Below are positions 1 through 64,000 of a DNA stretch of 64,000 nt, piece after piece; the first letter of the stretch is position 1, and each line of letters opens with the position of its first letter. The position numbers and the translations under genes were made by a program. Source of the DNA: Methanosarcina barkeri MS. Its GTDB lineage: Archaea; Halobacteriota; Methanosarcinia; Methanosarcinales; Methanosarcinaceae. Location of the stretch: positions 2,157,168-2,221,167 of the forward strand of contig NZ_CP009528.1 in assembly GCF_000970025.1 (NCBI RefSeq), written 5' to 3'. The notes under the pieces are model-generated. The model saw only the letters and a program-made list of their open reading frames with translations. It was not told the origin of the DNA and ran no database searches.

Positions 1-2519
<2,519 letters not shown>

Positions 2520-2688
2520 GATCACGCTGACAGGGTTTGGGGATAAGTTCATCAAACTCAAACGCAACCGTTGCGCCGTTTGATCACGCTGATAGGGTTT
2601 GGGGATAAGTTCATCAAACTCAAACGCAACCGTTGCGCCGTTTGATCACGCTGATAGGGTTTGGGGATAAGTTCATCAAACTCAAACG
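2520..2688. repeat. 62-bp tandem repeat, 2.7 copies
   Basis: Three nearly identical 62-bp units begin at 2520, 2582 and 2644; the last stops at about 2688. Copies 1 and 2 differ at a single base (gctgac/gctgat). Each unit holds a short perfect palindrome, caaccgttg. It lies between gyrB and top6A and has no open frame on either strand. Confidence 0.95.
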
Positions 2689-2870
2689 TTACTAGGGGTT
2701 TTCGGTCAAGCCTTTTTTAAAAAAGCTTGCAGTCAAACCTTAAACAGAGGGTTGTAACCGCGCCCGTCGCATAGTCCAAAACGAAATTTGGGTAAATCAG
2801 ACGTCCTGAGCTCGTTGAGGATATAGCCTTTCTTACCCCCGAATTCAGCCCTCTTGAGCAAAGCGTAGCG

Positions 2871-2948
2871 TAGCGAAAAGGGCACCGTCCTCCCGAGACG
2901 GAACTCGGGTAGCGAAAAAGGCACCGTCCTCCCGAGACGGAACTCGGG
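2871..2948. repeat. 39-bp tandem duplication with hairpin, 3' of top6A
   Basis: Two 39-bp copies (2871-2909 and 2910-2948) differ by one base. Each contains the inverted repeat cccgag...ctcggg, which forms a short GC-rich hairpin. The second copy ends 16 bases beyond the top6A stop codon, so the array lies in the 3' untranslated region of the top6BA transcript. It could act in termination or RNA stability; this is inference. Confidence 0.85.
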
Positions 2949-2964
2949 TGACGGGACTCGGGCG

Positions 2965-4074
2965 TTACAGCATACCCATATCTTTGAGCCTATTGGGTAG
3001 GTATACCTCGGTTACGAAATCAAGGCCTTTTCCTGCAAAAGCCTGCTGTTCGGCCTTTTTCCCTATATCGAGCTGGAGCTGAATTTGTTCTTTCCAGTAG
3101 TCGGATTCGAAACGCGGGTCGGAAAGTTCGCTCCGCAGTGCGTTTATATCCTGTTCTGTAAGCTTGTCGGTCGAGAGTTCGTATTCTACTATGTCTGAGG
3201 GCTGGAGACCAAGGAACTTGGCTGCGGGGGTTGCCATAAATTCCGAGAGATGAGCGCTTTTTATAGCCCCGTAGGCAACCGAGGCATAGATCCTGTAAGA
3301 CCATGGATCGCCGTCTGTAAAAACGGCTACGGGAATACCTAATTCCTCGTTCATGCGCTTGATAATCCTGCGGGTTGACCGGGCAGGCTGGCCTTTAAGG
3401 TGGACAAGGATCGCATTGTAAGCTTCGTCAAATCCGTTTTCCATCAAACGTGCGTACATACCACCGGTTTCTATAGCAATAATCATGCTTGCATCATGGG
3501 CTTTGAATTCGATATTTTCCACATTGAAGGGGATCTGGTACCCTCCTTCCCCCACGTCCTTCTGGCAGTGAATATTCCGTTCTCCGCGATTTGTCTGTTC
3601 TGTAATTTCAATAGGTCCGAACATGGTAGCTCCGTCTTCTTCAGGGCGCATATGGAAATACTCTCTCTGAAGGTTTGTGAGGAGTTCAAGATCTTCGATC
3701 AGACGATCGCTCTCAGCCTGTTCTTTGAATTTCGCAGCTTCCCAGCCTTCCGAGATATAGTAAAGTTCTCGAAGCGTTGAACCGCGGTTTTGGGCAAGGT
3801 GCTCGTTTATAAGGAACTCGGTGGCATAAGTGGTTTTCAGGAGCTGGAATGCTCCTTTTACGGTTTTTGCACTCCTCTCGCTTTCCCGGCCTCCGTAGAC
3901 CCAAACATCGCTCTCGTCGGAATATTCCAGATTTGACTTTGTCCTGCTCGGGAGGCTGATGCTTGGGACAACCTCATCTTCAAACTGGTTGTAAATCTTC
4001 TCTGCAAGCCCAAACAGCTTTTCCCTTGCCAGGATATCTCTCTGAGCTTTTTTATTATCTATTCCTCTAGCCAT
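2965..4074 (-). CDS. top6A: Type II topoisomerase VI subunit A (Spo11-like)
   Basis: DNA-cleaving subunit of the A2B2 topoisomerase VI, which relaxes and decatenates DNA using ATP. It is 369 aa, the normal family length. The winged-helix (CAP-like) domain carries the active-site motif [12 protein letters not shown], with the tyrosine pair at 105-106. The TOPRIM domain follows, with the acidic residue in [11 protein letters not shown] and the DxD motif in [18 protein letters not shown]. The ATG at 4074 lies one base after the top6B stop (TAAaATG), so the two genes are co-transcribed and probably translationally coupled. The subunit is homologous to eukaryotic Spo11. Confidence 0.97.
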
Positions 4075-4075
4075 T

Positions 4076-5941
4076 TTATGCCCCCTTAAAGGCTTTTGCC
4101 CCGGTTACAAGCTCTTCTTCAAGCCCTTCAACAACAAGGTCCGGAAATTTTCCAAGTTCTTTGTCGGTTGCAGATTCTATCCTGTAGCTTAGCACCTTTG
4201 AAGACCCAGTTGCTGCGGATATATCCCATACATAATCGTAATCATTGCCCAGAGTCACAACCTTTGGTTCAGGCTTTGCTCCGAGTATTGTCCAGGGCAG
4301 CATCTCATGAACCCTGAAAGAGTAGGCAGAGGTTCCGAAATTCTTGACCTTTATTACAACGTCTGCAGTCCCATCCTCGTTCCTCTTCACTTTTCTGTGT
4401 ACTAGCAGGTTTCCCATAATCTTTGCAACAACAGGATTAATGTCAGGAACATCTTTTTCCAGGATATTAGCAACCTTTACAGCCATCTTAGGGAGAACCT
4501 TTGTAATAATAATCTCTTTTTCCCGACGCTTCTTGAGGTTACTCTGCTTACTCAGGTAGTGCTTGAGCTTTCTTGCAACATCCTTGATCGCGAGGTCAAT
4601 CTCATCCTTGATTACAGGAATGTCAGCAATAGCATCTTTTGATTCTGAAGTGAAGGGCACATTAATAGAAGCAACATGTATCAGGAGGATAGCCGGTCCT
4701 ACAGGAACTCCTCCTCCGGGCTGGTTTAAGCCATACTGTTTCCATTTAATGTCTTCTACGGCATGTGTGGTCACACAGCCTCCCTGCTGGTAAAGCAAAG
4801 GCACACGGTTAGCAAAACGCATTATACTGATCTTTTCTTCTTTTGGAAGGTTTCCCCCGTAAGCGAGTCCCACTTCCACCACGAAAGGATTTCCTGAATA
4901 TACTGCGGGTTTTCGGGTGCTTGTGGCAATGAAATCCACATTCGTTTCTTTTTCAAGCCCCCTGTAAATCAGCTCTTCTCCTATTGGGGATAGACAGTCT
5001 GTGGGAGGAGCCATGATCTTTACTTTCTCAAAAGCCTCAATTAGTTTTCTTGCCTCGTGGCGGCCAAGGGCATGCGGGTCGATCTCAGGGTCAAGCCCTG
5101 AAGCTTTGCAAATTTCCTCGGCAGTTAACAGCCCAATTTTGCAAAAAGAGTAGCGAAGAAATGGAGCAAGTTTCTGGCGCTCAGTATAATGGAGCATCTT
5201 CATTAGAGTGCCAAGCTCTATACCTTCAGGGTGGGGAAGAATTTCTTCGGCTGGCTTGGGCATCTTATCCGTAGCTCTTTCAAAAACCTCCTCATTGCCG
5301 TCAGGTTCTATAAGTGTAATTCTTGCATGGGGATTCACAATTGCAGTAGCTTTGAGGTACTCGTAAATGGACTGCCTTCTTCCTTTTACGTAGGCAGCCT
5401 TCATTTCCAGCTCGATCTGAGTCCCGTGCGGGCGGAACCAGTCTTTTATCTCGTCTTTCAGGATATCGGGCTCATTCGTGCTGGTATTGATCATAAGCTC
5501 GTAATAATGTGCAGGGTTACCGGAGCCGGTTTTGGAGAGGATTTTCGTCTGCTTTCCCGCAGTCATCTGGGAATAGAGCACGGCTGCAGAAATCCCTATT
5601 CCTTGCTGTCCCCTGCTTTGCTTGAGGGCATGGAACCTGGAACCATAGAGAAGTTTTGCAAAAACTTTGGGGATTTGTTCTTTTATAATTCCTGGCCCGT
5701 TATCTTCTATAATAACAGTTACGTAGTCCTGTCCGGTTCTTTCAATCTGGACAAGAATATCGGGCAGAATTCCTGCTTCTTCACAGGCATCCAGAGAATT
5801 GTCAACAGCTTCTTTTACGGTTGTTATGAGGCTTCGAGGAGCCGAGTCAAAACCCAGGATCTGTCGATTTTTTTCAAAAAATTCTGCGACACTTATTGAC
5901 TTTTGATTTTTGGCAAGTTCTTCTGCAATGGTGAATTCCAT
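4076..5941 (-). CDS. top6B: Type II topoisomerase VI subunit B (GHKL ATPase)
   Basis: ATPase subunit of topoisomerase VI, 621 aa. GHKL motifs are clear: [15 protein letters not shown] (N box, about residues 45-60), IIEDNGPGI (G1) and [19 protein letters not shown] (G2/lid). They are followed by the H2TH and transducer domains and a C-terminal Ig-like extension (about 515-620). The ATG start at 5941 has a good upstream Shine-Dalgarno-like GAGGT about 8 bases away on the minus strand. It is the first gene of the top6B-top6A operon and precedes top6A by one base. Confidence 0.97.
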
Positions 5942-5982
5942 GAAAATTTACCTCAGGTTGGAAAATCAATGTAACTTCATAT

Positions 5983-5997
5983 TGCTTTAAATATTTT
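5983..5997 (-). promoter_or_regulatory. Probable TATA box of top6BA
   Basis: Read on the minus strand the segment gives AAATATTTAAAGC, an archaeal TATA-like box about 45 bases before the top6B ATG. Assigned by position and composition only. Confidence 0.4.
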
Positions 5998-6153
5998 TTA
6001 CAAATATCTAAAGCAGGAATTTTGCCTTAAAAGTAATCCCATCGTTATTTTTACTTTTATACCATTTTGCTATTCTAATGCTTTGCGATTTTCGTGTTTT
6101 GCTGTTGTCTAGTACTAACTGGTTTAGTGGTCTACTTTTCTGGTCTTTTATTC

Positions 6154-6196
6154 TTTTAGCGCTTTAATGTTTTAGCGTTTTAATGTTTTAGCGCTT
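6154..6196. repeat. Short tandem repeat, 16-bp unit
   Basis: About 2.7 copies of the unit ttttagcgctttaatg (second copy has gttt) in the A+T-rich gap 5942-6616. The rest of that gap shows no gene: the open frames within it are short and of low complexity. Confidence 0.7.
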
Positions 6197-6616
6197 CACT
6201 ATTTTCTGACAACAGTATACCTTCTGTTTATTTTATGTGTTTCGGCTTCTTTACGTGGTAGATTTCAATAGTTTCATATATTTTTAAAGTACCCGCTAAA
6301 AACATAGGAAAATAGTTTTACAACATGAAAAAATATCATTCTAACGCAGGAAAACAGTTTCATATTATAAAAACTAACTTTATAAAACACAAAGCAAATC
6401 TGTTTTTTAAAACATTTTTCTCCATTACTGACTGTTTCAAGCAGGTTTAAATTCTTTAAAACCATTTTAAATTTTTTTTAAAATAATACCCAACAGTTTA
6501 GGTCTCAATAAATGGTTAAGGTAGAAAGCCATGACCTGCTAAAAAATATGTTGCTTCCGTTTTGTCGTTCCTTCTGTTTTATCCTGACAGGATGCGCTAA
6601 TTTTTTAGCCGGAGAA

Positions 6617-6847
6617 TTAAAGTTCTGCTCCGACAATTGTCTTGGTGGTTATTACGGTTTCGCTTTCCCTGACTCTATCTACCACGTCGTTCAGGATAGT
6701 CATGTCTTCAACATCTATTATTATTACAAAGTCATACTCCCCAAAGACATGGTAAACATCCTTAATTCCCTCGATGTTCTTCAATTCTCGGTATGCTGCC
6801 TTTTCATAACCTGGCAGCACGTTTATCATTGTGATCCCTACTACCAT
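6617..6847 (-). CDS. Stand-alone Lrp/AsnC ligand-binding (RAM) domain protein
   Basis: 76 aa, matching only the C-terminal RAM (ACT-like, beta-alpha-beta-beta-alpha-beta) domain of Lrp/AsnC regulators, with no helix-turn-helix. Seen: MVVGITMINVLPGYEKAAYR, then the characteristic VYHVFGEYDFVIII and a closing ITTKTIVGAEL. Stand-alone RAM proteins oligomerise, bind amino acids and can form mixed complexes with full-length Lrp paralogues; the ligand here is unknown. Its upstream leader (6858-6904) is duplicated at 8198-8242 beyond the DUF2971 gene. Confidence 0.85.
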   Translation of the reverse strand: MVVGITMINVLPGYEKAAYRELKNIEGIKDVYHVFGEYDFVIIIDVEDMTILNDVVDRVRESETVITTKTIVGAEL

Positions 6848-6857
6848 GTATATAAGG

Positions 6858-6904
6858 TAACGGCTGCAAGTTATTTATCTTTTTTCCGAAAACCGAAAAA
6901 AACT
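6858..6904. repeat. Direct repeat copy A (leader of RAM gene)
   Basis: About 46 bp beginning taacggctgcaagttat and ending in a ttttttc...gaaaaaa hairpin. It is matched at 8198-8242 with only one or two single-base indels. The two copies flank the DUF2971 gene. Confidence 0.9.
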
Positions 6905-7113
6905 GATATAACTGATTTTGGTCCTCTACTCTTTAATTTATTATCCGCATAGTTCCAAAGGTTGAAAACTTAACATTTTTAGACTTATTAAAGTTAACCG
7001 ACTTCTTGCACTCTGTTTATTATTGTCACACTTTTACATTAAAAGTTCATATTTGAAAATCCAATTTCTGCTTAACTTCAAAATGTTTATATTCAAAAAT
7101 ATATCATCCGACT

Positions 7114-8151
7114 ATGATACTAATGGTAGAAGAAAAATTATTTTATAAATATCAAAGTCTTAAAACAGAAAAGGACTGCAAATGCAAGGATATAATTTAT
7201 GCTATAGAGAACTTAGCTAATAATCAACTATTTTTCAGAAGGCCCGATAAATTTAATGACCCTTATGATTCTAGGACATATTGGTGCTTGAATGGAAAAA
7301 GAAAAAAGCATATTAATCATCTTATGCATGTTTATGGTTTTACTCAAGAAGAGTCAGAACACATAATTGACGATTCAATTGCTCAAGGCAAGATGACAAT
7401 AAACGGAGATTTAATTTGTTATGACCCAGCAGTGGAGATAAATCTTGATTTTAATGGGTATTCATGGAGGGATCTTCATGGATATTCACAAAAAAAATCT
7501 TTGCCGAAAGTTTGCTGTTTTAGTGGAAAAGATGATAATATTTTAATGTGGAGTCACTATGCTGATTCTCATCAAGGCATATGCCTTCGTTTTAGATCTA
7601 AAAAAGATTGGGATAATGAATTAGGTGAATATTATTTAGAGTTTGATAGTCGTGATAATTCACTTCCATTACAATCAGCAGTTGTATATCCATTTCACAA
7701 TTTGTTCAATAAGAAGAAGTTTTTAACAGTTACCTATAAGAAGAAAGATGAAATTTGTCCTATTGTAAATTACTTTGACACTGATAGTGACTTGAAGATT
7801 ACCAAATGTTTATTGAATAAGTTTTGTGATTGGCATTATGAAGAAGAATATAGAATGATTATTACTCGCAATGACATAATTAATGGACTGCTTTCTTCTG
7901 ATGAATTCGAAAAAGGATTATTGAAGTACCGAAAAGAAGATTTGGAAGGTATTGTTTTCGGCATGAGAATACCTCATGAAGATGCTAAATTAGTTTATAA
8001 TACAGTCAAAAAAAAGTATCTCAATGAAGGTATTAACGTAAATTTCTATGAAGCTAAAGAAGTTCCCCGTAAATATGAAATAAAAATTGAGGGTCCAATA
8101 ATTGACATCGAGAAATATATTGACAGCCGTCCTAAATCCATACTCCTGTAA
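7114..8151 (+). CDS. DUF2971 domain protein
   Basis: 345 aa soluble protein. The DUF2971 signature is clear: an N-terminal LFYKYQSL, then FFRRPDKFNDPYDSR (about residues 45-60), VCCFSGKDDNILMWSHYADS with HQGICLRF (about 140-165), and YEEEYRMI near residue 245. DUF2971 proteins often sit in variable or defence-associated loci; their biochemical function is not established. Codon use is more A+T-rich than the neighbouring transporter genes, and the gene lies between two copies of a 45-bp direct repeat, which suggests acquisition. An ATG five codons in (MVEEKL) is an alternative start. Confidence 0.8.
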   Translation: MILMVEEKLFYKYQSLKTEKDCKCKDIIYAIENLANNQLFFRRPDKFNDPYDSRTYWCLNGKRKKHINHLMHVYGFTQEESEHIIDDSIAQGKMTINGDLICYDPAVEINLDFNGYSWRDLHGYSQKKSLPKVCCFSGKDDNILMWSHYADSHQGICLRFRSKKDWDNELGEYYLEFDSRDNSLPLQSAVVYPFHNLFNKKKFLTVTYKKKDEICPIVNYFDTDSDLKITKCLLNKFCDWHYEEEYRMIITRNDIINGLLSSDEFEKGLLKYRKEDLEGIVFGMRIPHEDAKLVYNTVKKKYLNEGINVNFYEAKEVPRKYEIKIEGPIIDIEKYIDSRPKSILL

Positions 8152-8197
8152 AATTCAAAATGTACAATGTCTTTTATTTCAAATTTTAACTATGAAA

Positions 8198-8242
8198 TAA
8201 CGGCTGCAAGTTATTATCTTTTTTCCGAAAACCGAAAAAACT
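8198..8242. repeat. Direct repeat copy B
   Basis: Second copy of the repeat at 6858-6904, in the same orientation, just downstream of the DUF2971 stop codon. It starts with taacggctgcaagttatta and keeps the ttttttc...gaaaaaa hairpin. Confidence 0.9.
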
Positions 8243-8377
8243 TATCGAGCTAGTTGGGACTGAACATTCTCTTACTTATTATTCAGTGAAGTGAGTCTGA
8301 AGGATAAACATTTTTTTGACAGCCTTTTTTTTGAAGTTAGCGATTGTTTTAATATTATTAGTGTATAATACAAGCGC

Positions 8378-9004
8378 ATGCCCTCAGAGTCTCACAGGGA
8401 CGAAGATATTTTCGAATCCCAGTATATTGATAAATATCTGAGCGAGTACGCTAGTGTTTCGTCAATAGTACGTGAGGCGTTGCCTTTTGAACTTATTGCT
8501 ACTGTTGGAGGGGTGGCTGCAGGAATTATATTTTCGGGGATGACAAAAGAACTTGAAATGATACCGGGATTAATTGTGATTTACCCCGGTGTGCTGGGGC
8601 TCAGGGGAAATATTTCCTCTACCCTTGGCTCAAGACTTGGCAGTGCAATTCACCTGGGGCTAATAACAGAGATCGACAGGCATAATCCCGAACTCATGAA
8701 TAATATCTCCGGTTCCCTTATCCTGAGTGTTGTTACCGCTTTTATTCTCGGAATTCTCGGGCACTTTGTAACCCTTGCTCTGGGCTTTGAAAGTGTCGGT
8801 GTCTTTAAACTTACTCTTATATGCGTGATTTCAGCTTTTACTTCCGGGCTAATTCTCTCTTTTGTTGCAACTCTGCTTGCCATAGGGACGTTCAGATTTG
8901 GTTTTGATCCTGATAATGTTGTTACGCCTTCGATTGCAACTATCGGGGATATTGTTTCTATGCTCATGCTTTTCCTCTCAGCAAAACTGGTGGTGATGTT
9001 TTGA
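8378..9004 (+). CDS. MgtE-like divalent cation transporter, membrane half 1
   Basis: 208 aa integral membrane protein made of an MgtE (SLC41-like) membrane domain without the cytoplasmic N and CBS domains of bacterial MgtE. Seen: about five hydrophobic segments from residue 38 on, and the family signature PGVLGLRGNISSTLGSRLGSA (given here as its core, residues about 72-92). The short hydrophilic N-terminus carries MPSESHRDEDIFESQYI. The stop overlaps the next gene's start (TTGA), so the two halves are probably translated together and pair as a heterodimer. Magnesium is the likely substrate by family; cobalt or other divalents are possible. Confidence 0.88.
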   Translation: MPSESHRDEDIFESQYIDKYLSEYASVSSIVREALPFELIATVGGVAAGIIFSGMTKELEMIPGLIVIYPGVLGLRGNISSTLGSRLGSAIHLGLITEIDRHNPELMNNISGSLILSVVTAFILGILGHFVTLALGFESVGVFKLTLICVISAFTSGLILSFVATLLAIGTFRFGFDPDNVVTPSIATIGDIVSMLMLFLSAKLVVMF

Positions 9005-9579
9005 GGAAAACAGGGCGTCAGACTCCTTACTACACAATAAACGGCATCATTCAGCGCGGGTTACCAGTACTTATAGTTACATGTGTGATGGGAATTGTTG
9101 TAGGGCAGATCCTGAATTCCAGAGAAAAAAGCCTTATATCTATGCCAGCGATACTGATTCTTATTCCTTCTCTTATCAAGATCGGCGGAGATACCGGCAG
9201 CATGCTTGGAGCCAGGCTTTCTTCGGCTTTCCATATGGGGCTTGGAGACAATCTCAGAAGTAATCCGGTCGTACACAATAGTGTTATTGCAGCTGCAATC
9301 GTAGGATTTGTTTCTTCAATTTCTGTCAGCATACTGGTTTTTATGGCAAGCAGTTTCCTAGGGTTTGGGATGCCTTATCTCATCATTCTGAAAATCAGCC
9401 TCATTGCCGTTATCATAGAACTTGTCGTCGTGTATTCTGCAACTGTTGCCATAGCTTTTATTTCCCACCGATTCGGGATAGATCCTGATGATACGGTCAT
9501 TCCTTTCATTGCAAGCCTTGGAGACCTCGTTGGGGTTACGGGAATTTTTGTAGCCCTTTACTTATTAAATATTTTATAA
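9001..9579 (+). CDS. MgtE-like divalent cation transporter, membrane half 2
   Basis: 192 aa, paralogous to the preceding gene: five hydrophobic segments and the matching signature IKIGGDTGSMLGARLSSAFH (about residues 60-80). The start is TTG at 9001, whose last two bases belong to the TGA stop of the upstream gene, a typical coupling overlap. Together the two halves reproduce the twofold pseudo-symmetry of SLC41-type carriers. The gene downstream encodes a PhoU/TrkA_C protein, likely regulatory for this transporter. Confidence 0.87.
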   Translation: MRKTGRQTPYYTINGIIQRGLPVLIVTCVMGIVVGQILNSREKSLISMPAILILIPSLIKIGGDTGSMLGARLSSAFHMGLGDNLRSNPVVHNSVIAAAIVGFVSSISVSILVFMASSFLGFGMPYLIILKISLIAVIIELVVVYSATVAIAFISHRFGIDPDDTVIPFIASLGDLVGVTGIFVALYLLNIL

Positions 9580-9740
9580 AAACAGTTTAACATATTAATT
9601 AAATGTTAGTTCTAATATAATTAGTTCATAATATTTTATCCAGGTTCTCAAAACCTGAATACTCTAAAAGTAATAATTAATAATTACTATTAAGTATATA
9701 CTCATATACACCAGCATAAGGTAGAGTTGATCTAGAGACC

Positions 9741-10940
9741 ATGTTCCCTAAAGAATTCAGATACAGTCCAAAGAACCTCAAAGATCTTTTGACTGAGATG
9801 AAGGATACTTCCGAACTCATGGTAGACCTTGCATACTCTGCAATGATTTACGATGATGAGGACGTTGCAGAAGAGGTACTCAATCTTGAAGATAAGATGG
9901 ATACCCTCGATTATCACATTAAGATGGCCGCGATGTTAAGCACACGCAGGGTTGATGAGGCCGAAGGCCTCCTGGGTGTTTTACAGGTTGCTGCGTGTTC
10001 GGAAAATATCGCTAATGCTGCAGGCGACATTGCCAAAATAGTTCTTATGAATATGGGAATTCCGATGGAACTGAAAGTCGCTCTCAGGGAAGCGGAAGAG
10101 ACCATAGTCAGGGCAACAGTCGCCGCAGAATCTTCAATGGTAGGACGTACACTTGGTGACCTCGAACTTGATATCGAGACAGGTATGTGGATTATTGCTA
10201 TCAGGAGAAATGAGGACTGGATTTATGACCCTGACAAAGAAACCCGCCTTCGGCAGGGAGATGTTTTGATTGCCAGAGGGCATGATGAAGGAGTCACGCT
10301 ATTTTTCGAGATGGCCACAACAAAGAAATTTGTACCAAAGGAGATCGAGCACGATAAGCTTTTAAAAGATCTTGAGCATGCCGTGGATATTATCGTCGAT
10401 ATGAAGAATATGTCCGAACTCTCGGTAGGACTTGCATACTCTGCTATTCTTTTTGACAACGAAGATATAGCGTATGAGGTTAGTGCCCTGGAGTCCGAAA
10501 TGGACTCTATGAAATACGAACTTCAGCACTGGGTGCTTGAAACCGCAAAGCATTTTGAGGATGTAAACATGCTCAGGGGAATCCTCCACCTTGCAAGTGC
10601 CTCTGAAGCTATTTCCGACGCTGCCTACGGAATTGCGGATACTGTACTCAGAGACATAGAACTTCACCCCATTATCACCCTCGCGGTCAGAAACTCCGAA
10701 GAGGTTATAACCAGGCTCCAGGTAGAGAAATGCTCTCCTATAGTCGGAAAGACTTTTTCTGAATTGAAGCTTGAGACAGAAACCGGGCTGCATGTAATGG
10801 CAATCAAAAGGGCTGACCGCTGGGTCTACGCCCCGAAAGGCAATACGGTTGTTCAGGCAGGTGATATGCTTATTGCACGTGGGTCAAGGATTGGAGAAGG
10901 GGCGCTTATAGAGATGTGTGAGTGTAAACTGAACCAGTAA
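9741..10940 (+). CDS. Duplicated PhoU-like / TrkA_C regulatory protein
   Basis: 399 aa soluble protein with an internal duplication: a PhoU-like helical bundle (about 1-100) and TrkA_C/RCK_C domain (about 110-195), then a second pair (about 205-300 and 310-395). The halves share ELMVDLAYSAMIYDDED / ELSVGLAYSAILFDNED and GDVLIARG / GDMLIARG. RCK_C domains bind small ligands and gate potassium channels or carriers. Here it follows a split MgtE transporter, 161 bases downstream on the same strand, so it probably controls that carrier. It has its own A+T-rich upstream region and may be transcribed separately. Confidence 0.85.
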   Translation: MFPKEFRYSPKNLKDLLTEMKDTSELMVDLAYSAMIYDDEDVAEEVLNLEDKMDTLDYHIKMAAMLSTRRVDEAEGLLGVLQVAACSENIANAAGDIAKIVLMNMGIPMELKVALREAEETIVRATVAAESSMVGRTLGDLELDIETGMWIIAIRRNEDWIYDPDKETRLRQGDVLIARGHDEGVTLFFEMATTKKFVPKEIEHDKLLKDLEHAVDIIVDMKNMSELSVGLAYSAILFDNEDIAYEVSALESEMDSMKYELQHWVLETAKHFEDVNMLRGILHLASASEAISDAAYGIADTVLRDIELHPIITLAVRNSEEVITRLQVEKCSPIVGKTFSELKLETETGLHVMAIKRADRWVYAPKGNTVVQAGDMLIARGSRIGEGALIEMCECKLNQ

Positions 10941-11224
10941 TCCCTTTACCTGGCAAATCCCTTTACCTGGCAATTTTCAGATTTTCCTGTTGTTGGCGCA
11001 GGCTCATTTACAGGAAGTATAACCTGAAATGAGAATTTCTAAACAGTTTTGCAAATTTTTTGTTTTATTATTTTTGATTTGTAACTTTTTTGGAAGCTTA
11101 CAACCTTCCTTATTGAGAGCTCACCAGCTTCGTCATATAAAAACTGACCTGAACACTCAACATTGCTATATAATAGAAAGAGTTAAATACATTTCATGCA
11201 TAATATATATCATCTGAGTAAAAA

Positions 11225-11316
11225 ACTCACGCCGGATTTCTGGCATATTCTCCTGCGTGAGTAAAATCAACCTCGAGGTAGGAGGAAGGGTTCTACTCCT
11301 TACCTTCCTCCTGCCT
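11225..11316. other. Two consecutive hairpins, possible small RNA or terminator
   Basis: Hairpin 1 pairs actcacgc (11225-11232) with gcgtgagt (11255-11262). Hairpin 2 pairs a 14-base arm (11276-11289) with 11303-11316 allowing one G-T pair, around a 13-base loop. They lie in a 930-base gap with no gene on either strand, about 290 bases past the PhoU/TrkA_C stop, so a simple terminator is unlikely. Confidence 0.45.
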
Positions 11317-11770
11317 GAACAACTTGTGTTGTATGCTAAGTGGAGTAAAGTGCATAGTATTATGTGATAGTACAGACTGCATCTAAATTGCTCTTATAAC
11401 ATTTTGTCTATAACACCTCACTTTGAAACCTCAAGCACTTATCAAGGAAGCAATAATTTGCTTTAGAGAACTACTTTAATAATTTATTTAAAACTTATGG
11501 TTTCAAAAAAGTGAGAAACTTTCAAAGAGTATTCGGGCACTTGTTTCAGCTTCGCCAATACCTACTTCTTGTTTCCTGCCTAATTCGCTCCAGATATGGA
11601 ACCACACATGACATTACTTTCTCTTATATGCTACAGGATTCAAAAGCCGAAAGAAAAACTCGAAGTCCATAACATGTCAAAAGTAAAAATTTAATTGAAA
11701 AATAAAGCCAGAGTGAAACCAGGCTATCAACATGAACTCAAAATTTACTATGCACTTATTTTTTTGGATA

Positions 11771-11836
11771 AACGGATTCTTTAGATGAACGATTCTTTAG
11801 ATGAACGATTCTTTAGATGAACGATTCTTTAGATGA
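11771..11836. repeat. 16-bp tandem repeat, 4 copies
   Basis: Unit aacgattctttagatg repeated four times (first copy has one extra base), starting 36 bases beyond the stop of the following minus-strand gene. The gap 10941-11770 otherwise contains only the hairpins at 11225-11316 and a 17-base direct repeat just after 10940. Confidence 0.9.
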
Positions 11837-11872
11837 ACAGCTGAGTTATATATAGCTGCGTTAGAGTGTTTC

Positions 11873-12769
11873 TTACTCCTGAATTCCCATATTAGATTGG
11901 ATTTTTTTCTGAAGATTCTTTATTACCTGGAACTTCTCCACTTTTTCCTCGGAATCCGTATAGTTGATATTTTTAAAATTATCCAGAGCCACTTCAGCCA
12001 CGATTGAAGAGTTATTTAATACCTTTTCTTCGGCCTGGACTCGCAGAGTCTCAAGTGCCCACTGGCACTGCAAAACTGCGTCATTAAGTTTCTTCTTTAC
12101 AGATAGTTTTCCAATCTCTTCTATGGAAAGTGCTGTTGAACTTAGAGCTTCATCAAAGTAACTCTCTGCCGCAATCTTACCTATTTCCCCAAGCAAAAGC
12201 AGGCTGCTTACAGTTTCAAGTTCAAGGTTTTTTGCTGCAACCTTTTTCCCGATCTCTCCAAGACCGGTTACTGCACTGAGCACAACGTCCTCCATATTGT
12301 GTTTGGCAGCAGAGATTCCGATCTCTTTAAAGAGCAAAGAAAAAGCAATTACTTTTTCCTGATCCCATTGTTCTGGGAAGAAGTTCCAAATCTCCATTAG
12401 GGTTGTAGCAGCGACTTTTGAACCGGCTTCAAGCGAATGTACAGCTGCAGTTTTTCCCAGTTTTCCTGTTGCTATGAAGGTCTTGTCCAGGGCAGACTCA
12501 AGTCCCTTGTCTGCTGCTTTCCTTGCCAGTTTCCCGAGGGACAGGATAGAATTGATCGTAACAAGCTCCATCTCTCTCTCTGCAGCTGCCTGTGCACCAC
12601 TCTCAATTGATAGGATAACTCTCTCGGCATCTGCCTCTTCATTCTCTGAAAGAAAATCCGCCGCAATTCCTGTAAGAGAATCAAGGGCCTGGAAAGCTCT
12701 GCTTTCATCTCCCTCATCAACTGCAGATAAACTTACTTCAACCGCCTCTGCCTCATTTAATGTAATCAT
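11873..12769 (-). CDS. 23-residue helical repeat protein, paralogue 1
   Basis: 298 aa, no signal peptide or membrane segment. Unknown function. About residues 53-260 consist of nine units of exactly 23 residues without gaps, with consensus LGEIGKxAA-x3-(L/M)E-x-A-x3-A-x2-L. Typical units start LGKLARKAADKGLE, LGEIGKKVAAKNLE and IEEIGKLSVKKKLN. Each unit looks like one helix and a turn, so two units (46 residues) would equal a HEAT-like helical pair, but the 23-residue period is unlike standard HEAT or TPR. The C-terminus (SSIVAEVALDNF) and a charged tail follow. The ATG at 12769 has GGGG eight bases upstream. Paralogues lie at 13976-14812 and 14965-15843 on the same strand. Confidence 0.8.
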   Translation of the reverse strand: MITLNEAEAVEVSLSAVDEGDESRAFQALDSLTGIAADFLSENEEADAERVILSIESGAQAAAEREMELVTINSILSLGKLARKAADKGLESALDKTFIATGKLGKTAAVHSLEAGSKVAATTLMEIWNFFPEQWDQEKVIAFSLLFKEIGISAAKHNMEDVVLSAVTGLGEIGKKVAAKNLELETVSSLLLLGEIGKIAAESYFDEALSSTALSIEEIGKLSVKKKLNDAVLQCQWALETLRVQAEEKVLNNSSIVAEVALDNFKNINYTDSEEKVEKFQVIKNLQKKIQSNMGIQE

Positions 12770-12802
12770 TCTTTTTGCCCCTTTTTATTGTTAGTATCCC
12801 TC

Positions 12803-12869
12803 TTATTGGTAGCATCCGTTATTGGTAGCATCCGTTATTGGTAGCATCCGTTATTGGTAGCATCCGTTA
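12803..12869. repeat. 16-bp tandem repeat, about 4 copies
   Basis: Unit ttattggtagcatccg repeated four times, only about 35 bases upstream of the start of paralogue 1 (minus strand). It therefore sits in its leader or promoter region. Confidence 0.92.
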
Positions 12870-13137
12870 TTATTGATAGAAAACATTAAGCTTCAATTTT
12901 TTCCCGCAGATTTTATAATTCTTGCCTGTATGTTTCATCGCATATTTTCAATTTCAGATTGTTGCGTAAGATATACGGACTGCGCAGGAAATGGAGTCAG
13001 GCTTATTCTATGAAGTTACGAGGTTATTAGTGTTACTATTTTGTAACTGAAGCAGTTCGTTCAAAAAAGAGTTTCCGTTTTTTTCAAAAAGTAAATTTTG
13101 AATTCAGTCAAAATTACGTACCAATCAAAGGATTCTT

Positions 13138-13579
13138 TTATCCCTCTTTGTCTTTTTCCTCATAGTTAAGGGCGTTTTCCATAACTTTTTCGTACACTTC
13201 TTTGTCATCAAGTCCAACAATTCTTGCCCTTACTCTGTCTATAAGCAAGCTTATTTCCCTGAGACATTTATTGTCACATATTGTCACATTATCTGAGCTG
13301 ATAGTGAAGATCGCATTGTCAAACTGTATCTATAATATAAGTACGGTTATTCTGGCTGCCTGAGAGCATGGGATGGGAGAAAATTGTAAGTTCTCTGTTG
13401 ACTATTATATTTTCCCTGTACGCACCAGGGCTTACAAGGATCCTATCCCCTTCATGTGCATTATTAACAGCTTCCTGGATCAAAGCATAATTTCCGTTCC
13501 CACTGTTATTATCTCCACTGTTATTTACAGTGACAAATTTACAGTGACAACCCAGCCTCGGCTTGAGTAATTGCTGTCC
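13138..13579 (-). pseudogene. Degraded NosD-like beta-helix surface protein
   Basis: Reading the minus strand from about 13579, one frame gives the Methanosarcina surface-protein motif NYALIQEAVNNAHEGDRILV, then SPGAYRENIIVNRELTIFS and NRTYIIDTV, ending at a TGA. Shifting by one base at about 13318 continues with DNAIFTISSDNVTI and a tail ending ALNYEEKDKEG. This is the start of a right-handed beta-helix repeat domain (NosD / pectate-lyase fold). Only a small part of a normal protein of several hundred residues is left. A one-base frameshift and a large deletion make it non-functional. It is inserted between paralogues 1 and 2 of the 23-residue repeat family. Confidence 0.75.
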
Positions 13580-13975
13580 AAAGTATAAATTGGAAAATTA
13601 TGAGAATAGCCTGAGTGTCTTTCTTATTAATAGACCAATAACCGTTGAAATTAATAAACTTGACCAAAAAAATAAAACTTATTTTTTATGATAACTTGTA
13701 AGAGGAATAATTGAAATAAAAATCATTATGAAATATATATTCTGAAAAATATACCTTAAATGTTAAGGTTTCCTGAATTTCTCACGCCATTCAACAGTCG
13801 CTATAATTAGCATCATATTAAGTATTATACCGATGCAGCCCCTTGAATCAGTTATGTCGATTCTCAGTTTAACAGTTCCCATGAAATCCAGGGATTTCCT
13901 GGAACGCAATCAGAATCAAATCTATTAGAATCAAATCTATTAGAATCAAACAGTACTTTAAAGTTTTATAAATTT
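13580..13975. other. Intergenic region with 15-bp repeat
   Basis: Contains 2.6 copies of the unit agaatcaaatctatt (13912-13950). A minus-strand frame of about 45 codons (13766-13897, including GTVKLRIDITDSRG and a hydrophobic stretch) could be a fragment; I cannot identify it. Confidence 0.45.
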
Positions 13976-14812
13976 TCAATCAAGAGATTCGGCTTCGTGT
14001 ATATATTCAGACCCATTGAGAGTGTCAAGAGCAAGTTTTGTCATAAGCACGTGACTTATTAAAAATTTTTCTTTAACTTCAAAAATCATTGTTCCTAGAG
14101 AATTGGCAGCTCTTATGATTAGATTCTCAAAGTCGGTAAAACCTGTATAAGAAGATTCACTCTCCAAAAGGACAGGGATATCCTGAAGGGAATCAGTTTC
14201 TCCTCCCTGTTGAGCAAGCAGGCTAAAAATACCCGGAAATTCTCTGGAGAAGAGAATAGCTTCTTTTCCAGGAGGTCGAGATAAGAGGATACATGACTTT
14301 GGAGGAAGAAATCCTTCATTTTCCGGGACCTGGATTCTCTGCTGCCCGAAAGTTTCTTTTCCTATGGATCCTATAGCAAGAGCCGCAGCAAGTGCCTCTC
14401 TTTCCGTCTTCTGAAGTGAGGCGGAGTTCGCAATTTCTCCAAGATATGCGACTGCGATCCTGACCGCAGACTCCATATTTTGCCCAACCGCCGCTTTACC
14501 GATTGCACAGAGAGAGTAAAGGATACTTAAACCGGTGTCAGTCATTTTCTGCTCTCTTGCAATTTCAGCCATTTTTCCAAGTGAAAAAAGTGATAAAAAT
14601 ACCCCAATTTCCATATTTTGAAAGACAGCCGCGCTACCTATGTCTCTTATGCAGATAACAGTCTTTTTTGCGTCGGGCTCGAGTTTTCTATTTATGTATT
14701 CGGTTCCTCGTTCCGTAAGGAAATCTATGGATCGTAATACGCCAAGCTCATCATTTTCCTTAACTGAAGTTAGCCCGAGATCTGTTGCCCCGGTTTCGTT
14801 TGAAATAGACGT
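13976..14812 (-). CDS. 23-residue helical repeat protein, paralogue 2 (ACG start or start lost)
   Basis: 278 codons in frame. The first in-frame ATG is internal (14614), yet the 66 codons upstream are clearly homologous to the N-termini of the other two paralogues (NETGATDLGLTSVKENDE; IRDIGSAAVFQNMEIG). Where paralogue 1 has ATG this gene has ACG (14812-14810), directly after an in-frame TGA and with GGGG eight bases upstream, the same spacing as in paralogue 1. Four regular 23-residue units are visible (IRDIGS, LGKMAE, LCAIGK, LGEIAN), then the pattern breaks down into an irregular insert (about 125-190) before a final FEVKEKFLISHVLM unit. Either an ACG start is used, or the gene is decaying. 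Function unknown. Confidence 0.6.
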   Translation of the reverse strand, partial: TSISNETGATDLGLTSVKENDELGVLRSIDFLTERGTEYINRKLEPDAKKTVICIRDIGSAAVFQNMEIGVFLSLFSLGKMAEIAREQKMTDTGLSILYSLCAIGKAAVGQNMESAVRIAVAYLGEIANSASLQKTEREALAAALAIGSIGKETFGQQRIQVPENEGFLPPKSCILLSRPPGKEAILFSREFPGIFSLLAQQGGETDSLQDIPVLLESESSYTGFTDFENLIIRAANSLGTMIFEVKEKFLISHVLMTKLALDTLNGSEYIHEAESLD

Positions 14813-14964
14813 TCAGAACACCCCACTAAAAGTTTATATCGGGAAAATGCACCTTACGGCCAGATAATCTTTCCTGCACTCCTTTCCCTGTAAAGAAGGC
14901 AGGTTGCGATTTAATATTAAACTGAGTAACTCAATATGAATAGTGTTATACTGAGCGTAACAGT

Positions 14965-15843
14965 TCACAAACCTGTACCTGGTGATCTTTTCTTTCCCCT
15001 GGAAATTTTATTCAGCTTATCTTCCAGTCTCTCAATTTTCAATCTTTCAAAGTGAAGGAGAGCTACTTCGGCAACTATGGATGCACTCATCAGATAGCGG
15101 TCCTCAGCATTAAATTTAATTGCTTCGAGTGAATAGGCTGCCTGAAGCAAAGCCTTATCAAGTCCCTGGCGATCTGCAGTTTTTCCTATATCCTGGATAG
15201 AGCGCACACTCATGTCTGCAGTTTCTTTCAGGTTTTTTTCAATCGCCCCTGTTCCTATCTCCTGCAGCAACAGTTCGGCATTTAATACCGCATCCTCAAA
15301 CTTCTGACTTGCAGCAACCTTTCCGGTCTCTCCGAGAAGGACAACTGTGCTGCTTGCAACATCACCCAGCTTTTGCCATGTAACGCTTTTTCCGATCTCC
15401 CCAAGAGCGAAAATAACCGCAATTGTTCCCTTTTTGGCTCTTCGTGAAGCTGCGGTATTTCCCATCTCGCCAAGGTAGGAAGCTGCGATCTTTGCGGGAG
15501 TCTCCATTTTTTGTTCTGCTGCGACCTTTCCAATCTCTCCGAATGCGAGTGCTATGCTCACAAGAGCATTTTCCATATTCTGCTTGCATGCTTCTGTGGC
15601 AACCTGAGGAAAAAGGAGAAGTGTATTGACAACAATTGGTTCAAGCCTGGCAATAGCTGCCGCTTTCCCTATCTTATTCATATATTCAATCAATCTTTTT
15701 GTGTCGGTTTCCTGCCCTTCTTTTGCATATTTCAGTGCAAGCTCAAAGAGGTAGTTAAGGACTTCTTTGATTTCGGTTTCGTTCTTCTCATTAATCAGAG
15801 TAAGTCCCAGTTCCAAAGCTTCGTTTTCATCGAGCGGTAGAAT
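14965..15843 (-). CDS. 23-residue helical repeat protein, paralogue 3 (ATT or TTG start)
   Basis: 292 codons if read from ATT at 15843, the codon that aligns with the ATG of paralogue 1; a TTG nine codons later (15816, MELGLTLINEKNE) is the first conventional alternative. GGGG and AAGGA lie just upstream. Nine uninterrupted 23-residue units follow (MNKIGK, FPQVAT, FGEIGK, LGEMGN, LGEIGK, LGETGK, LQEIGT, IQDIGK, LEAIKF), ending in SASIVAEVALLHFERL and a basic tail. No signal peptide or membrane helix. Function unknown; probably a helical scaffold for protein binding. Confidence 0.7.
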   Translation of the reverse strand: MLPLDENEALELGLTLINEKNETEIKEVLNYLFELALKYAKEGQETDTKRLIEYMNKIGKAAAIARLEPIVVNTLLLFPQVATEACKQNMENALVSIALAFGEIGKVAAEQKMETPAKIAASYLGEMGNTAASRRAKKGTIAVIFALGEIGKSVTWQKLGDVASSTVVLLGETGKVAASQKFEDAVLNAELLLQEIGTGAIEKNLKETADMSVRSIQDIGKTADRQGLDKALLQAAYSLEAIKFNAEDRYLMSASIVAEVALLHFERLKIERLEDKLNKISRGKKRSPGTGL

Positions 15844-16209
15844 AATCCTTCATGCCCCCAGGTTCTCTCTCAAGTAAGTATGGATATGTGAGAATATTAG
15901 CTTTATCATGGGAAAAAAGCACTGTTGAAAAATATTTTGTTACATGCACCTATTGAATAACTCGTATATGTTATAATGAAAATCCTAACTACAACAAAGT
16001 ATAAATATTACTTATAGGTAATAAGAATCCGGTTGCTTGCGGGTAGATTTTAAAGCCTCATTTCACACACCACGACCAAAACGATTATCATGAAGGATAA
16101 GTTTCATTCCCTTCTTCTTGTCCATCTCTAACCGTTTTCTCGCAAGCAGCTATTATATTTTTTTACAAATCTGAAATTCAAGAAGCAGTACCGATTGTAG
16201 GAAACTCAT
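15844..16209. other. Intergenic region
   Basis: No gene seen. It carries a separated inverted repeat, gcttgcg (about 16033) with cgcaagc (about 16141), spanning about 115 bases, which may be an old element end. Confidence 0.4.
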
Positions 16210-17183
16210 TTGAATAAACTTATTCGAGCATTCAATGATTTCTTCTTATCAAAATCAGCCAGTTTGAATTATGTACTGGCGCCTGAACTAAGAAAAATCC
16301 TGTTCAGTCATATCAACTGCCACAACATTATGCAGTAAATTTTGAAAAGAGTATTGTAAAACTTCCTAGGATTGATGAAGTTAAAGCAATTCTTCACAGG
16401 CGGTTGAAGGTACTCTAAAAACAGCAACTATTTCAAGATAAAACAGAAATCATTTCAAGATAGAACAGCAATCATTTCAAGATAGAACAGCAATCATTTC
16501 AAGATCCTACACTGAAAAATATTTTATAAGTATTCTTGTGGAAGATGGATAAGAACAGCCTACAAAACAGGAATTTTCAGAATCTACCACAAGTAGGAAT
16601 AGATGTTGGTATCAAAGATTTTTCAGTTCTTTCTACAGGAGAAAAAATGGAGAACCCTAAATACTTGAAAAATTCTCTTAACCGGTTGAAAGTCCCGCAA
16701 AAAAGAGTAAGTAGAAAAGTTAAAGGTTCTAAAAATCGAGAGAGGTTCTAAAAATCGAGAGAAGGCAAGACTGCTATTTTCAAAACTCCATAAAAAATTA
16801 GCAATTAGATGAACGATTTCCAGCATAAACTCTCTTCTAAACTTATCAGCGAGAACCAAGCTATTGCGCTGGAAACACTGAGTATTAAAGGCATGCAAAA
16901 AAATCATTGTTTAGCTCAAGCTGTAAGTGATTCTGCATGGAGTAGCTTTGTTACAAAATTAGAATACAAAGCAGGATGGTTCGGTAAAACTATCCTGAGA
17001 ATAGGACAGTTTGAACCCTCATCTAAACTTTGTAATGTCTGTGGATATTATAACCCTAATCTGAATCCTAATGCTAGAGAATAGGAATGTCCTGATTGTA
17101 ATACAAAACATGATAAGGATATTAATGCTGCAATCAATATCAAAAAATTCTCACTTCAAAATCAAAATCTTATAGTTACTTGA
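16210..17183 (+). pseudogene. tnpB: IS200/IS605-type TnpB, decayed
   Basis: RNA-guided nuclease of an IS605-type transposon, broken in many places. The N-terminal remnant starts LNKLIRAFNDFF; a shifted frame gives QHYAVNFEKSIVKLPRIDEV; then after a tandem-repeat expansion (16430-16505) the frame resumes with YFISILVEDG. RuvC-I is VGIDVGIKDFSVLSTGEK. A 19-bp duplication at about 16723-16760 shifts the frame again. RuvC-II is AIALETLSIKGMQ. The zinc ribbon is CNVCGYYN...CPDCNTKHDKDINAAINI, with TAG replacing the expected Trp before CPDC. At least four lesions rule out activity. No TnpA was found beside it. Confidence 0.88.
16430..16505. repeat. 22-bp tandem repeat inserted in the TnpB remnant
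   Basis: About three copies of a 22-bp unit beginning atttcaagatagaacagc. Removing it would join ACTATTTCAAGA to TCCTACACTG and restore a TnpB frame reading TISRSYTEKYFISIL, so the array arose by local duplication inside the gene. Confidence 0.85.
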
Positions 17184-17315
17184 CACCTGCGGAACACGGG
17201 GATGGGTTTGGGAACTTGTTCTCAAAAGAGAAAGGAATGAACTAGGAGCTTCTCACTTGAAACTAACCCGAAAGGCAGAGGATTCAGGGAGGAGTAGTTC
17301 ACGTGAGTCTAATGG
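17165..17315 (+). ncRNA. Probable omega-RNA / right-end remnant of the TnpB element
   Basis: The 3' part of the TnpB frame (TPAEHGDGFGNLFSKE in a shifted frame) runs into a segment with aacccgaaaggcagaggatt and ggaggagtagttcac, which resembles the structured right end where IS605-type elements encode the TnpB guide RNA. Assigned from position and general similarity only; the element is dead. Confidence 0.35.
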
Positions 17316-17346
17316 AAATAGGTTTAGAGAAGATTTCTATAGAGCC

Positions 17347-17790
17347 TTATTTTCGACTTTTTATCGTCGGTACCGGGCAGCCAGCAGTTCTTATAACCTC
17401 ATCGGCAAGACTGCCTAATAAAAATCTTCCAATTCCACTTTTTCCCTGAGTTCCAACAACAATTAGATCAACTTCTTTTTGTTCTGCAAATTCAGTGATT
17501 GCACGAGCTGGTCTGCCAGATAGTATGAAGGTCTCAAGATTTACACCCTGTGCAGTTTCCTTTACCCAATTGACTGCTTCTTCCTCTTCTTTTCTAATTC
17601 TTTTATATAGATTTCCTGCAATTGAAACTTCAATAGCAGATTTCATGAGGCTCTCATCCATTACATAGATAGCATAGACTGTGGACCCACATGCACAGGC
17701 AATTTTTATGGCTGCTTCAACCGCAGACTTATTTTTTTCAGATACATCAGTTGCTATCAATATTTTTTCGAATAACTTTGAATTAGTCAT
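17347..17790 (-). CDS. Universal stress protein, UspA family
   Basis: 147 aa, a full-length single Usp domain with the Rossmann-like fold. Seen: KILIATDVSEKNKSAVEAAI at the N-terminus and the ATP-binding motif VVGTQGKSGIGRFLLGSLAD (G-x2-G-x9-GS pattern) near residue 115. It is a single-gene unit with ATG at 17790. Usp proteins of this type bind ATP and help survival under stress; the specific role is unknown. It ends close to the TnpB remnant. Confidence 0.93.
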   Translation of the reverse strand: MTNSKLFEKILIATDVSEKNKSAVEAAIKIACACGSTVYAIYVMDESLMKSAIEVSIAGNLYKRIRKEEEEAVNWVKETAQGVNLETFILSGRPARAITEFAEQKEVDLIVVGTQGKSGIGRFLLGSLADEVIRTAGCPVPTIKSRK

Positions 17791-18286
17791 AGATTATTTC
17801 CTGCTGGCTAGTTGACATTCAATCTTGATTTGCTGTTAGAGTTAAAAAAGAAGGAAATCAAGATAAAAATTGTGGGCTAAATATTGATTTATTCCAAAGT
17901 TATCTCCTAACCTCGTTTCCGAAATAAACTAAGTGCTACAAGTAACCACACAGCCAGCTGCTTTATGAAAAAATTGATTAATATCTTTCACTCGCATATT
18001 GATATTGAAGGATAAAACAAGTACAAATGTAGCTAAAAATATAAGGAAGTTACATAACAACGGTTCTCGGAGAAGTTTTTCATTCCCACAGCAAGCTAGC
18101 GAGGTATTCAAATGAAATAAATATTTTAAAATTTCGTATAAAAAAATATATTAATTCTCAGACTATAAATTCTTTTGAAAATTACTTATGTCAATTATTT
18201 TTCGCGATTAACGATATTTATTATAATAGAAAGTTTTAAATTTAGTATAATTATATAATTTTTTGAATTAAAAAACATCTTTTATT
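17791..18286. other. A+T-rich intergenic region between divergent genes
   Basis: Carries the promoters of the UspA gene (minus) and histidine kinase (plus). The stretch 18230-18275 is very A+T-rich with TATA-like sequences. No gene is supported. Confidence 0.5.
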
Positions 18287-21200
18287 GTGAGTGGGTCAAC
18301 AATTAGTAACGATAGGCATAGTGCGACTAAAGAGATGGAGTCATATGGGAAAATGAAAGCTAGCATGCAACACTTTCCTGAGAAAAACCCCAATCCTGTA
18401 CTTAGTGTTGAAAAGGATGGTACTGTTCTTTACTCAAATGAGGCAGCTAAGACCTTATTACTCCGATGGGGTGTGGAAATCGGAGACAAACTGCCTTCCT
18501 ATATTGGAGATATTGCGCAAAGGGTACTTTGCCAGAATAGACCGAATAAAATGGAAATTAAAGTGGGAAAAAAAGTATACTTAGCCACGTTTCAACCCTT
18601 ACCCGAAGAAGAGTATGTAAACATTTATGGATTCGATATAAGTGACCAAAAAGTGCTTGAAGAAAAACTTCGGGAGAGCGAGGAAAAATATTGTATCGTA
18701 GCAGATAACACTTTCGACTGGGAATTTTGGATGGATCCTGATGGCCGTTTACTGTACACATCGCCTTCTTGCGAGCGGGTCACAGGATACGCTGTCTGGG
18801 AATTCATGGACAAACCTGATCTGCTCCAAGAAATAATACATCCTGACGATCAAAAGGCATTTTTCCAGTATGGACATAATACGCCACCGAGTAGTCATGG
18901 TAATATCGAGTTTCGAATTATAACTAAAGATGACAAAATAAGATGTATTCACCACCAGTGCCAGCCTTTCTATGACAGTAAGGGATGCTACGCTGGAAGA
19001 AGGGGCAGCAATCGCGACATCACCGAATGCAATCAAGGAGAGCACCGGATTCGCAGATACAACCGTATTTTAGAGGGAATCAATTGGATCTTCAGCAATG
19101 TGGTGCAGGCAAAAACAGAAGAAAAATTGGGGGAAGCATGTCTATCTGTAGCCCTGAAAGTGACAGGCAGCGAGTTTGGTTTTATTATTGAAATGGGTTC
19201 TGATGGGCTACTGCATGATATTGCAAAAAGTGAGCTGGCATGGGAACAGTGTCGTATGTACGACAAGACAGGGCATCTTACTTTCCCTAGAGATTATGTT
19301 GTACATGGTTTGTATGGCAGTGTCATAATCAACGAGAAAAGCTTTTTTACCAATGATCCACAGTCGTACCCAGACAGCAGAGGCTTGCCTGAAGGGCATC
19401 CGCCAATCACATCGTTTCTTGGTGTTCCCCTTGTTCAGGAAGGAAAAACGATAGGTTCAATTGCTGTAGCAAACCGTGAAGGTGGCTATAGCTATGAGCA
19501 ACAGGAGGATCTCGAAGCTATTGCGCCGGCGGTGACACAAGTTCTGCAGAGGAGAAAGGTTGAACAGGAGCGCAAACTGGCTGAGCAAGAATTAAAGGAA
19601 AGTGAGGTGCGGTTTAAAGCACTGGTGCAGGATCTAGAATCCGGTGTTTTTCTCATTGATGGCGAGGGTAAATTTGCAATATATAATCCAGCATTTCTGC
19701 AAATTTTCAATGTCTCTGAACAAGAGCTTGAGCATAAAGAGATTCAAGACCTTAGTTGGGATACGTGGGATGTTGTTGATAAGGATGGTAATGCTTTGAG
19801 GTTTGAGTCTCACCCAGTACAGTACGCCAGGATTAATCGCAAGCCTGTAAAGAATCAGGTCATTGGCATACGTCGTTATTCGCAAGATGATTGGGTATGG
19901 ACGCTTGCTAGTACCGAACCTCTGCTAAACCCCGATGGTAGCATTAACATTATAATTTGCACTTTTACAGACATTACACAACTCAAGAATACAGAAAATG
20001 CCCTTAAAATAGCAAATGAAACATTGGAAGAAAAAGTTCAAGAACGTACCGTAGAGCTTGAAAAAGCTTACAGTACATTGAAAGAAAAAGAAGAACTTCT
20101 TTCTGATGCTCAAGAAATGGCTCATATTGGAAATTGGGAGCAGAATTTTGTAACTGGTAAATTACATTGGTCTGATGAAATGTATCGGATTTTTGGACTT
20201 AAGCCTCGAGAGTTTGAAGTAAATTATGGCTTATTTTTAAGTCACTTACATTCAGATGACCAAGATTATGTCGATAATGCCGTTAAAGGAGCTTTAAGCG
20301 GAAAACCCTTTAGTACTGATCATAGAATAATTCTATCCAATGGAGAAGAGCGCATAGCCCATTCTAAAGGTGAAACTGTTTTCGATAAGGAAAATAATCC
20401 TGTCCAGATTAGAGGAACAACACAAGATATAACAGACCTTAGAATCGTTGAAGAGAGAATTAAGACCCTGGCAAATATTGTGGAATCATCACTGGACGCT
20501 GTGGGAACTTTATCACTTGATGGCATTATTACCAGCTGGAATAAAGGAGCAGAAGGGGTTTATGGTTATTCCGCGGAAGAAATTCTCGGAAAGCATGTAT
20601 CCATTTTGGCTCCACCTCATTTAGATAAAGAAACTCTGAAATTAATAGAATTAATTAAACAGGGAGAAACGATTCACCAACATGAGACTTTAAGGTTAAG
20701 GAAATACGCAAAGAAAATATATGTCTCAATAACTCTTTCTCCGGTTTTTGATACTAATGGAAAGCTGACAGCTTTCTCGTTCATTTCAAGAGATATAACC
20801 GAACGCAAAAAAGCTGAAGAAGCTCTCAGGAATTTCGAAATTGCCCGTAAGAAGGAATTACATCACAGAATCAAGAACAATCTTCAGGTTATCTCATCCC
20901 TTCTGGATCTTCAGGCTGATTTGTTTAAAGGCAGAAAGACTATCACAGATTCGGAAGTATCGAAAGCTTTCAAAGAAAGTATTGATCGAGTTCTTTCTAT
21001 TGCTCTTATACATGAGGAATTGTACAAAGGTAAAAATATTGATTTGCTTGACTTTTCGCAATACATAAAGGAATTAGCTAATAATCTACTCCTAACATAC
21101 AGTCTCAAGACCGATGTTAGTTTAAATTTTGACCTGGAAGAAAACATTTTCTTAGATATGGATACTGCTATTCCATTGGGGATAGTTATCAACGAAATTG

Positions 21201-21520
21201 TTTCAAACTCCTTTAAATATGCATTTTCCGGCAGGGATAAAGGAGAAATAAGAATTAAACTTCACAAAGAGGGAAACGGAGAAAGAAAGAACGAGGAATT
21301 TGTAAGTACTGCTTATGTTCTATCCGTCGCAGACAACGGCATCGGTATACCCGAAGACCTTAACATTGAAGACCTTGATAGCCTGGGACTCCAGCTTGTA
21401 ACTTCTCTTGTCGACCAGTTAGAGGGAAAACTTGAACTGAAAGGGAATAATGGAACGGAGTTTACTATAAAATTCACAGTCACAGAGATAAATAATCAGG
21501 CATCAGTATCAGAAGTATAA
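18287..21520 (+). CDS. Multi-PAS/GAF sensory histidine kinase
   Basis: 1077 aa soluble sensor kinase with no membrane segments. Domains in order: PAS (about 25-115), PAS/PAC (125-250, FDWEFWMDPDGRLLYTSPS), GAF (255-425), PAS (435-560), short coiled coil (565-605), PAS (600-715, GNWEQNFVTGKLHWSDEMYR), PAS/PAC (720-850), HisKA_2 with phospho-acceptor His in KKELHHRIKNNLQVISSLLD (about 857), and HATPase_c (950-1070) with NEIVSNSFKYAF and ADNGIGIPEDL. The GTG at 18287 is the first in-frame start. No response regulator lies nearby, so the partner is encoded elsewhere. The signal is unknown; GAF/PAS domains suggest redox or small-molecule sensing. Confidence 0.93.
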   Translation: MSGSTISNDRHSATKEMESYGKMKASMQHFPEKNPNPVLSVEKDGTVLYSNEAAKTLLLRWGVEIGDKLPSYIGDIAQRVLCQNRPNKMEIKVGKKVYLATFQPLPEEEYVNIYGFDISDQKVLEEKLRESEEKYCIVADNTFDWEFWMDPDGRLLYTSPSCERVTGYAVWEFMDKPDLLQEIIHPDDQKAFFQYGHNTPPSSHGNIEFRIITKDDKIRCIHHQCQPFYDSKGCYAGRRGSNRDITECNQGEHRIRRYNRILEGINWIFSNVVQAKTEEKLGEACLSVALKVTGSEFGFIIEMGSDGLLHDIAKSELAWEQCRMYDKTGHLTFPRDYVVHGLYGSVIINEKSFFTNDPQSYPDSRGLPEGHPPITSFLGVPLVQEGKTIGSIAVANREGGYSYEQQEDLEAIAPAVTQVLQRRKVEQERKLAEQELKESEVRFKALVQDLESGVFLIDGEGKFAIYNPAFLQIFNVSEQELEHKEIQDLSWDTWDVVDKDGNALRFESHPVQYARINRKPVKNQVIGIRRYSQDDWVWTLASTEPLLNPDGSINIIICTFTDITQLKNTENALKIANETLEEKVQERTVELEKAYSTLKEKEELLSDAQEMAHIGNWEQNFVTGKLHWSDEMYRIFGLKPREFEVNYGLFLSHLHSDDQDYVDNAVKGALSGKPFSTDHRIILSNGEERIAHSKGETVFDKENNPVQIRGTTQDITDLRIVEERIKTLANIVESSLDAVGTLSLDGIITSWNKGAEGVYGYSAEEILGKHVSILAPPHLDKETLKLIELIKQGETIHQHETLRLRKYAKKIYVSITLSPVFDTNGKLTAFSFISRDITERKKAEEALRNFEIARKKELHHRIKNNLQVISSLLDLQADLFKGRKTITDSEVSKAFKESIDRVLSIALIHEELYKGKNIDLLDFSQYIKELANNLLLTYSLKTDVSLNFDLEENIFLDMDTAIPLGIVINEIVSNSFKYAFSGRDKGEIRIKLHKEGNGERKNEEFVSTAYVLSVADNGIGIPEDLNIEDLDSLGLQLVTSLVDQLEGKLELKGNNGTEFTIKFTVTEINNQASVSEV

Positions 21521-21548
21521 CAATCAATTGAATAATGTTATTAGGACT

Positions 21549-22627
21549 TATAGTCACCGTATTATATAATGCAACATTTATATATTTAATATGATTATAT
21601 TAATTTAGTTATGAGCTTAGAGATGTTTACTACTTCTGATATTGCCACAGCTATATGTCGTTCCAGTGACAACAATGAGAAGTTAAGACTTCAAGCATTA
21701 TTGTTGGTTAAAAATGGTTTGAGTCCAGCTAAAGTTGCAGAAGATTTTTCAGTTCACCGTTCAACAGTTCATCGTTGGATGAAAAGAGCTGAAGAAGAAG
21801 GTTTGTCTAGCCTTAAATGTAAACCTGGTAGAGGAGTAAAGTCCTATTTAACTGCAGAGCAACTTTCTGAATTAAGGAAAGCATTCTCAAAACCTATCCC
21901 AACAGACGATGGTTTTTCTCGCGGTTGGCAAACAAAAGATGCAATTCAATTTGTCAGAGAGAAATTTGGAATATCTTATTCCAAATCAAGAATGAGACAA
22001 ATTATTAAAAATTTAGGGTTTAGTAGAATTACATGTAGACCTCAATCAAAAAGGCGAAATCAGGCATTAACAAACGAATTTATTGCTGAAATCAAAAAAA
22101 AGATTCCTAAATCCTAATCATTTATTCGTCACCCAGGATGAAAGTAGTTTTTATGTAGATTCAAACAGATCAAAATGTTGGGCAATAAAAGGCTCTAAAC
22201 CTATTAAATTTATAAATGGTTCAAAAGCTAAAATCAACATTGGAGGATTCTACACTGAAAACGGAGACTTTTATTGGTATGATTTAGGAATTAAAAAGAA
22301 TACAGACTCTCTTATAAAATCATTAATCAAGTTTAAAAAAGAAATAGGAAGAAATATATTTCTTCTAATGGACAGAGCGCCGTGGCATAAATCAAAAAAG
22401 GCAAGGGAATTCTTTCAAAAAAACAAATATTGGTTGCAAATATTGCTTTTCCCTCCAGCTACTCCAGATAGGAACCCAACAGAGTATTGTTGGAAAATGA
22501 CAAGAGAAGACTTAACGTCAATAAAATCATTCAAGAATGTGAAAGTATTGAAGGAAGAACTAGATGAGTTTTGGGAGAAACATACATTCACACACAAAAT
22601 GTCGCATTATTTAAAATGGTGACTATA
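21549..22627 (+). mobile_element. IS630-family insertion sequence with 31-bp inverted ends
   Basis: About 1.08 kb. The left end TATAGTCACCGTATTATATA (from 21549) is an imperfect inverted copy of the right end, which finishes GGTGACTATA at 22627. The match extends inward about 31 bp with few mismatches. IS630 elements duplicate TA, in keeping with the TA at each border. The transposase stop codon lies inside the right inverted repeat. Confidence 0.88.
21611..22622 (+). CDS. IS630 transposase in two overlapping frames
   Basis: DDE transposase of about 337 aa if fused. Frame A (21611-22117) has the helix-turn-helix VAEDFSVHRSTVHRWMKRAE and winged-helix segment. Frame B (opens at about 22083) has the catalytic triad: VTQDESSFY (D), LLMDRAPWHKS (D) and PDRNPTEYCWK (E). 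The frames meet at a run of eight A residues (about 22095-22102). Dropping one A (a +1 shift) joins EIKKRFLNPNHLF. This may be programmed slippage, which is known in IS630 relatives, or a true one-base lesion. The element is otherwise intact. Confidence 0.85.
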
Positions 22628-22663
22628 CGTATTTACCCGCTCTTGAGTCTAAATAACTGCACT

Positions 22664-22741
22664 TATAGTTGCGCCTGTAATTATTGCAACAAAAACTCAT
22701 TGTACCTTATGAGTAGTTGCATTATTTATCCTCGTGACATA
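22664..22741. mobile_element. IS630-linked MITE, copy A
   Basis: About 78 bp starting TATAGTTGCGCCTGTAATTA and ending CCTCGTGACATA, with degraded tips. It lies 37 bases past the IS630 right end. The interior matches copies B and C. Confidence 0.75.
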
Positions 22742-23194
22742 GAAGCTTCTCCACTTATCTCAACCCACTTTCCACTCAATTTCAACAGCAGCAATAATCA
22801 TAGATATAAATCATATGGTTATTCAAAACAACTGAATATAAAAAGTGCTAAATTAAACCATTACTTTTAAACTTAATTTTAACTATTGTGAAATAAAACT
22901 TAACAAAACCAATAAACTTATATTGGTTTCTGTATATTATTATATACGCGAATAAAATATATTAAAACAAGTGTTTAAACGGTAGGAAAATCCTACGCTA
23001 CTTTTATAATAAAAATTCGCGAGCAATACTTAAAACAAAGACATTACTGCAATCATTGCAGACATAATTGTTTGTTGATACGTATGCTGAAAAGCGTCTG
23101 GCATTTAAGCTGAGAGAATTGAACTACCTGTATTTGCTTCTTATTTTTTGGGTGGTTGTTTGGAAACAGCATATAGTATCATGAAATTATAGAG

Positions 23195-23407
23195 TTGATA
23201 TATGTGGATATAGATAAAAAGAGATTTCTAAAATCACTAGGATTTCGGCGAGAAGTTGAGACAGTTGCAAAGTGTATATGTCCGTTATGTGAGGAGAGAG
23301 TAGACGAAGACGAATTCCGAAGCGAAGCGTTTGTCAAGGAATTCAAAAGTTCAGGACTGTGCCAGGGATGTCAGGACACGGTTTTTGGATATAAGGTAGC
23401 GTGGTGA
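23195..23407 (+). CDS. Small two-CxxC zinc-ribbon protein
   Basis: 70 aa with TTG start. It contains CPLCEERVDEDEFRSEAF and SGLCQGCQDTVFG, a four-cysteine zinc ribbon with charged spacer. Similar small proteins with the FRDE...SGLCQxCQD pattern are common in phages and integrated elements; that comparison is from memory. Function unknown, possibly DNA or protein binding. The preceding gap 22742-23194 shows only a small palindrome (gtaggaaaatcctac, 22982-22996) and no other gene. Confidence 0.55.
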   Translation: MIYVDIDKKRFLKSLGFRREVETVAKCICPLCEERVDEDEFRSEAFVKEFKSSGLCQGCQDTVFGYKVAW

Positions 23408-23556
23408 TCGATCAATTACCTATTAAGGTATTGGAAATCCCTGTTTAAGGTGGCAAGCATGGATTTTGATTTACCTCTACCTTTAATTTCTCACAGAAAA
23501 AGATTTATATTTTTTTCACAAACTTCTTGTTTTAACTCCTATATTCGCCATTTCTC

Positions 23557-23688
23557 GTTCGTATTATCTAATTTTATAGTGGTCTTTGATTTAAAATAAA
23601 TTTCCACAAAAGTTTATTTCTTGTTCATATTATCTAATTTTATAGTGGTCTTTGATTTAAAATAGATTTCCACAAAAGTTTACTTTTG
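23557..23688. repeat. 66-bp tandem duplication
   Basis: Two copies with period 66 (attatctaattttatagtgg at 23563 and 23629) and only a few differences, in the 3' region of the AI-2E-type transporter gene. Confidence 0.9.
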
Positions 23689-23715
23689 AAGTTTACTTTT
23701 AAAGAGTCCATTTTC

Positions 23716-24687
23716 TTAACTTACTTCAGTTTCTTCAATTGGGCCCATCAATCTTGCCAGCCATTTCGTTTCCTCAAAGCTTTCAAGTATAATCTTCAAA
23801 ACTATTGTAAGTGGTATCGAAAGCAGCACACCTGCAAGTCCAAACACAAAATTCCAGTAAAGAAGAGCAAGAAACAGGAAAGCAGGAGATAGTTGCAAGC
23901 CTCTTCCCATAATGGATGGGAAAAGAACATTTTCTGCAAGTGCGTCCACAATGACGATAATTAAAATGACTGCGATAGCTCCTAAAGGCCCATACTTGAA
24001 AAGCGCAAGCATTATGGGAGGAACAGAAGCAATAACCAGACCAATATAGGGAATATAACTTAATAGAAATATGAGGACTCCCCAGAGAATAGCATAGTCG
24101 ATGCCTCCGATAAAGAGAAGGAGAGCAATTGTAATACCAGTTATAAGGTTTATTTCTGCTCTTATGACAATGAATTTTACCAGCTTTTTGCTAAATTTAC
24201 TCATCCTCAAGCGGAGTTCGGACTGCTTTCCAATTTCCGAGTCTACTTTTTCAGGAGTATTGGCGGCATCAATTAGCAAAAATGCTGCTGTAACAATAAT
24301 AATTCCGACTGTTGCTCCAGCATTCACAATTCCATTAACGGTATTTGCCATGAGAGAAATTGTTATCGATACCATACTACGGAGAATCGACTGTATGGAA
24401 AATTCTTCATATGAAGGGACATATTTTGCAAGATTATTCACAAGTTCGGTCAACTGAGCTTGATAAATCGGAATCTGACTTCCAAACTGCAATGCTGCTT
24501 CAACAACTATTATCCCAAGAACCAGGATAATTAGAGTAAATAGTAAAATTACCAGAATAACACTCAGTACACCTGGAATACCTCTTTGTTTTAGCCAGCG
24601 GACAAGCGGAGTAAAGATCAACGCGGTAAACACAGAGAAAAAGACGACTGTAAGTATTGATGCAATTTCCCGCATCCCTATTGTCAA
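23716..24687 (-). CDS. AI-2E/PerM-family membrane transporter
   Basis: 323 aa polytopic membrane protein of the AI-2E transporter family (PF01594, formerly UPF0118). Seen: an N-terminal hydrophobic pair with LTPLVRWLKQRGIPGVLSV-type motif (here FTPLVRWLKQRGIPGVLS), a hydrophilic middle, and the conserved C-terminal signature PAFLFLALLYWNFVFGLAGV with about seven to eight membrane segments. Members export or gate diverse small solutes, including sodium/proton antiport in some; the substrate cannot be told. It is a single gene with ATG at 24687; MREIASIL five codons in is an alternative start. Confidence 0.9.
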   Translation of the reverse strand: MTIGMREIASILTVVFFSVFTALIFTPLVRWLKQRGIPGVLSVILVILLFTLIILVLGIIVVEAALQFGSQIPIYQAQLTELVNNLAKYVPSYEEFSIQSILRSMVSITISLMANTVNGIVNAGATVGIIIVTAAFLLIDAANTPEKVDSEIGKQSELRLRMSKFSKKLVKFIVIRAEINLITGITIALLLFIGGIDYAILWGVLIFLLSYIPYIGLVIASVPPIMLALFKYGPLGAIAVILIIVIVDALAENVLFPSIMGRGLQLSPAFLFLALLYWNFVFGLAGVLLSIPLTIVLKIILESFEETKWLARLMGPIEETEVS

Positions 24688-24787
24688 AATAACGGCAGCG
24701 GTGCTGTAAAGTAAAATTTTAGCGGGTACTGAATAATCGTTTGAATTTATAATTTCATCCCCCCAATTTTGCTTTCGCAGTTATACA

Positions 24788-24875
24788 TATAGTCGCGCCT
24801 GTAATTATTGAAACTATTGAAACAAAAACTCATTGTACCTTATTGAGTAGTTGCATTATTATCCTCGTGACTATA
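24788..24875. mobile_element. IS630-linked MITE, copy B
   Basis: 88 bp from TATAGTCGCGCCTGTAATTA to CTCGTGACTATA, with one internal short duplication (attgaaac repeated). It lies 100 bases upstream of the AI-2E-type gene, in its likely promoter region. Confidence 0.85.
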
Positions 24876-24983
24876 GAAACTCATGCCTGCTTTTTAACTT
24901 CTCTAAAAATAACATCTGTCAAATATATCAAATATTACTTGCCTTAGCACAGCCATTTCTTCTAACTCTTCTCAGGCTAGAAC

Positions 24984-25214
24984 TCAGTCCTCATATGCCA
25001 TTTGATCGAGCGCAGTTGTTGTAATTGTCATAATGAGTGCATTTTGTCCAGGCTCAATTTTCACTCCATAGGCATCCTGATGTTCCATAGGCATCCTGAT
25101 GTTCCATAGGCATCCTGATGTGAACTCATTTTTTCGAGATTTCTGCAATTTGCTCCCCTTCAACATCAATCCTATACGCATGATCCAGAATATTGCCCCT
25201 AATTTCCATTTCAA
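24984..25214 (-). pseudogene. Possible gene fragment with 19-bp repeat
   Basis: A minus-strand frame of 76 codons ends in a plausible protein tail (VKIEPGQNALIMTITTTAL) but the middle consists of three copies of a 19-bp unit (ccataggcatcctgatgtt, 25065-25121). I do not recognise the family. It is likely the remaining C-terminus of a lost gene in the 660-base gap 24876-25538. Confidence 0.3.
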
Positions 25215-25408
25215 GGATCACTCTCCTGATCTATTCAGTTTCATCAAGAATCACTTTCCTTATTTATTCAATCTCAATACCTTCACTTGAAGAAACAACT
25301 TACTAATCTTATCATAACACAAAGAAAAATAAAAACAAAGAAGGATAATAATATTTCATTTTTTTGCAAGAGAATTAATAATTAAAATCCCAATTACATG
25401 TATTCTTT

Positions 25409-25513
25409 CCAGGATTAAACTTTCCAGGCTTGAACTTTTCAGGCTTGAACTTTTCAGGCTTGAATTTTTTAGGTTTGAACCTTTCAGGTTTGAATTTTAC
25501 AGATTTGAGATCT
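25409..25513. repeat. 15-bp tandem repeat, 7 degenerate copies
   Basis: Seven 15-base units of the type tcaggcttgaacttt, with increasing divergence at each end, immediately 3' of the alcohol dehydrogenase gene. Confidence 0.9.
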
Positions 25514-25538
25514 CCAGAATCGCTCTTTTAAGGTATTT

Positions 25539-26699
25539 TCACAAGGCTTTTCTGTAAATCTCGATAATATCTTCTTTTGAAAGCTCTCTGGGATTTGTTC
25601 GGCGGCAGACATCCTGCATTGCATGTTCAGCCAGAAGTTCGAGATCTTCTTCCTTTGCTCCAAGCTCTTTTAAGCCGGAAGGAATTCCTATATCCAATGC
25701 GAGTTTCCTGATGGCTTCTATAGCCCGGTCTGCGGCTTCTTCATGGCTTAGTCCTTCCACTTTTTCTCCCATTGCCCGGGCAATATCTGCAAAGCGTTCC
25801 GGGACGACTTTCTTGTTGTATGCTTCCACATACGGAAGAAGAATCGCATTGCAGACCCCGTGTGGAAGGTTATAAAGTCCTCCTAGCTGGTGCGCCATGG
25901 AATGTACATAACCAAGGCTTGCGTTGTTGAAAGCAATACCTGCCAGGTATTCGGCATGTGCCATCATATCCCTGGTCCTCACGTCTTCTCCGTGGGCAAC
26001 GGCTTCACGTAAATATTTTGAGATAAGTTCTATGGATTTGATAGCAGCTGCATCTGTTGTAGGCGTGGCCATGGTAGAAACGTAAGCTTCAACCGCATGA
26101 GTTAAAGCGTCCATACCGGTTGCAGCCGTAAGTGCAGGTGGCATACTGACCATGAGTTCAGGGTCGTTAACTGCAATATAAGGGGTAATGCGCGGGTCGA
26201 CGATTGCCATTTTGATATGCCGCTTCGTATCCGTAATAATTGTAAAACTCGTCATCTCACTCGCAGTGCCAGCAGTCGTATTTACCGTGATAAGTGGAGG
26301 AATTCCTTTTGTAACTTTTCCGACGCCCTCATAATCATTGATTAATCCACCATTATATACTACAATGCCAATTGCCTTTGCGCAGTCCATAGGACTTCCT
26401 CCTCCGACAGCGATTATTATATTACAGTCCTCTTTTCTGTAAATATCCGCTCCTTCCATAACTGAAGTATCTGTCGGATTAGGGTCTGCTCCTGGAAAGA
26501 TTGTGCCTTCCAGGCCTGCGTCTTTAAGAATTTTGTATATGTCCAGTGCAAGCCGTTCTCCATGCTTGCTTTTGCCGGAAACTATAAGGGCTTTTGTAGC
26601 TCCCAGATCTTTTGCATGCTTGCCGATTTCTTTTACGCAGCCAGCTCCCATAAGGGCGACTTTCGGGTTCAGATAGGTATATGTTTTGTTTTCGGTCAT
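25539..26699 (-). CDS. Iron-containing alcohol dehydrogenase (group III)
   Basis: 386 aa NAD(P)-dependent dehydrogenase of the iron-containing ADH family (PF00465). The nucleotide-binding motif GGGSPMDCAKAIG is at about residue 98-110. The metal-binding residues are supplied by GMDALTHAVEAYVS (Asp and His), SLGYVHSMAHQLGG and YNLPHGVCNA (His). Length and motif order match bacterial 1,3-propanediol/butanol dehydrogenase types. In a methanogen it may reduce aldehydes or oxidise short alcohols; the substrate is not predictable. It is a single gene; ATG at 26699. Confidence 0.95.
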   Translation of the reverse strand: MTENKTYTYLNPKVALMGAGCVKEIGKHAKDLGATKALIVSGKSKHGERLALDIYKILKDAGLEGTIFPGADPNPTDTSVMEGADIYRKEDCNIIIAVGGGSPMDCAKAIGIVVYNGGLINDYEGVGKVTKGIPPLITVNTTAGTASEMTSFTIITDTKRHIKMAIVDPRITPYIAVNDPELMVSMPPALTAATGMDALTHAVEAYVSTMATPTTDAAAIKSIELISKYLREAVAHGEDVRTRDMMAHAEYLAGIAFNNASLGYVHSMAHQLGGLYNLPHGVCNAILLPYVEAYNKKVVPERFADIARAMGEKVEGLSHEEAADRAIEAIRKLALDIGIPSGLKELGAKEEDLELLAEHAMQDVCRRTNPRELSKEDIIEIYRKAL

Positions 26700-27259
26700 G
26701 ATTTATATTCCCCCTGGCAATTCTTTTTAGATACCCTAAACAGATCTTTATAAATTTTTTATTGGAAATTCAATATATTAATGGAAATTATTTTTCTCGG
26801 TGACTAATAAAGTTTTGCTCCGGGACATAATTTTTGAAGCCATGAACAAAAGCCATGAGAGCAAAAGGTGTTTTATCCCAAAATTACATTTCTTTCTTAA
26901 TTTTTCAATTGTAATGATCTGTCGTATACGGGTGATCACCATTTCACTTCAACTTCGAAGTTGTTTCATTGTACAGAATCATTCTACATTACCAAAATGA
27001 AGCTTAAATTTACTCAGCATTTAATTTTTTTGTGCCGTCTGTTACTATTCGCGTATTGAACATTCAAATGGTTTTGAATCTGCGAAATCATTTCAGGATA
27101 AAAAAGTGATACTAAATTTATAACTGTGTAAATATAAATATAAAGACCCATAAAAAACAGAGAACTAAATACGTATAAAAAAAGAGCCAATAGCTATGGA
27201 TAAGTTTGTTTTTTTCCAAACGTATAGCTATTTAATAAATCAATCCTAATTAAATATAC
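26700..27259. other. Intergenic region between divergent genes
   Basis: Holds promoters for the alcohol dehydrogenase (minus) and debranching-type enzyme (plus); A/T-rich TATA-like stretches occur near 26755-26770 and 27120-27150. No gene is supported. Confidence 0.5.
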
Positions 27260-29335
27260 ATGAGTGGGATCAGGCTTGGGGTAGATTGTCTTTCAACATA
27301 TGAAGAAGGAATAAAAAGAGAGTGGATTATAGGAAACGGACTTGGAGGATATGCTTCCTCTACAGTTATCGGGGTAGACACAAGGACTTACCACGGGCTG
27401 CTTGTGGCTGCTCCAGAAAACTCACCAGGAAGGTTTGTACTGCTTTCTTCCCTTGATGAGGAAATTTCTACTGATGAAGAGAGTTATAAACTTGCAGTCC
27501 ATAAATTTCCAGATACTGTTTCTCCTACGGGCTTCAATTGCCTTTCCGAATACCTTCAAAACCCATTTCCTCTCTGGATTTACCAGCCTGGCGATTTTAC
27601 CGTGAAGAAAAAAGTCTTCATGATTCATAACAGTAACACGACCTGTATTCTCTATGATATCGAATCCAGAAAAGATGAAGCTTTGCTGAAAGTTTTTCCA
27701 CTGATAAACTCAAGAGACTTCCATTACACTGCTCGCTCAGGATACCTTTCTTTTTCTCAGAAAGCTCATCCGGAAGGAGTAGAGCTGGAGAGTTCTAATG
27801 GTTTTACCTTCTCTCTTTCATCCAATCTTGAATATCATTCTGATCCCAGGTGGTACTATAACCTGGAGTATGATGCTGAAAAGCAAAGAGGGCTTAACTA
27901 CCAGGAAGATAATTTCAGTCCTGGATATTTCGAAGGCAAGCTCAAACAGGGAATTTCTCGTTTCTTTATCATTGCTTCAACAGACGAGATTCCTTCTCTT
28001 AATCTCAGAAAAGTTGATGAACTCTATAAAAGGGCAGTAAACCGCCAGAACTTACTTATTCTCAATTCCAGGCTTACAGATCCTTTTGCCCTTAAACTTC
28101 TCAGGGCAACGGACACTTTTACAGTGAAGAATCCTTCTTCAGGTGAAAATACTGTAATTGCAGGATATCACTGGTACTCTGACTGGGGAAGGGATACCAT
28201 GATATCTCTAACTGGCCTGTACTTAATTCCTTATCGTCATGAAGAAGCCAGGTCCGTTCTCATGAATTTTGCTAAATATTGCAGGAAAGGCTTAATTCCC
28301 AACACTTTTCCGTCTTTTGGAGGAGAACCAGTCTATAATACGGTAGACGCTTCTCTCTGGTTTATCCATGCTGTTAGCCGCTATTTTGCATATACAGGCA
28401 ACTTTCTTTTCCTCGCAGATATCTGGGACACTATAGAGGCTATTATAGATAACTACTGTAAAGGTACGAACTTTGGAATCTGCATGGATTCTGATCATCT
28501 TATTCGGCAGGGACCTCAACTAACCTGGATGGACGCTAAAATTGGAGAGCGGGCAGTAACTCCTAGAGTAGGTAAAGCCTGTGAAATTAATGCCCTCTGG
28601 TACAATGCCTTGAAAATTGCTTCCAGCCTGGGTACTATTCTTGGAAAAGAGGTCTTTTTATATGAGATGCTTGCAGATGGTGTGGCCTCAAATTTTGAGA
28701 GCGTTTTCTGGAACCCGGAAACTAACTGTCTCTTTGACCTTGTATATCAGGATGAAGCCGGAAACGAGGTTAAAGACCCTGCAATTCGCCCCAACCAAAT
28801 CTTTGCCGTATCTCTTCCTAACACCATGCTCCCCCCTGAGAAAGAAAAAGCGATTGTGGACAGAGTTGAAAAAGATCTTTTGACACCCTTTGGGCTTAGA
28901 AGTCTTTCGACTGATAACCCATTATATAAAGGACAGTATCATGGAGATGCATTCACTCGGGACACAGCTTATCATAATGGGACAGCCTGGCCCTGGCTCC
29001 TTGGCGCTTATGTGAGAGCTTACCGGAAGGTTCACAATTATTCCGAAAAGAGTCTTGAAGATATGAGGGCTCTTCTGGAAGGCTTTAACACGCATCTTGA
29101 AACCGAAGGCTTTGGTACCATTTCCGAAGTTTTTAATGGCGATTATCCTTACTCTCCAGGCGGATGCATAGCTCAGGCCTGGAGCGTTGCAGAAATTTTT
29201 AGAGCATATGTAGAGGACGTGCTTGAGATCAGGCCACTCTTAAGCACAATATCCCCAGCAGTCTTAAGCACAATATCCCAGGAAATGGATATGACGAGCC
29301 TCTCATTGAGTAAGATGAATGAGAGAACAATATAA
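27260..29335 (+). CDS. Amylo-alpha-1,6-glucosidase / glycogen debranching enzyme
   Basis: 691 aa. The N-terminal domain (about 10-230) opens with EWIIGNGLGGYASSTVIGVDTR-type sequence (core IIGNGLGGYASSTV), typical of archaeal and bacterial debranching glucosidases; the C-terminal (alpha/alpha)6 barrel (GDE_C, PF06202; about 290-660) contains YHWYSDWGRDTMISLTGLYL, WMDAKIGERAVTPR and DTAYHNGTAWPWL with likely catalytic acids. It removes alpha-1,6 branches from glycogen-like polymers. The gene is followed after 30 bases by a GH130 gene, so they form an operon. Near the 3' end a 22-bp duplication encodes repeated LLSTISP/VLSTISQ, and the spacer repeats acaatataagctgg. Confidence 0.92.
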   Translation: MSGIRLGVDCLSTYEEGIKREWIIGNGLGGYASSTVIGVDTRTYHGLLVAAPENSPGRFVLLSSLDEEISTDEESYKLAVHKFPDTVSPTGFNCLSEYLQNPFPLWIYQPGDFTVKKKVFMIHNSNTTCILYDIESRKDEALLKVFPLINSRDFHYTARSGYLSFSQKAHPEGVELESSNGFTFSLSSNLEYHSDPRWYYNLEYDAEKQRGLNYQEDNFSPGYFEGKLKQGISRFFIIASTDEIPSLNLRKVDELYKRAVNRQNLLILNSRLTDPFALKLLRATDTFTVKNPSSGENTVIAGYHWYSDWGRDTMISLTGLYLIPYRHEEARSVLMNFAKYCRKGLIPNTFPSFGGEPVYNTVDASLWFIHAVSRYFAYTGNFLFLADIWDTIEAIIDNYCKGTNFGICMDSDHLIRQGPQLTWMDAKIGERAVTPRVGKACEINALWYNALKIASSLGTILGKEVFLYEMLADGVASNFESVFWNPETNCLFDLVYQDEAGNEVKDPAIRPNQIFAVSLPNTMLPPEKEKAIVDRVEKDLLTPFGLRSLSTDNPLYKGQYHGDAFTRDTAYHNGTAWPWLLGAYVRAYRKVHNYSEKSLEDMRALLEGFNTHLETEGFGTISEVFNGDYPYSPGGCIAQAWSVAEIFRAYVEDVLEIRPLLSTISPAVLSTISQEMDMTSLSLSKMNERTI

Positions 29336-29365
29336 GCTGGACAATATAAGCTGGAGGGGAATAAT

Positions 29366-30385
29366 ATGAACTGGAAAGACCATGGGGAGCTATTTATACG
29401 GTCTAGAAAAAATCCAATACTTACGGTTGAAGATTGGCCTTATCGAGCTAATTCAGTATTTAACCCTGCAGCTGCTATAATTGATGGTAAAATTCTGTTA
29501 CTGGTCAGGGTTGAGGACCACAGGGGTTTTTCTCACTTTACGGTAGCAAGGAGTGAAAACGGAATTGATGGCTGGGAAATTGACAGTGAGCCAACCTTTT
29601 TTCCGGACCCCGTAAATTACCCTGAAGAGATATATGGCGTTGAAGACCCGCGCATAACTTACATCGATGAGATGGGAAAGTGGGCTATAGTATATGTGGC
29701 TTTTTCGGATAGTGGTCCCTTGCCAGCCCTTGCCTTTACCGAGGATTTTCGTAATTTTGACCGAGCAGGATCTTTGATGCCTCCAGATAATAAAGACGCT
29801 GCTATTTTTCCTGTAAGGTTTAACGGCAAATGGGCTATGTTACACAGGCCTGCACCTACTACTCACACTTTGAAAGCTAATATCTGGATCTCCTTTTCTT
29901 ACGATATGAAATCCTGGGAAAAACCTGAAGTTCTTCTGTATGCCAGGGAAGGTGGATGGTGGGATGCTTATAAAATCGGTTTATGCCCACAACCGCTCCG
30001 TACACCAGAAGGCTGGTTAATTATGTACCATGGAGTACGCCAGACGACCTCGAAAATAAGTTACAGGCTCGGGCTTGCTCTTCTTGATCTTGAAGATCCC
30101 ACGAAAGTGCTCCGCAGGTCGGAAGGCTGGATTTTCGGGCCTCGTGAGACATACGAACGCAGTGGAGATGTCAATGACGTTGTTTTTCCCTGCGGATGGG
30201 TCTTAGTAAACGATAAAATTCGTATTTATTACGGAGCTGCCGATACCTCGGTATCAGTTGCCAGTGCAAAATTTAGTGATATCATGGAGTATATCTGCGG
30301 GTGCCCTGGAAAACAGTTCCCTGAAGAATACTGCAGGTGGTTTGCAGAAAATAAGGGAAAGAATATTGATCTGAGAAGAGGATAA
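29366..30385 (+). CDS. GH130-family glycoside phosphorylase/hydrolase
   Basis: 339 aa five-bladed beta-propeller of family GH130 (beta-mannoside phosphorylases and related hydrolases). Seen: NPILTVEDWPYRANSVFNPA at the start, GVEDPRITYIDE (catalytic region, about residue 92-104), HRPAPTTHTLKANIWIS, and WWDAYKIGLCPQPLRTPEGW with YHGVR. A Shine-Dalgarno-like GGAGGGGA lies just before the ATG. Family members split or form beta-1,2 or beta-1,4 mannosyl links using phosphate; mannose-containing oligosaccharide turnover is the likely role. Pairing with a debranching glucosidase suggests storage or surface glycan metabolism. Confidence 0.9.
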   Translation: MNWKDHGELFIRSRKNPILTVEDWPYRANSVFNPAAAIIDGKILLLVRVEDHRGFSHFTVARSENGIDGWEIDSEPTFFPDPVNYPEEIYGVEDPRITYIDEMGKWAIVYVAFSDSGPLPALAFTEDFRNFDRAGSLMPPDNKDAAIFPVRFNGKWAMLHRPAPTTHTLKANIWISFSYDMKSWEKPEVLLYAREGGWWDAYKIGLCPQPLRTPEGWLIMYHGVRQTTSKISYRLGLALLDLEDPTKVLRRSEGWIFGPRETYERSGDVNDVVFPCGWVLVNDKIRIYYGAADTSVSVASAKFSDIMEYICGCPGKQFPEEYCRWFAENKGKNIDLRRG

Positions 30386-30478
30386 ATCTGGAACTGGATG
30401 ATCGTCTACTGAAAACCATAATCCTGTATCTTTAGTTTTAACACTGGTTTGGAAGGAACTTAATGTTTAGCATCCTAT

Positions 30479-30900
30479 CTACTGTGTCTCGTAGCCTATG
30501 ATCTCTGATTCCTCTATTTTATGACCACAATATTTACATTCATGTGGTTGATAGCAGATGATTTCATAAGGATCTTCAACCTTGTTCAAAGTAGAACCAG
30601 GATTTCTTTTCTGACCACCAGGACGTTTAATACTTCCTTTTTGTGAACTCTCTGTTTTAGGCTTCTTTTTGCTGATAACACCATTGGAAGGACGTTTCTT
30701 TTTGCCTTGAATCCAATTTAACAAAGACTTTAATTCATTTATCCGTTCTTAAAGCTTAATTACTTTAGATTCTAAAACCTCAATGAACATCTTTAGCTTT
30801 GTTTTGAGATTCTAAAGCCTCAATATATGAGACAATAGTATCATGATTCAAGCGGTATTGAGTAAGAATCTCTTTACGTTCTATATACAGCTCTCAAATA
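30479..30900 (-). pseudogene. IS66-type transposase N-terminal remnant
   Basis: The minus strand carries, in several frames, EILTQYRLNHDTIVSYIEAL, then SLLNWIQGKKKRPSNGV and GGQKRNPGSTLNKVEDPYEI with a CKYCGHKI zinc-ribbon. It aligns with the N-terminus of the intact IS66-type transposase at 40278-41735 (GGQKGHPGKTLEMVENPD). The catalytic part is absent and at least two stops interrupt the upstream segment. Confidence 0.75.
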
Positions 30901-31019
30901 TTTTTGAGTTTTATATTATATTAATAATAAAATGTTAAATTTATATGAAAAATAACTCCGAAATTGAAGTAGCTGGATAGTTAATCTAAGAATAAAGTTA
31001 ACATTGATTAGTATTCAAA

Positions 31020-31140
31020 TTTAGGAACTGTTTTAATTTTAAGGTATTATTATTCATTAAATTTTAAGGTATTATCATCCATTAAATTTTAAGATATCTT
31101 CATTTATTAAATTTTAAGATATCACCATCCATTAAATTTT
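31020..31140. repeat. Degenerate A+T-rich repeats
   Basis: Four imperfect copies of attaaattttaaggtatta-like units (about 27 bp each) just 3' of the following minus-strand gene. Confidence 0.6.
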
Positions 31141-31152
31141 TTTTAGAGATTT

Positions 31153-31689
31153 TTACTGGCCTTTAATGTACTCAAAAGTCCAGAGTGGAATTCCTCCCAT
31201 TTCTCCCTTTTCAAGATGTTCCATCTCATGAGCTGCACTATATGCCGGCGTACCTTTCAGTTTTATGTGTTTTTTCTTTAATTCCCTGATTGTTATTTTC
31301 CTGAGATCAGGGTTTACCTCTGCAAATATGATGTTTTTTGCATGTAGGGTTATTATGTAGGGCCTTTCAACCAGTTCTCTTTCTTCTTTTGTTCCGCATT
31401 TTTCCAGCCTTCGGATGACTCCTTCCTCGGCTATGACTTCGGGTTCGATAAAGAAGTATATCTTTTCCAGAGTATAGCCGGTTTTGCTCTCCTCATCATA
31501 ATAAGTGATCACGTCTTTTACTGCCATGCTTTTTGTTTCTTCAGAGGCATAACTCCAGGAGCCTCCTGATTTTAATGAAAGCAGAAAAGGAAGAAATAGA
31601 TCTTCTGAAATTCCAAAACTGGAAATCATATGCTTTTCCAGGGCTGAAAATTTGAAGATTGCTTGAATTTCTTCAATGTCCATATTCAC
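31153..31689 (-). CDS. Hypothetical protein with HEMEH motif
   Basis: 178 aa soluble protein that I do not recognise. The N-terminal half is mixed alpha/beta; the C-terminal part contains TPAYSAAHEMEHLEKGEMGG, in which H-E-M-E-H fits the HExxH zinc-protease consensus. No third ligand can be assigned. Composition and codon use are like the neighbours and the gene has a normal ATG (MNMDIEEIQ). Either an unusual zincin-like domain or a chance match. Confidence 0.65.
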   Translation of the reverse strand: MNMDIEEIQAIFKFSALEKHMISSFGISEDLFLPFLLSLKSGGSWSYASEETKSMAVKDVITYYDEESKTGYTLEKIYFFIEPEVIAEEGVIRRLEKCGTKEERELVERPYIITLHAKNIIFAEVNPDLRKITIRELKKKHIKLKGTPAYSAAHEMEHLEKGEMGGIPLWTFEYIKGQ

Positions 31690-32334
31690 TTCCCCTTCTT
31701 AAGAATTTGAATCTCGAAGTCGATTTTATTTTTCTTTATAAATTTTCTGAGAATTAAGCTGTATGTTTTGGCAGGTTCTAATTTACTGACTGATACTTTT
31801 CCTAACCTTCAAAGATTAAGTCTTTTGAGTTTATGACGAAACACTTTCCGGTTTGAGGAATTTTTTACTTCTCCCAAAAACCGATTTTTTGTTCACAGCT
31901 AAACATAGGATGTCTCCGCTATCTCTGCCTGGCAATCTTATCATAATAAATGTACTTAAATATTTAATTATGTCTTCAAAATGTGAGAATTACAACTTAT
32001 AAATATCTCCGAGTTTTTTGCATTTGATAAGTTGTCAGAGAGAAATAAGCTAATTTTTATACATAATGGAATAACAAATAAGTATATATAGTCAACATTC
32101 ATACATTTACACTCACTCCATCGGTAAATAAAAAAACAGTTAGAGCTTTGAGTCCTAGATTTGAGTCCTAGATTTGAGTCCTAGACTTGAGTCCTAGACT
32201 TGAGTCCTAGATTAAACTGATTTCAAAAATTAATATTTCCTCACGGTTCAGATAATGTTTGATTATTGGAGTATGTTAAACTTTTAAAAGTGAAAAATAT
32301 GTAATTTCAGAAACGCTCTAAGGAATTTGTTTCA
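31690..32334. repeat. Intergenic region with 13-bp tandem repeat (5 copies, 32148-32212)
   Basis: A 645-base gap without genes. Five units of ttgagtcctagat/c occupy 32148-32212, about 120 bases upstream of the ABC transporter start. A TATA-like stretch follows at 32280-32310. Confidence 0.85.
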
Positions 32335-34167
32335 ATGACCAATAATAATAGTTCGCTTCAAATACTCTATTTTCTGTTTAGACCACATAGAAAACTGTTA
32401 GGCATCTATCTCATAAGTCTTCTAGTTTTCAGCTTTTTGGATGTTCTCAGAGTATTCCTTATCTATCCAATTATTAACTATGGACTCAATATCAATCAGA
32501 GTTCTAATTTTCTTGATAGAATTTATCAATCATGTACCTATGGAGATCTTAATCCATTTCTTGTATCTGCTATTGTACTTGCTATTGTAAGTATAATTAG
32601 TGCAGGAGTAGAAGTCGGTGTCTCGTATCTTGGAAGTAAGACATTTGCTACTGTAAGGGATACAACTGATCGCCTGGTTTTTAATACCCTGAGAAAACAG
32701 CCATATGAATATTTTGCCAGTCATAAGCAGGGTGATATTTTATATATTGGGCAACAAGCAGTAGAGCAAACAGGACTTGCTGTTTTTAACGTTGTAGGCT
32801 TTTTTCAGAATCTGTTGCTTTGTTTGTTCTATCTCTCGTTTATTTTTATTTTATCCTTCAAGATCAGTACTTTTATTCTAATTTTTGGAGCCATCTATGT
32901 TTTTCTCATGAAAAACGTTATTTTTTCAAGAGTTTACAGACATTCATTAGTTTTAAACCACTCCGCACGCGCAAAATCTGTCATATATAACGAGTTTATT
33001 TCAGGAATTAAAACAATATTTATTACTGATTCAATCAATTTCTGGGCCGGGAATTACAATAAGGCAGTAGATAATATTAAAAAAAGTTATGTATTTGCTA
33101 TGATTCTTCAACGACTGCCAGGCGCAGCAAATAACCTGCTGATCTTTCTAATAATTTCACTTGGTGCTGCAGGGCTTTACTATTTAACTGATGGTCATTT
33201 TTTGCCATATATAGGAATATTTGGGACGTTCCTGCTTGCTCTTTACAGGACAATACCTGCCCTAAACGCTTGCCAGTCACAGTTTGGTGTAATAGTACAG
33301 CAGTTTCCTGCAATTGAAGCAGTATATAATTTTCTGCAGGAGAAAAATAATATGAATGTTCATTTAAATAACGTGCAGAAGCGAGAATTCCTGTTTCAAA
33401 AATCAATCATTTTTAAAAATGTGTTTTTCAGATACAGTGACACTCAAAAATATACCATCAACAACTTGTCGTTTACAATTAAAAAAAGCACAAAAACTGC
33501 AATCGTCGGTAATTCTGGTGCTGGAAAAACTACAGTTGCAAATTTATTGGCACTTTTGTACAGGCCAACATCTGGAGAAATCCTTGTCGATGGAGTAAAT
33601 CTTAACGAATTCAATCATTCTGATTATTTAAAGAGACTCGGATACCTTGGGCAGGAGACGTTTATTTATCACGACTCCATTAAAGAGAATATCCGATTTG
33701 GTCTAGACTGCAATGATGAGGAAATCATCGAAGCTGCAAAACTTGCCGATGCTCATGAATTTATTATAGCGACCTCTGAAGGTTACGATACAATTATTGG
33801 TGACCAGGGTATCAAACTTTCTGGAGGACAACGGCAACGTATTGCAATTGCACGGATAATCTTGCGAAAACCTGAAATTTTGCTCTTAGATGAGGCAACA
33901 AGTTCACTTGATAACATAGCTGAACAGCGCGTAATGGAATCAATTGATAGAATCTCAAAGGATATGACAGTAATAACTATCGCACACCGCTTGTCGACGG
34001 TAAAAAATGCGGATGTAATTTATGTGCTAAAAAACGGAGAGATTGTTGAGAGTGGAAAACACGATGAGTTGCTTGAGTTAAAGGGTGAGTACTACAAACT
34101 CTATAACAAGGCACCTCTATTTTCAAGCAACTATCTTGATTTATCGACTGAGACCACGTCTTTATAA
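32335..34167 (+). CDS. ABC transporter, fused permease-ATPase (exporter type)
   Basis: 610 aa half-transporter of the MsbA/lipid-export type. Six membrane helices occupy about residues 20-320. The ATPase domain has Walker A GNSGAGKTT (about 391), Q-loop YLGQETFIYHDSIKENIRFG, signature LSGGQRQRIAIARIIL, Walker B EILLLDEATSSLD and switch IAHRLST. It would work as a homodimer. Flanking genes are a regulator and a Wzx-like flippase on the same strand, pointing to export of a lipid-linked or surface polymer; this is inference. ATG at 32335 follows the A+T-rich leader. Confidence 0.93.
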   Translation: MTNNNSSLQILYFLFRPHRKLLGIYLISLLVFSFLDVLRVFLIYPIINYGLNINQSSNFLDRIYQSCTYGDLNPFLVSAIVLAIVSIISAGVEVGVSYLGSKTFATVRDTTDRLVFNTLRKQPYEYFASHKQGDILYIGQQAVEQTGLAVFNVVGFFQNLLLCLFYLSFIFILSFKISTFILIFGAIYVFLMKNVIFSRVYRHSLVLNHSARAKSVIYNEFISGIKTIFITDSINFWAGNYNKAVDNIKKSYVFAMILQRLPGAANNLLIFLIISLGAAGLYYLTDGHFLPYIGIFGTFLLALYRTIPALNACQSQFGVIVQQFPAIEAVYNFLQEKNNMNVHLNNVQKREFLFQKSIIFKNVFFRYSDTQKYTINNLSFTIKKSTKTAIVGNSGAGKTTVANLLALLYRPTSGEILVDGVNLNEFNHSDYLKRLGYLGQETFIYHDSIKENIRFGLDCNDEEIIEAAKLADAHEFIIATSEGYDTIIGDQGIKLSGGQRQRIAIARIILRKPEILLLDEATSSLDNIAEQRVMESIDRISKDMTVITIAHRLSTVKNADVIYVLKNGEIVESGKHDELLELKGEYYKLYNKAPLFSSNYLDLSTETTSL

Positions 34168-34227
34168 ACAAAGTTCATATATTTATACACAAAACTCCTG
34201 CAAAGGCAATGATAAACAAATGTAATA

Positions 34228-34857
34228 TTGGTATTAATAATAAAAAACAAGATTATGCGGCCTTATCCACTGCAAGCAAAGGGAAATATTCGTGCTAGCA
34301 ATGCCAATTACTGTTTTTTATTTCAAATGTATAATTCTTGGAATAATTTAAAAACTTCTAAAATAGAAAATTATATATTGTCAATCTTGGTACGTTTACA
34401 CATGTTCCTTCCGGTAGATGAGAAACAATTCAAATTCTGGGTCTTGCACCGTAATGGACTCCCTAACATTAATATTGCAAAACAATTTAGGATCTCGAGG
34501 CAGGCGGTCTCAAGAGCGCTCCTCAGTATGGATAAGCGTATTGAAGAAACCCTGCTTGAGATGGCCAGTGCAAACAGGATCGAAGTTGAAAAACTTGACT
34601 CAAAGAAAGGGATACTCTTCGGAAGATCAATTCCCTTCAAAGTCAACGCAATAATTTTTGTTTCGGCAAAACATGGGATGCAGGTCTGGTATGAACACGA
34701 AGGAGAATGCGGATCTTGTGAAAGATACAGGGAATGCATTGAACTGCTCTGGGACTTTGCAGAGGAAATGAATCTCAAACTTCAGAGTACGGAAGATCCA
34801 ACAAAATTAGCTGACGAATTATTTCGAAAATTAAAGAAATTAGTAGAACAGACCTGA
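34228..34857 (+). CDS. HTH-type DNA-binding protein with cysteine motif
   Basis: Up to 209 aa; the conserved core probably begins at the ATG at 34402 (MFLPVDEKQFKFWVLHRNG). The helix-turn-helix reads NINIAKQFRISRQAVSRALL, followed by a small domain with GECGSCERYRECIELLWDF (CxxC-x5-C), possibly metal-binding. It resembles a Methanosarcina-restricted regulator family seen next to surface or polysaccharide genes. The first about 58 codons are lower-complexity and may not be translated. The target is unknown. Confidence 0.75.
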   Translation: MVLIIKNKIMRPYPLQAKGNIRASNANYCFLFQMYNSWNNLKTSKIENYILSILVRLHMFLPVDEKQFKFWVLHRNGLPNINIAKQFRISRQAVSRALLSMDKRIEETLLEMASANRIEVEKLDSKKGILFGRSIPFKVNAIIFVSAKHGMQVWYEHEGECGSCERYRECIELLWDFAEEMNLKLQSTEDPTKLADELFRKLKKLVEQT

Positions 34858-35004
34858 ATTCTGAAAGGAAAATGAGGTGTAGCCTTGGCTTACTATTTCA
34901 AGCTTGACTCAATTAACTCTCCATTAATGCACTCCCCAACATTTCTTACTAGCTTAGGTTCATGGCATAAATGGAGAGTAAAGTTGATGTTGATTTACGG
35001 CTTT

Positions 35005-35057
35005 TGTTTGACAGCTTTCCTATGTTTGACAGCTTTCCTATGTTTGACAGCCTTCCT
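35005..35057. repeat. 18-bp tandem repeat, 3 copies
   Basis: Unit gtttgacagctttcctat repeated three times (last copy diverged) in the 304-base gap before the flippase gene; no separate gene is supported there. Confidence 0.88.
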
Positions 35058-35161
35058 GTATTGCCTTAAAGATGTTTACCGGGAAAATAACAATAACAAG
35101 AGTGTGCTTATCAATAGACTTTACATACCAGAGATATACATTGCAAGGACGGGAGCGTAGT

Positions 35162-36778
35162 ATGACTATCACTCTCGAATATGTAAAAAAATTAATGGGC
35201 TGGTGCCCTAACACAGGAGCATTTGAAGGGCGACAATACTCTGATATCGGAAAAATTGAGCTGGATACTCTGGATGACATAAGGGGAAGGAATGGAGATT
35301 TAAGGTCAGAACCTAAAAAAACTTCTTTTATTACCAATATACTAAAACTCGTATCTGGAAATATCACTGCACAGATCCTGAGCATAATTTTTGTATTTTT
35401 AGCCGTTAAAATTTATAATCCTGAATATATCGGAATTTCTCATCTTATTCTTTCAATCTCAAGCATACTGATGATCTTCTCTACTTTTTCATATCAATTT
35501 GCTATCATGTTGCCGAAAACAGAGGAAGATTCTGCAAACCTTGCTTGCCTCTGTACAATACTGGTAACTCTTACATCTTTAATAACAGCTTTAATATTGC
35601 TGTTTTTCCCAAAATATGTTGATTATTTACTTAATTCCCCGGAAATCTCAAATTATTTAATTTACATTCCAGCAATAATATTTTTTAACGGCATTTTTCT
35701 CACGCAGAACTACTGGCTTTCAAGAAAGACCAGTTTTGGAGTCATAGCTGGGTCCAAAGTGATAAATTCTGTTTCAACCGGAGTACTCCAGTTAGCTATC
35801 CCTATATGGAATGTCTCTCCGTTAGGCTTGATAGTCGGATATATTGTGGGATATGGAAATGCAGACTTTTTCATGCTGAAAGATATAAGGGAAGATTTAA
35901 GGATCTTCAAAAAAGTTTCACTGAAAAGAGTAAAAGAGATAGCTATTCAATATAAAGATTTTCCATTATTTAATTCCTCATCTACACTTACAAACACTAT
36001 TTCATTACAGATACCGACTATTTTGCTTGGACATTATTATGGAACAAGTATTGTAGGATATTTTTTTCTTGCAAATCAAATATTAAATATTCCATTGGGA
36101 TTTTTAGGAGCAGCTATAGAGCAGGTCTTTTTCCAGAAAATTAGTGCAGTGAAAAATGGGAATGAGTCTGGAGGTATGAAAGATATAGTTGAAGAGGTTT
36201 ACAAAAAGCTAATTTTAATAGGAGTATTCCCTACGTTACTCTTTCTGATTCTAGGAAAAGAGATATTTACGTTTATTTATGGAGAGAGCTGGTACATTTC
36301 AGGGATATATATAAAAATCCTTGTTCCATGGATATTTCTTGTCTTCATATCCCAACCGATTTCATCTCTCTACATGGTGTTTGATAAGCAAGGAGTCTGG
36401 TTTACATTCAGTATAACTCTATTAATCTCAAGAGTCATAGCACTGGTTATAGGAGGAACTTATGGAAGTCCCGAGTTTGCCCTTGGCCTGTTCAGTTTTA
36501 CAGGAGTTTTGTTCTGGATCTGGAACAATTCATATTTACTGAACCTCGCAGGAATTAACAAAATAAAAAGCGCTAAAATCTTTCTTAAGTGTGTGACAAT
36601 TAGCATCATCGTTTTGCTACCGTTAATTTTGCTTAAAGTGTTCTCTGTAAGTTTTTATATAATTCTCCTCGCAGTAGTACTTATGACGCCTATCTACTAT
36701 GGTATAACCCTCCATGATGACCCGACATTTAAGAGAATGTTCTCGGCCTTACTTTGTGGTGTAAAGAATAAAATCTGA
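35162..36778 (+). CDS. Wzx-like polysaccharide flippase with foreign N-terminus
   Basis: 538 aa from ATG 35162. Residues from about 60 form a 12- to 14-helix MOP-superfamily flippase (VSGNITAQILSIIFVFLAVK, later FQKISAV and a long C-terminal membrane part) that moves lipid-linked glycans across the membrane. The first about 50 residues are different: hydrophilic, with EYVKKLMGWCPNTGAF, which matches from memory the N-terminus of the Methanosarcina DUF1673 family. Thus the gene looks like a fusion. An ATG 90 bases upstream (35072) is in frame but gives no conserved sequence. It belongs with the ABC exporter and regulator upstream as a probable surface-glycan locus. Confidence 0.85.
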   Translation: MTITLEYVKKLMGWCPNTGAFEGRQYSDIGKIELDTLDDIRGRNGDLRSEPKKTSFITNILKLVSGNITAQILSIIFVFLAVKIYNPEYIGISHLILSISSILMIFSTFSYQFAIMLPKTEEDSANLACLCTILVTLTSLITALILLFFPKYVDYLLNSPEISNYLIYIPAIIFFNGIFLTQNYWLSRKTSFGVIAGSKVINSVSTGVLQLAIPIWNVSPLGLIVGYIVGYGNADFFMLKDIREDLRIFKKVSLKRVKEIAIQYKDFPLFNSSSTLTNTISLQIPTILLGHYYGTSIVGYFFLANQILNIPLGFLGAAIEQVFFQKISAVKNGNESGGMKDIVEEVYKKLILIGVFPTLLFLILGKEIFTFIYGESWYISGIYIKILVPWIFLVFISQPISSLYMVFDKQGVWFTFSITLLISRVIALVIGGTYGSPEFALGLFSFTGVLFWIWNNSYLLNLAGINKIKSAKIFLKCVTISIIVLLPLILLKVFSVSFYIILLAVVLMTPIYYGITLHDDPTFKRMFSALLCGVKNKI

Positions 36779-37399
36779 AAGGAAATTTAATTTCGTTAAG
36801 GAACTTGTAAAAAGGCATTCGAAAACAAAAACTATTCATTTGTCCATGTACAATCTCAACGCTCACAAAGAAAATATTCACAAAGAAAAGTCGCTTGAAT
36901 AAACTTTCGGAAACGAAAAAGCAGAAATAGGCACTTTGGTTCATAAAATGGGCTTCCGGACTAAAAAAGAAGCGGGCATGAATGTAATATCAACTGGAAG
37001 TTTATTCGAAAAGTTGCTGATGAAAAAATGTCAAAATATTGTGCACCATAAATAAATTGCCAGGAAATAGTGTGCATTGATTCCAAATTATGAGAAATAA
37101 AACTGGACTTTGAAATCAACGCTGGTTAATGAGTTTTTTATAAAAGAATCACGGATGGACATGGATAAACACGAATTGAAACATCTGTGTTCATCTGTGT
37201 TTATCCGTGGCTTATTGAGGATATATGGAATTGCAATACTAAAAGTGACTTTTTGATAAAGGTACACTTTACTCATTTATTACCCTTGTTGTTGAATGAA
37301 CGTCCACAGCTACCGCTTTATACGTTTAAGGGCTCGCATGTAAAGGCAAACTACAACATAAAATCTGGAGAAGAGGGATCTGAACAAATTTCAAAAGAT
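36779..37399. other. Intergenic region with inverted repeat at 37158-37210
   Basis: No gene is supported. It holds ggataaacac (37160 region) inverted to gtgtttatcc (37197 region), the widespread prokaryotic 'cacagatgaacacagat' type repeat. Confidence 0.55.
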
Positions 37400-37795
37400 T
37401 TAGGAACCCTTGCTAGGAGTTACTTTGATTACTCCGCCTCCGCTGGTATTATTTCCAGCTTGAATGGCCTCCAGAATACGTTCCTTCTTTCTTTGGGTAC
37501 TACTCACAATCTTAGTTACGTTTTCTGTTTCAGTTGCATTTTCTACTTCGGTAACTACTTCAGCAGAAGTTATTTCTGTAACAGGAGTTTCTTCTACAGC
37601 CTCGGTTGCGGTTACACCTTCCTGAACCGGAGTTACAGCTTCAGTTTCAGTTACTGCTTCAGCCTCGGTTACTGCCTGGACTTCGGTTGCAGCCTCTTTT
37701 GGAGTTTCCGTTTCATTTGGAGCTTGCTGACCAGCGCATCCGATGGCTAGGAATACACCGAAAAATACTATCAAAATAATAAATGATTTTTTCAT
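37400..37795 (-). CDS. Small Thr/Glu-rich lipoprotein
   Basis: 131 aa from MKKSFIILIVFF at 37795 (an upstream in-frame ATG at 37807 is less likely). A signal peptide ends in the lipobox-like AIGCAG. The mature part is a low-complexity stretch of TETE/TEAEAVTE repeats, then a basic QRKKERILEAIQAGNN segment and GGGVIKVTP. It is probably anchored outside the membrane as a spacer or surface protein. No enzymatic domain is visible. Confidence 0.8.
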   Translation of the reverse strand: MKKSFIILIVFFGVFLAIGCAGQQAPNETETPKEAATEVQAVTEAEAVTETEAVTPVQEGVTATEAVEETPVTEITSAEVVTEVENATETENVTKIVSSTQRKKERILEAIQAGNNTSGGGVIKVTPSKGS

Positions 37796-37875
37796 ATTTT
37801 CCCCCACTTATAATTATGTCGTTATTAATTGATACTTTATAATTGATATCTGGATTTTATAACAATTCCTACTAG

Positions 37876-37960
37876 ATTCTGAACATAATTCATCACATGA
37901 GATTAAAGATAGCTATATACCACAGATATTTCAGTTATATACCACAGATATTTCCCCTTT
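37876..37960. repeat. Direct repeat upstream of ALDH
   Basis: Two copies of a 24-base unit (tatataccacagatatttca) at about 37914-37958, between divergent promoters of the lipoprotein and aldehyde dehydrogenase. Confidence 0.7.
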
Positions 37961-38083
37961 ATTATGTTTTTTGAATGTAGGTAAGATCCGAATTCTTTAG
38001 ATTCTGTTCAATTTCCCTAAGTTATAATACTGGGAATTCCAATATTGTTAAATGACTTTTAGATGACTTTTTGGGGGGAAGTC

Positions 38084-39448
38084 ATGAAAATAAAATCCGT
38101 TAATCCTTACACTGAAGAAGTAAACTGGACATATGACTCATTTTCTTTCGAAGAATGTGAGTCCATGATTGAAAATTCTAGGGCTGCTTTTTCCGGGTGG
38201 AGTTCATTGTCTGTTGAAGAAAGAACAAAATACTTTTCAAGGGCTGAAAAGGTCATCAGGCAGAATACCGAAATTTATGCCGAAATTATTACGAAAGAGA
38301 TGGGAAAACCTATCAGGCAGTCAAGAGATGAGATTGAAGAATGCGCCTGCCTCTGTGATTACTATGCGGAAAACGCTGCAAAGTTCCTTAAAGACGAATT
38401 TGTAGATATCGGAGCTGAAAAAAGTTACGTAACCTTTGAGCCTCTTGGAGTAATTTTCGGGATAATGCCCTGGAATTTGCCGTTCTGGCATGTTTTCAGG
38501 TTTGCAGTGCCTACAATGTGTGCGGGAAACGTATGCGTAATCAAGCATTCTTCGAATGTGCCTGCTTCGGCGCTGGAAATTGAAAAAATATTCCTTGAGG
38601 CCGGATTTCCTGAAAATGTTTTCAATACCCTGTTGATTGACTCAAAAACTGCAATGGAAATTATTGAAGAAGAGCTGGTAGATGGGATTTCGCTTACTGG
38701 CAACATAGATGCAGGTTCGGAGATAGGGGAACTTGCAGGGAGCCTGGTAAAGCCTCTCGTACTTGAACTGGGAGGTTCGGATCCTTTCATAGTACTTGAA
38801 GACGCTGATCTCGAGAGAGCTGTGAAGGTTGCTGCAGAGTCCAGTTTTTTGAATACCGGACAGAGCCATATTGCTGCCAAGCGATTTATTGTCTTGGAAG
38901 CTATCGCTGTGGACTTTATCGAGGCATTTGAGCTTGAAATTCAAGAACTGAAAATCGGGGACCCTATGGATGAAGAAACCGATATTGGACCTCTTGCAAA
39001 GAAAGAATTTCTTGATAGTCTTGAAAGAGTCCTGAAAGACGTAAAAAAGAAAGGTGCAGAACCTCACGTTTACGGAGAGGAGCAGAGTAAGGGTTTTTTC
39101 TTCAGGCCGACCCTCATTCCTGCAGCCAGTAACGATATGAAGGTTTGCAATGTAGAGGTTTTCGGGCCCATTGCCTCTGTGATCACGGTAAAAGACGAAG
39201 ATGAGGCTGTCAAAGTTGCAAACTCCACTGAGTTAGGGCTTGGAGCTGAAATATGGTCCAGAGACCTTGAAAGAGCTCAGAGGCTGGCAAAAAGAATAAA
39301 ATCCGGATTTGTAGCCATTAATGGAATGGTCAAACCCGATCTAAGGCTACCTTTTGGAGGAGTAAAAAAATCCGGAATCGGACGAGAGCTTTCTCATTAT
39401 GGGCTTAAGGAATTTGTAAACATAAAGACGGTTGTGGTCAACAAGTAA
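38084..39448 (+). CDS. Aldehyde dehydrogenase family protein lacking catalytic Cys
   Basis: 454 aa NAD(P)-dependent ALDH of the succinate-semialdehyde dehydrogenase type. Preferred start 38084 (MKIKSVNPYT) has GGGGGGAAG just upstream; a 7-codon longer start at 38063 is possible. Family motifs are intact: IMPWNLPFWH, cofactor-site VIKHSSN, the general-base Glu228 in LELGGSDPF, EVFGPIASV and PFGGVKKSGIGRE. The nucleophile position, 34 residues after Glu228, is His262 in FLNTGQSHIAAKRF where the family has Cys (GQxC). The codon is CAT, two changes from TGC/TGT, so not a single-base error. The protein could be inactive as a dehydrogenase, or a binding protein. Confidence 0.9.
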   Translation: MKIKSVNPYTEEVNWTYDSFSFEECESMIENSRAAFSGWSSLSVEERTKYFSRAEKVIRQNTEIYAEIITKEMGKPIRQSRDEIEECACLCDYYAENAAKFLKDEFVDIGAEKSYVTFEPLGVIFGIMPWNLPFWHVFRFAVPTMCAGNVCVIKHSSNVPASALEIEKIFLEAGFPENVFNTLLIDSKTAMEIIEEELVDGISLTGNIDAGSEIGELAGSLVKPLVLELGGSDPFIVLEDADLERAVKVAAESSFLNTGQSHIAAKRFIVLEAIAVDFIEAFELEIQELKIGDPMDEETDIGPLAKKEFLDSLERVLKDVKKKGAEPHVYGEEQSKGFFFRPTLIPAASNDMKVCNVEVFGPIASVITVKDEDEAVKVANSTELGLGAEIWSRDLERAQRLAKRIKSGFVAINGMVKPDLRLPFGGVKKSGIGRELSHYGLKEFVNIKTVVVNK

Positions 39449-39543
39449 GTCTAAATAACTGATAATTGATTGAAGTTTTTATTGAATAGTGGTCAACAAG
39501 TGAGTCTAAAGAACTGATAATTGATTGAAGTTTTTATTGAATA
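39434..39543. repeat. 55-bp tandem duplication covering the ALDH stop
   Basis: Two 55-bp copies (39434-39488 and 39489-39543) with two base differences. The first includes the last five codons and stop of the aldehyde dehydrogenase gene, so the second is a dead duplicate of the gene's end. Confidence 0.93.
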
Positions 39544-39661
39544 AACCTTATCCAGAATTTACCCAGGGAATTTGTTTAAGCTTGGCAATCTGTTTAATTC
39601 TCAGGTGGTGGACTTCCCGCTTAGAGTTAAATATTGTTCTTGGAATCAATCTACGAATAAG

Positions 39662-39809
39662 GAGTGAAAATAAAGAGTAAAAATAAAGAGTAAAAATAAA
39701 GAGTAAAAATAAAGAGTAAAAATAAAGAGTAAAAATAAAGAGTAAAAATAAAGAGTAAAAATAAAGAGTAAAAATAAAGAGTAAAAATAAAGAGTAAAAA
39801 TAAATAGTG
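39662..39809. repeat. 13-bp minisatellite, about 11 copies
   Basis: Unit agtaaaaataaag repeated about 11 times in near-perfect copies; the two outer copies carry variants (gtgaaaa, atagtga). It is the longest array in the window, in the 770-base gap 39449-40214, which otherwise lacks genes. Confidence 0.95.
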
Positions 39810-40222
39810 AAAACAACAGTATTAGAAAATTGTTGTCTGTGGGAATCTGCTTGAAAAATGAAAATATAAAATTTTTATCTCTTAGTAATTTTACCAGTTA
39901 TGATGAAACTCAAAAATAAGTAATTTTTAAAGTTTTCTGATACCTTTCGACCAAAAAATAAAAAGTAATTTTGGTGCTGATGCAGTCATTAATTTCATTT
40001 TCGAAAAATTTCTACTTTTTTCGTATTCTGCTTCTTTTCACTAAGTATCTAAGCTTATTCTTCTCCCCTTAAGCTTATTCTTCTCCCATTTCTTTTCTGA
40101 ATTCTATGTAATCTCTCTCGACTTCTTCGAGTTCGTATTCCACTTTATCCCCCCGTATTCAATTATAATAACAGTAATTTATTCTTGCTTTTGTTTATTA
40201 ACAAAAACAACTTCTTCAAATT

Positions 40223-41824
40223 GTAACTATTCAGCCACTTATAAAAAAGTATGTTTTGGAGCAAAATGCTTCAATTCTCAGGCTAATAACGGCGCTCCCT
40301 TGAGCGCCGTTAGAATAGCATCCATAACATTCATTTCATTCTTTTTAATTGATGATATGTATGCCCTAATTCTGCAGAAAGCTACCGCTCCTTCTATACT
40401 TCGGAAAGTTCCCGAAATTTTCTGTTGTAGCTTCATCATTCTGATATCCCGCTCTGCTTGATTGTTATCAAACGCAACTCTCAGGTTATTAAGAAATTTC
40501 AGAATCTGTTCCTTGTGTACTATGAACCTATCAAGGAGATTCTTTGCTTTTGTTTGTGCTGTTCTTCCTCTCTTTTTGACCTGATCCTTTGAAGGATCAG
40601 GTGGTGGATTTTCTATAATTCCTTCTTGTATTATTGCGTCGTATATTTGCTCAAATTCTCGGACTTTTTCAGGATCTATTGGAATTTCCATCTCTCTACA
40701 TTCATCAGTATACTTCTTCATCTCACTGAGAAGTTCATTTATCTTTTTAGCCCATTGCTGCTCAAAACTCTCTTCAATCCCAGTAAGTTCCCGCTTAAGA
40801 TGAGCATTGCACAGGGCATGTTCACATCCATACTTGTTGTATGAAGAATATCCATCATGAACTGCTACTCCCTTGTATTGCGGAAGAAATCCCAGAGCAT
40901 CCATTGCTTCTGTCCCTCTTTTAGGATGAGGAAAATAATATGTCCACAAATTGTTTGAGACAACATGAAGCCACCATTTAGTCCCCAAAACTCTCATTCC
41001 TGTCTCATCACAATGGGCAGAATGGGAAGTTAATAGATGTTCCATAGCAGCTTTTTCGAAAGGTTCCAGGTTCTGGAAACATTCTTTTTCCGCTCTTCTT
41101 ATGGTAGCTGGGCTGATACGTATACCGTAGAAGTCCTCTACTAAATCACAAGTCCTTTCATATGGAAGCAATTGATAGTTCCTCAAATACAGCATCGAGG
41201 CTAAAAGACGAGGCCCATATTGAATCGGGAATTTTATAGACTCTGGAAAAGAACCTTTGTTAACTTTCCCGCAGTGAGGACACTTCTTGATTTCACAACG
41301 ATGTTCAGTATATATGATTTGCACAGGAGGAATTTCAATTTCTTGTCTGCGTTCATAATCCTGAACTTCAGTATTTTCAAGATGATGACCACAATTTTCG
41401 CAGCAGTCAGGAGAATGGCATATGATCTAATCAGGATTTTCAACCATTTCAAGAGTCTTTCCAGGATGACCTTTTTGGCCACCAACTTTTTTGCCGCTAC
41501 TCTTGCGGAGACCCTTAGGTTTAGGTTTTTCGTTACAAAAAACATCAGTAGAAGGAGGTTTACTGCTATTTTGGCTGTTTTGATTCAAACGAGACTCTAA
41601 AACCCTTACACGTTCTTCAAGTTCAGCAATCCGAGAATCTTGTTTCTCTATGATAGACTCAAGTCTCTGGATGACAGAAATAACTGCTTCAGGACCAGCT
41701 TCATAAATTTCAAGGATCTCTTCACGTGTAAGCATGATATTGAAAAAAGAAGGTTATTTTATATGCAATTTTTCCTCTTTCCGAGGAAAAATTGCTTTTA
41801 CCAAAGCTATGGCTGAATAGTTAC
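40223..41824 (-). mobile_element. IS66-type insertion sequence with 8-bp target duplication
   Basis: The element is 1602 bp. The left end GTAACTATTCAGCCA (40223-40237) is a perfect inverted copy of the right end (41810-41824). The 8-base sequence ttcaaatt flanks it on both sides (40215-40222 and 41825-41832), as expected for IS66. Only a single tnpC-type gene is present, without tnpA/tnpB. Confidence 0.95.
40278..41735 (-). CDS. IS66-type transposase with one in-frame UAG
   Basis: 486 codons from ATG 41735. The N-terminal coiled coil and linker (REEILEIYEAGPEAVISV; SQNSSKPPSTD; GGQKGHPGKTLEMVENPD) are followed by TAG at 41429-41427 and, in the same frame, IICHSPDCCENCGHHLE. The catalytic DDE part follows: HSAHCDETGMRVLG, VAVHDGYSSYNKYGCEHALC, and FDNNQAERDIRMMKLQQKIS. 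The stop aligns with a Glu codon in the remnant at 30479 (VEDPYEIICY). There is no other lesion, and the element has intact ends. UAG may be read as pyrrolysine in Methanosarcina, or this may be a nonsense mutation. Confidence 0.88.
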
Positions 41825-41997
41825 TTCAAATTTACCTTAGTCCCCATTTCGGTAAACGCTCTTCATTTATATAAAGTTATCCGTCAACCGAAGAATCTTA
41901 CAATTAACTACCATAAGTTGACATTTATTTATGATATTTTTTATACTGTGCGTAGCGATAAAATATTATAAATGAAAGATAGGTGTTTTCTGTCTTC

Positions 41998-43203
41998 ATG
42001 CATAAAAGTTCAAAACCTGAACTCCTTGTAGGTGTCAGGAATCTTTCAGGGCTTAAGGCCTGCTCAAGATATGCAGATGCTGTCTATTTTTCAACCGACA
42101 AGCTCAGCCTGAGGGCAAAAGCAAAAGAAATTACTCTGGAAACTCTTGCCGATTTCGTCTCTGAGGTAAAAACCAGAGGTCTCAAGGCCTATCTGGCTGT
42201 AAACTCGACAGTAAATGAGGACAGGCTTGGAGATGCATCAGATGTGATAGATGCAGCTTCGAATGCAGGAGTAGATGCAGTCATTGCCTGGGACCCGGCC
42301 GTAATTCTTAGGGCACGGAAAGCAGGGCTTAAAATTCACATCTCCACTCAGGCAAATATTACCAACCACGAAACTGCAAATTTTTACCGAAATCTTGGGG
42401 CCGAAAGGGTTATACTTTCAAGAGAGCTTTCCCTTGAAGAAATACGGAAGATAAGCCAGCAGACTGAGGTAGAAATCGAGACTTTTGTCCACGGTGCAAT
42501 GTGCATGGCAGTCTCAGGCCGATGCCATCTGTCAGCTTACGTTCTTGGTAAATCCGGAAATTGTGGAGAATGCACTCAGCCCTGCCGTTGGAAATGGGAA
42601 CTTCATGGGGAAAACGGGCTTGTTGCTACAAGCCTTGGAAAGTACCTTCTAAGTGCAAAAGACCTCTGTATGATAGAGTATATTCCAGAACTTCTTAAAG
42701 CGGGAATAGCTGCCTTTAAAGTGGAAGGGCGATTGCGGGACTCTGGATACCTTGAAATGGTTTCCCGTTGCTACAGGGAAGCTATCGACGCCTGCATAGA
42801 AGGAAACTATACTCCTGAAAAAATAGAGGTCTGGAGGCGTGAACTAGCTTCGGTTTATAACAGGGGTTTTTCAACTGGCTTTTACTTTGGGGTTCCAGGC
42901 CTTGAAGGCTTTTCTCCCGAAAAAGATATGAATGTCTCGGAAAAACAACGCAGAGCTGTGGGAATTATTGAAAATTATTATACGAAACAGCAAGCTGCAG
43001 CCGTCAGGATTCTCGAAGAAGGAATTTCGGTTGGAGACGAGATCGTAATTGAGGGAAATACAACTTATTTGAGGCAGCAAGTTCGTTCCCTTATGAAAAA
43101 AGGTGAAACTGTGACAAGGGCTGAAAAAGGAGATACGGCTGGCCTTGCCGTTGAAGGGACTGTTCGAAAAAATGACCGAATTTTCATAATACAATTAAAA
43201 TAA
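41998..43203 (+). CDS. Peptidase U32 family protein
   Basis: 401 aa from ATG 41998 (MHKSSKPELLVGVRNLSG); a GTG at 41983 is also in frame. The TIM-barrel N-terminal domain and U32 signature ETFVHGAMCMAVSGRCHLSA are clear, followed by GECTQPCRWKW with cysteines that in relatives bind an iron-sulfur cluster. Bacterial relatives include TrhP (tRNA hydroxylation) and YegQ/RlhA (rRNA hydroxylation). A role in RNA modification is therefore more likely than proteolysis. The gene is divergent from the IS66 element, with A+T-rich leader. Confidence 0.9.
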   Translation: MHKSSKPELLVGVRNLSGLKACSRYADAVYFSTDKLSLRAKAKEITLETLADFVSEVKTRGLKAYLAVNSTVNEDRLGDASDVIDAASNAGVDAVIAWDPAVILRARKAGLKIHISTQANITNHETANFYRNLGAERVILSRELSLEEIRKISQQTEVEIETFVHGAMCMAVSGRCHLSAYVLGKSGNCGECTQPCRWKWELHGENGLVATSLGKYLLSAKDLCMIEYIPELLKAGIAAFKVEGRLRDSGYLEMVSRCYREAIDACIEGNYTPEKIEVWRRELASVYNRGFSTGFYFGVPGLEGFSPEKDMNVSEKQRRAVGIIENYYTKQQAAAVRILEEGISVGDEIVIEGNTTYLRQQVRSLMKKGETVTRAEKGDTAGLAVEGTVRKNDRIFIIQLK

Positions 43204-43741
43204 GTGAATTAATGTATTGTATTTAAAGAAATAAATATCATATTTAAAATAATAAAACAGTATCTATATATTGGATTCTCCCTATACGGGTAGCAAATTA
43301 CAGGAAAGAAAAAATTACGGGAAAAAGGTAATTGCAGGAAAGAATTTCTTTATCTTATTCCGGTAATGCTCTCGGTCGGCTGGATACTTTTTATCGGTAA
43401 AAATGCTCTCAATTGGCTGGATACCTTTTATCGGTAAATAATCTTATCTGTTTACCTTGGTCAATGGGCTAGACCTTCGTCCGGGTAAACTGTCCCGATT
43501 AATTTCCGATTTTCATATCGATAAGTAACTCTGATTGAAATGATCGATAAGTACACTCTGATTGAGATGATCGATAAGTAACTCTGATTGAGATTATTCT
43601 TTAAAAACAATGTTCTTTATTAGCAATTCTCTGACTGATAAACAGTATTTTGCTCCGCAATAAAAGCAGGTAAGACTTACTTCCTTACTGAGTGAGAAAA
43701 TATTTCCTGTTTATCTCGGAGTCAGTAGTATAGGTGATACT
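43204..43741. repeat. Intergenic region with two tandem repeat arrays
   Basis: The first array is two 37-bp copies (43364-43438; ggctggatac...ttatcggtaa). The second is three 26- to 27-bp copies (43518-43594; tcgataagtaactctgattg). The remaining sequence is the mch leader. No gene is supported. Confidence 0.85.
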
Positions 43742-44707
43742 TTGATAAGCGTCAACGAAATGGGATCAAACGTCATTGAAGAGATGCTCGACTGGAGCGA
43801 AGACCTGAAAACTGAAGTACTCAAGCTCAATAACGGGGCTACGGTTATTGACTGTGGAGTTAAAGCCGAGGGTGGATATGAAGCTGGAATGTACCTCACA
43901 AGGCTCTGCCTGGCCGACCTTGCCGATCTCAAATACACTACTTTTGACCTGAATGGTCTCAAATGGCCTGCTATCCAGATAGCTACTGACAATCCAGTAA
44001 TTGCATGTATGGCTTCGCAATATGCAGGCTGGAGAATTTCTGTAGACAATTATTTCGGAATGGGTTCGGGTCCTGCACGTGCCCTTGGCTTAAAGCCTAA
44101 AGAGCTCTATGAGAAAATCGGGTATGAAGATGACTTCGAAGCTGCAGTCCTGGTCTTGGAGTCAGATAAACTCCCTGATGAGAAAGTTGTGGAATATATT
44201 GCAAAACACTGCAGTGTAGACCCTGAAAACGTAATGATTGCTGTCGCTCCTACTGCCTCTATTGCCGGTTCTGTCCAGATCGCTGCCCGCGTTGTAGAAA
44301 CCGGGATCCACAAATTTGAGTCTGTTGGTTTTGACATCAACTGCATTAAAAGCGGATATGGGGTTGCACCAATTGCTCCTGTTGTCGGAAAAGATGTACA
44401 GTGCATGGGCTCGGCTAATGATTGCGTGATCTACTGCGGCGAAACCAACTATACAGTCCGTTTCGATGGGGAACTTGCCGAACTTGAGGAGTTCGTGAAG
44501 AATGTGCCGTCCACAACTTCCAGAGACTTTGGAAAGCCTTTCTATCAGACCTTCAAAGAAGCAAACTTTGATTTCTTTAAGGTTGACGCAGGCATGTTCG
44601 CTCCTGCCAGACTTACAGTAAACGACCTTAATAGTACAAAAACAATTTCTAGCGGCGGGCTTTATCCGGAAATCCTACTCAAGTCCTTCGGGATCATGAA
44701 TGTTTAA
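43742..44707 (+). CDS. mch: Methenyl-tetrahydromethanopterin cyclohydrolase
   Basis: 321 aa enzyme converting 5,10-methenyl-H4MPT to 5-formyl-H4MPT (EC 3.5.4.27) in the C1 pathway of methanogenesis; in Methanosarcina it works on tetrahydrosarcinapterin. Seen: [20 protein letters not shown] at the start, [55 protein letters not shown] and [20 protein letters not shown]. The start is TTG at 43742, chosen because AGGTGAT lies four bases upstream and the N-terminus fits. It is a single gene with T-rich terminator sequence following. Confidence 0.97.
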
Positions 44708-44715
44708 AGGGTAAA

Positions 44716-44875
44716 TAACTTTTTAATTTCTTTTATTTTCTTCCCAATTTTTTAACTTTGTTTTTACTTCTCCTTACTTCTCTTTTTCATTTTTTTTCAT
44801 TTTTTTTCATCTCTTTTTACTTTTTAATTTCTAAATTCTTTTCTTTTTCAGTCTTTAAATTTTTTAATTTTATAT
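44716..44875 (+). terminator. Oligo-T terminator region after mch
   Basis: Several runs of 5 to 8 T residues follow the mch stop (ttttttttcattttttttca), as is typical of archaeal intrinsic termination. The rest of the gap 44708-45066 contains no gene. Confidence 0.7.
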
Positions 44876-45066
44876 TTATTGTTCCTGGTGATAAATGCAA
44901 TTTTTTTCCAGATTCCCCAATTTAAAACGCTGTTAACATCATCTATTTAAGTAAATGCCTCCAATCCTACTGTAAAAATATAATGCTATAAAAAAAATGT
45001 CATAACGAAATGTTATGATAAATTGGTCATAAATAAAATTTTACTGAAAGTTTAAGGAGAGATTCA

Positions 45067-45534
45067 GTGCCAATAATAAACACTTCACAGGGAGTAGGAG
45101 GCATCCTGAACAGCTTCAGGAGCCTTGTCAAAGACGCAAAAAAAATTACTTTTGTGGGAACTCCAGGGTTCTGCACACCTTTTGCCGAACTTATCGGTTT
45201 TGTAGTCAGGGACCGGGAACTTGCTTTTATTTCCAGCGCTGATTTTGAGAAAGCCAGGTCTATCTATATGGATCATGAAGGCATGCAGCTTGGAGATCTT
45301 ACAGATAAACACGCTGATGTTGTTGTCCTTCTTGGAGGACTTTCGATGCCAAAGATAGGGATTAGCCCTGAAAAAGCAAAAGAAGTTGCAAGTAAAATCC
45401 TTGAAGGCTCTGAGAAAGGAAAAATTATCGGAGTCTGTTTCCAGTCTGCATTCATGCAGCAGAAATGGGACGAAATAATAAATTTTGAGTATATCATCAA
45501 TGCTGATCTGGCAGTTGAGGTACTGCAAGTCTGA
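45067..45534 (+). CDS. DUF2124 family protein
   Basis: 155 aa, start GTG at 45067 with AAGGAGAG upstream. A Rossmann-like alpha/beta fold is suggested by KKITFVGTPGFCTPFAELIG and DVVVLLGGLSMPKIGISPE; also GKIIGVCFQSAFMQQKW. Matches the methanogen-specific DUF2124 family from memory. Function unknown. Located between mch and a CMD-like gene on the same strand but separated by terminators. Confidence 0.85.
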   Translation: MPIINTSQGVGGILNSFRSLVKDAKKITFVGTPGFCTPFAELIGFVVRDRELAFISSADFEKARSIYMDHEGMQLGDLTDKHADVVVLLGGLSMPKIGISPEKAKEVASKILEGSEKGKIIGVCFQSAFMQQKWDEIINFEYIINADLAVEVLQV

Positions 45535-45584
45535 AAGATTCTGAAGTCTATTTTCAGGAATTTTTGAGACTTCCAGGCAGAAAA

Positions 45585-45712
45585 ATTTCCTTTTTACTTC
45601 TTTTTACATATCCTTACTTTTTTTATATTTCCTTACTTTTTTTATATTTCCTTTCTCTTTTTACATATCCTTCCTCTTTTTACATATCCTTCCTCTCTTT
45701 ATTTTCCAAATT
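45585..45712 (+). terminator. T-rich terminator region with repeats
   Basis: About six T-rich units (ctttttttatatttcctta; tctttttacatatccttcc) follow the DUF2124 stop. They combine an oligo-T archaeal terminator with short tandem repetition. Confidence 0.65.
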
Positions 45713-45763
45713 CTGTAAATTTTCTAATAAGATAGAATTATATCTAATCCTGACTTATGACAT

Positions 45764-46132
45764 ATGATAATTATGGAAAAAGCGGTTAAAGAAGCCAGGG
45801 AATTAAAAGGGTTTATGCCCAGGTCTATTGAATATGCCGGACAGATAAACGAAGATTTCGCCGAAGGGATAGCAGGCTTTTATAAAGCCATCTGGAGTGA
45901 AAGAGAAGGCGGGCTTTCTATGAAATATAAGCATTTAATAGTCTTTGCTATAGCCTGCTCAACCAACAATATCCAGAGCGCGGTCAAAATCCTCGCAAGA
46001 CTTCATAAATTCGGAGCCACCAGAACCGAAATTAACGATGCCATGATGCTTGCGGCCTGGACAGGTGGAATCCAGCACTTTACGGATTTCAGTGAAGCAG
46101 TACTTAAAGAGATGGATAGATTAGGTTATTAA
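45764..46132 (+). CDS. Carboxymuconolactone decarboxylase-like (AhpD fold) protein
   Basis: 122 aa all-helical CMD domain (MKYKHLIVFAIACSTNNIQS, HKFGATRTEINDAMMLAAWTGG). In redox-active AhpD-like members the motif is CxxCxxxH; here it reads C-S-T-N-N-I-Q-S, so the second cysteine and the histidine are missing. Peroxidase or disulfide activity is therefore unlikely. Start ATG at 45764; MEKAVK three codons on is an alternative. Function unknown. Confidence 0.88.
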   Translation: MIIMEKAVKEARELKGFMPRSIEYAGQINEDFAEGIAGFYKAIWSEREGGLSMKYKHLIVFAIACSTNNIQSAVKILARLHKFGATRTEINDAMMLAAWTGGIQHFTDFSEAVLKEMDRLGY

Positions 46133-46294
46133 TTTTATAAAAACACACTCATTCAAGTATTTTTCTTTAATTTTTTGAGGGTTTTTCTGAAGAATTTATG
46201 AGACTCTAAGGCTAATCCCCGTCATTTTAATGTTGGAAAACACATTTTATGAGACTGAAAATGCATTTTACACAATCCAGATGTCTATCAAAAA

Positions 46295-46936
46295 ATGGCC
46301 TTTGTAGATAGAAAATTGAATTATCCAACGAAAATGAGTAATCCAAAGCAAATGAATTATCCAACGAAAATGAATAATCCAAAGCAAACGAATTATCCTG
46401 CGAAAATGAATAATCCAAAGCAAACGAATTCTCAAGTTCTTTTTAGGGAGGTTCAAAAAATAAGCCAGATATGGGTCTGGCTCATTATTGCGATCCCTGT
46501 TGTTTTTTCATGGTATGGAGCTTATCAGCAGCTTTTACTTAGGAAACCTTTTGGAAATAACCCGGCTCCTGACTGGATGATGTTTCTTTTACTTTTAGTC
46601 TTTGGCGTTCTTTTCCCTGTTTTTTTCTATTACATAAAGCTGGTTACTGAGGTCAGGAATGACGGGATATATGTTCGCTTTTACCCTTTTCATCGCTCAT
46701 TCAAAAGATTTCCGTTTGAGAGTATTCAAAATTACAAAGCTCTAACCTATAACCCTATTAGAGATTATGGAGGCTGGGGTATACGCTATGGATTAAAGGG
46801 AAACGCCTATAATATGGCAGGTAACAGGGGTGTACTTTTAGAATTTACAGACGGGAATAAAATGAAAAAGCTAATGATTGGATCCCAAATCCCGGAAAAA
46901 CTCGCTGAAGCTATTAGAAAGGCTAATGAAAAGTAA
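46295..46936 (+). CDS. DUF6141 membrane protein with N-terminal repeat
   Basis: 213 aa. Residues 10-50 are a low-complexity tandem repeat (NYPTKMNNPKQ units) encoded by a 30-bp DNA repeat at about 46322-46431. The conserved part starts at VLFREVQKISQIWVW, with two membrane helices (about 60-80 and 95-118) and a cytoplasmic PH-like beta domain (TEVRNDGIYVRFYPFHRSFK). A paralogue lies at 47441. The true start may be a later ATG within the repeats (for example MNNPKQTNS), in which case the repeat is leader sequence. Function unknown. Confidence 0.78.
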   Translation: MAFVDRKLNYPTKMSNPKQMNYPTKMNNPKQTNYPAKMNNPKQTNSQVLFREVQKISQIWVWLIIAIPVVFSWYGAYQQLLLRKPFGNNPAPDWMMFLLLLVFGVLFPVFFYYIKLVTEVRNDGIYVRFYPFHRSFKRFPFESIQNYKALTYNPIRDYGGWGIRYGLKGNAYNMAGNRGVLLEFTDGNKMKKLMIGSQIPEKLAEAIRKANEK

Positions 46937-47440
46937 AAAATGTGATACGGGGCATTAAAAAGGTTAAATGTAGCGCTATATAAGAGTACAACAAAGCTCT
47001 TGAAAAAGGGTGTTAAAAAGCAATCTTTTATTAATCCATTTTGTTCTTTATTGTCTCGTGAACTACTATTCTCTATCGTTTTTGACTTTTAATAATAATT
47101 GTCGTTTTTTTACACTCTTACTATTCTCAAACTTTTAAATTAAAAAATATATACAACTTCTCATTTTTTTCGGAAGGTTTATTACTCAGTTTTTATAGAG
47201 AAAATCAGGAACATTTTCTACTACACACCCCTGCTCCAATACTGAGTAGGTATACTGGTATCTAAATAATACTATAAAATTGAAAAGAATTCGGTCGTGT
47301 GTACGAACACTATATGCAGTTCAATTAGTAGCCATAATATAAATTTCAGCACTATTAAGATGCCTGCTAGCCACGACAATCTAAGGTAAGTCTACGGTTA
47401 AAACACAAATAAATTAGGCACATCTCAAGGACGGAATTTT
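46937..47440. other. Intergenic region
   Basis: No gene is seen. A+T-rich with a TATA-like stretch near 47140-47160 upstream of the second DUF6141 gene. Confidence 0.45.
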
Positions 47441-47935
47441 GTGAAACAGCCGAAAGCAGACGTAATTTTTAGGGAAGTACAGGATCTGCGGAACAATTTT
47501 TTCCTGGTTTCGGTCCTTTATCCTGCGCTCCTACTCTGGTATATCGAAATCCATAGTCTTATTTTTGGAAGACCTGCAGGAATCAATAACATCCCTGAAA
47601 CATACCTGTTTGCTCTCTGGATTGTCTTTGGGTTATTTTTCCCTTTTATGTTGTACTGTACAAAGCATATAACTGAAGTGAGAAGTGATGGAATATACGT
47701 TCGCCTGGTACCCCTGAATCTGTCTTCCAAAAAGATCCCTTTACATGTAGTGGAGGACTGCAAAATTAAGGTTTATGACCCTCTCACGGGAAAAGAATCT
47801 GATGTATCACAGTTTTCCAAAAAAGTTAGCCCGGTTGTAATCCTCAAACTTATTTCAGGAGAAAAAATGCTTCTGAGCTCCAGGAAACCTGAAGAACTCT
47901 GTAGTGCAATCAAGCAGGCTACAGCAGAATACTGA
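47441..47935 (+). CDS. DUF6141 membrane protein, paralogue 2
   Basis: 164 aa starting GTG at 47441. It aligns with the previous DUF6141 gene over its whole length: DVIFREVQDLRNNFFLVSV, two membrane helices (about 20-40, 55-75), TEVRSDGIYVRLVPLNLSSK and a C-terminal KLISGEKMLLSSRKPEELC. It lacks the N-terminal repeat of its neighbour, which supports a short start there. Function unknown. Confidence 0.82.
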   Translation: MKQPKADVIFREVQDLRNNFFLVSVLYPALLLWYIEIHSLIFGRPAGINNIPETYLFALWIVFGLFFPFMLYCTKHITEVRSDGIYVRLVPLNLSSKKIPLHVVEDCKIKVYDPLTGKESDVSQFSKKVSPVVILKLISGEKMLLSSRKPEELCSAIKQATAEY

Positions 47936-48057
47936 GAATTCCCGCTTTGCGAGTTTCTGTCTTTGAGATTACTGCTTTGCGAGTTTCTGCTTTATAATTC
48001 TTGCTTTGATAATTACTGCTGTCCAGGGATAAATACTAAATATTTTTAGCTTTAACC

Positions 48058-48266
48058 GACCTTCCGCAGATGTCTTGAAAAAAAAGAACATTTTTCTAGC
48101 TATCGTTTTTGTTCATTTGCTCAATAATTTCCAATTATTATCTCAACTAAAACTTCCGGAAATAAAGGTTAGAAGCTTTCAATGAAGTTTGAATATTCAG
48201 AGTAATTTTCAGAAAAAACGATAGCCAGAAAAATTGTGAAAATTAAATGGACATCTACGGAAAGTC
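48058..48266. mobile_element. Long-inverted-repeat element (about 209 bp)
   Basis: The left arm 48058-48112 (gaccttccgcagatgtct to tagctatcgttttt) pairs imperfectly with the right arm 48211-48266 (aaaaaacgatagccagaaaa to ggaaagtc). It has no coding capacity. The shape is that of a MITE or a long hairpin. Confidence 0.75.
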
Positions 48267-48331
48267 AGCTTTAAATTTTTTTCGCTATCTCTTTCAGGAT
48301 AAAACATCATTAATTTCATATCAACTAATTA

Positions 48332-48467
48332 GTCGAGCTGATCCCAAAACTCAAAATTGCTTCTCTGAATCCTGTATTCCGAACAATCAATCAAGTTTCT
48401 GATCATGAAAACAATCCTGAAAATTCTTGATGATTAAGAACGAAATGACTTTTGGGATAGGCTCGTC
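48332..48467. mobile_element. Short inverted-repeat element (about 136 bp)
   Basis: The ends gtcgagctgatcccaaaact and, inverted, gacgagcctatcccaaaagt agree at about 18 of 22 positions. Non-coding, directly following the element at 48058-48266 and ending 44 bases before the stop of the minus-strand gene at 48511. Confidence 0.65.
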
Positions 48468-48510
48468 CATAAAAATTGTGTAGCCTTGAAAGGCTATTTA
48501 AGCAGACAGC

Positions 48511-49155
48511 TTATTTTTCAATTGTGTTCAATAATTCATCCTGACTGACAGTTTTATCAGGTCTTACAGCTTTCCAATCATCAGTCAATGTGAACTTACC
48601 TTGCATACACCCTGTAACTCTGAGATGTTTTGGCTCAATGTTACTGGTACCTATAGTAACATCTTTCGTCAAAAAAAGTAGAACTTTTTCACCTGGTTTG
48701 AATGTTGGTTCATAATCAGTTTCTAAAGTATCATTTCCTACTGTTCCGCCATCTAGTCTCACTGTGATCTCTTTAGCTGACGATGGGTTTTTGAGGTATT
48801 TCTCTACGCTTATGGTGATATCTGTGTAGATAAGATTCTCCAGGCTAAATGAATCAATACCATCAGGCCTTTTTCCATTGATAGAATTCCATTTGCTTGG
48901 ATTTATTTCCTTCACTGTACCTATTACAATCGTATCAGAGTAGTTACTTAATTCTTCAGAACCTAGTAATGGAAGTGATGCACTGGATTTACTATATAAC
49001 GGCATATCATTATTTGCAAGCTTAGTGTCTTGTGAAGGACGATTTGTAAGTTTAACACCATCCTGTTAGCCTGACAACGCTAAAGCACTTAACATTATCA
49101 ACGTAACTGCTCCAATAAAAACGATCATATATTTTATGTTCTTATTCATTGTCAT
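48511..49155 (-). pseudogene. Secreted protein interrupted by TAA after its signal peptide
   Basis: 215 codons from ATG 49155. A signal peptide (MTMNKNIKYMIVFIGAVTLI...LSALALSG) is followed by TAA (49068-49066) at codon 30; the frame then stays open to 48511 with DTIVIGTVKEINPSKWNSIN and EKVLLFLTKDVTIGTSN. The body resembles secreted Methanosarcina proteins of unknown function. It starts six bases after the end of the metalloprotease pseudogene, so the two once formed an operon. Internal ATG (49005) could give a protein without a signal peptide, which would be pointless for a secreted protein. Confidence 0.75.
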
Positions 49156-49161
49156 CACCCT

Positions 49162-49799
49162 TTAAGGATAAATATGTTTGATTCCTGCTATATCATCTGA
49201 GGTAAGAGTTCTCTTCTTTATTTCGTTGCTACTTGTCCATTCATACATTGTTTTCTCAGAATCTCCAGAATCGTATAAGTCGTACAATGTTAACCAGTGC
49301 CCAAATTCGTGAGCAGCAACACTCTGCACGTCGTATTTACCTGATTCTCCACTTGATGCTGTTGACCAAGGATAATAGGTATTAAAATAGGTTACATAAC
49401 GTGTATTATAATTACCAGTATGGTTTGGAACAGATAGTCCTAGATATGTTGCTCCAGCATTTGTGCAGTATATCCTATTGTCAGTTGTAGTTGCCATCCC
49501 CCATTTGAAGGTAAACGCTGCACCTGCATTATTCCACGCAGTTGAGCCTGCCTTTATAGCAATTGATCAAGAACTTGGAATTGAAGAATCTATAGTCACG
49601 CCTGTAATTGTTGCAGCAAAAATCTCATTGTATCTCATTTGAGCAGTTGCATTATTTAGCCTCGTGACTATAGCTTAGGAACTACGTAATTTCCGCCCCA
49701 TTTATATCCACTATATGAATACGCCGATGCCGGAGCTGTAATATTTACCAGAAATATGATTAATAGCATTGCTCCAATTATTCATTTACCATATTTCAT
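49162..49799 (-). pseudogene. Matrixin-like metalloprotease broken by a MITE
   Basis: From ATG 49799 the frame reads MKYGK, TGA, then a signal-like IIGAMLLIIFLVNITAPASA and YSYSGYKWGGNYVV, where MITE copy C is inserted (49591-49672). Beyond it the frame continues with DSSIPSS, a second TGA, and AGSTAWNNAGAAFTF. The catalytic domain is intact: SVAAHEFGHWLTLYDLYDSG (HExxH zinc motif) and a downstream TMYEW Met-turn. Both TGA codons stand where Trp would fit. Secreted zinc proteases of this kind cut extracellular proteins; this copy cannot be made whole. Confidence 0.82.
49591..49672. mobile_element. IS630-linked MITE, copy C
   Basis: 82 bp from TATAGTCACGCCTGTAATTG to GCCTCGTGACTATA, with perfect 10-bp ends TATAGTCACG/CGTGACTATA. 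It interrupts the metalloprotease pseudogene. Confidence 0.92.
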
Positions 49800-50319
49800 A
49801 ATTTTTCCTCCTTAACCTCAGGAGGCAGAATCAGGTAAGCTTAAATATACGCAAAGCTAACGCTAACTTATGCCCCCGGGCACAATGGGGTTCAAATTTA
49901 CTTGGAAGGTTCGTTTGAACCCATTAAATGATTACTAACTGCTTTATATAAAACATAAAGTTTTTAACCAGATCTTCAAACAATTACCAAAAAGAGCTTG
50001 ATCCGGAAGCGGAAGAATATATTTATAACACCGTTGAAGAGTTATCTCTAAGCTGGGTTGCCTTGTGGGAACTTGTTTATGTTTTTTTCTACGGGTGATG
50101 GTCTATTGTGCAAAAAAGAAACATTTACAGAAAATTTTTCAGCATAAATATAAATGTCACACTTGGTCACAGTACAGGGCAAAATTGAAAGATTCCTGTT
50201 TCTCACCAAATGGAAGCTATAGTTTAGGGATCCATAATTTTCCGGATAAAGGCTAATTGCATTGCGGGCTGGTAGCCGGAAAGATCTGGAATCTGAATTA
50301 AAAGCGAAATTTCAAATTT
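49800..50319. other. Intergenic region with hairpin at 49884-49925
   Basis: The hairpin pairs aatggggttcaaa with tttgaacccatt around a 17-base loop. A small + frame (50065-50256) is probably not coding. Nothing else is supported. Confidence 0.5.
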
Positions 50320-51351
50320 TTATTCGAATATCCGTGCGTCCACAACCACATGCAGAACCCCAGGAGAGTACTTTTTTATTCTGTGGGTTTCCAGAATCTC
50401 AACTTTCTTTCCCAGGGCACAGGCAGCTTTTTCTATCCTTTCCTGGGGTCTGATTCTGGCAAGACTTTCCGGAACTGTTTCATGATAGTGCAGAATTCCC
50501 CCGCTTTTTTTCAGGGCCTTTATAGCCGGCTCAAGATAGTAGTGTGTTGTTCCTACATAACCCATAAGCACGCGGTCGGCTGTTCCTTCAGGAGCAAACT
50601 TTGAGCAGTCTCCACAGATGGGAACAAAGATCTCTTCTACCTTATTTAGCTTGATGTTTTCCTTCAGATAGGCAAAAGACTCAGGATTAATTTCGATCCC
50701 AATAATCTTTTTTGGCCTGGAATGCACAGCCATAGGAATTGAAAAATATCCTATTCCTGCAAACATATCCACAACAATTTCTCCTTCTCCTAACTTACTC
50801 ATTCGCTTTCTTTCTTCAAGGTTGCCTTTGGAGTACATTACCTTTGTTACATCCTGCTTAAAAAAGCAGCCGTGTTCCTTGTGGATGGTTTCGGTTTCGC
50901 TGCCGAGAAGGAGTTCTCTTTTTGGCTGGCGGAACTGCCCTTGGATCCCAAAATCCCTTACAACGGTCCTGCATCTGGGGTACATTGAGAGTAAAGCCTC
51001 AGCTATCTTCATTTTTTTATCTTCCAGAATTTCAGGGATGCCAACTATTATTATATCTCCCAGAATCTGCCAGCCCGACGGGACAGATGCAAGTTCAGTT
51101 TCGGAAAGAAAACCTTTAAGGGACTCTTTGAGAGAGTTGGGCTTTTTAAGGAATTCCGGATTTTCCTGTTCAATAACCGGGAAATCTTCTATTTTTCCTC
51201 CTGCAACTTCGGTGACAGGAATTTCAAGAAAAGTTCCTTCTATAGTCTGAAGTTTTCGGATTTTTCTTGCAGTGTCCAGAAATTTTTCATTAACGGCTTT
51301 TTCCCTGATTTCTTCCCCTTTTTTCGGGGGAATCCTGATTACTCCGTACAT
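50320..51351 (-). CDS. tRNA wybutosine-type methyl/acp-transferase (TRM5/TYW2 family)
   Basis: 343 aa SAM-dependent enzyme of the class I Rossmann Trm5/Taw2 family. Seen: KQDVTKVMYSKGNLEERKRM, the SAM site VVDMFAGIGYFSIPMAVHS (about 205-225), IIGIEINPESFAYLKENIKL, and LMGYVGTTHYYLEPAIKALK followed by HYHETVPE. The MGYVGTTH region instead of NPP/NLP favours Taw2 (transfer of the aminocarboxypropyl group in tRNA-Phe wybutosine synthesis) rather than Trm5 m1G37 methylation. Single gene; ATG 51351. Confidence 0.85.
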   Translation of the reverse strand: MYGVIRIPPKKGEEIREKAVNEKFLDTARKIRKLQTIEGTFLEIPVTEVAGGKIEDFPVIEQENPEFLKKPNSLKESLKGFLSETELASVPSGWQILGDIIIVGIPEILEDKKMKIAEALLSMYPRCRTVVRDFGIQGQFRQPKRELLLGSETETIHKEHGCFFKQDVTKVMYSKGNLEERKRMSKLGEGEIVVDMFAGIGYFSIPMAVHSRPKKIIGIEINPESFAYLKENIKLNKVEEIFVPICGDCSKFAPEGTADRVLMGYVGTTHYYLEPAIKALKKSGGILHYHETVPESLARIRPQERIEKAACALGKKVEILETHRIKKYSPGVLHVVVDARIFE

Positions 51352-51666
51352 TGGAATTTATGGATAGCATGCATAGGATTAATGTTTTTTGTCTGAACTC
51401 TTTATGAATCTATTACATAATCAATAAGGGGTGACTTGAAATTTATGTTACATTTTGAAAAATTGAATAAATAAAAAAAGTATACCGATACAATTCTTTA
51501 TTTTTTTAAAAGTTTTCTGTAGCAGGAAAAATATTACAGGTAAATCAATTGTCTAAGTAGTCATAATTATTATTTTCATCAATTCGGGGTGAAGCTGACT
51601 ATTTTATTTGACTATTTTCTGAACGCGGGTTGTTTTTTAAAAATATATTGGGAAGGAGAAGGCTCA
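51352..51666. other. Intergenic region between divergent genes
   Basis: A+T-rich, no gene. Contains the Shine-Dalgarno-like ggaaggagaagg just before 51667. Confidence 0.45.
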
Positions 51667-51999
51667 ATGTTTATATGTGAGTGTGAAAAATTAATAAGGG
51701 GAAAACTACGAGAAGATACATTCAAAGATTATATTGAAATATCCCAAAATCCATCTACAAGGACGATAGGACATAAGAACCGCAGGCTCATTTTTAATTT
51801 TGTGGATGGAAACTGGCCAAAGAAATACTCTTCAAAAAAGGAGTTAAAAATTCTGGCGGCAAACTTTGCGAAAAGCAATAACCTACATCCCGAAAAAGTC
51901 GAAAAATTTTTCCACGAGGGAGACAGGCTTAAGTCTCATGGAAAATTTTCAGATGCTCAGATTCTCTTATATGCATATCACAGCATTATTGAGTTTTGA
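51667..51999 (+). CDS. Small hypothetical protein
   Basis: 110 aa from ATG 51667 (MFICECEKLIRGKLREDTF), preceded by a strong GGAAGGAGAAGG. Charged and helical, with FNFVDGNWPKKYSSKKELK and a C-terminal helical part (FAKSNNLHPEKVEKFFHEGD). I do not recognise the family. An in-frame start at 51589 would add an unlikely hydrophobic leader. No operon partner. Confidence 0.6.
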   Translation: MFICECEKLIRGKLREDTFKDYIEISQNPSTRTIGHKNRRLIFNFVDGNWPKKYSSKKELKILAANFAKSNNLHPEKVEKFFHEGDRLKSHGKFSDAQILLYAYHSIIEF

Positions 52000-52047
52000 G
52001 TTTCGCAGTGTGCTTAATTAGCATAAAAGTAGATGAGGATATCTTCC

Positions 52048-53496
52048 TCACGTGCTCTCCTCAGTTCCTTTTTCCGTTATTGCAAATATTTCACTAATTA
52101 TTTTTATTCGTTCATCAACTGAGAATATCTCGGTCTCAACAATCTTCCTCTTTTGAACTTCTCCTTTTTTATATCCAGTTTCATCTTCGTACATCTCATC
52201 ATTCGTAATAAGATGCCATATTATCTTTGCAATTTCCTTGCCAAGGCAATTATTGCCTTGGCATGTCCAATTGACTTCTTTTTTCTGTTAAAAAACTCTT
52301 TTAACCTGCTATTTTTCGTTCTTGCTGCTGCTTGAGAAATCTGTGTTAGAATCCATTTTGCTCTCTTTGCTCCTCTCTTTGTGATTCTTCCGTTGTGATA
52401 TTTATCTGCAGATTGATACACATTAGGAACCAGACCAAGCCCGGAAGCAAGCTTATCTCCAGAAGAAAAATCCTTAAAGTTGCCTATCTCAGCAAGTAGA
52501 ATTGCAGCACCAAGTTCTCCTATGCCAGGAACTGACATTAAAATCTCCATTTCCCTTTTATACTTTTGATAAGCATAATTGAAAATTTCTTGTAACTATT
52601 CAGCCTATCAAAACATGTCTGAGGATAGTGATTCTACTATAACTAAATAATCCGAAAAATAACTTATGAACAATGAAAAATGTAGTCAATCGCCAATAAT
52701 CAAAGAAAATCAATTGACAGAAATTTGTCTATTGAATTTTAGTAAAGATGGCTATTGATGTTGTTTTCTCGGAGCTGAATAGTTACAATTTCTTTTTCTA
52801 AAGCTTCAATCTCATCATCAAGACTCGTTATGAGTTTCAGACAGATCTGAAGTCTGAATGCAGCACTTTGAGAAATTTCTCGATCAAGAATTTTTCTTAT
52901 CTGAGCAGCTTTTTTCCGAACATTTGGAGAGAGGCTTGCTATAATATGATCAACACTCTTACCTAAAGAGATTCCTGATAAGATCATTCTGCCATTCTTG
53001 CCAAAAATATCTGTCAGCGCATTATTCAGGTTTAACATTTCAGAGGTAAGAATTGAATGAGCTTTATTTTTTATATCGGTTCTTTTTTGTACAAGTGTTA
53101 ATCGAAGTCGAACATATGATCTAAAATCTCTCTGATCCTTTGGGAAAACTCTTGATGGCTGAATCATATTATTAAGTGCAAGTTGTGCAATGACTTCTGA
53201 GTCTATCTTATCTGTTTTTTATGGGTAAATACCTTCATATCTCGAGCATTTCCAACTATTACAGGTAGATAATTTATCAATGAATCATGAATCGGAACCC
53301 AGAAATCACTTGTTGATTCACATGCAACAACATTACATTTTTCTGATATTACCCAATTCTTAAGGGCTAAAATTCCCTCATCATCTCTGTTAAAACGTTG
53401 CTGTTGTTTTTCACCAGATCGACTGAGAATTGTAGCAATGAAAAAGAGTTTGTGAATGTCTAAACCGCAAGATTTGTTTATGACTTCAATCATCAA
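52048..53496 (-). pseudogene. IS110-family transposase, broken
   Basis: DEDD recombinase of the IS110 family. The N-terminal RuvC-like domain (SCGLDIHKLFFIATILSR; CNVVACESTSDFW; VIVGNARDMKVFTHKK) breaks at a one-base deletion in an A run (about 53217). The next frame continues IDSEVIAQLALNNMIQPSRV. A 195-bp MITE interrupts at 52592-52786. The C-terminal Tnp domain follows (LMSVPGIGELGAAILLAEIG; GLGLVPNVYQSADKYHNGRI), with another one-base shift at about 52235 before KEIAKIIWHLITNDEMYEDE. At least three lesions; not functional. Confidence 0.9.
52592..52786. mobile_element. 195-bp IS66-derived MITE inside the IS110 gene
   Basis: The ends GTAACTATTCAGC...GCTGAATAGTTAC are the same 13 bases as the termini of the IS66-type element at 40223-41824. 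An 8-bp target duplication aatttctt is present on both sides (52584-52591 and 52787-52794). No coding capacity. Probably mobilised in trans by the IS66-type transposase. Confidence 0.93.
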
Positions 53497-53520
53497 ATAA
53501 TATCACCCAATTTATTTGGA

Positions 53521-53595
53521 CAGTGGAATTGCCTAAAAGGCCAATTTAGCATCCGTGATCAAAGTCACACTTGAGCCTTCGACGGCAATTCACTG
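53521..53595 (-). ncRNA. Candidate IS110 bridge RNA region
   Basis: Directly 5' of the IS110 gene, in its non-coding end, a 75-base segment folds with outer stem cagtg-aattgcc / ggcaatt-cactg and an internal hairpin gtga-tcaaag-tcac. IS110 elements encode a structured guide (bridge) RNA in this position. The strand is taken from the gene; identity is inferred from location and fold only. Confidence 0.4.
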
Positions 53596-53738
53596 ATTAG
53601 TTTTCTGACGGTTTTGAAAAACCAAAATAAGTACAACCTTACTGCCCAAGATAATGATGGAATCTATTGTCAAAAAAGGTTGAGTAAAGTACTTTCATTT
53701 ATTTGTGCCTGTTATTCAATGAATTTCATGTGCGTTTT

Positions 53739-56477
53739 TCAATTCACTTTCCTGATAATCAATTTCTTCACAACCTTCTTCTCATCTTCTCCTCTAACAG
53801 CTTCCTTTCCTTCATTCTCTGAAACTTCAATCCAAAGCCGGAAGTTATAATCGTTGCCAGCTCCAAGGTCTCGAATGCAGATTTCAAGAGGCTTCTTTCT
53901 TGTAGGTTCTTTTTTTCCTCGGAGTTTCTGGTGAAAGGTTTTTGCGGCAGCTTTTTCGGGGGCAGGGGCAGAGATTACTCCAATCATTCCTCCATTTTCG
54001 TCTGTAGCGATGAAGGTTTTTTCCTTTTTCTCCTGTGCTGCTGGAGTTTCTTGTTTTATGGTTTCCCGCCTGAGCTGACGCCTGACCCTGCTCAGAGCAT
54101 CTTCTGTGCTTCTTCTTTCAGGAGCTGGTCTTGAGGTTCTAACTTCAGATAGGTGTTTTTCTTTTCTCTCCGGCGGAATATAAGGAGCTTTTCCAAGGAG
54201 GTCGTGCAGGAGCATGATTGCAGCATGTTTATCAAGAGGCTCGTTATTGTTTCCGCACTTTGGGGACTGAATACAGCTTGGGCAGCCGCTTTCACATGGA
54301 CAGCTCTCTATTGCTTTTAAGGTGCCGTCAAGCACCTCTTCTATAAGGTCGTAACCTTTTTCGGCGTACCCTACACCACCCTTATGACCGTCATAAATGA
54401 ATATCCCGCTTTTGCCTCCAAGATCAGGATGAGACGGTGTGGAAACTCCGCCTACGTCGCTCCTGTCCACAAGCAGGTGAAGAGGATACATTGAAATCAT
54501 CGCGTGCTCTATAGCATGGATCCCGCCTGCAAAATCCAGTTTATGCTCTCCTACAAGCTCCTGCAGCCTGTCCGGAAGCTTGAGCCAGAGAGCCATTGTC
54601 TGGAGGCTGACCGGAGGCATCTCAAGGGAATGGGCGCTCATTACATCATTACTCTGGGTCTGGATTTTCCTGTACCCTATAACCCTGTCCGTTACCTCAA
54701 CTTCCCCAAGCCCCACTTCGACCTCCGACGCGTGCAAAAGCGGCTTTACAGCATAGGTCTCCTGCACAAGCACGGACGAGTCAATCATGGGTTTCGTATA
54801 ATAGGTATCATGCGTTTTTATGGCATGGATTTCCTTCTTTTCATGTTCGATCCTGTTTATATAGTAGGATTCTCCCCTGTGCATATAAACCGCCCCTGGA
54901 TGGCATTCCCTGAATGCAAGGGTTTCCTCAATGTTTTTTTCAATAGGAAAGCGCTTTTCTCCCTCAAAAGCAAGGAGAGAGTAAGTATTATCATCGATTC
55001 CCCGAAGCGAAACGTGTTTGTACGGAAATGGGTCTGTTGAATACTTCAGATCGTCACCTGCAAGCAGGCCTTCGACTTCCAGAAGTTCCACGACTCTTGG
55101 ATACCCTTTACCAAAGAATTTCTCATCTGACGCCTGTAGAGGAATCTCCTTTGCGGCACAGAGCAGGTGCCCTGCAAGGATATACGGATTTTTGGGGTTA
55201 AGCACCGCATTTTCACTGCTTCGTGTAAAAAAGTCGGCTGGGTTTCTCATATAATACTGGTCAAGGGCGTTTGTGCCCGCAACGAGGATAACAAGGCTTT
55301 CATTTCCGCTCCTACCTGCCCTGCCTGCCTGTTGCCTGGCACTCATTACTGTTCCTGGGTAGCCGTCAAGAATACAGGCATCAAGCCCTCCTATGTCTAT
55401 CCCGAGTTCGAGAGCATTTGTGGAAATAACCCCTCGAAGTTCCCCTGAATTCATTTTCTTTTCAATTTCTTCCCTTTCTCTATCAAAGTAACCACTCCTG
55501 TACGGGCAGATGGCAGGAGAGAGATTTCTGCTCCTCAATAGCTCCCTGCAGCTTTTATACATCCTCTCAACTCCCTGCCTGGACCGGGTAAAAACCAGAG
55601 TCTGAAGACCTGCCTGCACAGCTTTTGAAAAAAGTGAGGACGATTCGGAAAAGCTGCTTCTTCTCAGTGTACATCCCTTATTATTCTGATAAAGTGGAGG
55701 GTTCCAGAAAACGAATTGCTGGCTACCCTGAAAAGAGCCGTTATTATCAACAACTGCTGCTTTTCTTCCAATAAGAGTTTCCGTATGGTCTTCCGGATTT
55801 CCGATGGTTGCAGAACAGCAGATGAACTGCGGAGACGCTCCATAGTACTCAGCCACACGCAAAAGCCTCCTGAGCAGGTTTGCCATATTGCTGCCAATAA
55901 CTCCCCGGTAATAATGGCTCTCGTCAACGACTATGAACCTGAGGTTTGAGAAAAAACGCCTCCATAGATGATGCCAGGCAAGAAAGCTCATGTGAATCAT
56001 TTCGGGGTTTGTTAAGACCACATTGGTCTGCCCTTCTCTTACCTTCCTTTTCTCGGCTTCTGAAAGGGCACCTGTATAACGGGCTATGCCTGCACCTGAT
56101 TTTAGTTTCTCTTCAAATTCCAGAAAGGACTTTAACTGGTCATTTACAAGCGCATTTAAAGGGGATATATAAAGGGCAGTTGCTTCAGGTTCATTGAGAA
56201 TAGTTTCGAAAATAGGAATCATGTAAGTAAGTGATTTTCCGCTTGCCGTGGTCGTACAGAGTACTATATCCTTTCCTTCCCGAATTTTTTCTATAGCCTC
56301 AACCTGATGCACATACAGATCTTCGATTCCGATGCCTGAAAGAGCTGCTTTTACCTGAGGTTTAAGGGTAAGAGGAGCATACAAAGCTTCCCTTGCAGGA
56401 ATTTTCTCATTATGAACGATCTGGTTTTCATAGCGACTGGAAGCTTTTATCTGATATAAAAAGTGAGAAATGTCCAT
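53739..56477 (-). CDS. DEAD/DEAH helicase, Hrq1/MrfA-like, with C-terminal zinc cluster
   Basis: 912 aa superfamily 2 helicase. The RecA1 domain has the Walker A TTASGKSLTYMIPI (about 78-92) and DESHYYRGVIG box; SATIGNPEDH marks motif III; the RecA2 domain has TNALELGIDIGGLD and QQAGRAGRSGNESL. The C-terminal DUF1998/MZB domain contains ESCPCESGCPSCIQSPKCGN (four-Cys zinc site). Homologues (yeast Hrq1, Bacillus MrfA) act in DNA crosslink or mitomycin damage repair with 3'-5' polarity. The last about 120 residues are charged, family-variable. ATG 56477. Confidence 0.93.
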   Translation of the reverse strand: MDISHFLYQIKASSRYENQIVHNEKIPAREALYAPLTLKPQVKAALSGIGIEDLYVHQVEAIEKIREGKDIVLCTTTASGKSLTYMIPIFETILNEPEATALYISPLNALVNDQLKSFLEFEEKLKSGAGIARYTGALSEAEKRKVREGQTNVVLTNPEMIHMSFLAWHHLWRRFFSNLRFIVVDESHYYRGVIGSNMANLLRRLLRVAEYYGASPQFICCSATIGNPEDHTETLIGRKAAVVDNNGSFQGSQQFVFWNPPLYQNNKGCTLRRSSFSESSSLFSKAVQAGLQTLVFTRSRQGVERMYKSCRELLRSRNLSPAICPYRSGYFDREREEIEKKMNSGELRGVISTNALELGIDIGGLDACILDGYPGTVMSARQQAGRAGRSGNESLVILVAGTNALDQYYMRNPADFFTRSSENAVLNPKNPYILAGHLLCAAKEIPLQASDEKFFGKGYPRVVELLEVEGLLAGDDLKYSTDPFPYKHVSLRGIDDNTYSLLAFEGEKRFPIEKNIEETLAFRECHPGAVYMHRGESYYINRIEHEKKEIHAIKTHDTYYTKPMIDSSVLVQETYAVKPLLHASEVEVGLGEVEVTDRVIGYRKIQTQSNDVMSAHSLEMPPVSLQTMALWLKLPDRLQELVGEHKLDFAGGIHAIEHAMISMYPLHLLVDRSDVGGVSTPSHPDLGGKSGIFIYDGHKGGVGYAEKGYDLIEEVLDGTLKAIESCPCESGCPSCIQSPKCGNNNEPLDKHAAIMLLHDLLGKAPYIPPERKEKHLSEVRTSRPAPERRSTEDALSRVRRQLRRETIKQETPAAQEKKEKTFIATDENGGMIGVISAPAPEKAAAKTFHQKLRGKKEPTRKKPLEICIRDLGAGNDYNFRLWIEVSENEGKEAVRGEDEKKVVKKLIIRKVN

Positions 56478-56799
56478 TTTTTCGGCACCGTTTTATTTTC
56501 TGTCCGGGAAATGTTATTTTTATACTATTTTGCTTTTTTCTTTCCGATTTTTTCGGCTATTCAACACTCTAAAATTCCCTGAACAAGAAAATGCAAGAAA
56601 CTTTCTGCACAGCTTTTTTATGCCTTTCACATTTTTTTCTGTGGCCTTTCATATCTATTTCTGTATGTTTACATCTTTTTCTGCGCATTTCTCTATGATC
56701 AGACAGCCTACTATCCTTTTATTCAAAGCTCTTGCTGGCACCGTCTCATCCAGAGTCACCATCGACATTGTCTTCTTCGATATTATCTTCTTCTATATC
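56478..56799. other. Intergenic region
   Basis: T-rich on the plus strand; a + open frame here (56470-56829) is phenylalanine-rich and low complexity and is not supported as a gene. Probably leader of the helicase gene and terminator of the DUF2207 gene. Confidence 0.45.
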
Positions 56800-58752
56800 T
56801 TATTCTCTATTTATATCTCCGAAACATGATGAAGAGGAGGCATTTTCACAACTGCGTTCTGATATAATATAACTTGAGCTTATAGGATAGAAGCGGCTCT
56901 CTCTTAACTGTTCAGATGGGACGATCAGAGACATATTTTGAAGTAGTTCCTTTGAAATTCCGAGAGAGATAGCATACACCAGATAAGAATCCCAGGTCTC
57001 TATTGATTCAGGAGAATGTTCTTTGAGAGCAGAAAGATCTGTAAGATATTTTTTGAAATTATCACATTGTTTATAGTAAAGGCTTCCTTCGGGGGTCCAG
57101 TGCCCAAATATCTTTATGAACATGCCTGAGCACCTTATAATAACGAACCCGAAAATCCCGATTAAACTGGTCATTACATTTATCTTTGAAGCCAGAGGAA
57201 ACGCCTTTGTAGGGAAAAATCCAGAAATTAGAATATAATAAACAATCGAAGCCATTAGAATGGTTCGGGCAAACCAGTACATATATATGTTTCCTGTGAA
57301 TTGGAAATAGTCATCAAATGCAGTGTATGCTTGAACTTTCTTGTTCCAGGAAGTTAAGAATTGATAGAAACTCTTTCCGCTTTGCAGTTCCTTTTCAAGT
57401 TTTTTCCAGGAGATTTTTCTTTCGGGGGCATGAATTTTTAACAGATAAAGCACATCTTTTTCAAAATCTTCCAGCTCGGATAAACTTCCTTCCGCCTCCG
57501 AATATATTTCATTATTAAGAAGTTCAACCATAAAATCTTTTGACCCGGATTCTGGTATCTGAGACGAATCTGATCCTGGATTATGGGAAGAGTTTAATTC
57601 TGGTTTCTGGAACGGGTCCGATTCTGGATTATGGGAAGAGTCTGATTCTGAAGTATTGGAAGAGTCTGATTCCGGAGTATAGAGTGAGACTAGCTCTTCA
57701 GGTTTTAAATTTCGCAAAGAGATATAGCCACGGTTAACAAGATCCATAACCGTAGCTGTAAATCCGTCTATTGTGGGAATACCCATTTTCCCCATTACAA
57801 TGGCATTTACCACTGCAGGTTTGGAATTATCAGGCACTTCCGTTTCAGCAATTATTTCATAATCGATTTTTTGTTCTCTTCCGTATATATAATATATAAT
57901 TAAAGGAAATATTAGGACAAGGAGTGCAAATAGAAAGGTCTTCCTATAAAGGCTATTTAAGATCAGGTTTTTCTGTTGGTATACATATTCAGTAGCTAAT
58001 ACGTTTTCAAGTCCCCCAGTATCATCTACCTTGACAGGACTAAAACCAGAGGATGCAATTCTTGGGAAGACCGCTCGAACTTCATACCATTGAGTAGAAG
58101 AAATCTCACCTGTCCTTAAACTAATGACATTATTTTCTATATTTGCTTCCTGCGTATAAGCAACCGGATGAGTCCAGTATTGGATTTTGCTTTCGCTTTT
58201 CACCGGAAGTATAACATTTCCTTTAAAGCTCTTCAGAGGTTTTTCCCATTCTCCTCCCCACAACCTATAACTGAATTCAGAAACGTCCCTGTGAAATTTG
58301 ACTGCACCATAGTAATCGTAGGAAATAAAAAGTGTCAATTTTTCCGGAGTAGGATCCGGAAGTTTGCCTATTAACCTGTATCCTTCTGGAATCGACTCAA
58401 ACCTGAGTTTACATGCCTTCTCTGAACAGCGTCCCTTAACATTCCGGATAGAGTCTCCAGGTAACACTTTGAGTTCTCTATGTATATCAATGTGGTCTCC
58501 ATCAAATGCATATGAAACCAATTCCTCAACATGGGTTATCCCGCTGGCATTAACAATTATATTTGTCTCAGCTTTTTCCAGTGAGTATTTTGCGCTGGCT
58601 GAGGATGCCAGGCAGAGAGCAAGCAGCAAAAGAAGAATTGTTTTCAATAGAATTGTTTTCGATAAAATTGTTTTCAATAGCGCAGAATTAAGACTCGCTT
58701 CTATAGCAACTTTGCAAGAAGCATCGAAAAGCTCCAATAAAGTCTCCCCCAA
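56800..58752 (-). CDS. DUF2207 membrane protein
   Basis: 650 aa. A signal sequence or membrane anchor (ILLLLLALCLASSASA, about residues 40-55) is followed by an extracellular DUF2207 domain (YSLEKAETNIIVNASGITHV; KFHRDVSEFSYRLWGGEW), one helix (about 275-295), a cytoplasmic loop with MGKMGIPTIDGFTATVMDLV and GYISLRN, a Ser/Asp/Pro-rich tandem repeat (SESDSSHNPESD, about 365-410), then two more helices (about 490-545) and a cytoplasmic tail. Function unknown in this family. The start is uncertain: the leader MGETLLELFDASCKVAIEAS lacks conservation, and a start at a later ATG-like codon is possible. Confidence 0.85.
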   Translation of the reverse strand: MGETLLELFDASCKVAIEASLNSALLKTILSKTILLKTILLLLLALCLASSASAKYSLEKAETNIIVNASGITHVEELVSYAFDGDHIDIHRELKVLPGDSIRNVKGRCSEKACKLRFESIPEGYRLIGKLPDPTPEKLTLFISYDYYGAVKFHRDVSEFSYRLWGGEWEKPLKSFKGNVILPVKSESKIQYWTHPVAYTQEANIENNVISLRTGEISSTQWYEVRAVFPRIASSGFSPVKVDDTGGLENVLATEYVYQQKNLILNSLYRKTFLFALLVLIFPLIIYYIYGREQKIDYEIIAETEVPDNSKPAVVNAIVMGKMGIPTIDGFTATVMDLVNRGYISLRNLKPEELVSLYTPESDSSNTSESDSSHNPESDPFQKPELNSSHNPGSDSSQIPESGSKDFMVELLNNEIYSEAEGSLSELEDFEKDVLYLLKIHAPERKISWKKLEKELQSGKSFYQFLTSWNKKVQAYTAFDDYFQFTGNIYMYWFARTILMASIVYYILISGFFPTKAFPLASKINVMTSLIGIFGFVIIRCSGMFIKIFGHWTPEGSLYYKQCDNFKKYLTDLSALKEHSPESIETWDSYLVYAISLGISKELLQNMSLIVPSEQLRESRFYPISSSYIISERSCENASSSSCFGDINRE

Positions 58753-58801
58753 TCCTGTATTATATTCTGATAATTATATTATCCAGATATTATTAATACT
58801 T

Positions 58802-58921
58802 GGGTTTAAAATCGGGTTTAAAATCGGGTTTAAAATAGGGTTTAAAATAGGGTTTAAAATAGGGTTTAAAATAGGGTTTAAAATTGGGTTTAAAATTGGG
58901 TTTAAAATTGGGTTTAAAATT
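58802..58921. repeat. 12-bp tandem repeat, 10 copies
   Basis: Ten uninterrupted copies of gggtttaaaatN with an ordered change in the last base (c, then a, then t), indicating stepwise growth. It lies 50 bases upstream of the DUF2207 gene start. The short + frame it gives (FKIG repeats) is not a gene. Confidence 0.95.
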
Positions 58922-59002
58922 GAGTCATTGGTCGTCGGTTAAGGTTTAAAATGCCATTCTTGCCACTGATATTATATAACTCAAATATATTCAATTTATT
59001 TA

Positions 59003-59188
59003 AAACAGTCAGGAACCCTGAAATTTAATGAAGACCAGATGAACTGGCTTTGCATGATTAAAGATTATGTTGCAACTCGCTTCTATCTGGAAATAGATGA
59101 CCTTGATTACACTCCCTTTGATGCCCTTGGCGGGCGAGGTAGAATGTACCAGCTTTTTTGGGACGAGATGAATTCGGTCATCAATTAA
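59003..59188 (+). pseudogene. HsdR (type I restriction) C-terminal remnant
   Basis: An open frame without start codon encodes KQSGTLKFNEDQMNWLCMIK and DDLDYTPFDALGGRGRMYQL ending FWDEMNSVIN. This is the typical C-terminus of type I restriction endonuclease R subunits. The other about 900 residues are gone. Confidence 0.8.
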
Positions 59189-59242
59189 TTAAATGAGGTT
59201 CTGGCGGCGTAAAACAAAAGTAAGTAACTTTTCAGGTTCTTT

Positions 59243-59926
59243 TCAAAAACCTGGAAATAGCTTATATGTTTTATTTTTGTACTCCTCATATTCTGAACCA
59301 AAAGCTTTTTGCAATGCCTCTTCTTCAACATGTATGCGGTACTGATATGCGATTAAGCTTAAGATAAATGCAACAAACGCTCCGAACCAAGTTCCAATTG
59401 ATAGAGCAATCCCTATTAGAGACAACATACCTTCAGTATAGGATGGATGTCGAATATAGCTATACGGTCCATTTGTTACGAGCTTTGCTTTTTCACGAAC
59501 CTGTACCTGTCCAGTAAAATACTTTTCCAGAATCCAGATTGACCATTTGCGGAGTATAATACCAACCGCAATCAAAACAAGTCCCGAATATTGGGAATTT
59601 CCGCCGAATATTCCTGTTTCAGAACCACGTAATGTAAAAGCAATAAAGAGTACTGACCAGACCATCGCGATAATGACCCAACAAGAACCTTTATCTTTAT
59701 TTGTCGTCTGAGAATTCTTCCTGCTAAAAAGAAAGTTTATAATTTCACTTAAGATCCACACACAAAAAAGAATCATGAAAGATGAAACTGCAAATTGAGA
59801 AGGAAACCAATCATCAGGAAAAACTGAGTGGTGTTGCAATTGAGAAATGGTAAATAATACCAAAACAATAGCCATTGAAGTGATTGGGACATCCTCGAAA
59901 ATATGACTACCCAGTGTCTTTTTCAT
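59243..59926 (-). CDS. Isoprenylcysteine carboxyl methyltransferase-like membrane protein
   Basis: 227 aa from MKKTLGSHIFEDV at 59926 (ATG at 59950 is also in frame). Five to six membrane helices and the ICMT/PEMT signature GPYSYIRHPSYTEGMLSLIG with a C-terminal RIHVEEEALQKAFGSEYEEY. The family methylates membrane-bound or lipid substrates using SAM; in archaea the substrate is not established. Located within a cluster of defence-gene remnants. Confidence 0.88.
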   Translation of the reverse strand: MKKTLGSHIFEDVPITSMAIVLVLFTISQLQHHSVFPDDWFPSQFAVSSFMILFCVWILSEIINFLFSRKNSQTTNKDKGSCWVIIAMVWSVLFIAFTLRGSETGIFGGNSQYSGLVLIAVGIILRKWSIWILEKYFTGQVQVREKAKLVTNGPYSYIRHPSYTEGMLSLIGIALSIGTWFGAFVAFILSLIAYQYRIHVEEEALQKAFGSEYEEYKNKTYKLFPGF

Positions 59927-59950
59927 AATAATCCTTTCTGAAGCACTCAA

Positions 59951-60016
59951 AGTATTAGTGAATTAAAAGTATTAGTGAATTAAAAGTATTAGTGAATTAA
60001 AAGTATTAGTGAATTA
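59951..60016. repeat. 17-bp tandem repeat, 4 copies
   Basis: Unit agtattagtgaattaaa repeated four times, immediately upstream of the methyltransferase-like gene start, in its leader region. Confidence 0.92.
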
Positions 60017-60507
60017 TTTTGGAACTGAAACAATCAAATTAATATTATATTCAGAACTTACATTATAAATTTAATAAAGTTTATTATGCATGAATAAAAA
60101 GATTTCGAATAGAACGGGAGAAAAGTTAGGTAAAAAGTTTGAATATAGTATTGAATGAAGCTCTAGCTGTGTGACTTTACTGATACAAAGGATATTCCGG
60201 CTAAAAAAAGGGGAATATCGATTACTATGAGCACAAAAAATAAAAGGAATAAAAATAAGCGTTTTAGTAGACTTACAGGGTCTATCTATCTAGATTATCA
60301 TTGTTCCTGCAAATAAAAATGCTTCTACACTTTGATCTTATCCCAAAACCAATTTTACCATTAAATTAGTAAAGTTTCAAAAATATATTCATGATTTTGC
60401 GTTTGATTCACGATCAAAACTCACTTTTGGGATTTTATCCTGAGAACATCTACCCTCTATATGTAGACGATTCAAAATCACCTAATTAATATAAATGGTT
60501 AAGCTCG
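60017..60507. other. Intergenic region with weak inverted repeat
   Basis: Near 60338-60445 the ends atcttatcccaaaa and ttttgggattttat are inverted, recalling the element at 48332-48467; this is weak. No gene is supported. A very short frame at 60228 (29 codons) is not considered coding. Confidence 0.35.
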
Positions 60508-60714
60508 TTGCTTATATATCCAGATAGGTCTATATCTTGGACGGTGGTATATATAGATGAAAAAAGTCAATCGGAATTGGGTACCATCTTCTGGGAGAAG
60601 CGGGATAAAGCTAGGCTAAAGAAGAACGAACTGCAAAGGAAGCTTATAGGACTCAAAAATGAGTATTCCAGAACAGAAGAAGAAATTAAAAAGTTAGAAA
60701 GCAATTTGGCATAG
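60508..60714 (+). CDS. Possible small coiled-coil protein
   Basis: 68 aa from TTG 60508. The last 45 residues form a probable coiled coil (KKNELQRKLIGLKNEYSRTE). No family recognised, no ribosome-binding site apparent, and surroundings are decayed; it may be the tail of a lost gene. Confidence 0.3.
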   Translation: MLIYPDRSISWTVVYIDEKSQSELGTIFWEKRDKARLKKNELQRKLIGLKNEYSRTEEEIKKLESNLA

Positions 60715-60786
60715 CCAGATAACTATAGAACACCCTTTTGTCAGTGCCTCATTTTCCGGGTACTTCATTTTCGGGTAAGTGAGTCT

Positions 60787-60911
60787 TAAGCCCCGTTACA
60801 GAATAACCTATGCATATTCGCGATTGAACATTTTGATTTTCACTATCAAGGTCGCCAATCAAAGTTACAATAAATTATAAGTTGCATAGGTTATTTCGTT
60901 GCGGGCGCTTA
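60787..60911. mobile_element. Inverted-repeat element (125 bp)
   Basis: The ends taagccccgttacagaataa and, inverted, taagcgcccgcaacgaaata match over about 30 bases, with the core aataacctatgca identical. Non-coding MITE-like structure. Confidence 0.75.
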
Positions 60912-61182
60912 ATGGAGAGGGGATAGGCAGCCATGGTAAGAGTTACAGGCAATACTGAGGGTTTTTATTTTTTGAACTGTACGAAATCTAATTTTTATAG
61001 CATGCTCAAACCAAAATATTCCACTTTTGATTCTTTGTAATTCCAGTCTAAGAAAAGCTCTTAATGAGAACATTATATGTACTCTTTGTGACTCTTCCTT
61101 TCTTGCTTTACATTTTTCCACACCACAAAACTGCTTTATCCCTCTATGATAGTCCTCAATTTTATTCAAGAAGCACATAAAC

Positions 61183-61471
61183 GTGTATAAGATTGAGAAA
61201 TTGCAAAGTGAAGAGATCCCCGATATTCTGTACGTAGAACTCAGGGAAGCTATCGTAAATGCTGTTTGCCACCGTGACTATTTTGACAAGAGCGCAAATG
61301 TGCACATTGAGGTTTTTGACGACAGGATTGAAATCTCCATCTCGGAGGATTGCCAGGCGGCCTGAAAACCCTCTGATTTCAGACACAAGAGCATTGCCCG
61401 CAATCTGCTTATTGCATCCCTCTTAAATCATATAAATTACATCGAAAAAGTCGGCACCAGAATAAGATAAC
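61183..61471 (+). pseudogene. RecG/AlbA-like ATP-binding protein, C-terminal remnant
   Basis: One frame reads IPDILYVELREAIVNAVCHR and VHIEVFDDRIEISI; a second gives GLPGGLK; a third PSDFRHKSIARNLLIASLLN and NYIEKVGTRI. These are the C-terminal HATPase-like motifs of Schlafen/AlbA_2-type 'ATP-dependent DNA helicase' proteins. Two frameshifts show decay. Confidence 0.8.
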
Positions 61472-61540
61472 CAGAATAAGATAACCAGAATAAGATAACC
61501 AGAATAAGATAACCAGAATAAGATAACCAGAATAAGATAC
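61457..61540. repeat. 14-bp tandem repeat, 6 copies
   Basis: Six perfect copies of ccagaataagataa. The first overlaps the last codons of the RecG/AlbA-like remnant (ACCAGAATAAGATAA = TRIR stop), so it arose by duplication of that gene's end. Confidence 0.95.
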
Positions 61541-61566
61541 ATTAAACAGGCTGTAGCTGAAAATAG

Positions 61567-61704
61567 GAGGTCGACGGTGGAATTTTCTATCTTCTTCGTA
61601 CTGGTTGTAAATGGAAAACTTTGCCACGATTTTATGGAGCTCCAGGTACTGTCCATGATAAATTTCAAGAATGGAAAAGATCTGGATTCTTTGATAACAT
61701 GTAG
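61567..61704 (+). pseudogene. IS5-type transposase remnant
   Basis: A single frame encodes GGIFYLLRTGCKWKTLPRFY and GAPGTVHDKFQEWKRSGFFD, the N-terminal DUF4096-type segment of IS5-family transposases. Only 45 codons are left. The following gap 61705-61941 shows nothing. Confidence 0.75.
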
Positions 61705-61941
61705 AAAGCTGATCTCCTAGAATACGATAATAAAAATGGATTCATGCGTCTTCGGTTAAGTAAGGAATCGTGATAAATTGCGTTGATTTCCTCAACATTT
61801 TTCAAATATTTTAATAAATTCTGAGCTGGAATAGGGTATCGATTTCATGTAAATAGGCTAAAAGTTAAGGCCGGCTTCTAATGCAAAATCGATAGCTTTT
61901 AGGCAAGAAAATTCCTTAACCGATGACCAATAAAATGGCTT

Positions 61942-62286
61942 TTGACGAAAAATTATAAAGAAATTCAAATGAAATCTTCGGATGGAGTTCAGCCAAATCT
62001 GAACTTAAAAATTATTGGAAACACAAGCTTCCCTATCTGTTCTCTTTCCGAACGACAAGCCATGATTCAGGAAATAGAAACACGCCTGTCAGTATGTAAT
62101 AAGATAGAGCAGGATATTGAAATGAATCTGAAAAAATTCAAAGCCCTAAGGCAGAGTGTTTTGAAAAAAGAATTTGAGGGAAAGTTGCTTAATGAAAAAG
62201 AGCTGGCAGAGGTTCAAAGGACAGAAGATTGGGGGCCGACTGAGGTTTTGCTTGAAAGAATAAAGGCAGAAAAAGCGAGAAAATAA
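61942..62286 (+). pseudogene. HsdS (type I specificity subunit) C-terminal remnant
   Basis: About 114 codons; no true start. Seen: GNTSFPICSLSERQAMIQEI (hinge of the second target-recognition domain) followed by the coiled coil IETRLSVCNKIEQDIEMNLK, LRQSVLKKEFEGKLL and a C-terminal EVLLERIKAEKARK. This is typical of HsdS second conserved regions. The recognition domains are missing. Confidence 0.82.
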
Positions 62287-62355
62287 TTCATCTAGTGGAT
62301 ATAAAAAGGAAGTTGTCTCTATGAAAGAAGACGAAATAAAAAAGGTATTCAGTTA

Positions 62356-62586
62356 ATGTGTGATACGTCTAAAGAAATATCCAGACTTTATGAAGATAAA
62401 AATGCTTTAATCAATAAACTTAATAATCTATCGAAAGAAGACCTGACTCCATTAGAATATGAGTACAGATCGAAATCAGGGCCGGTTACGGATCTACGTA
62501 AAGATGTGTTAAAATATCTGCTAGATGGGAATAAACTGGATGAAAAGTCATTTGATGAATTTATTCTTGCGCAGAGTATGAAATGA
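62356..62586 (+). CDS. Small protein preceding the mcrC remnant, unknown
   Basis: 76 aa (MCDTSKEISRLYEDKNALIN...). Charged and helical. It overlaps the following mcrC-like frame by four bases (ATGA), suggesting translational coupling. I do not recognise the family; possibly the remaining part of a restriction partner. Confidence 0.4.
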   Translation: MCDTSKEISRLYEDKNALINKLNNLSKEDLTPLEYEYRSKSGPVTDLRKDVLKYLLDGNKLDEKSFDEFILAQSMK

Positions 62587-63103
62587 AAAACTGGAGCTTA
62601 TTATTCCCGATGGAATATATTTTTGAGGATTTTATAGCCGGCTATGTTCAAAAGCATTTTAGTGACACATTCAAAGTAGAGCCTCAGAAATCAGATCTTT
62701 ACCTGCATACCAATCCTAACACGTTTAATCTTCAGCATGACATCCTGCTCACAAACAAAAAAACTGGGAGCAGATAATTGTTGATACTAAGTATAAACCC
62801 CGATGGAACCTGGAAAAAAGCGATTCAAAGAAAGGAATAGCTCAATCCGATATGTATCAAATGATCAGTTATGCTTACAGGCGAGGAACAAATAACGTAC
62901 TGCTTATTTATCCGAACACCTCTGATAAACCGGTAGATGATTCTGTATTTTTGATAAATAAAGGTACTAAAGATGAAACTATTAAAATCAAGGCAATAGA
63001 TGTGCCTTTCTGGTCAATTAATGGTCATTCATATGTTGAAGAATATCTAAAAGTCAAGTTACGAGATGTATTATCGTATCCTCTTCAAATAGTTTTAAAA
63101 TAA
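62583..63103 (+). pseudogene. McrC-like restriction component with frameshift
   Basis: Frame 1 (from 62583) encodes LLFPMEYIFEDFIAGYVQKH and LQHDILLTNKKTGSR; after a one-base shift at about 62772 the sequence continues QIIVDTKYKPRWNLEKSDSK, SDMYQMISYAYRRGTNNVLL and YPNTSDKP. This is the C-terminal nuclease half of McrC (PD-(D/E)xK type, D...D-x-K present: HDILL, VDTKYK). The N-terminal part and McrB are absent. Confidence 0.82.
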
Positions 63104-63347
63104 TTGAAAAGGTATTAATCATAAACTCTGAATGATTTAAGTAAGTTTGCATTAACTGAGTTCTAATCTATGTTGATACTTTCGGCATCAATTGATTTAA
63201 GGTAGCTTACCGGGCGATACATTAAACTCAGTTTCCAAATTATTTTTCGGTTGCTATCACTCAAAATCTACTCTTCACTATTATCAGTTAAACAGATCTC
63301 TTTAGTCCCAAAATTACAAAAGTGATGTTGGTAAACCGCAAGCAAGT
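63104..63347. other. Intergenic region
   Basis: A+T-rich convergent gap; nothing is seen in it. Confidence 0.4.
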
Positions 63348-64000
63348 TTACTGTGGGCAGACTTTAATACAGAGCCCACAGCGCAGCCCTCCCAGAACAT
63401 TAAACATATACTGTGCACATTTCTGCCTGTCAATTTTTCCATCCAAGGAGATGGCACCAGCCGGGCATACTTCAATGCACTTCGTGCACTTGCTGCATTT
63501 TTCATTGATAAACGGCGGTAAAGTACCCTTTTCTTCTTTTTCCAGTGGGGCATCAGTCAGTATTGCAGTCATTCTAATTCTGGGGCCGAAGTCTTTTGTA
63601 ATAAGGAGGTGATTTATGCCGAAATTACCCAGTCCTGCATGATATGCGGCATATTTGATGGACAGATTTGCTTTAAGTGTCTCGCGGTCAGCATACCAGT
63701 ATCCAAACTCACTTCCCTCTGTAGGCACAATAGTTGCTTTGTATCCTTCTTTTTCAATAAGTTTTGCAATTTGAAAAGCGACTATTCGAAGGGTTGCAGT
63801 TGCTGCCATAAGAGTATTGGTATATTCGGCCCGTCCGGCTGGAAGAGTCTCAAAAGCTCCCCTTGGTACGCCAACCCCCAGGATTATAACTGACTGTACT
63901 TCTGCCATCACGTCCTGAGGTTTGTTTCCTGTATATTCCGGGTCTTCAAAGCAAGCTGCATCTGCAATCCCAATAAAATCCGCATTCATTTTAAAAGCAG
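63348..64000 (-). CDS. 4Fe-4S protein, epoxyqueuosine reductase (QueG)-like (5' end outside window)
   Basis: About 217 codons visible, open to the window edge; the ATG at 63989 (MNADFIGIADAACFED) may be internal, because the frame continues upstream. Seen: GIADAACFEDPEYTGNKPQD, GRAEYTNTLMAATATLRIVA, HAGLGNFGINHLLITKDFGP, and two ferredoxin clusters, CSKCTKCIEVCPAGAISL and CGLCIKVCPQ. QueG-like and related corrinoid/Fe-S reductases share this fold. In methanogens the exact substrate is unknown. Confidence 0.87.
   Translation of the reverse strand, partial: AFKMNADFIGIADAACFEDPEYTGNKPQDVMAEVQSVIILGVGVPRGAFETLPAGRAEYTNTLMAATATLRIVAFQIAKLIEKEGYKATIVPTEGSEFGYWYADRETLKANLSIKYAAYHAGLGNFGINHLLITKDFGPRIRMTAILTDAPLEKEEKGTLPPFINEKCSKCTKCIEVCPAGAISLDGKIDRQKCAQYMFNVLGGLRCGLCIKVCPQ

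Follow-up and report, generated by a model that had tools for sequence, protein, structure and literature searches.

The described systems closest to the protein family reported here are natural and designed helical solenoids and a family of predicted membrane proteins. HEAT and PBS-lyase HEAT-like repeats (PF03130, PF13646) form all-helical solenoids and have an LGxIG motif in common with our family; a membrane-plus-repeat architecture also occurs among them (L134, encoded in the same genome), as it does in membrane-type relatives of our family. They differ in period (31 residues against 23) and in the number of helices per unit, two against the single one in our model. Armadillo (ARM) repeats have three helices per about 42 residues, and armadillo/importin-type solenoids are comparable to our predicted structure in size and helical stacking. 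The best structural matches are the de novo designed proteins DHR49 and DHR54 (5cwj, 5cwl), which are likewise built of nearly identical helices in tandem, connected by short loops, but are artificial, with 13–17% sequence identity to our proteins and no common ancestry with them. Finally, DUF2254 predicted membrane proteins (PF10011) share their N-terminal domain with the membrane-type relatives, which carry the 23-residue repeats as well, although the Pfam model aligns to these relatives over its N-terminal half only and the three proteins described below lack the membrane domain.

The locus also adjoins sRNA154, a small RNA reported to be transcribed only under nitrogen limitation; in M. 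mazei it lies between MM3337 and MM3338 and has a GGTA-N6-TACC operator (PMC3177094).

Three tandem paralogues under purifying selection

The window, i.e., the whole stretch of 64,000 nucleotides of Methanosarcina barkeri MS DNA that was analysed, contains three tandem minus-strand paralogues, here called P1, P2 and P3 (Table 1). The earlier note had placed them correctly at 11873–15843, and their extent is now 11873–15846. Orthologues in other Methanosarcina are 92–93% identical. Compared with four orthologues, dN/dS was 0.16–0.20 for P1, 0.09–0.16 for P2 and 0.10–0.13 for P3; this overall range of 0.09–0.20 indicates purifying selection and thus that all three are functional genes. Pfam and NCBIfam gave no recognised catalytic domain in P1–P3, and their sequences have no obvious membrane segment.

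Table 1. Features of the P1–P3 locus (positions in the window)
Feature	Coordinates	Strand	Description
P1	11873..12769	-	298 aa solenoid protein, 10 units x 23 residues; ATG start
NosD beta-helix + thioredoxin gene remnant	13144..13613	-	tblastn pieces; between P2 and P1
P2	13976..14812	-	278 aa diverged paralogue, 7 units; ACG start here; basis, open frame
P3	14965..15846	-	293 aa solenoid protein, 10 units x 23 residues; ATT start
Nearly invariant non-coding block, 58–60 nt	15847..15904	-	directly before P3 start; alignment of 28 loci
NrpR-operator-like site	16017..16030		GGATTCTTATTACC; at sRNA154 start
sRNA154 (RF02906), nitrogen-starvation small RNA	16030..16162	+	110.5 bits (gathering 88); divergent to P3

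The trio had been described as standing alone, which it does not: the genome holds three further paralogues, a decayed gene separates P2 from P1, and sRNA154 is divergent to P3. The decayed gene retains only pieces corresponding to query residues 7–26, 39–94 and 464–499, with about 370 internal residues gone; three relatives (L038, L039 and L041; domains checked in L039) have an intact copy of it between P2 and P1. The cluster of L039 is larger and consists of P3, P2, the NosD-thioredoxin gene, P1, a short member and an acidic-tailed member, the last of which is found outside the cluster, elsewhere in the genome, in M. barkeri MS. Apart from its own paralogues, the neighbourhood of P3 differs among species, and comparison of the P3 neighbourhoods revealed no constant gene partner other than these paralogues, to which sRNA154 can be added for part of the genus.

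An exact 23-residue repeat unit

Self-alignment showed a 23-residue period in P1 and P3 far above that of shuffled sequences. More specifically, the best self-similarity lag was 23 in both P1 (0.26, against a maximum of -0.08 over any lag in 2000 shuffles) and P3 (0.44, against -0.16), and the peak of P2 was at 46 (0.09; shuffle maximum -0.24). The individual units were located with a repeat profile for which 82 proteins of the family served as training set. The nine consecutive units previously counted in P1 and P3 were an understatement, since the profile gives ten in each; P2, for which at least four had been claimed, has six in a row and a seventh that keeps the register at a distance of exactly 4 x 23 residues. 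Across the 82 family proteins the profile detected 683 units compared with 8 in shuffled sequences, and successive units were spaced by exactly 23 residues in 527 instances, the next commonest spacings being 26 and 46 (12 each). The unit has the consensus QNLEEAAxxAAxSLGEIGKAAAE, with most information at Leu14, Ile17, Gly18 and Ala21, and its positions 8–23 are nearly devoid of proline, as expected inside a helix.

Searches of P1–P3 against Pfam, NCBIfam and PADLOC returned chance-level matches only. Up to E 10, Pfam listed no TPR, Sel1, ARM or LRV match, in a list that HMMER filters shorten by removing most matches above 0.1. A PDB sequence search yielded only alphaRep-type designs (best E 0.11), and literature searches turned up no account of this repeat. 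We conclude that P1, P2 and P3 are almost certainly members of a previously unnamed repeat family. This supports the proposal of an undescribed helical-repeat family in the earlier note, for which a match to a known family would have been fatal: no Pfam or NCBIfam model matches P1–P3, and the structural model described next gives one helix per 23 residues.

A predicted solenoid of single helices

An AlphaFold2 model of P3, built from 36 aligned relatives, has a mean pLDDT of 87.7 and a pTM of 0.80, with residues 10–240 mostly at pLDDT 94–98. Each unit of the model is a 20-residue helix followed by a 3-residue loop, at a step of exactly 23 (helices 46–65, 69–88, 92–111, 115–134, 138–157, 161–180, 184–203 and 207–226), so that the structure prediction proposed in the earlier note gives one helix per unit. 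The same step is seen in the model of L058, a Candidatus Methanoperedens relative of the membrane type, whose C-terminal half has helices 268–287 to 383–402 at pLDDT 93–98. This model was built from far fewer sequences than that of P3, and its membrane part is poorly predicted. From these models, and bearing in mind that regular repeats tend to yield regular solenoids in AlphaFold, the unit of P1–P3 very probably folds as a single helix and the proteins as one-helix-per-unit solenoids.

Fold comparison placed the P3 model closest to designed helical repeat proteins (Z 17.9–19.7 for DHR49, DHR54 and relatives), with 3.6 Å over 175 residues for DHR54 (Z 19.5) and 1.9 Å over 160 residues for DHR49 (Z 17.9). 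Natural importin/armadillo solenoids differ more, mostly by 5–7 Å at Z of about 13, and have no sequence match. Since Z scores under about 13 carry little meaning among helical repeats, the designed proteins are the only fold matches of note. A search of BFVD gave no match below E 0.015.

The structural matches also include the designed helical filaments DHF46 and DHF91 and, together with the regular units and the several paralogues of equal size, raise the idea that the rods stack end to end into filaments or membrane-lattice polymers with a structural rather than an adaptor role. We consider this very unlikely: DHF46 and DHF91 are made of designed helical-repeat monomers, so that the match adds nothing specific, and for P3 residues 250–293 the model gives, with low confidence, a longer helix of another kind that may cap the rod.

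The reading that we prefer is that P1–P3 are binding scaffolds. Since the units are alike and adjacent helices would be antiparallel, both faces of the rod would present the same small-residue surface (G15, G18, A21). The proteins would thus be elongated rods with one repeated surface, and such a rigid shape in the model makes a scaffold role probable.

Relation to HEAT repeats

HEAT units have about 31 or more residues and two antiparallel helices (A and B); the unit of the P1–P3 family has 23 residues and, in the AlphaFold2 models, which are predictions only, it lacks this helix pair. P1–P3 have no match to a HEAT family in Pfam. This negative result is meaningful because the same method gives 1e-85 for L134, a genuine HEAT protein encoded in this genome. 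HEAT_PBS is touched by six of 36 family members, with a best E of 0.01, and of six HEAT_PBS proteins of the genome that were measured, five have 31 as their best lag. Given that period, helix count and profile match all failed, we do not claim HEAT membership for P1–P3.

The statement in the earlier note that the units are unlike HEAT therefore stands for period and predicted architecture but is not secure for ancestry. Profile comparison was similarly divided: a profile of the soluble type reached only 2.2% probability against HEAT, whereas a profile of the membrane type aligned to HEAT proteins of the same genome with 90% probability and an 8-residue gap in each unit. Eight residues being the difference between 31 and 23, a shortened HEAT unit is a live hypothesis, according to which the family would derive from HEAT_PBS by loss of 8 residues from a helix A–helix B unit, leaving one helix, and would function in ordinary HEAT-like binding. 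The LGxIG motif shared between the 23-residue unit and HEAT helix A is consistent with this, as are the weak alphaRep match mentioned above and the distant membrane-type member L088, which matches HEAT_PBS at E 7e-9 (35.7 bits, cut-off 20.9) and is the only one of these members to pass the cut-off (L096, E 0.0012). Conversely, the failure of P1–P3 and of the soluble profile to match HEAT, the score that a real HEAT protein attains and the 31-residue period of the HEAT_PBS proteins all argue against it, and the motif, which is short, may match by convergence; the alternative to shortening is convergence on an Ala/Gly/Leu helix. We regard shortening as possible rather than probable. The family is of the alpha-solenoid kind and perhaps an offshoot of HEAT_PBS.

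As a separate observation, L134 (118–1647) is a HEAT_PBS protein whose membrane N-terminus has a DUF2254-like SAVMQSVAA motif, the likeness of this N-terminus to DUF2254 being no more than suggestive (17%). Similar membrane domains may thus carry repeats of 31 and of 23 residues.

Soluble and membrane-type members

A search of Methanosarcina genomes, as proposed in the earlier note, found the repeat across the genus, mostly in 4–8 copies per genome, the matches being soluble proteins. Outside Methanosarcina the repeat is sparse (58 of 393 genomes sampled) but extends to additional families within the order and to further classes within the phylum. The members examined there are 400–700 aa long and have an N-terminal membrane domain, with a DUF2254 match in most of them; this match is above the cut-off and lies directly before the 23-residue repeats. 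Profiles of the soluble and membrane types align with 99.8% probability over 255 columns, from which we infer that they form one family. P1–P3 themselves have no PF10011 match in Pfam, and the DUF2254 relative encoded in the window (L128) has weak repeats only (E 2e-7). Neither the membrane-anchored relatives nor the regulatory setting of the locus featured in the earlier note.

Apparent non-AUG starts of P2 and P3

The earlier note began P2 at the ATG at 14614. We moved this start upstream to about 14812, an ACG at which orthologues have ATG or GTG. P2 orthologues start at this one place with ATG (10), ACG (5), GTG (1) or ATA (1), behind a GGGG-type motif, and the ACG is found in M. barkeri MS and several other species. 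Among 28 distinct sequences of P3 orthologues (L008–L046), the codon at the start is ATT in 26, ATC in one and ATA in one, and never ATG; in M. barkeri MS the ATT is doubled (15846 and the adjacent 15843) and either could be the start. Judged from the sequences, AUU is the apparent start codon of P3 throughout the genus.

Initiation elsewhere, by reading through from an upstream ATG or at a downstream TTG, would make the conserved block before P3 a promoter only and the AUU not regulatory. The frame is indeed open to an upstream ATG in four cases (L011, L014, L015 and L041), and a GTG directly before the ATT or ATC in L016 and L018 could serve as a start. We nevertheless hold initiation elsewhere to be unlikely: most species have an in-frame TGA two codons before the ATT, codon 10, a TTG in M. 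barkeri MS, is CTG, TTA or TTC elsewhere, and all orthologues have a GGGGG Shine-Dalgarno-like motif about 8 nt ahead of the ATT. A conserved upstream peptide or stop-codon readthrough was also considered, as an ATG-led frame ends just before the ATT, and was rejected because the ATG, the frame and the stop are all unconserved.

The P3 upstream region and sRNA154

Across the genus about 60 nt before the P3 start are nearly invariant, which the DNA further upstream is not. Frames in this block are broken by indels, showing that it is non-coding, and it occurs once in the genome. Some 50 nt ahead of the start is a TAATAT element that would suit a core promoter followed by a short leader; the block may be either such a promoter and leader or an RNA leader. 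RNA structure in the leader was rejected, as it folds worse than shuffles (z about +1).

sRNA154 adjoins P3 in 8 of the 15 other P3 loci scanned, i.e., in only part of the genus. An exact GGTA-N6-TACC was found at the place of the operator in five of eight other species' intergenic regions checked, and the M. barkeri MS version is weaker. As the operator sits at the sRNA154 start, that it also controls P3 is no more than a possibility. P3 would be tied to nitrogen status through the intergenic region that it has in common with sRNA154, a link that we consider doubtful. Pairing of sRNA154 with the P3 leader did not exceed chance (39 of 300 shuffles as good). By eye, a short frame at 16809–17084, near sRNA154, resembles the C-terminal part of a TnpB-type transposase.

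Discussion

Support is good for the repeat and for its distribution, and the fold is a confident prediction. Our full explanation, to which we assign a probability of roughly 0.6, is that of a single-helix solenoid family with soluble members that would be binding scaffolds, relatives tethered by DUF2254, and a dosage-limited P3. In the relatives, DUF2254 would tether the rod to the membrane, and the soluble Methanosarcina copies would be free partners or competitors; judging from the tethering seen elsewhere, that P1–P3 partner or compete with membrane-bound relatives is a tentative suggestion and somewhat unlikely. The dosage of P3 would be kept low by AUU initiation behind a strong Shine-Dalgarno sequence.

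In evolutionary terms, a natural solenoid of single equivalent helices may have arisen among methanogens and archaea related to them, forming the cytosolic portion of DUF2254 membrane receptors, after which soluble copies were released in Methanosarcina, one of them throttled by AUU genus-wide. We place this history not far below even odds; if true, it would provide a natural counterpart of designed helical repeats.

The family has a period and a unit absent from Pfam and NCBIfam and would join the few regular natural solenoids, as a natural repeat whose best structural matches are designed proteins. It may be useful in protein design and for studying repeat-protein evolution, including whether HEAT was cut to one helix. 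DUF2254, whose function is unknown, gains a recognisable cytosolic module, and the conserved AUU start of P3 is well suited to testing how archaea initiate at codons other than AUG.
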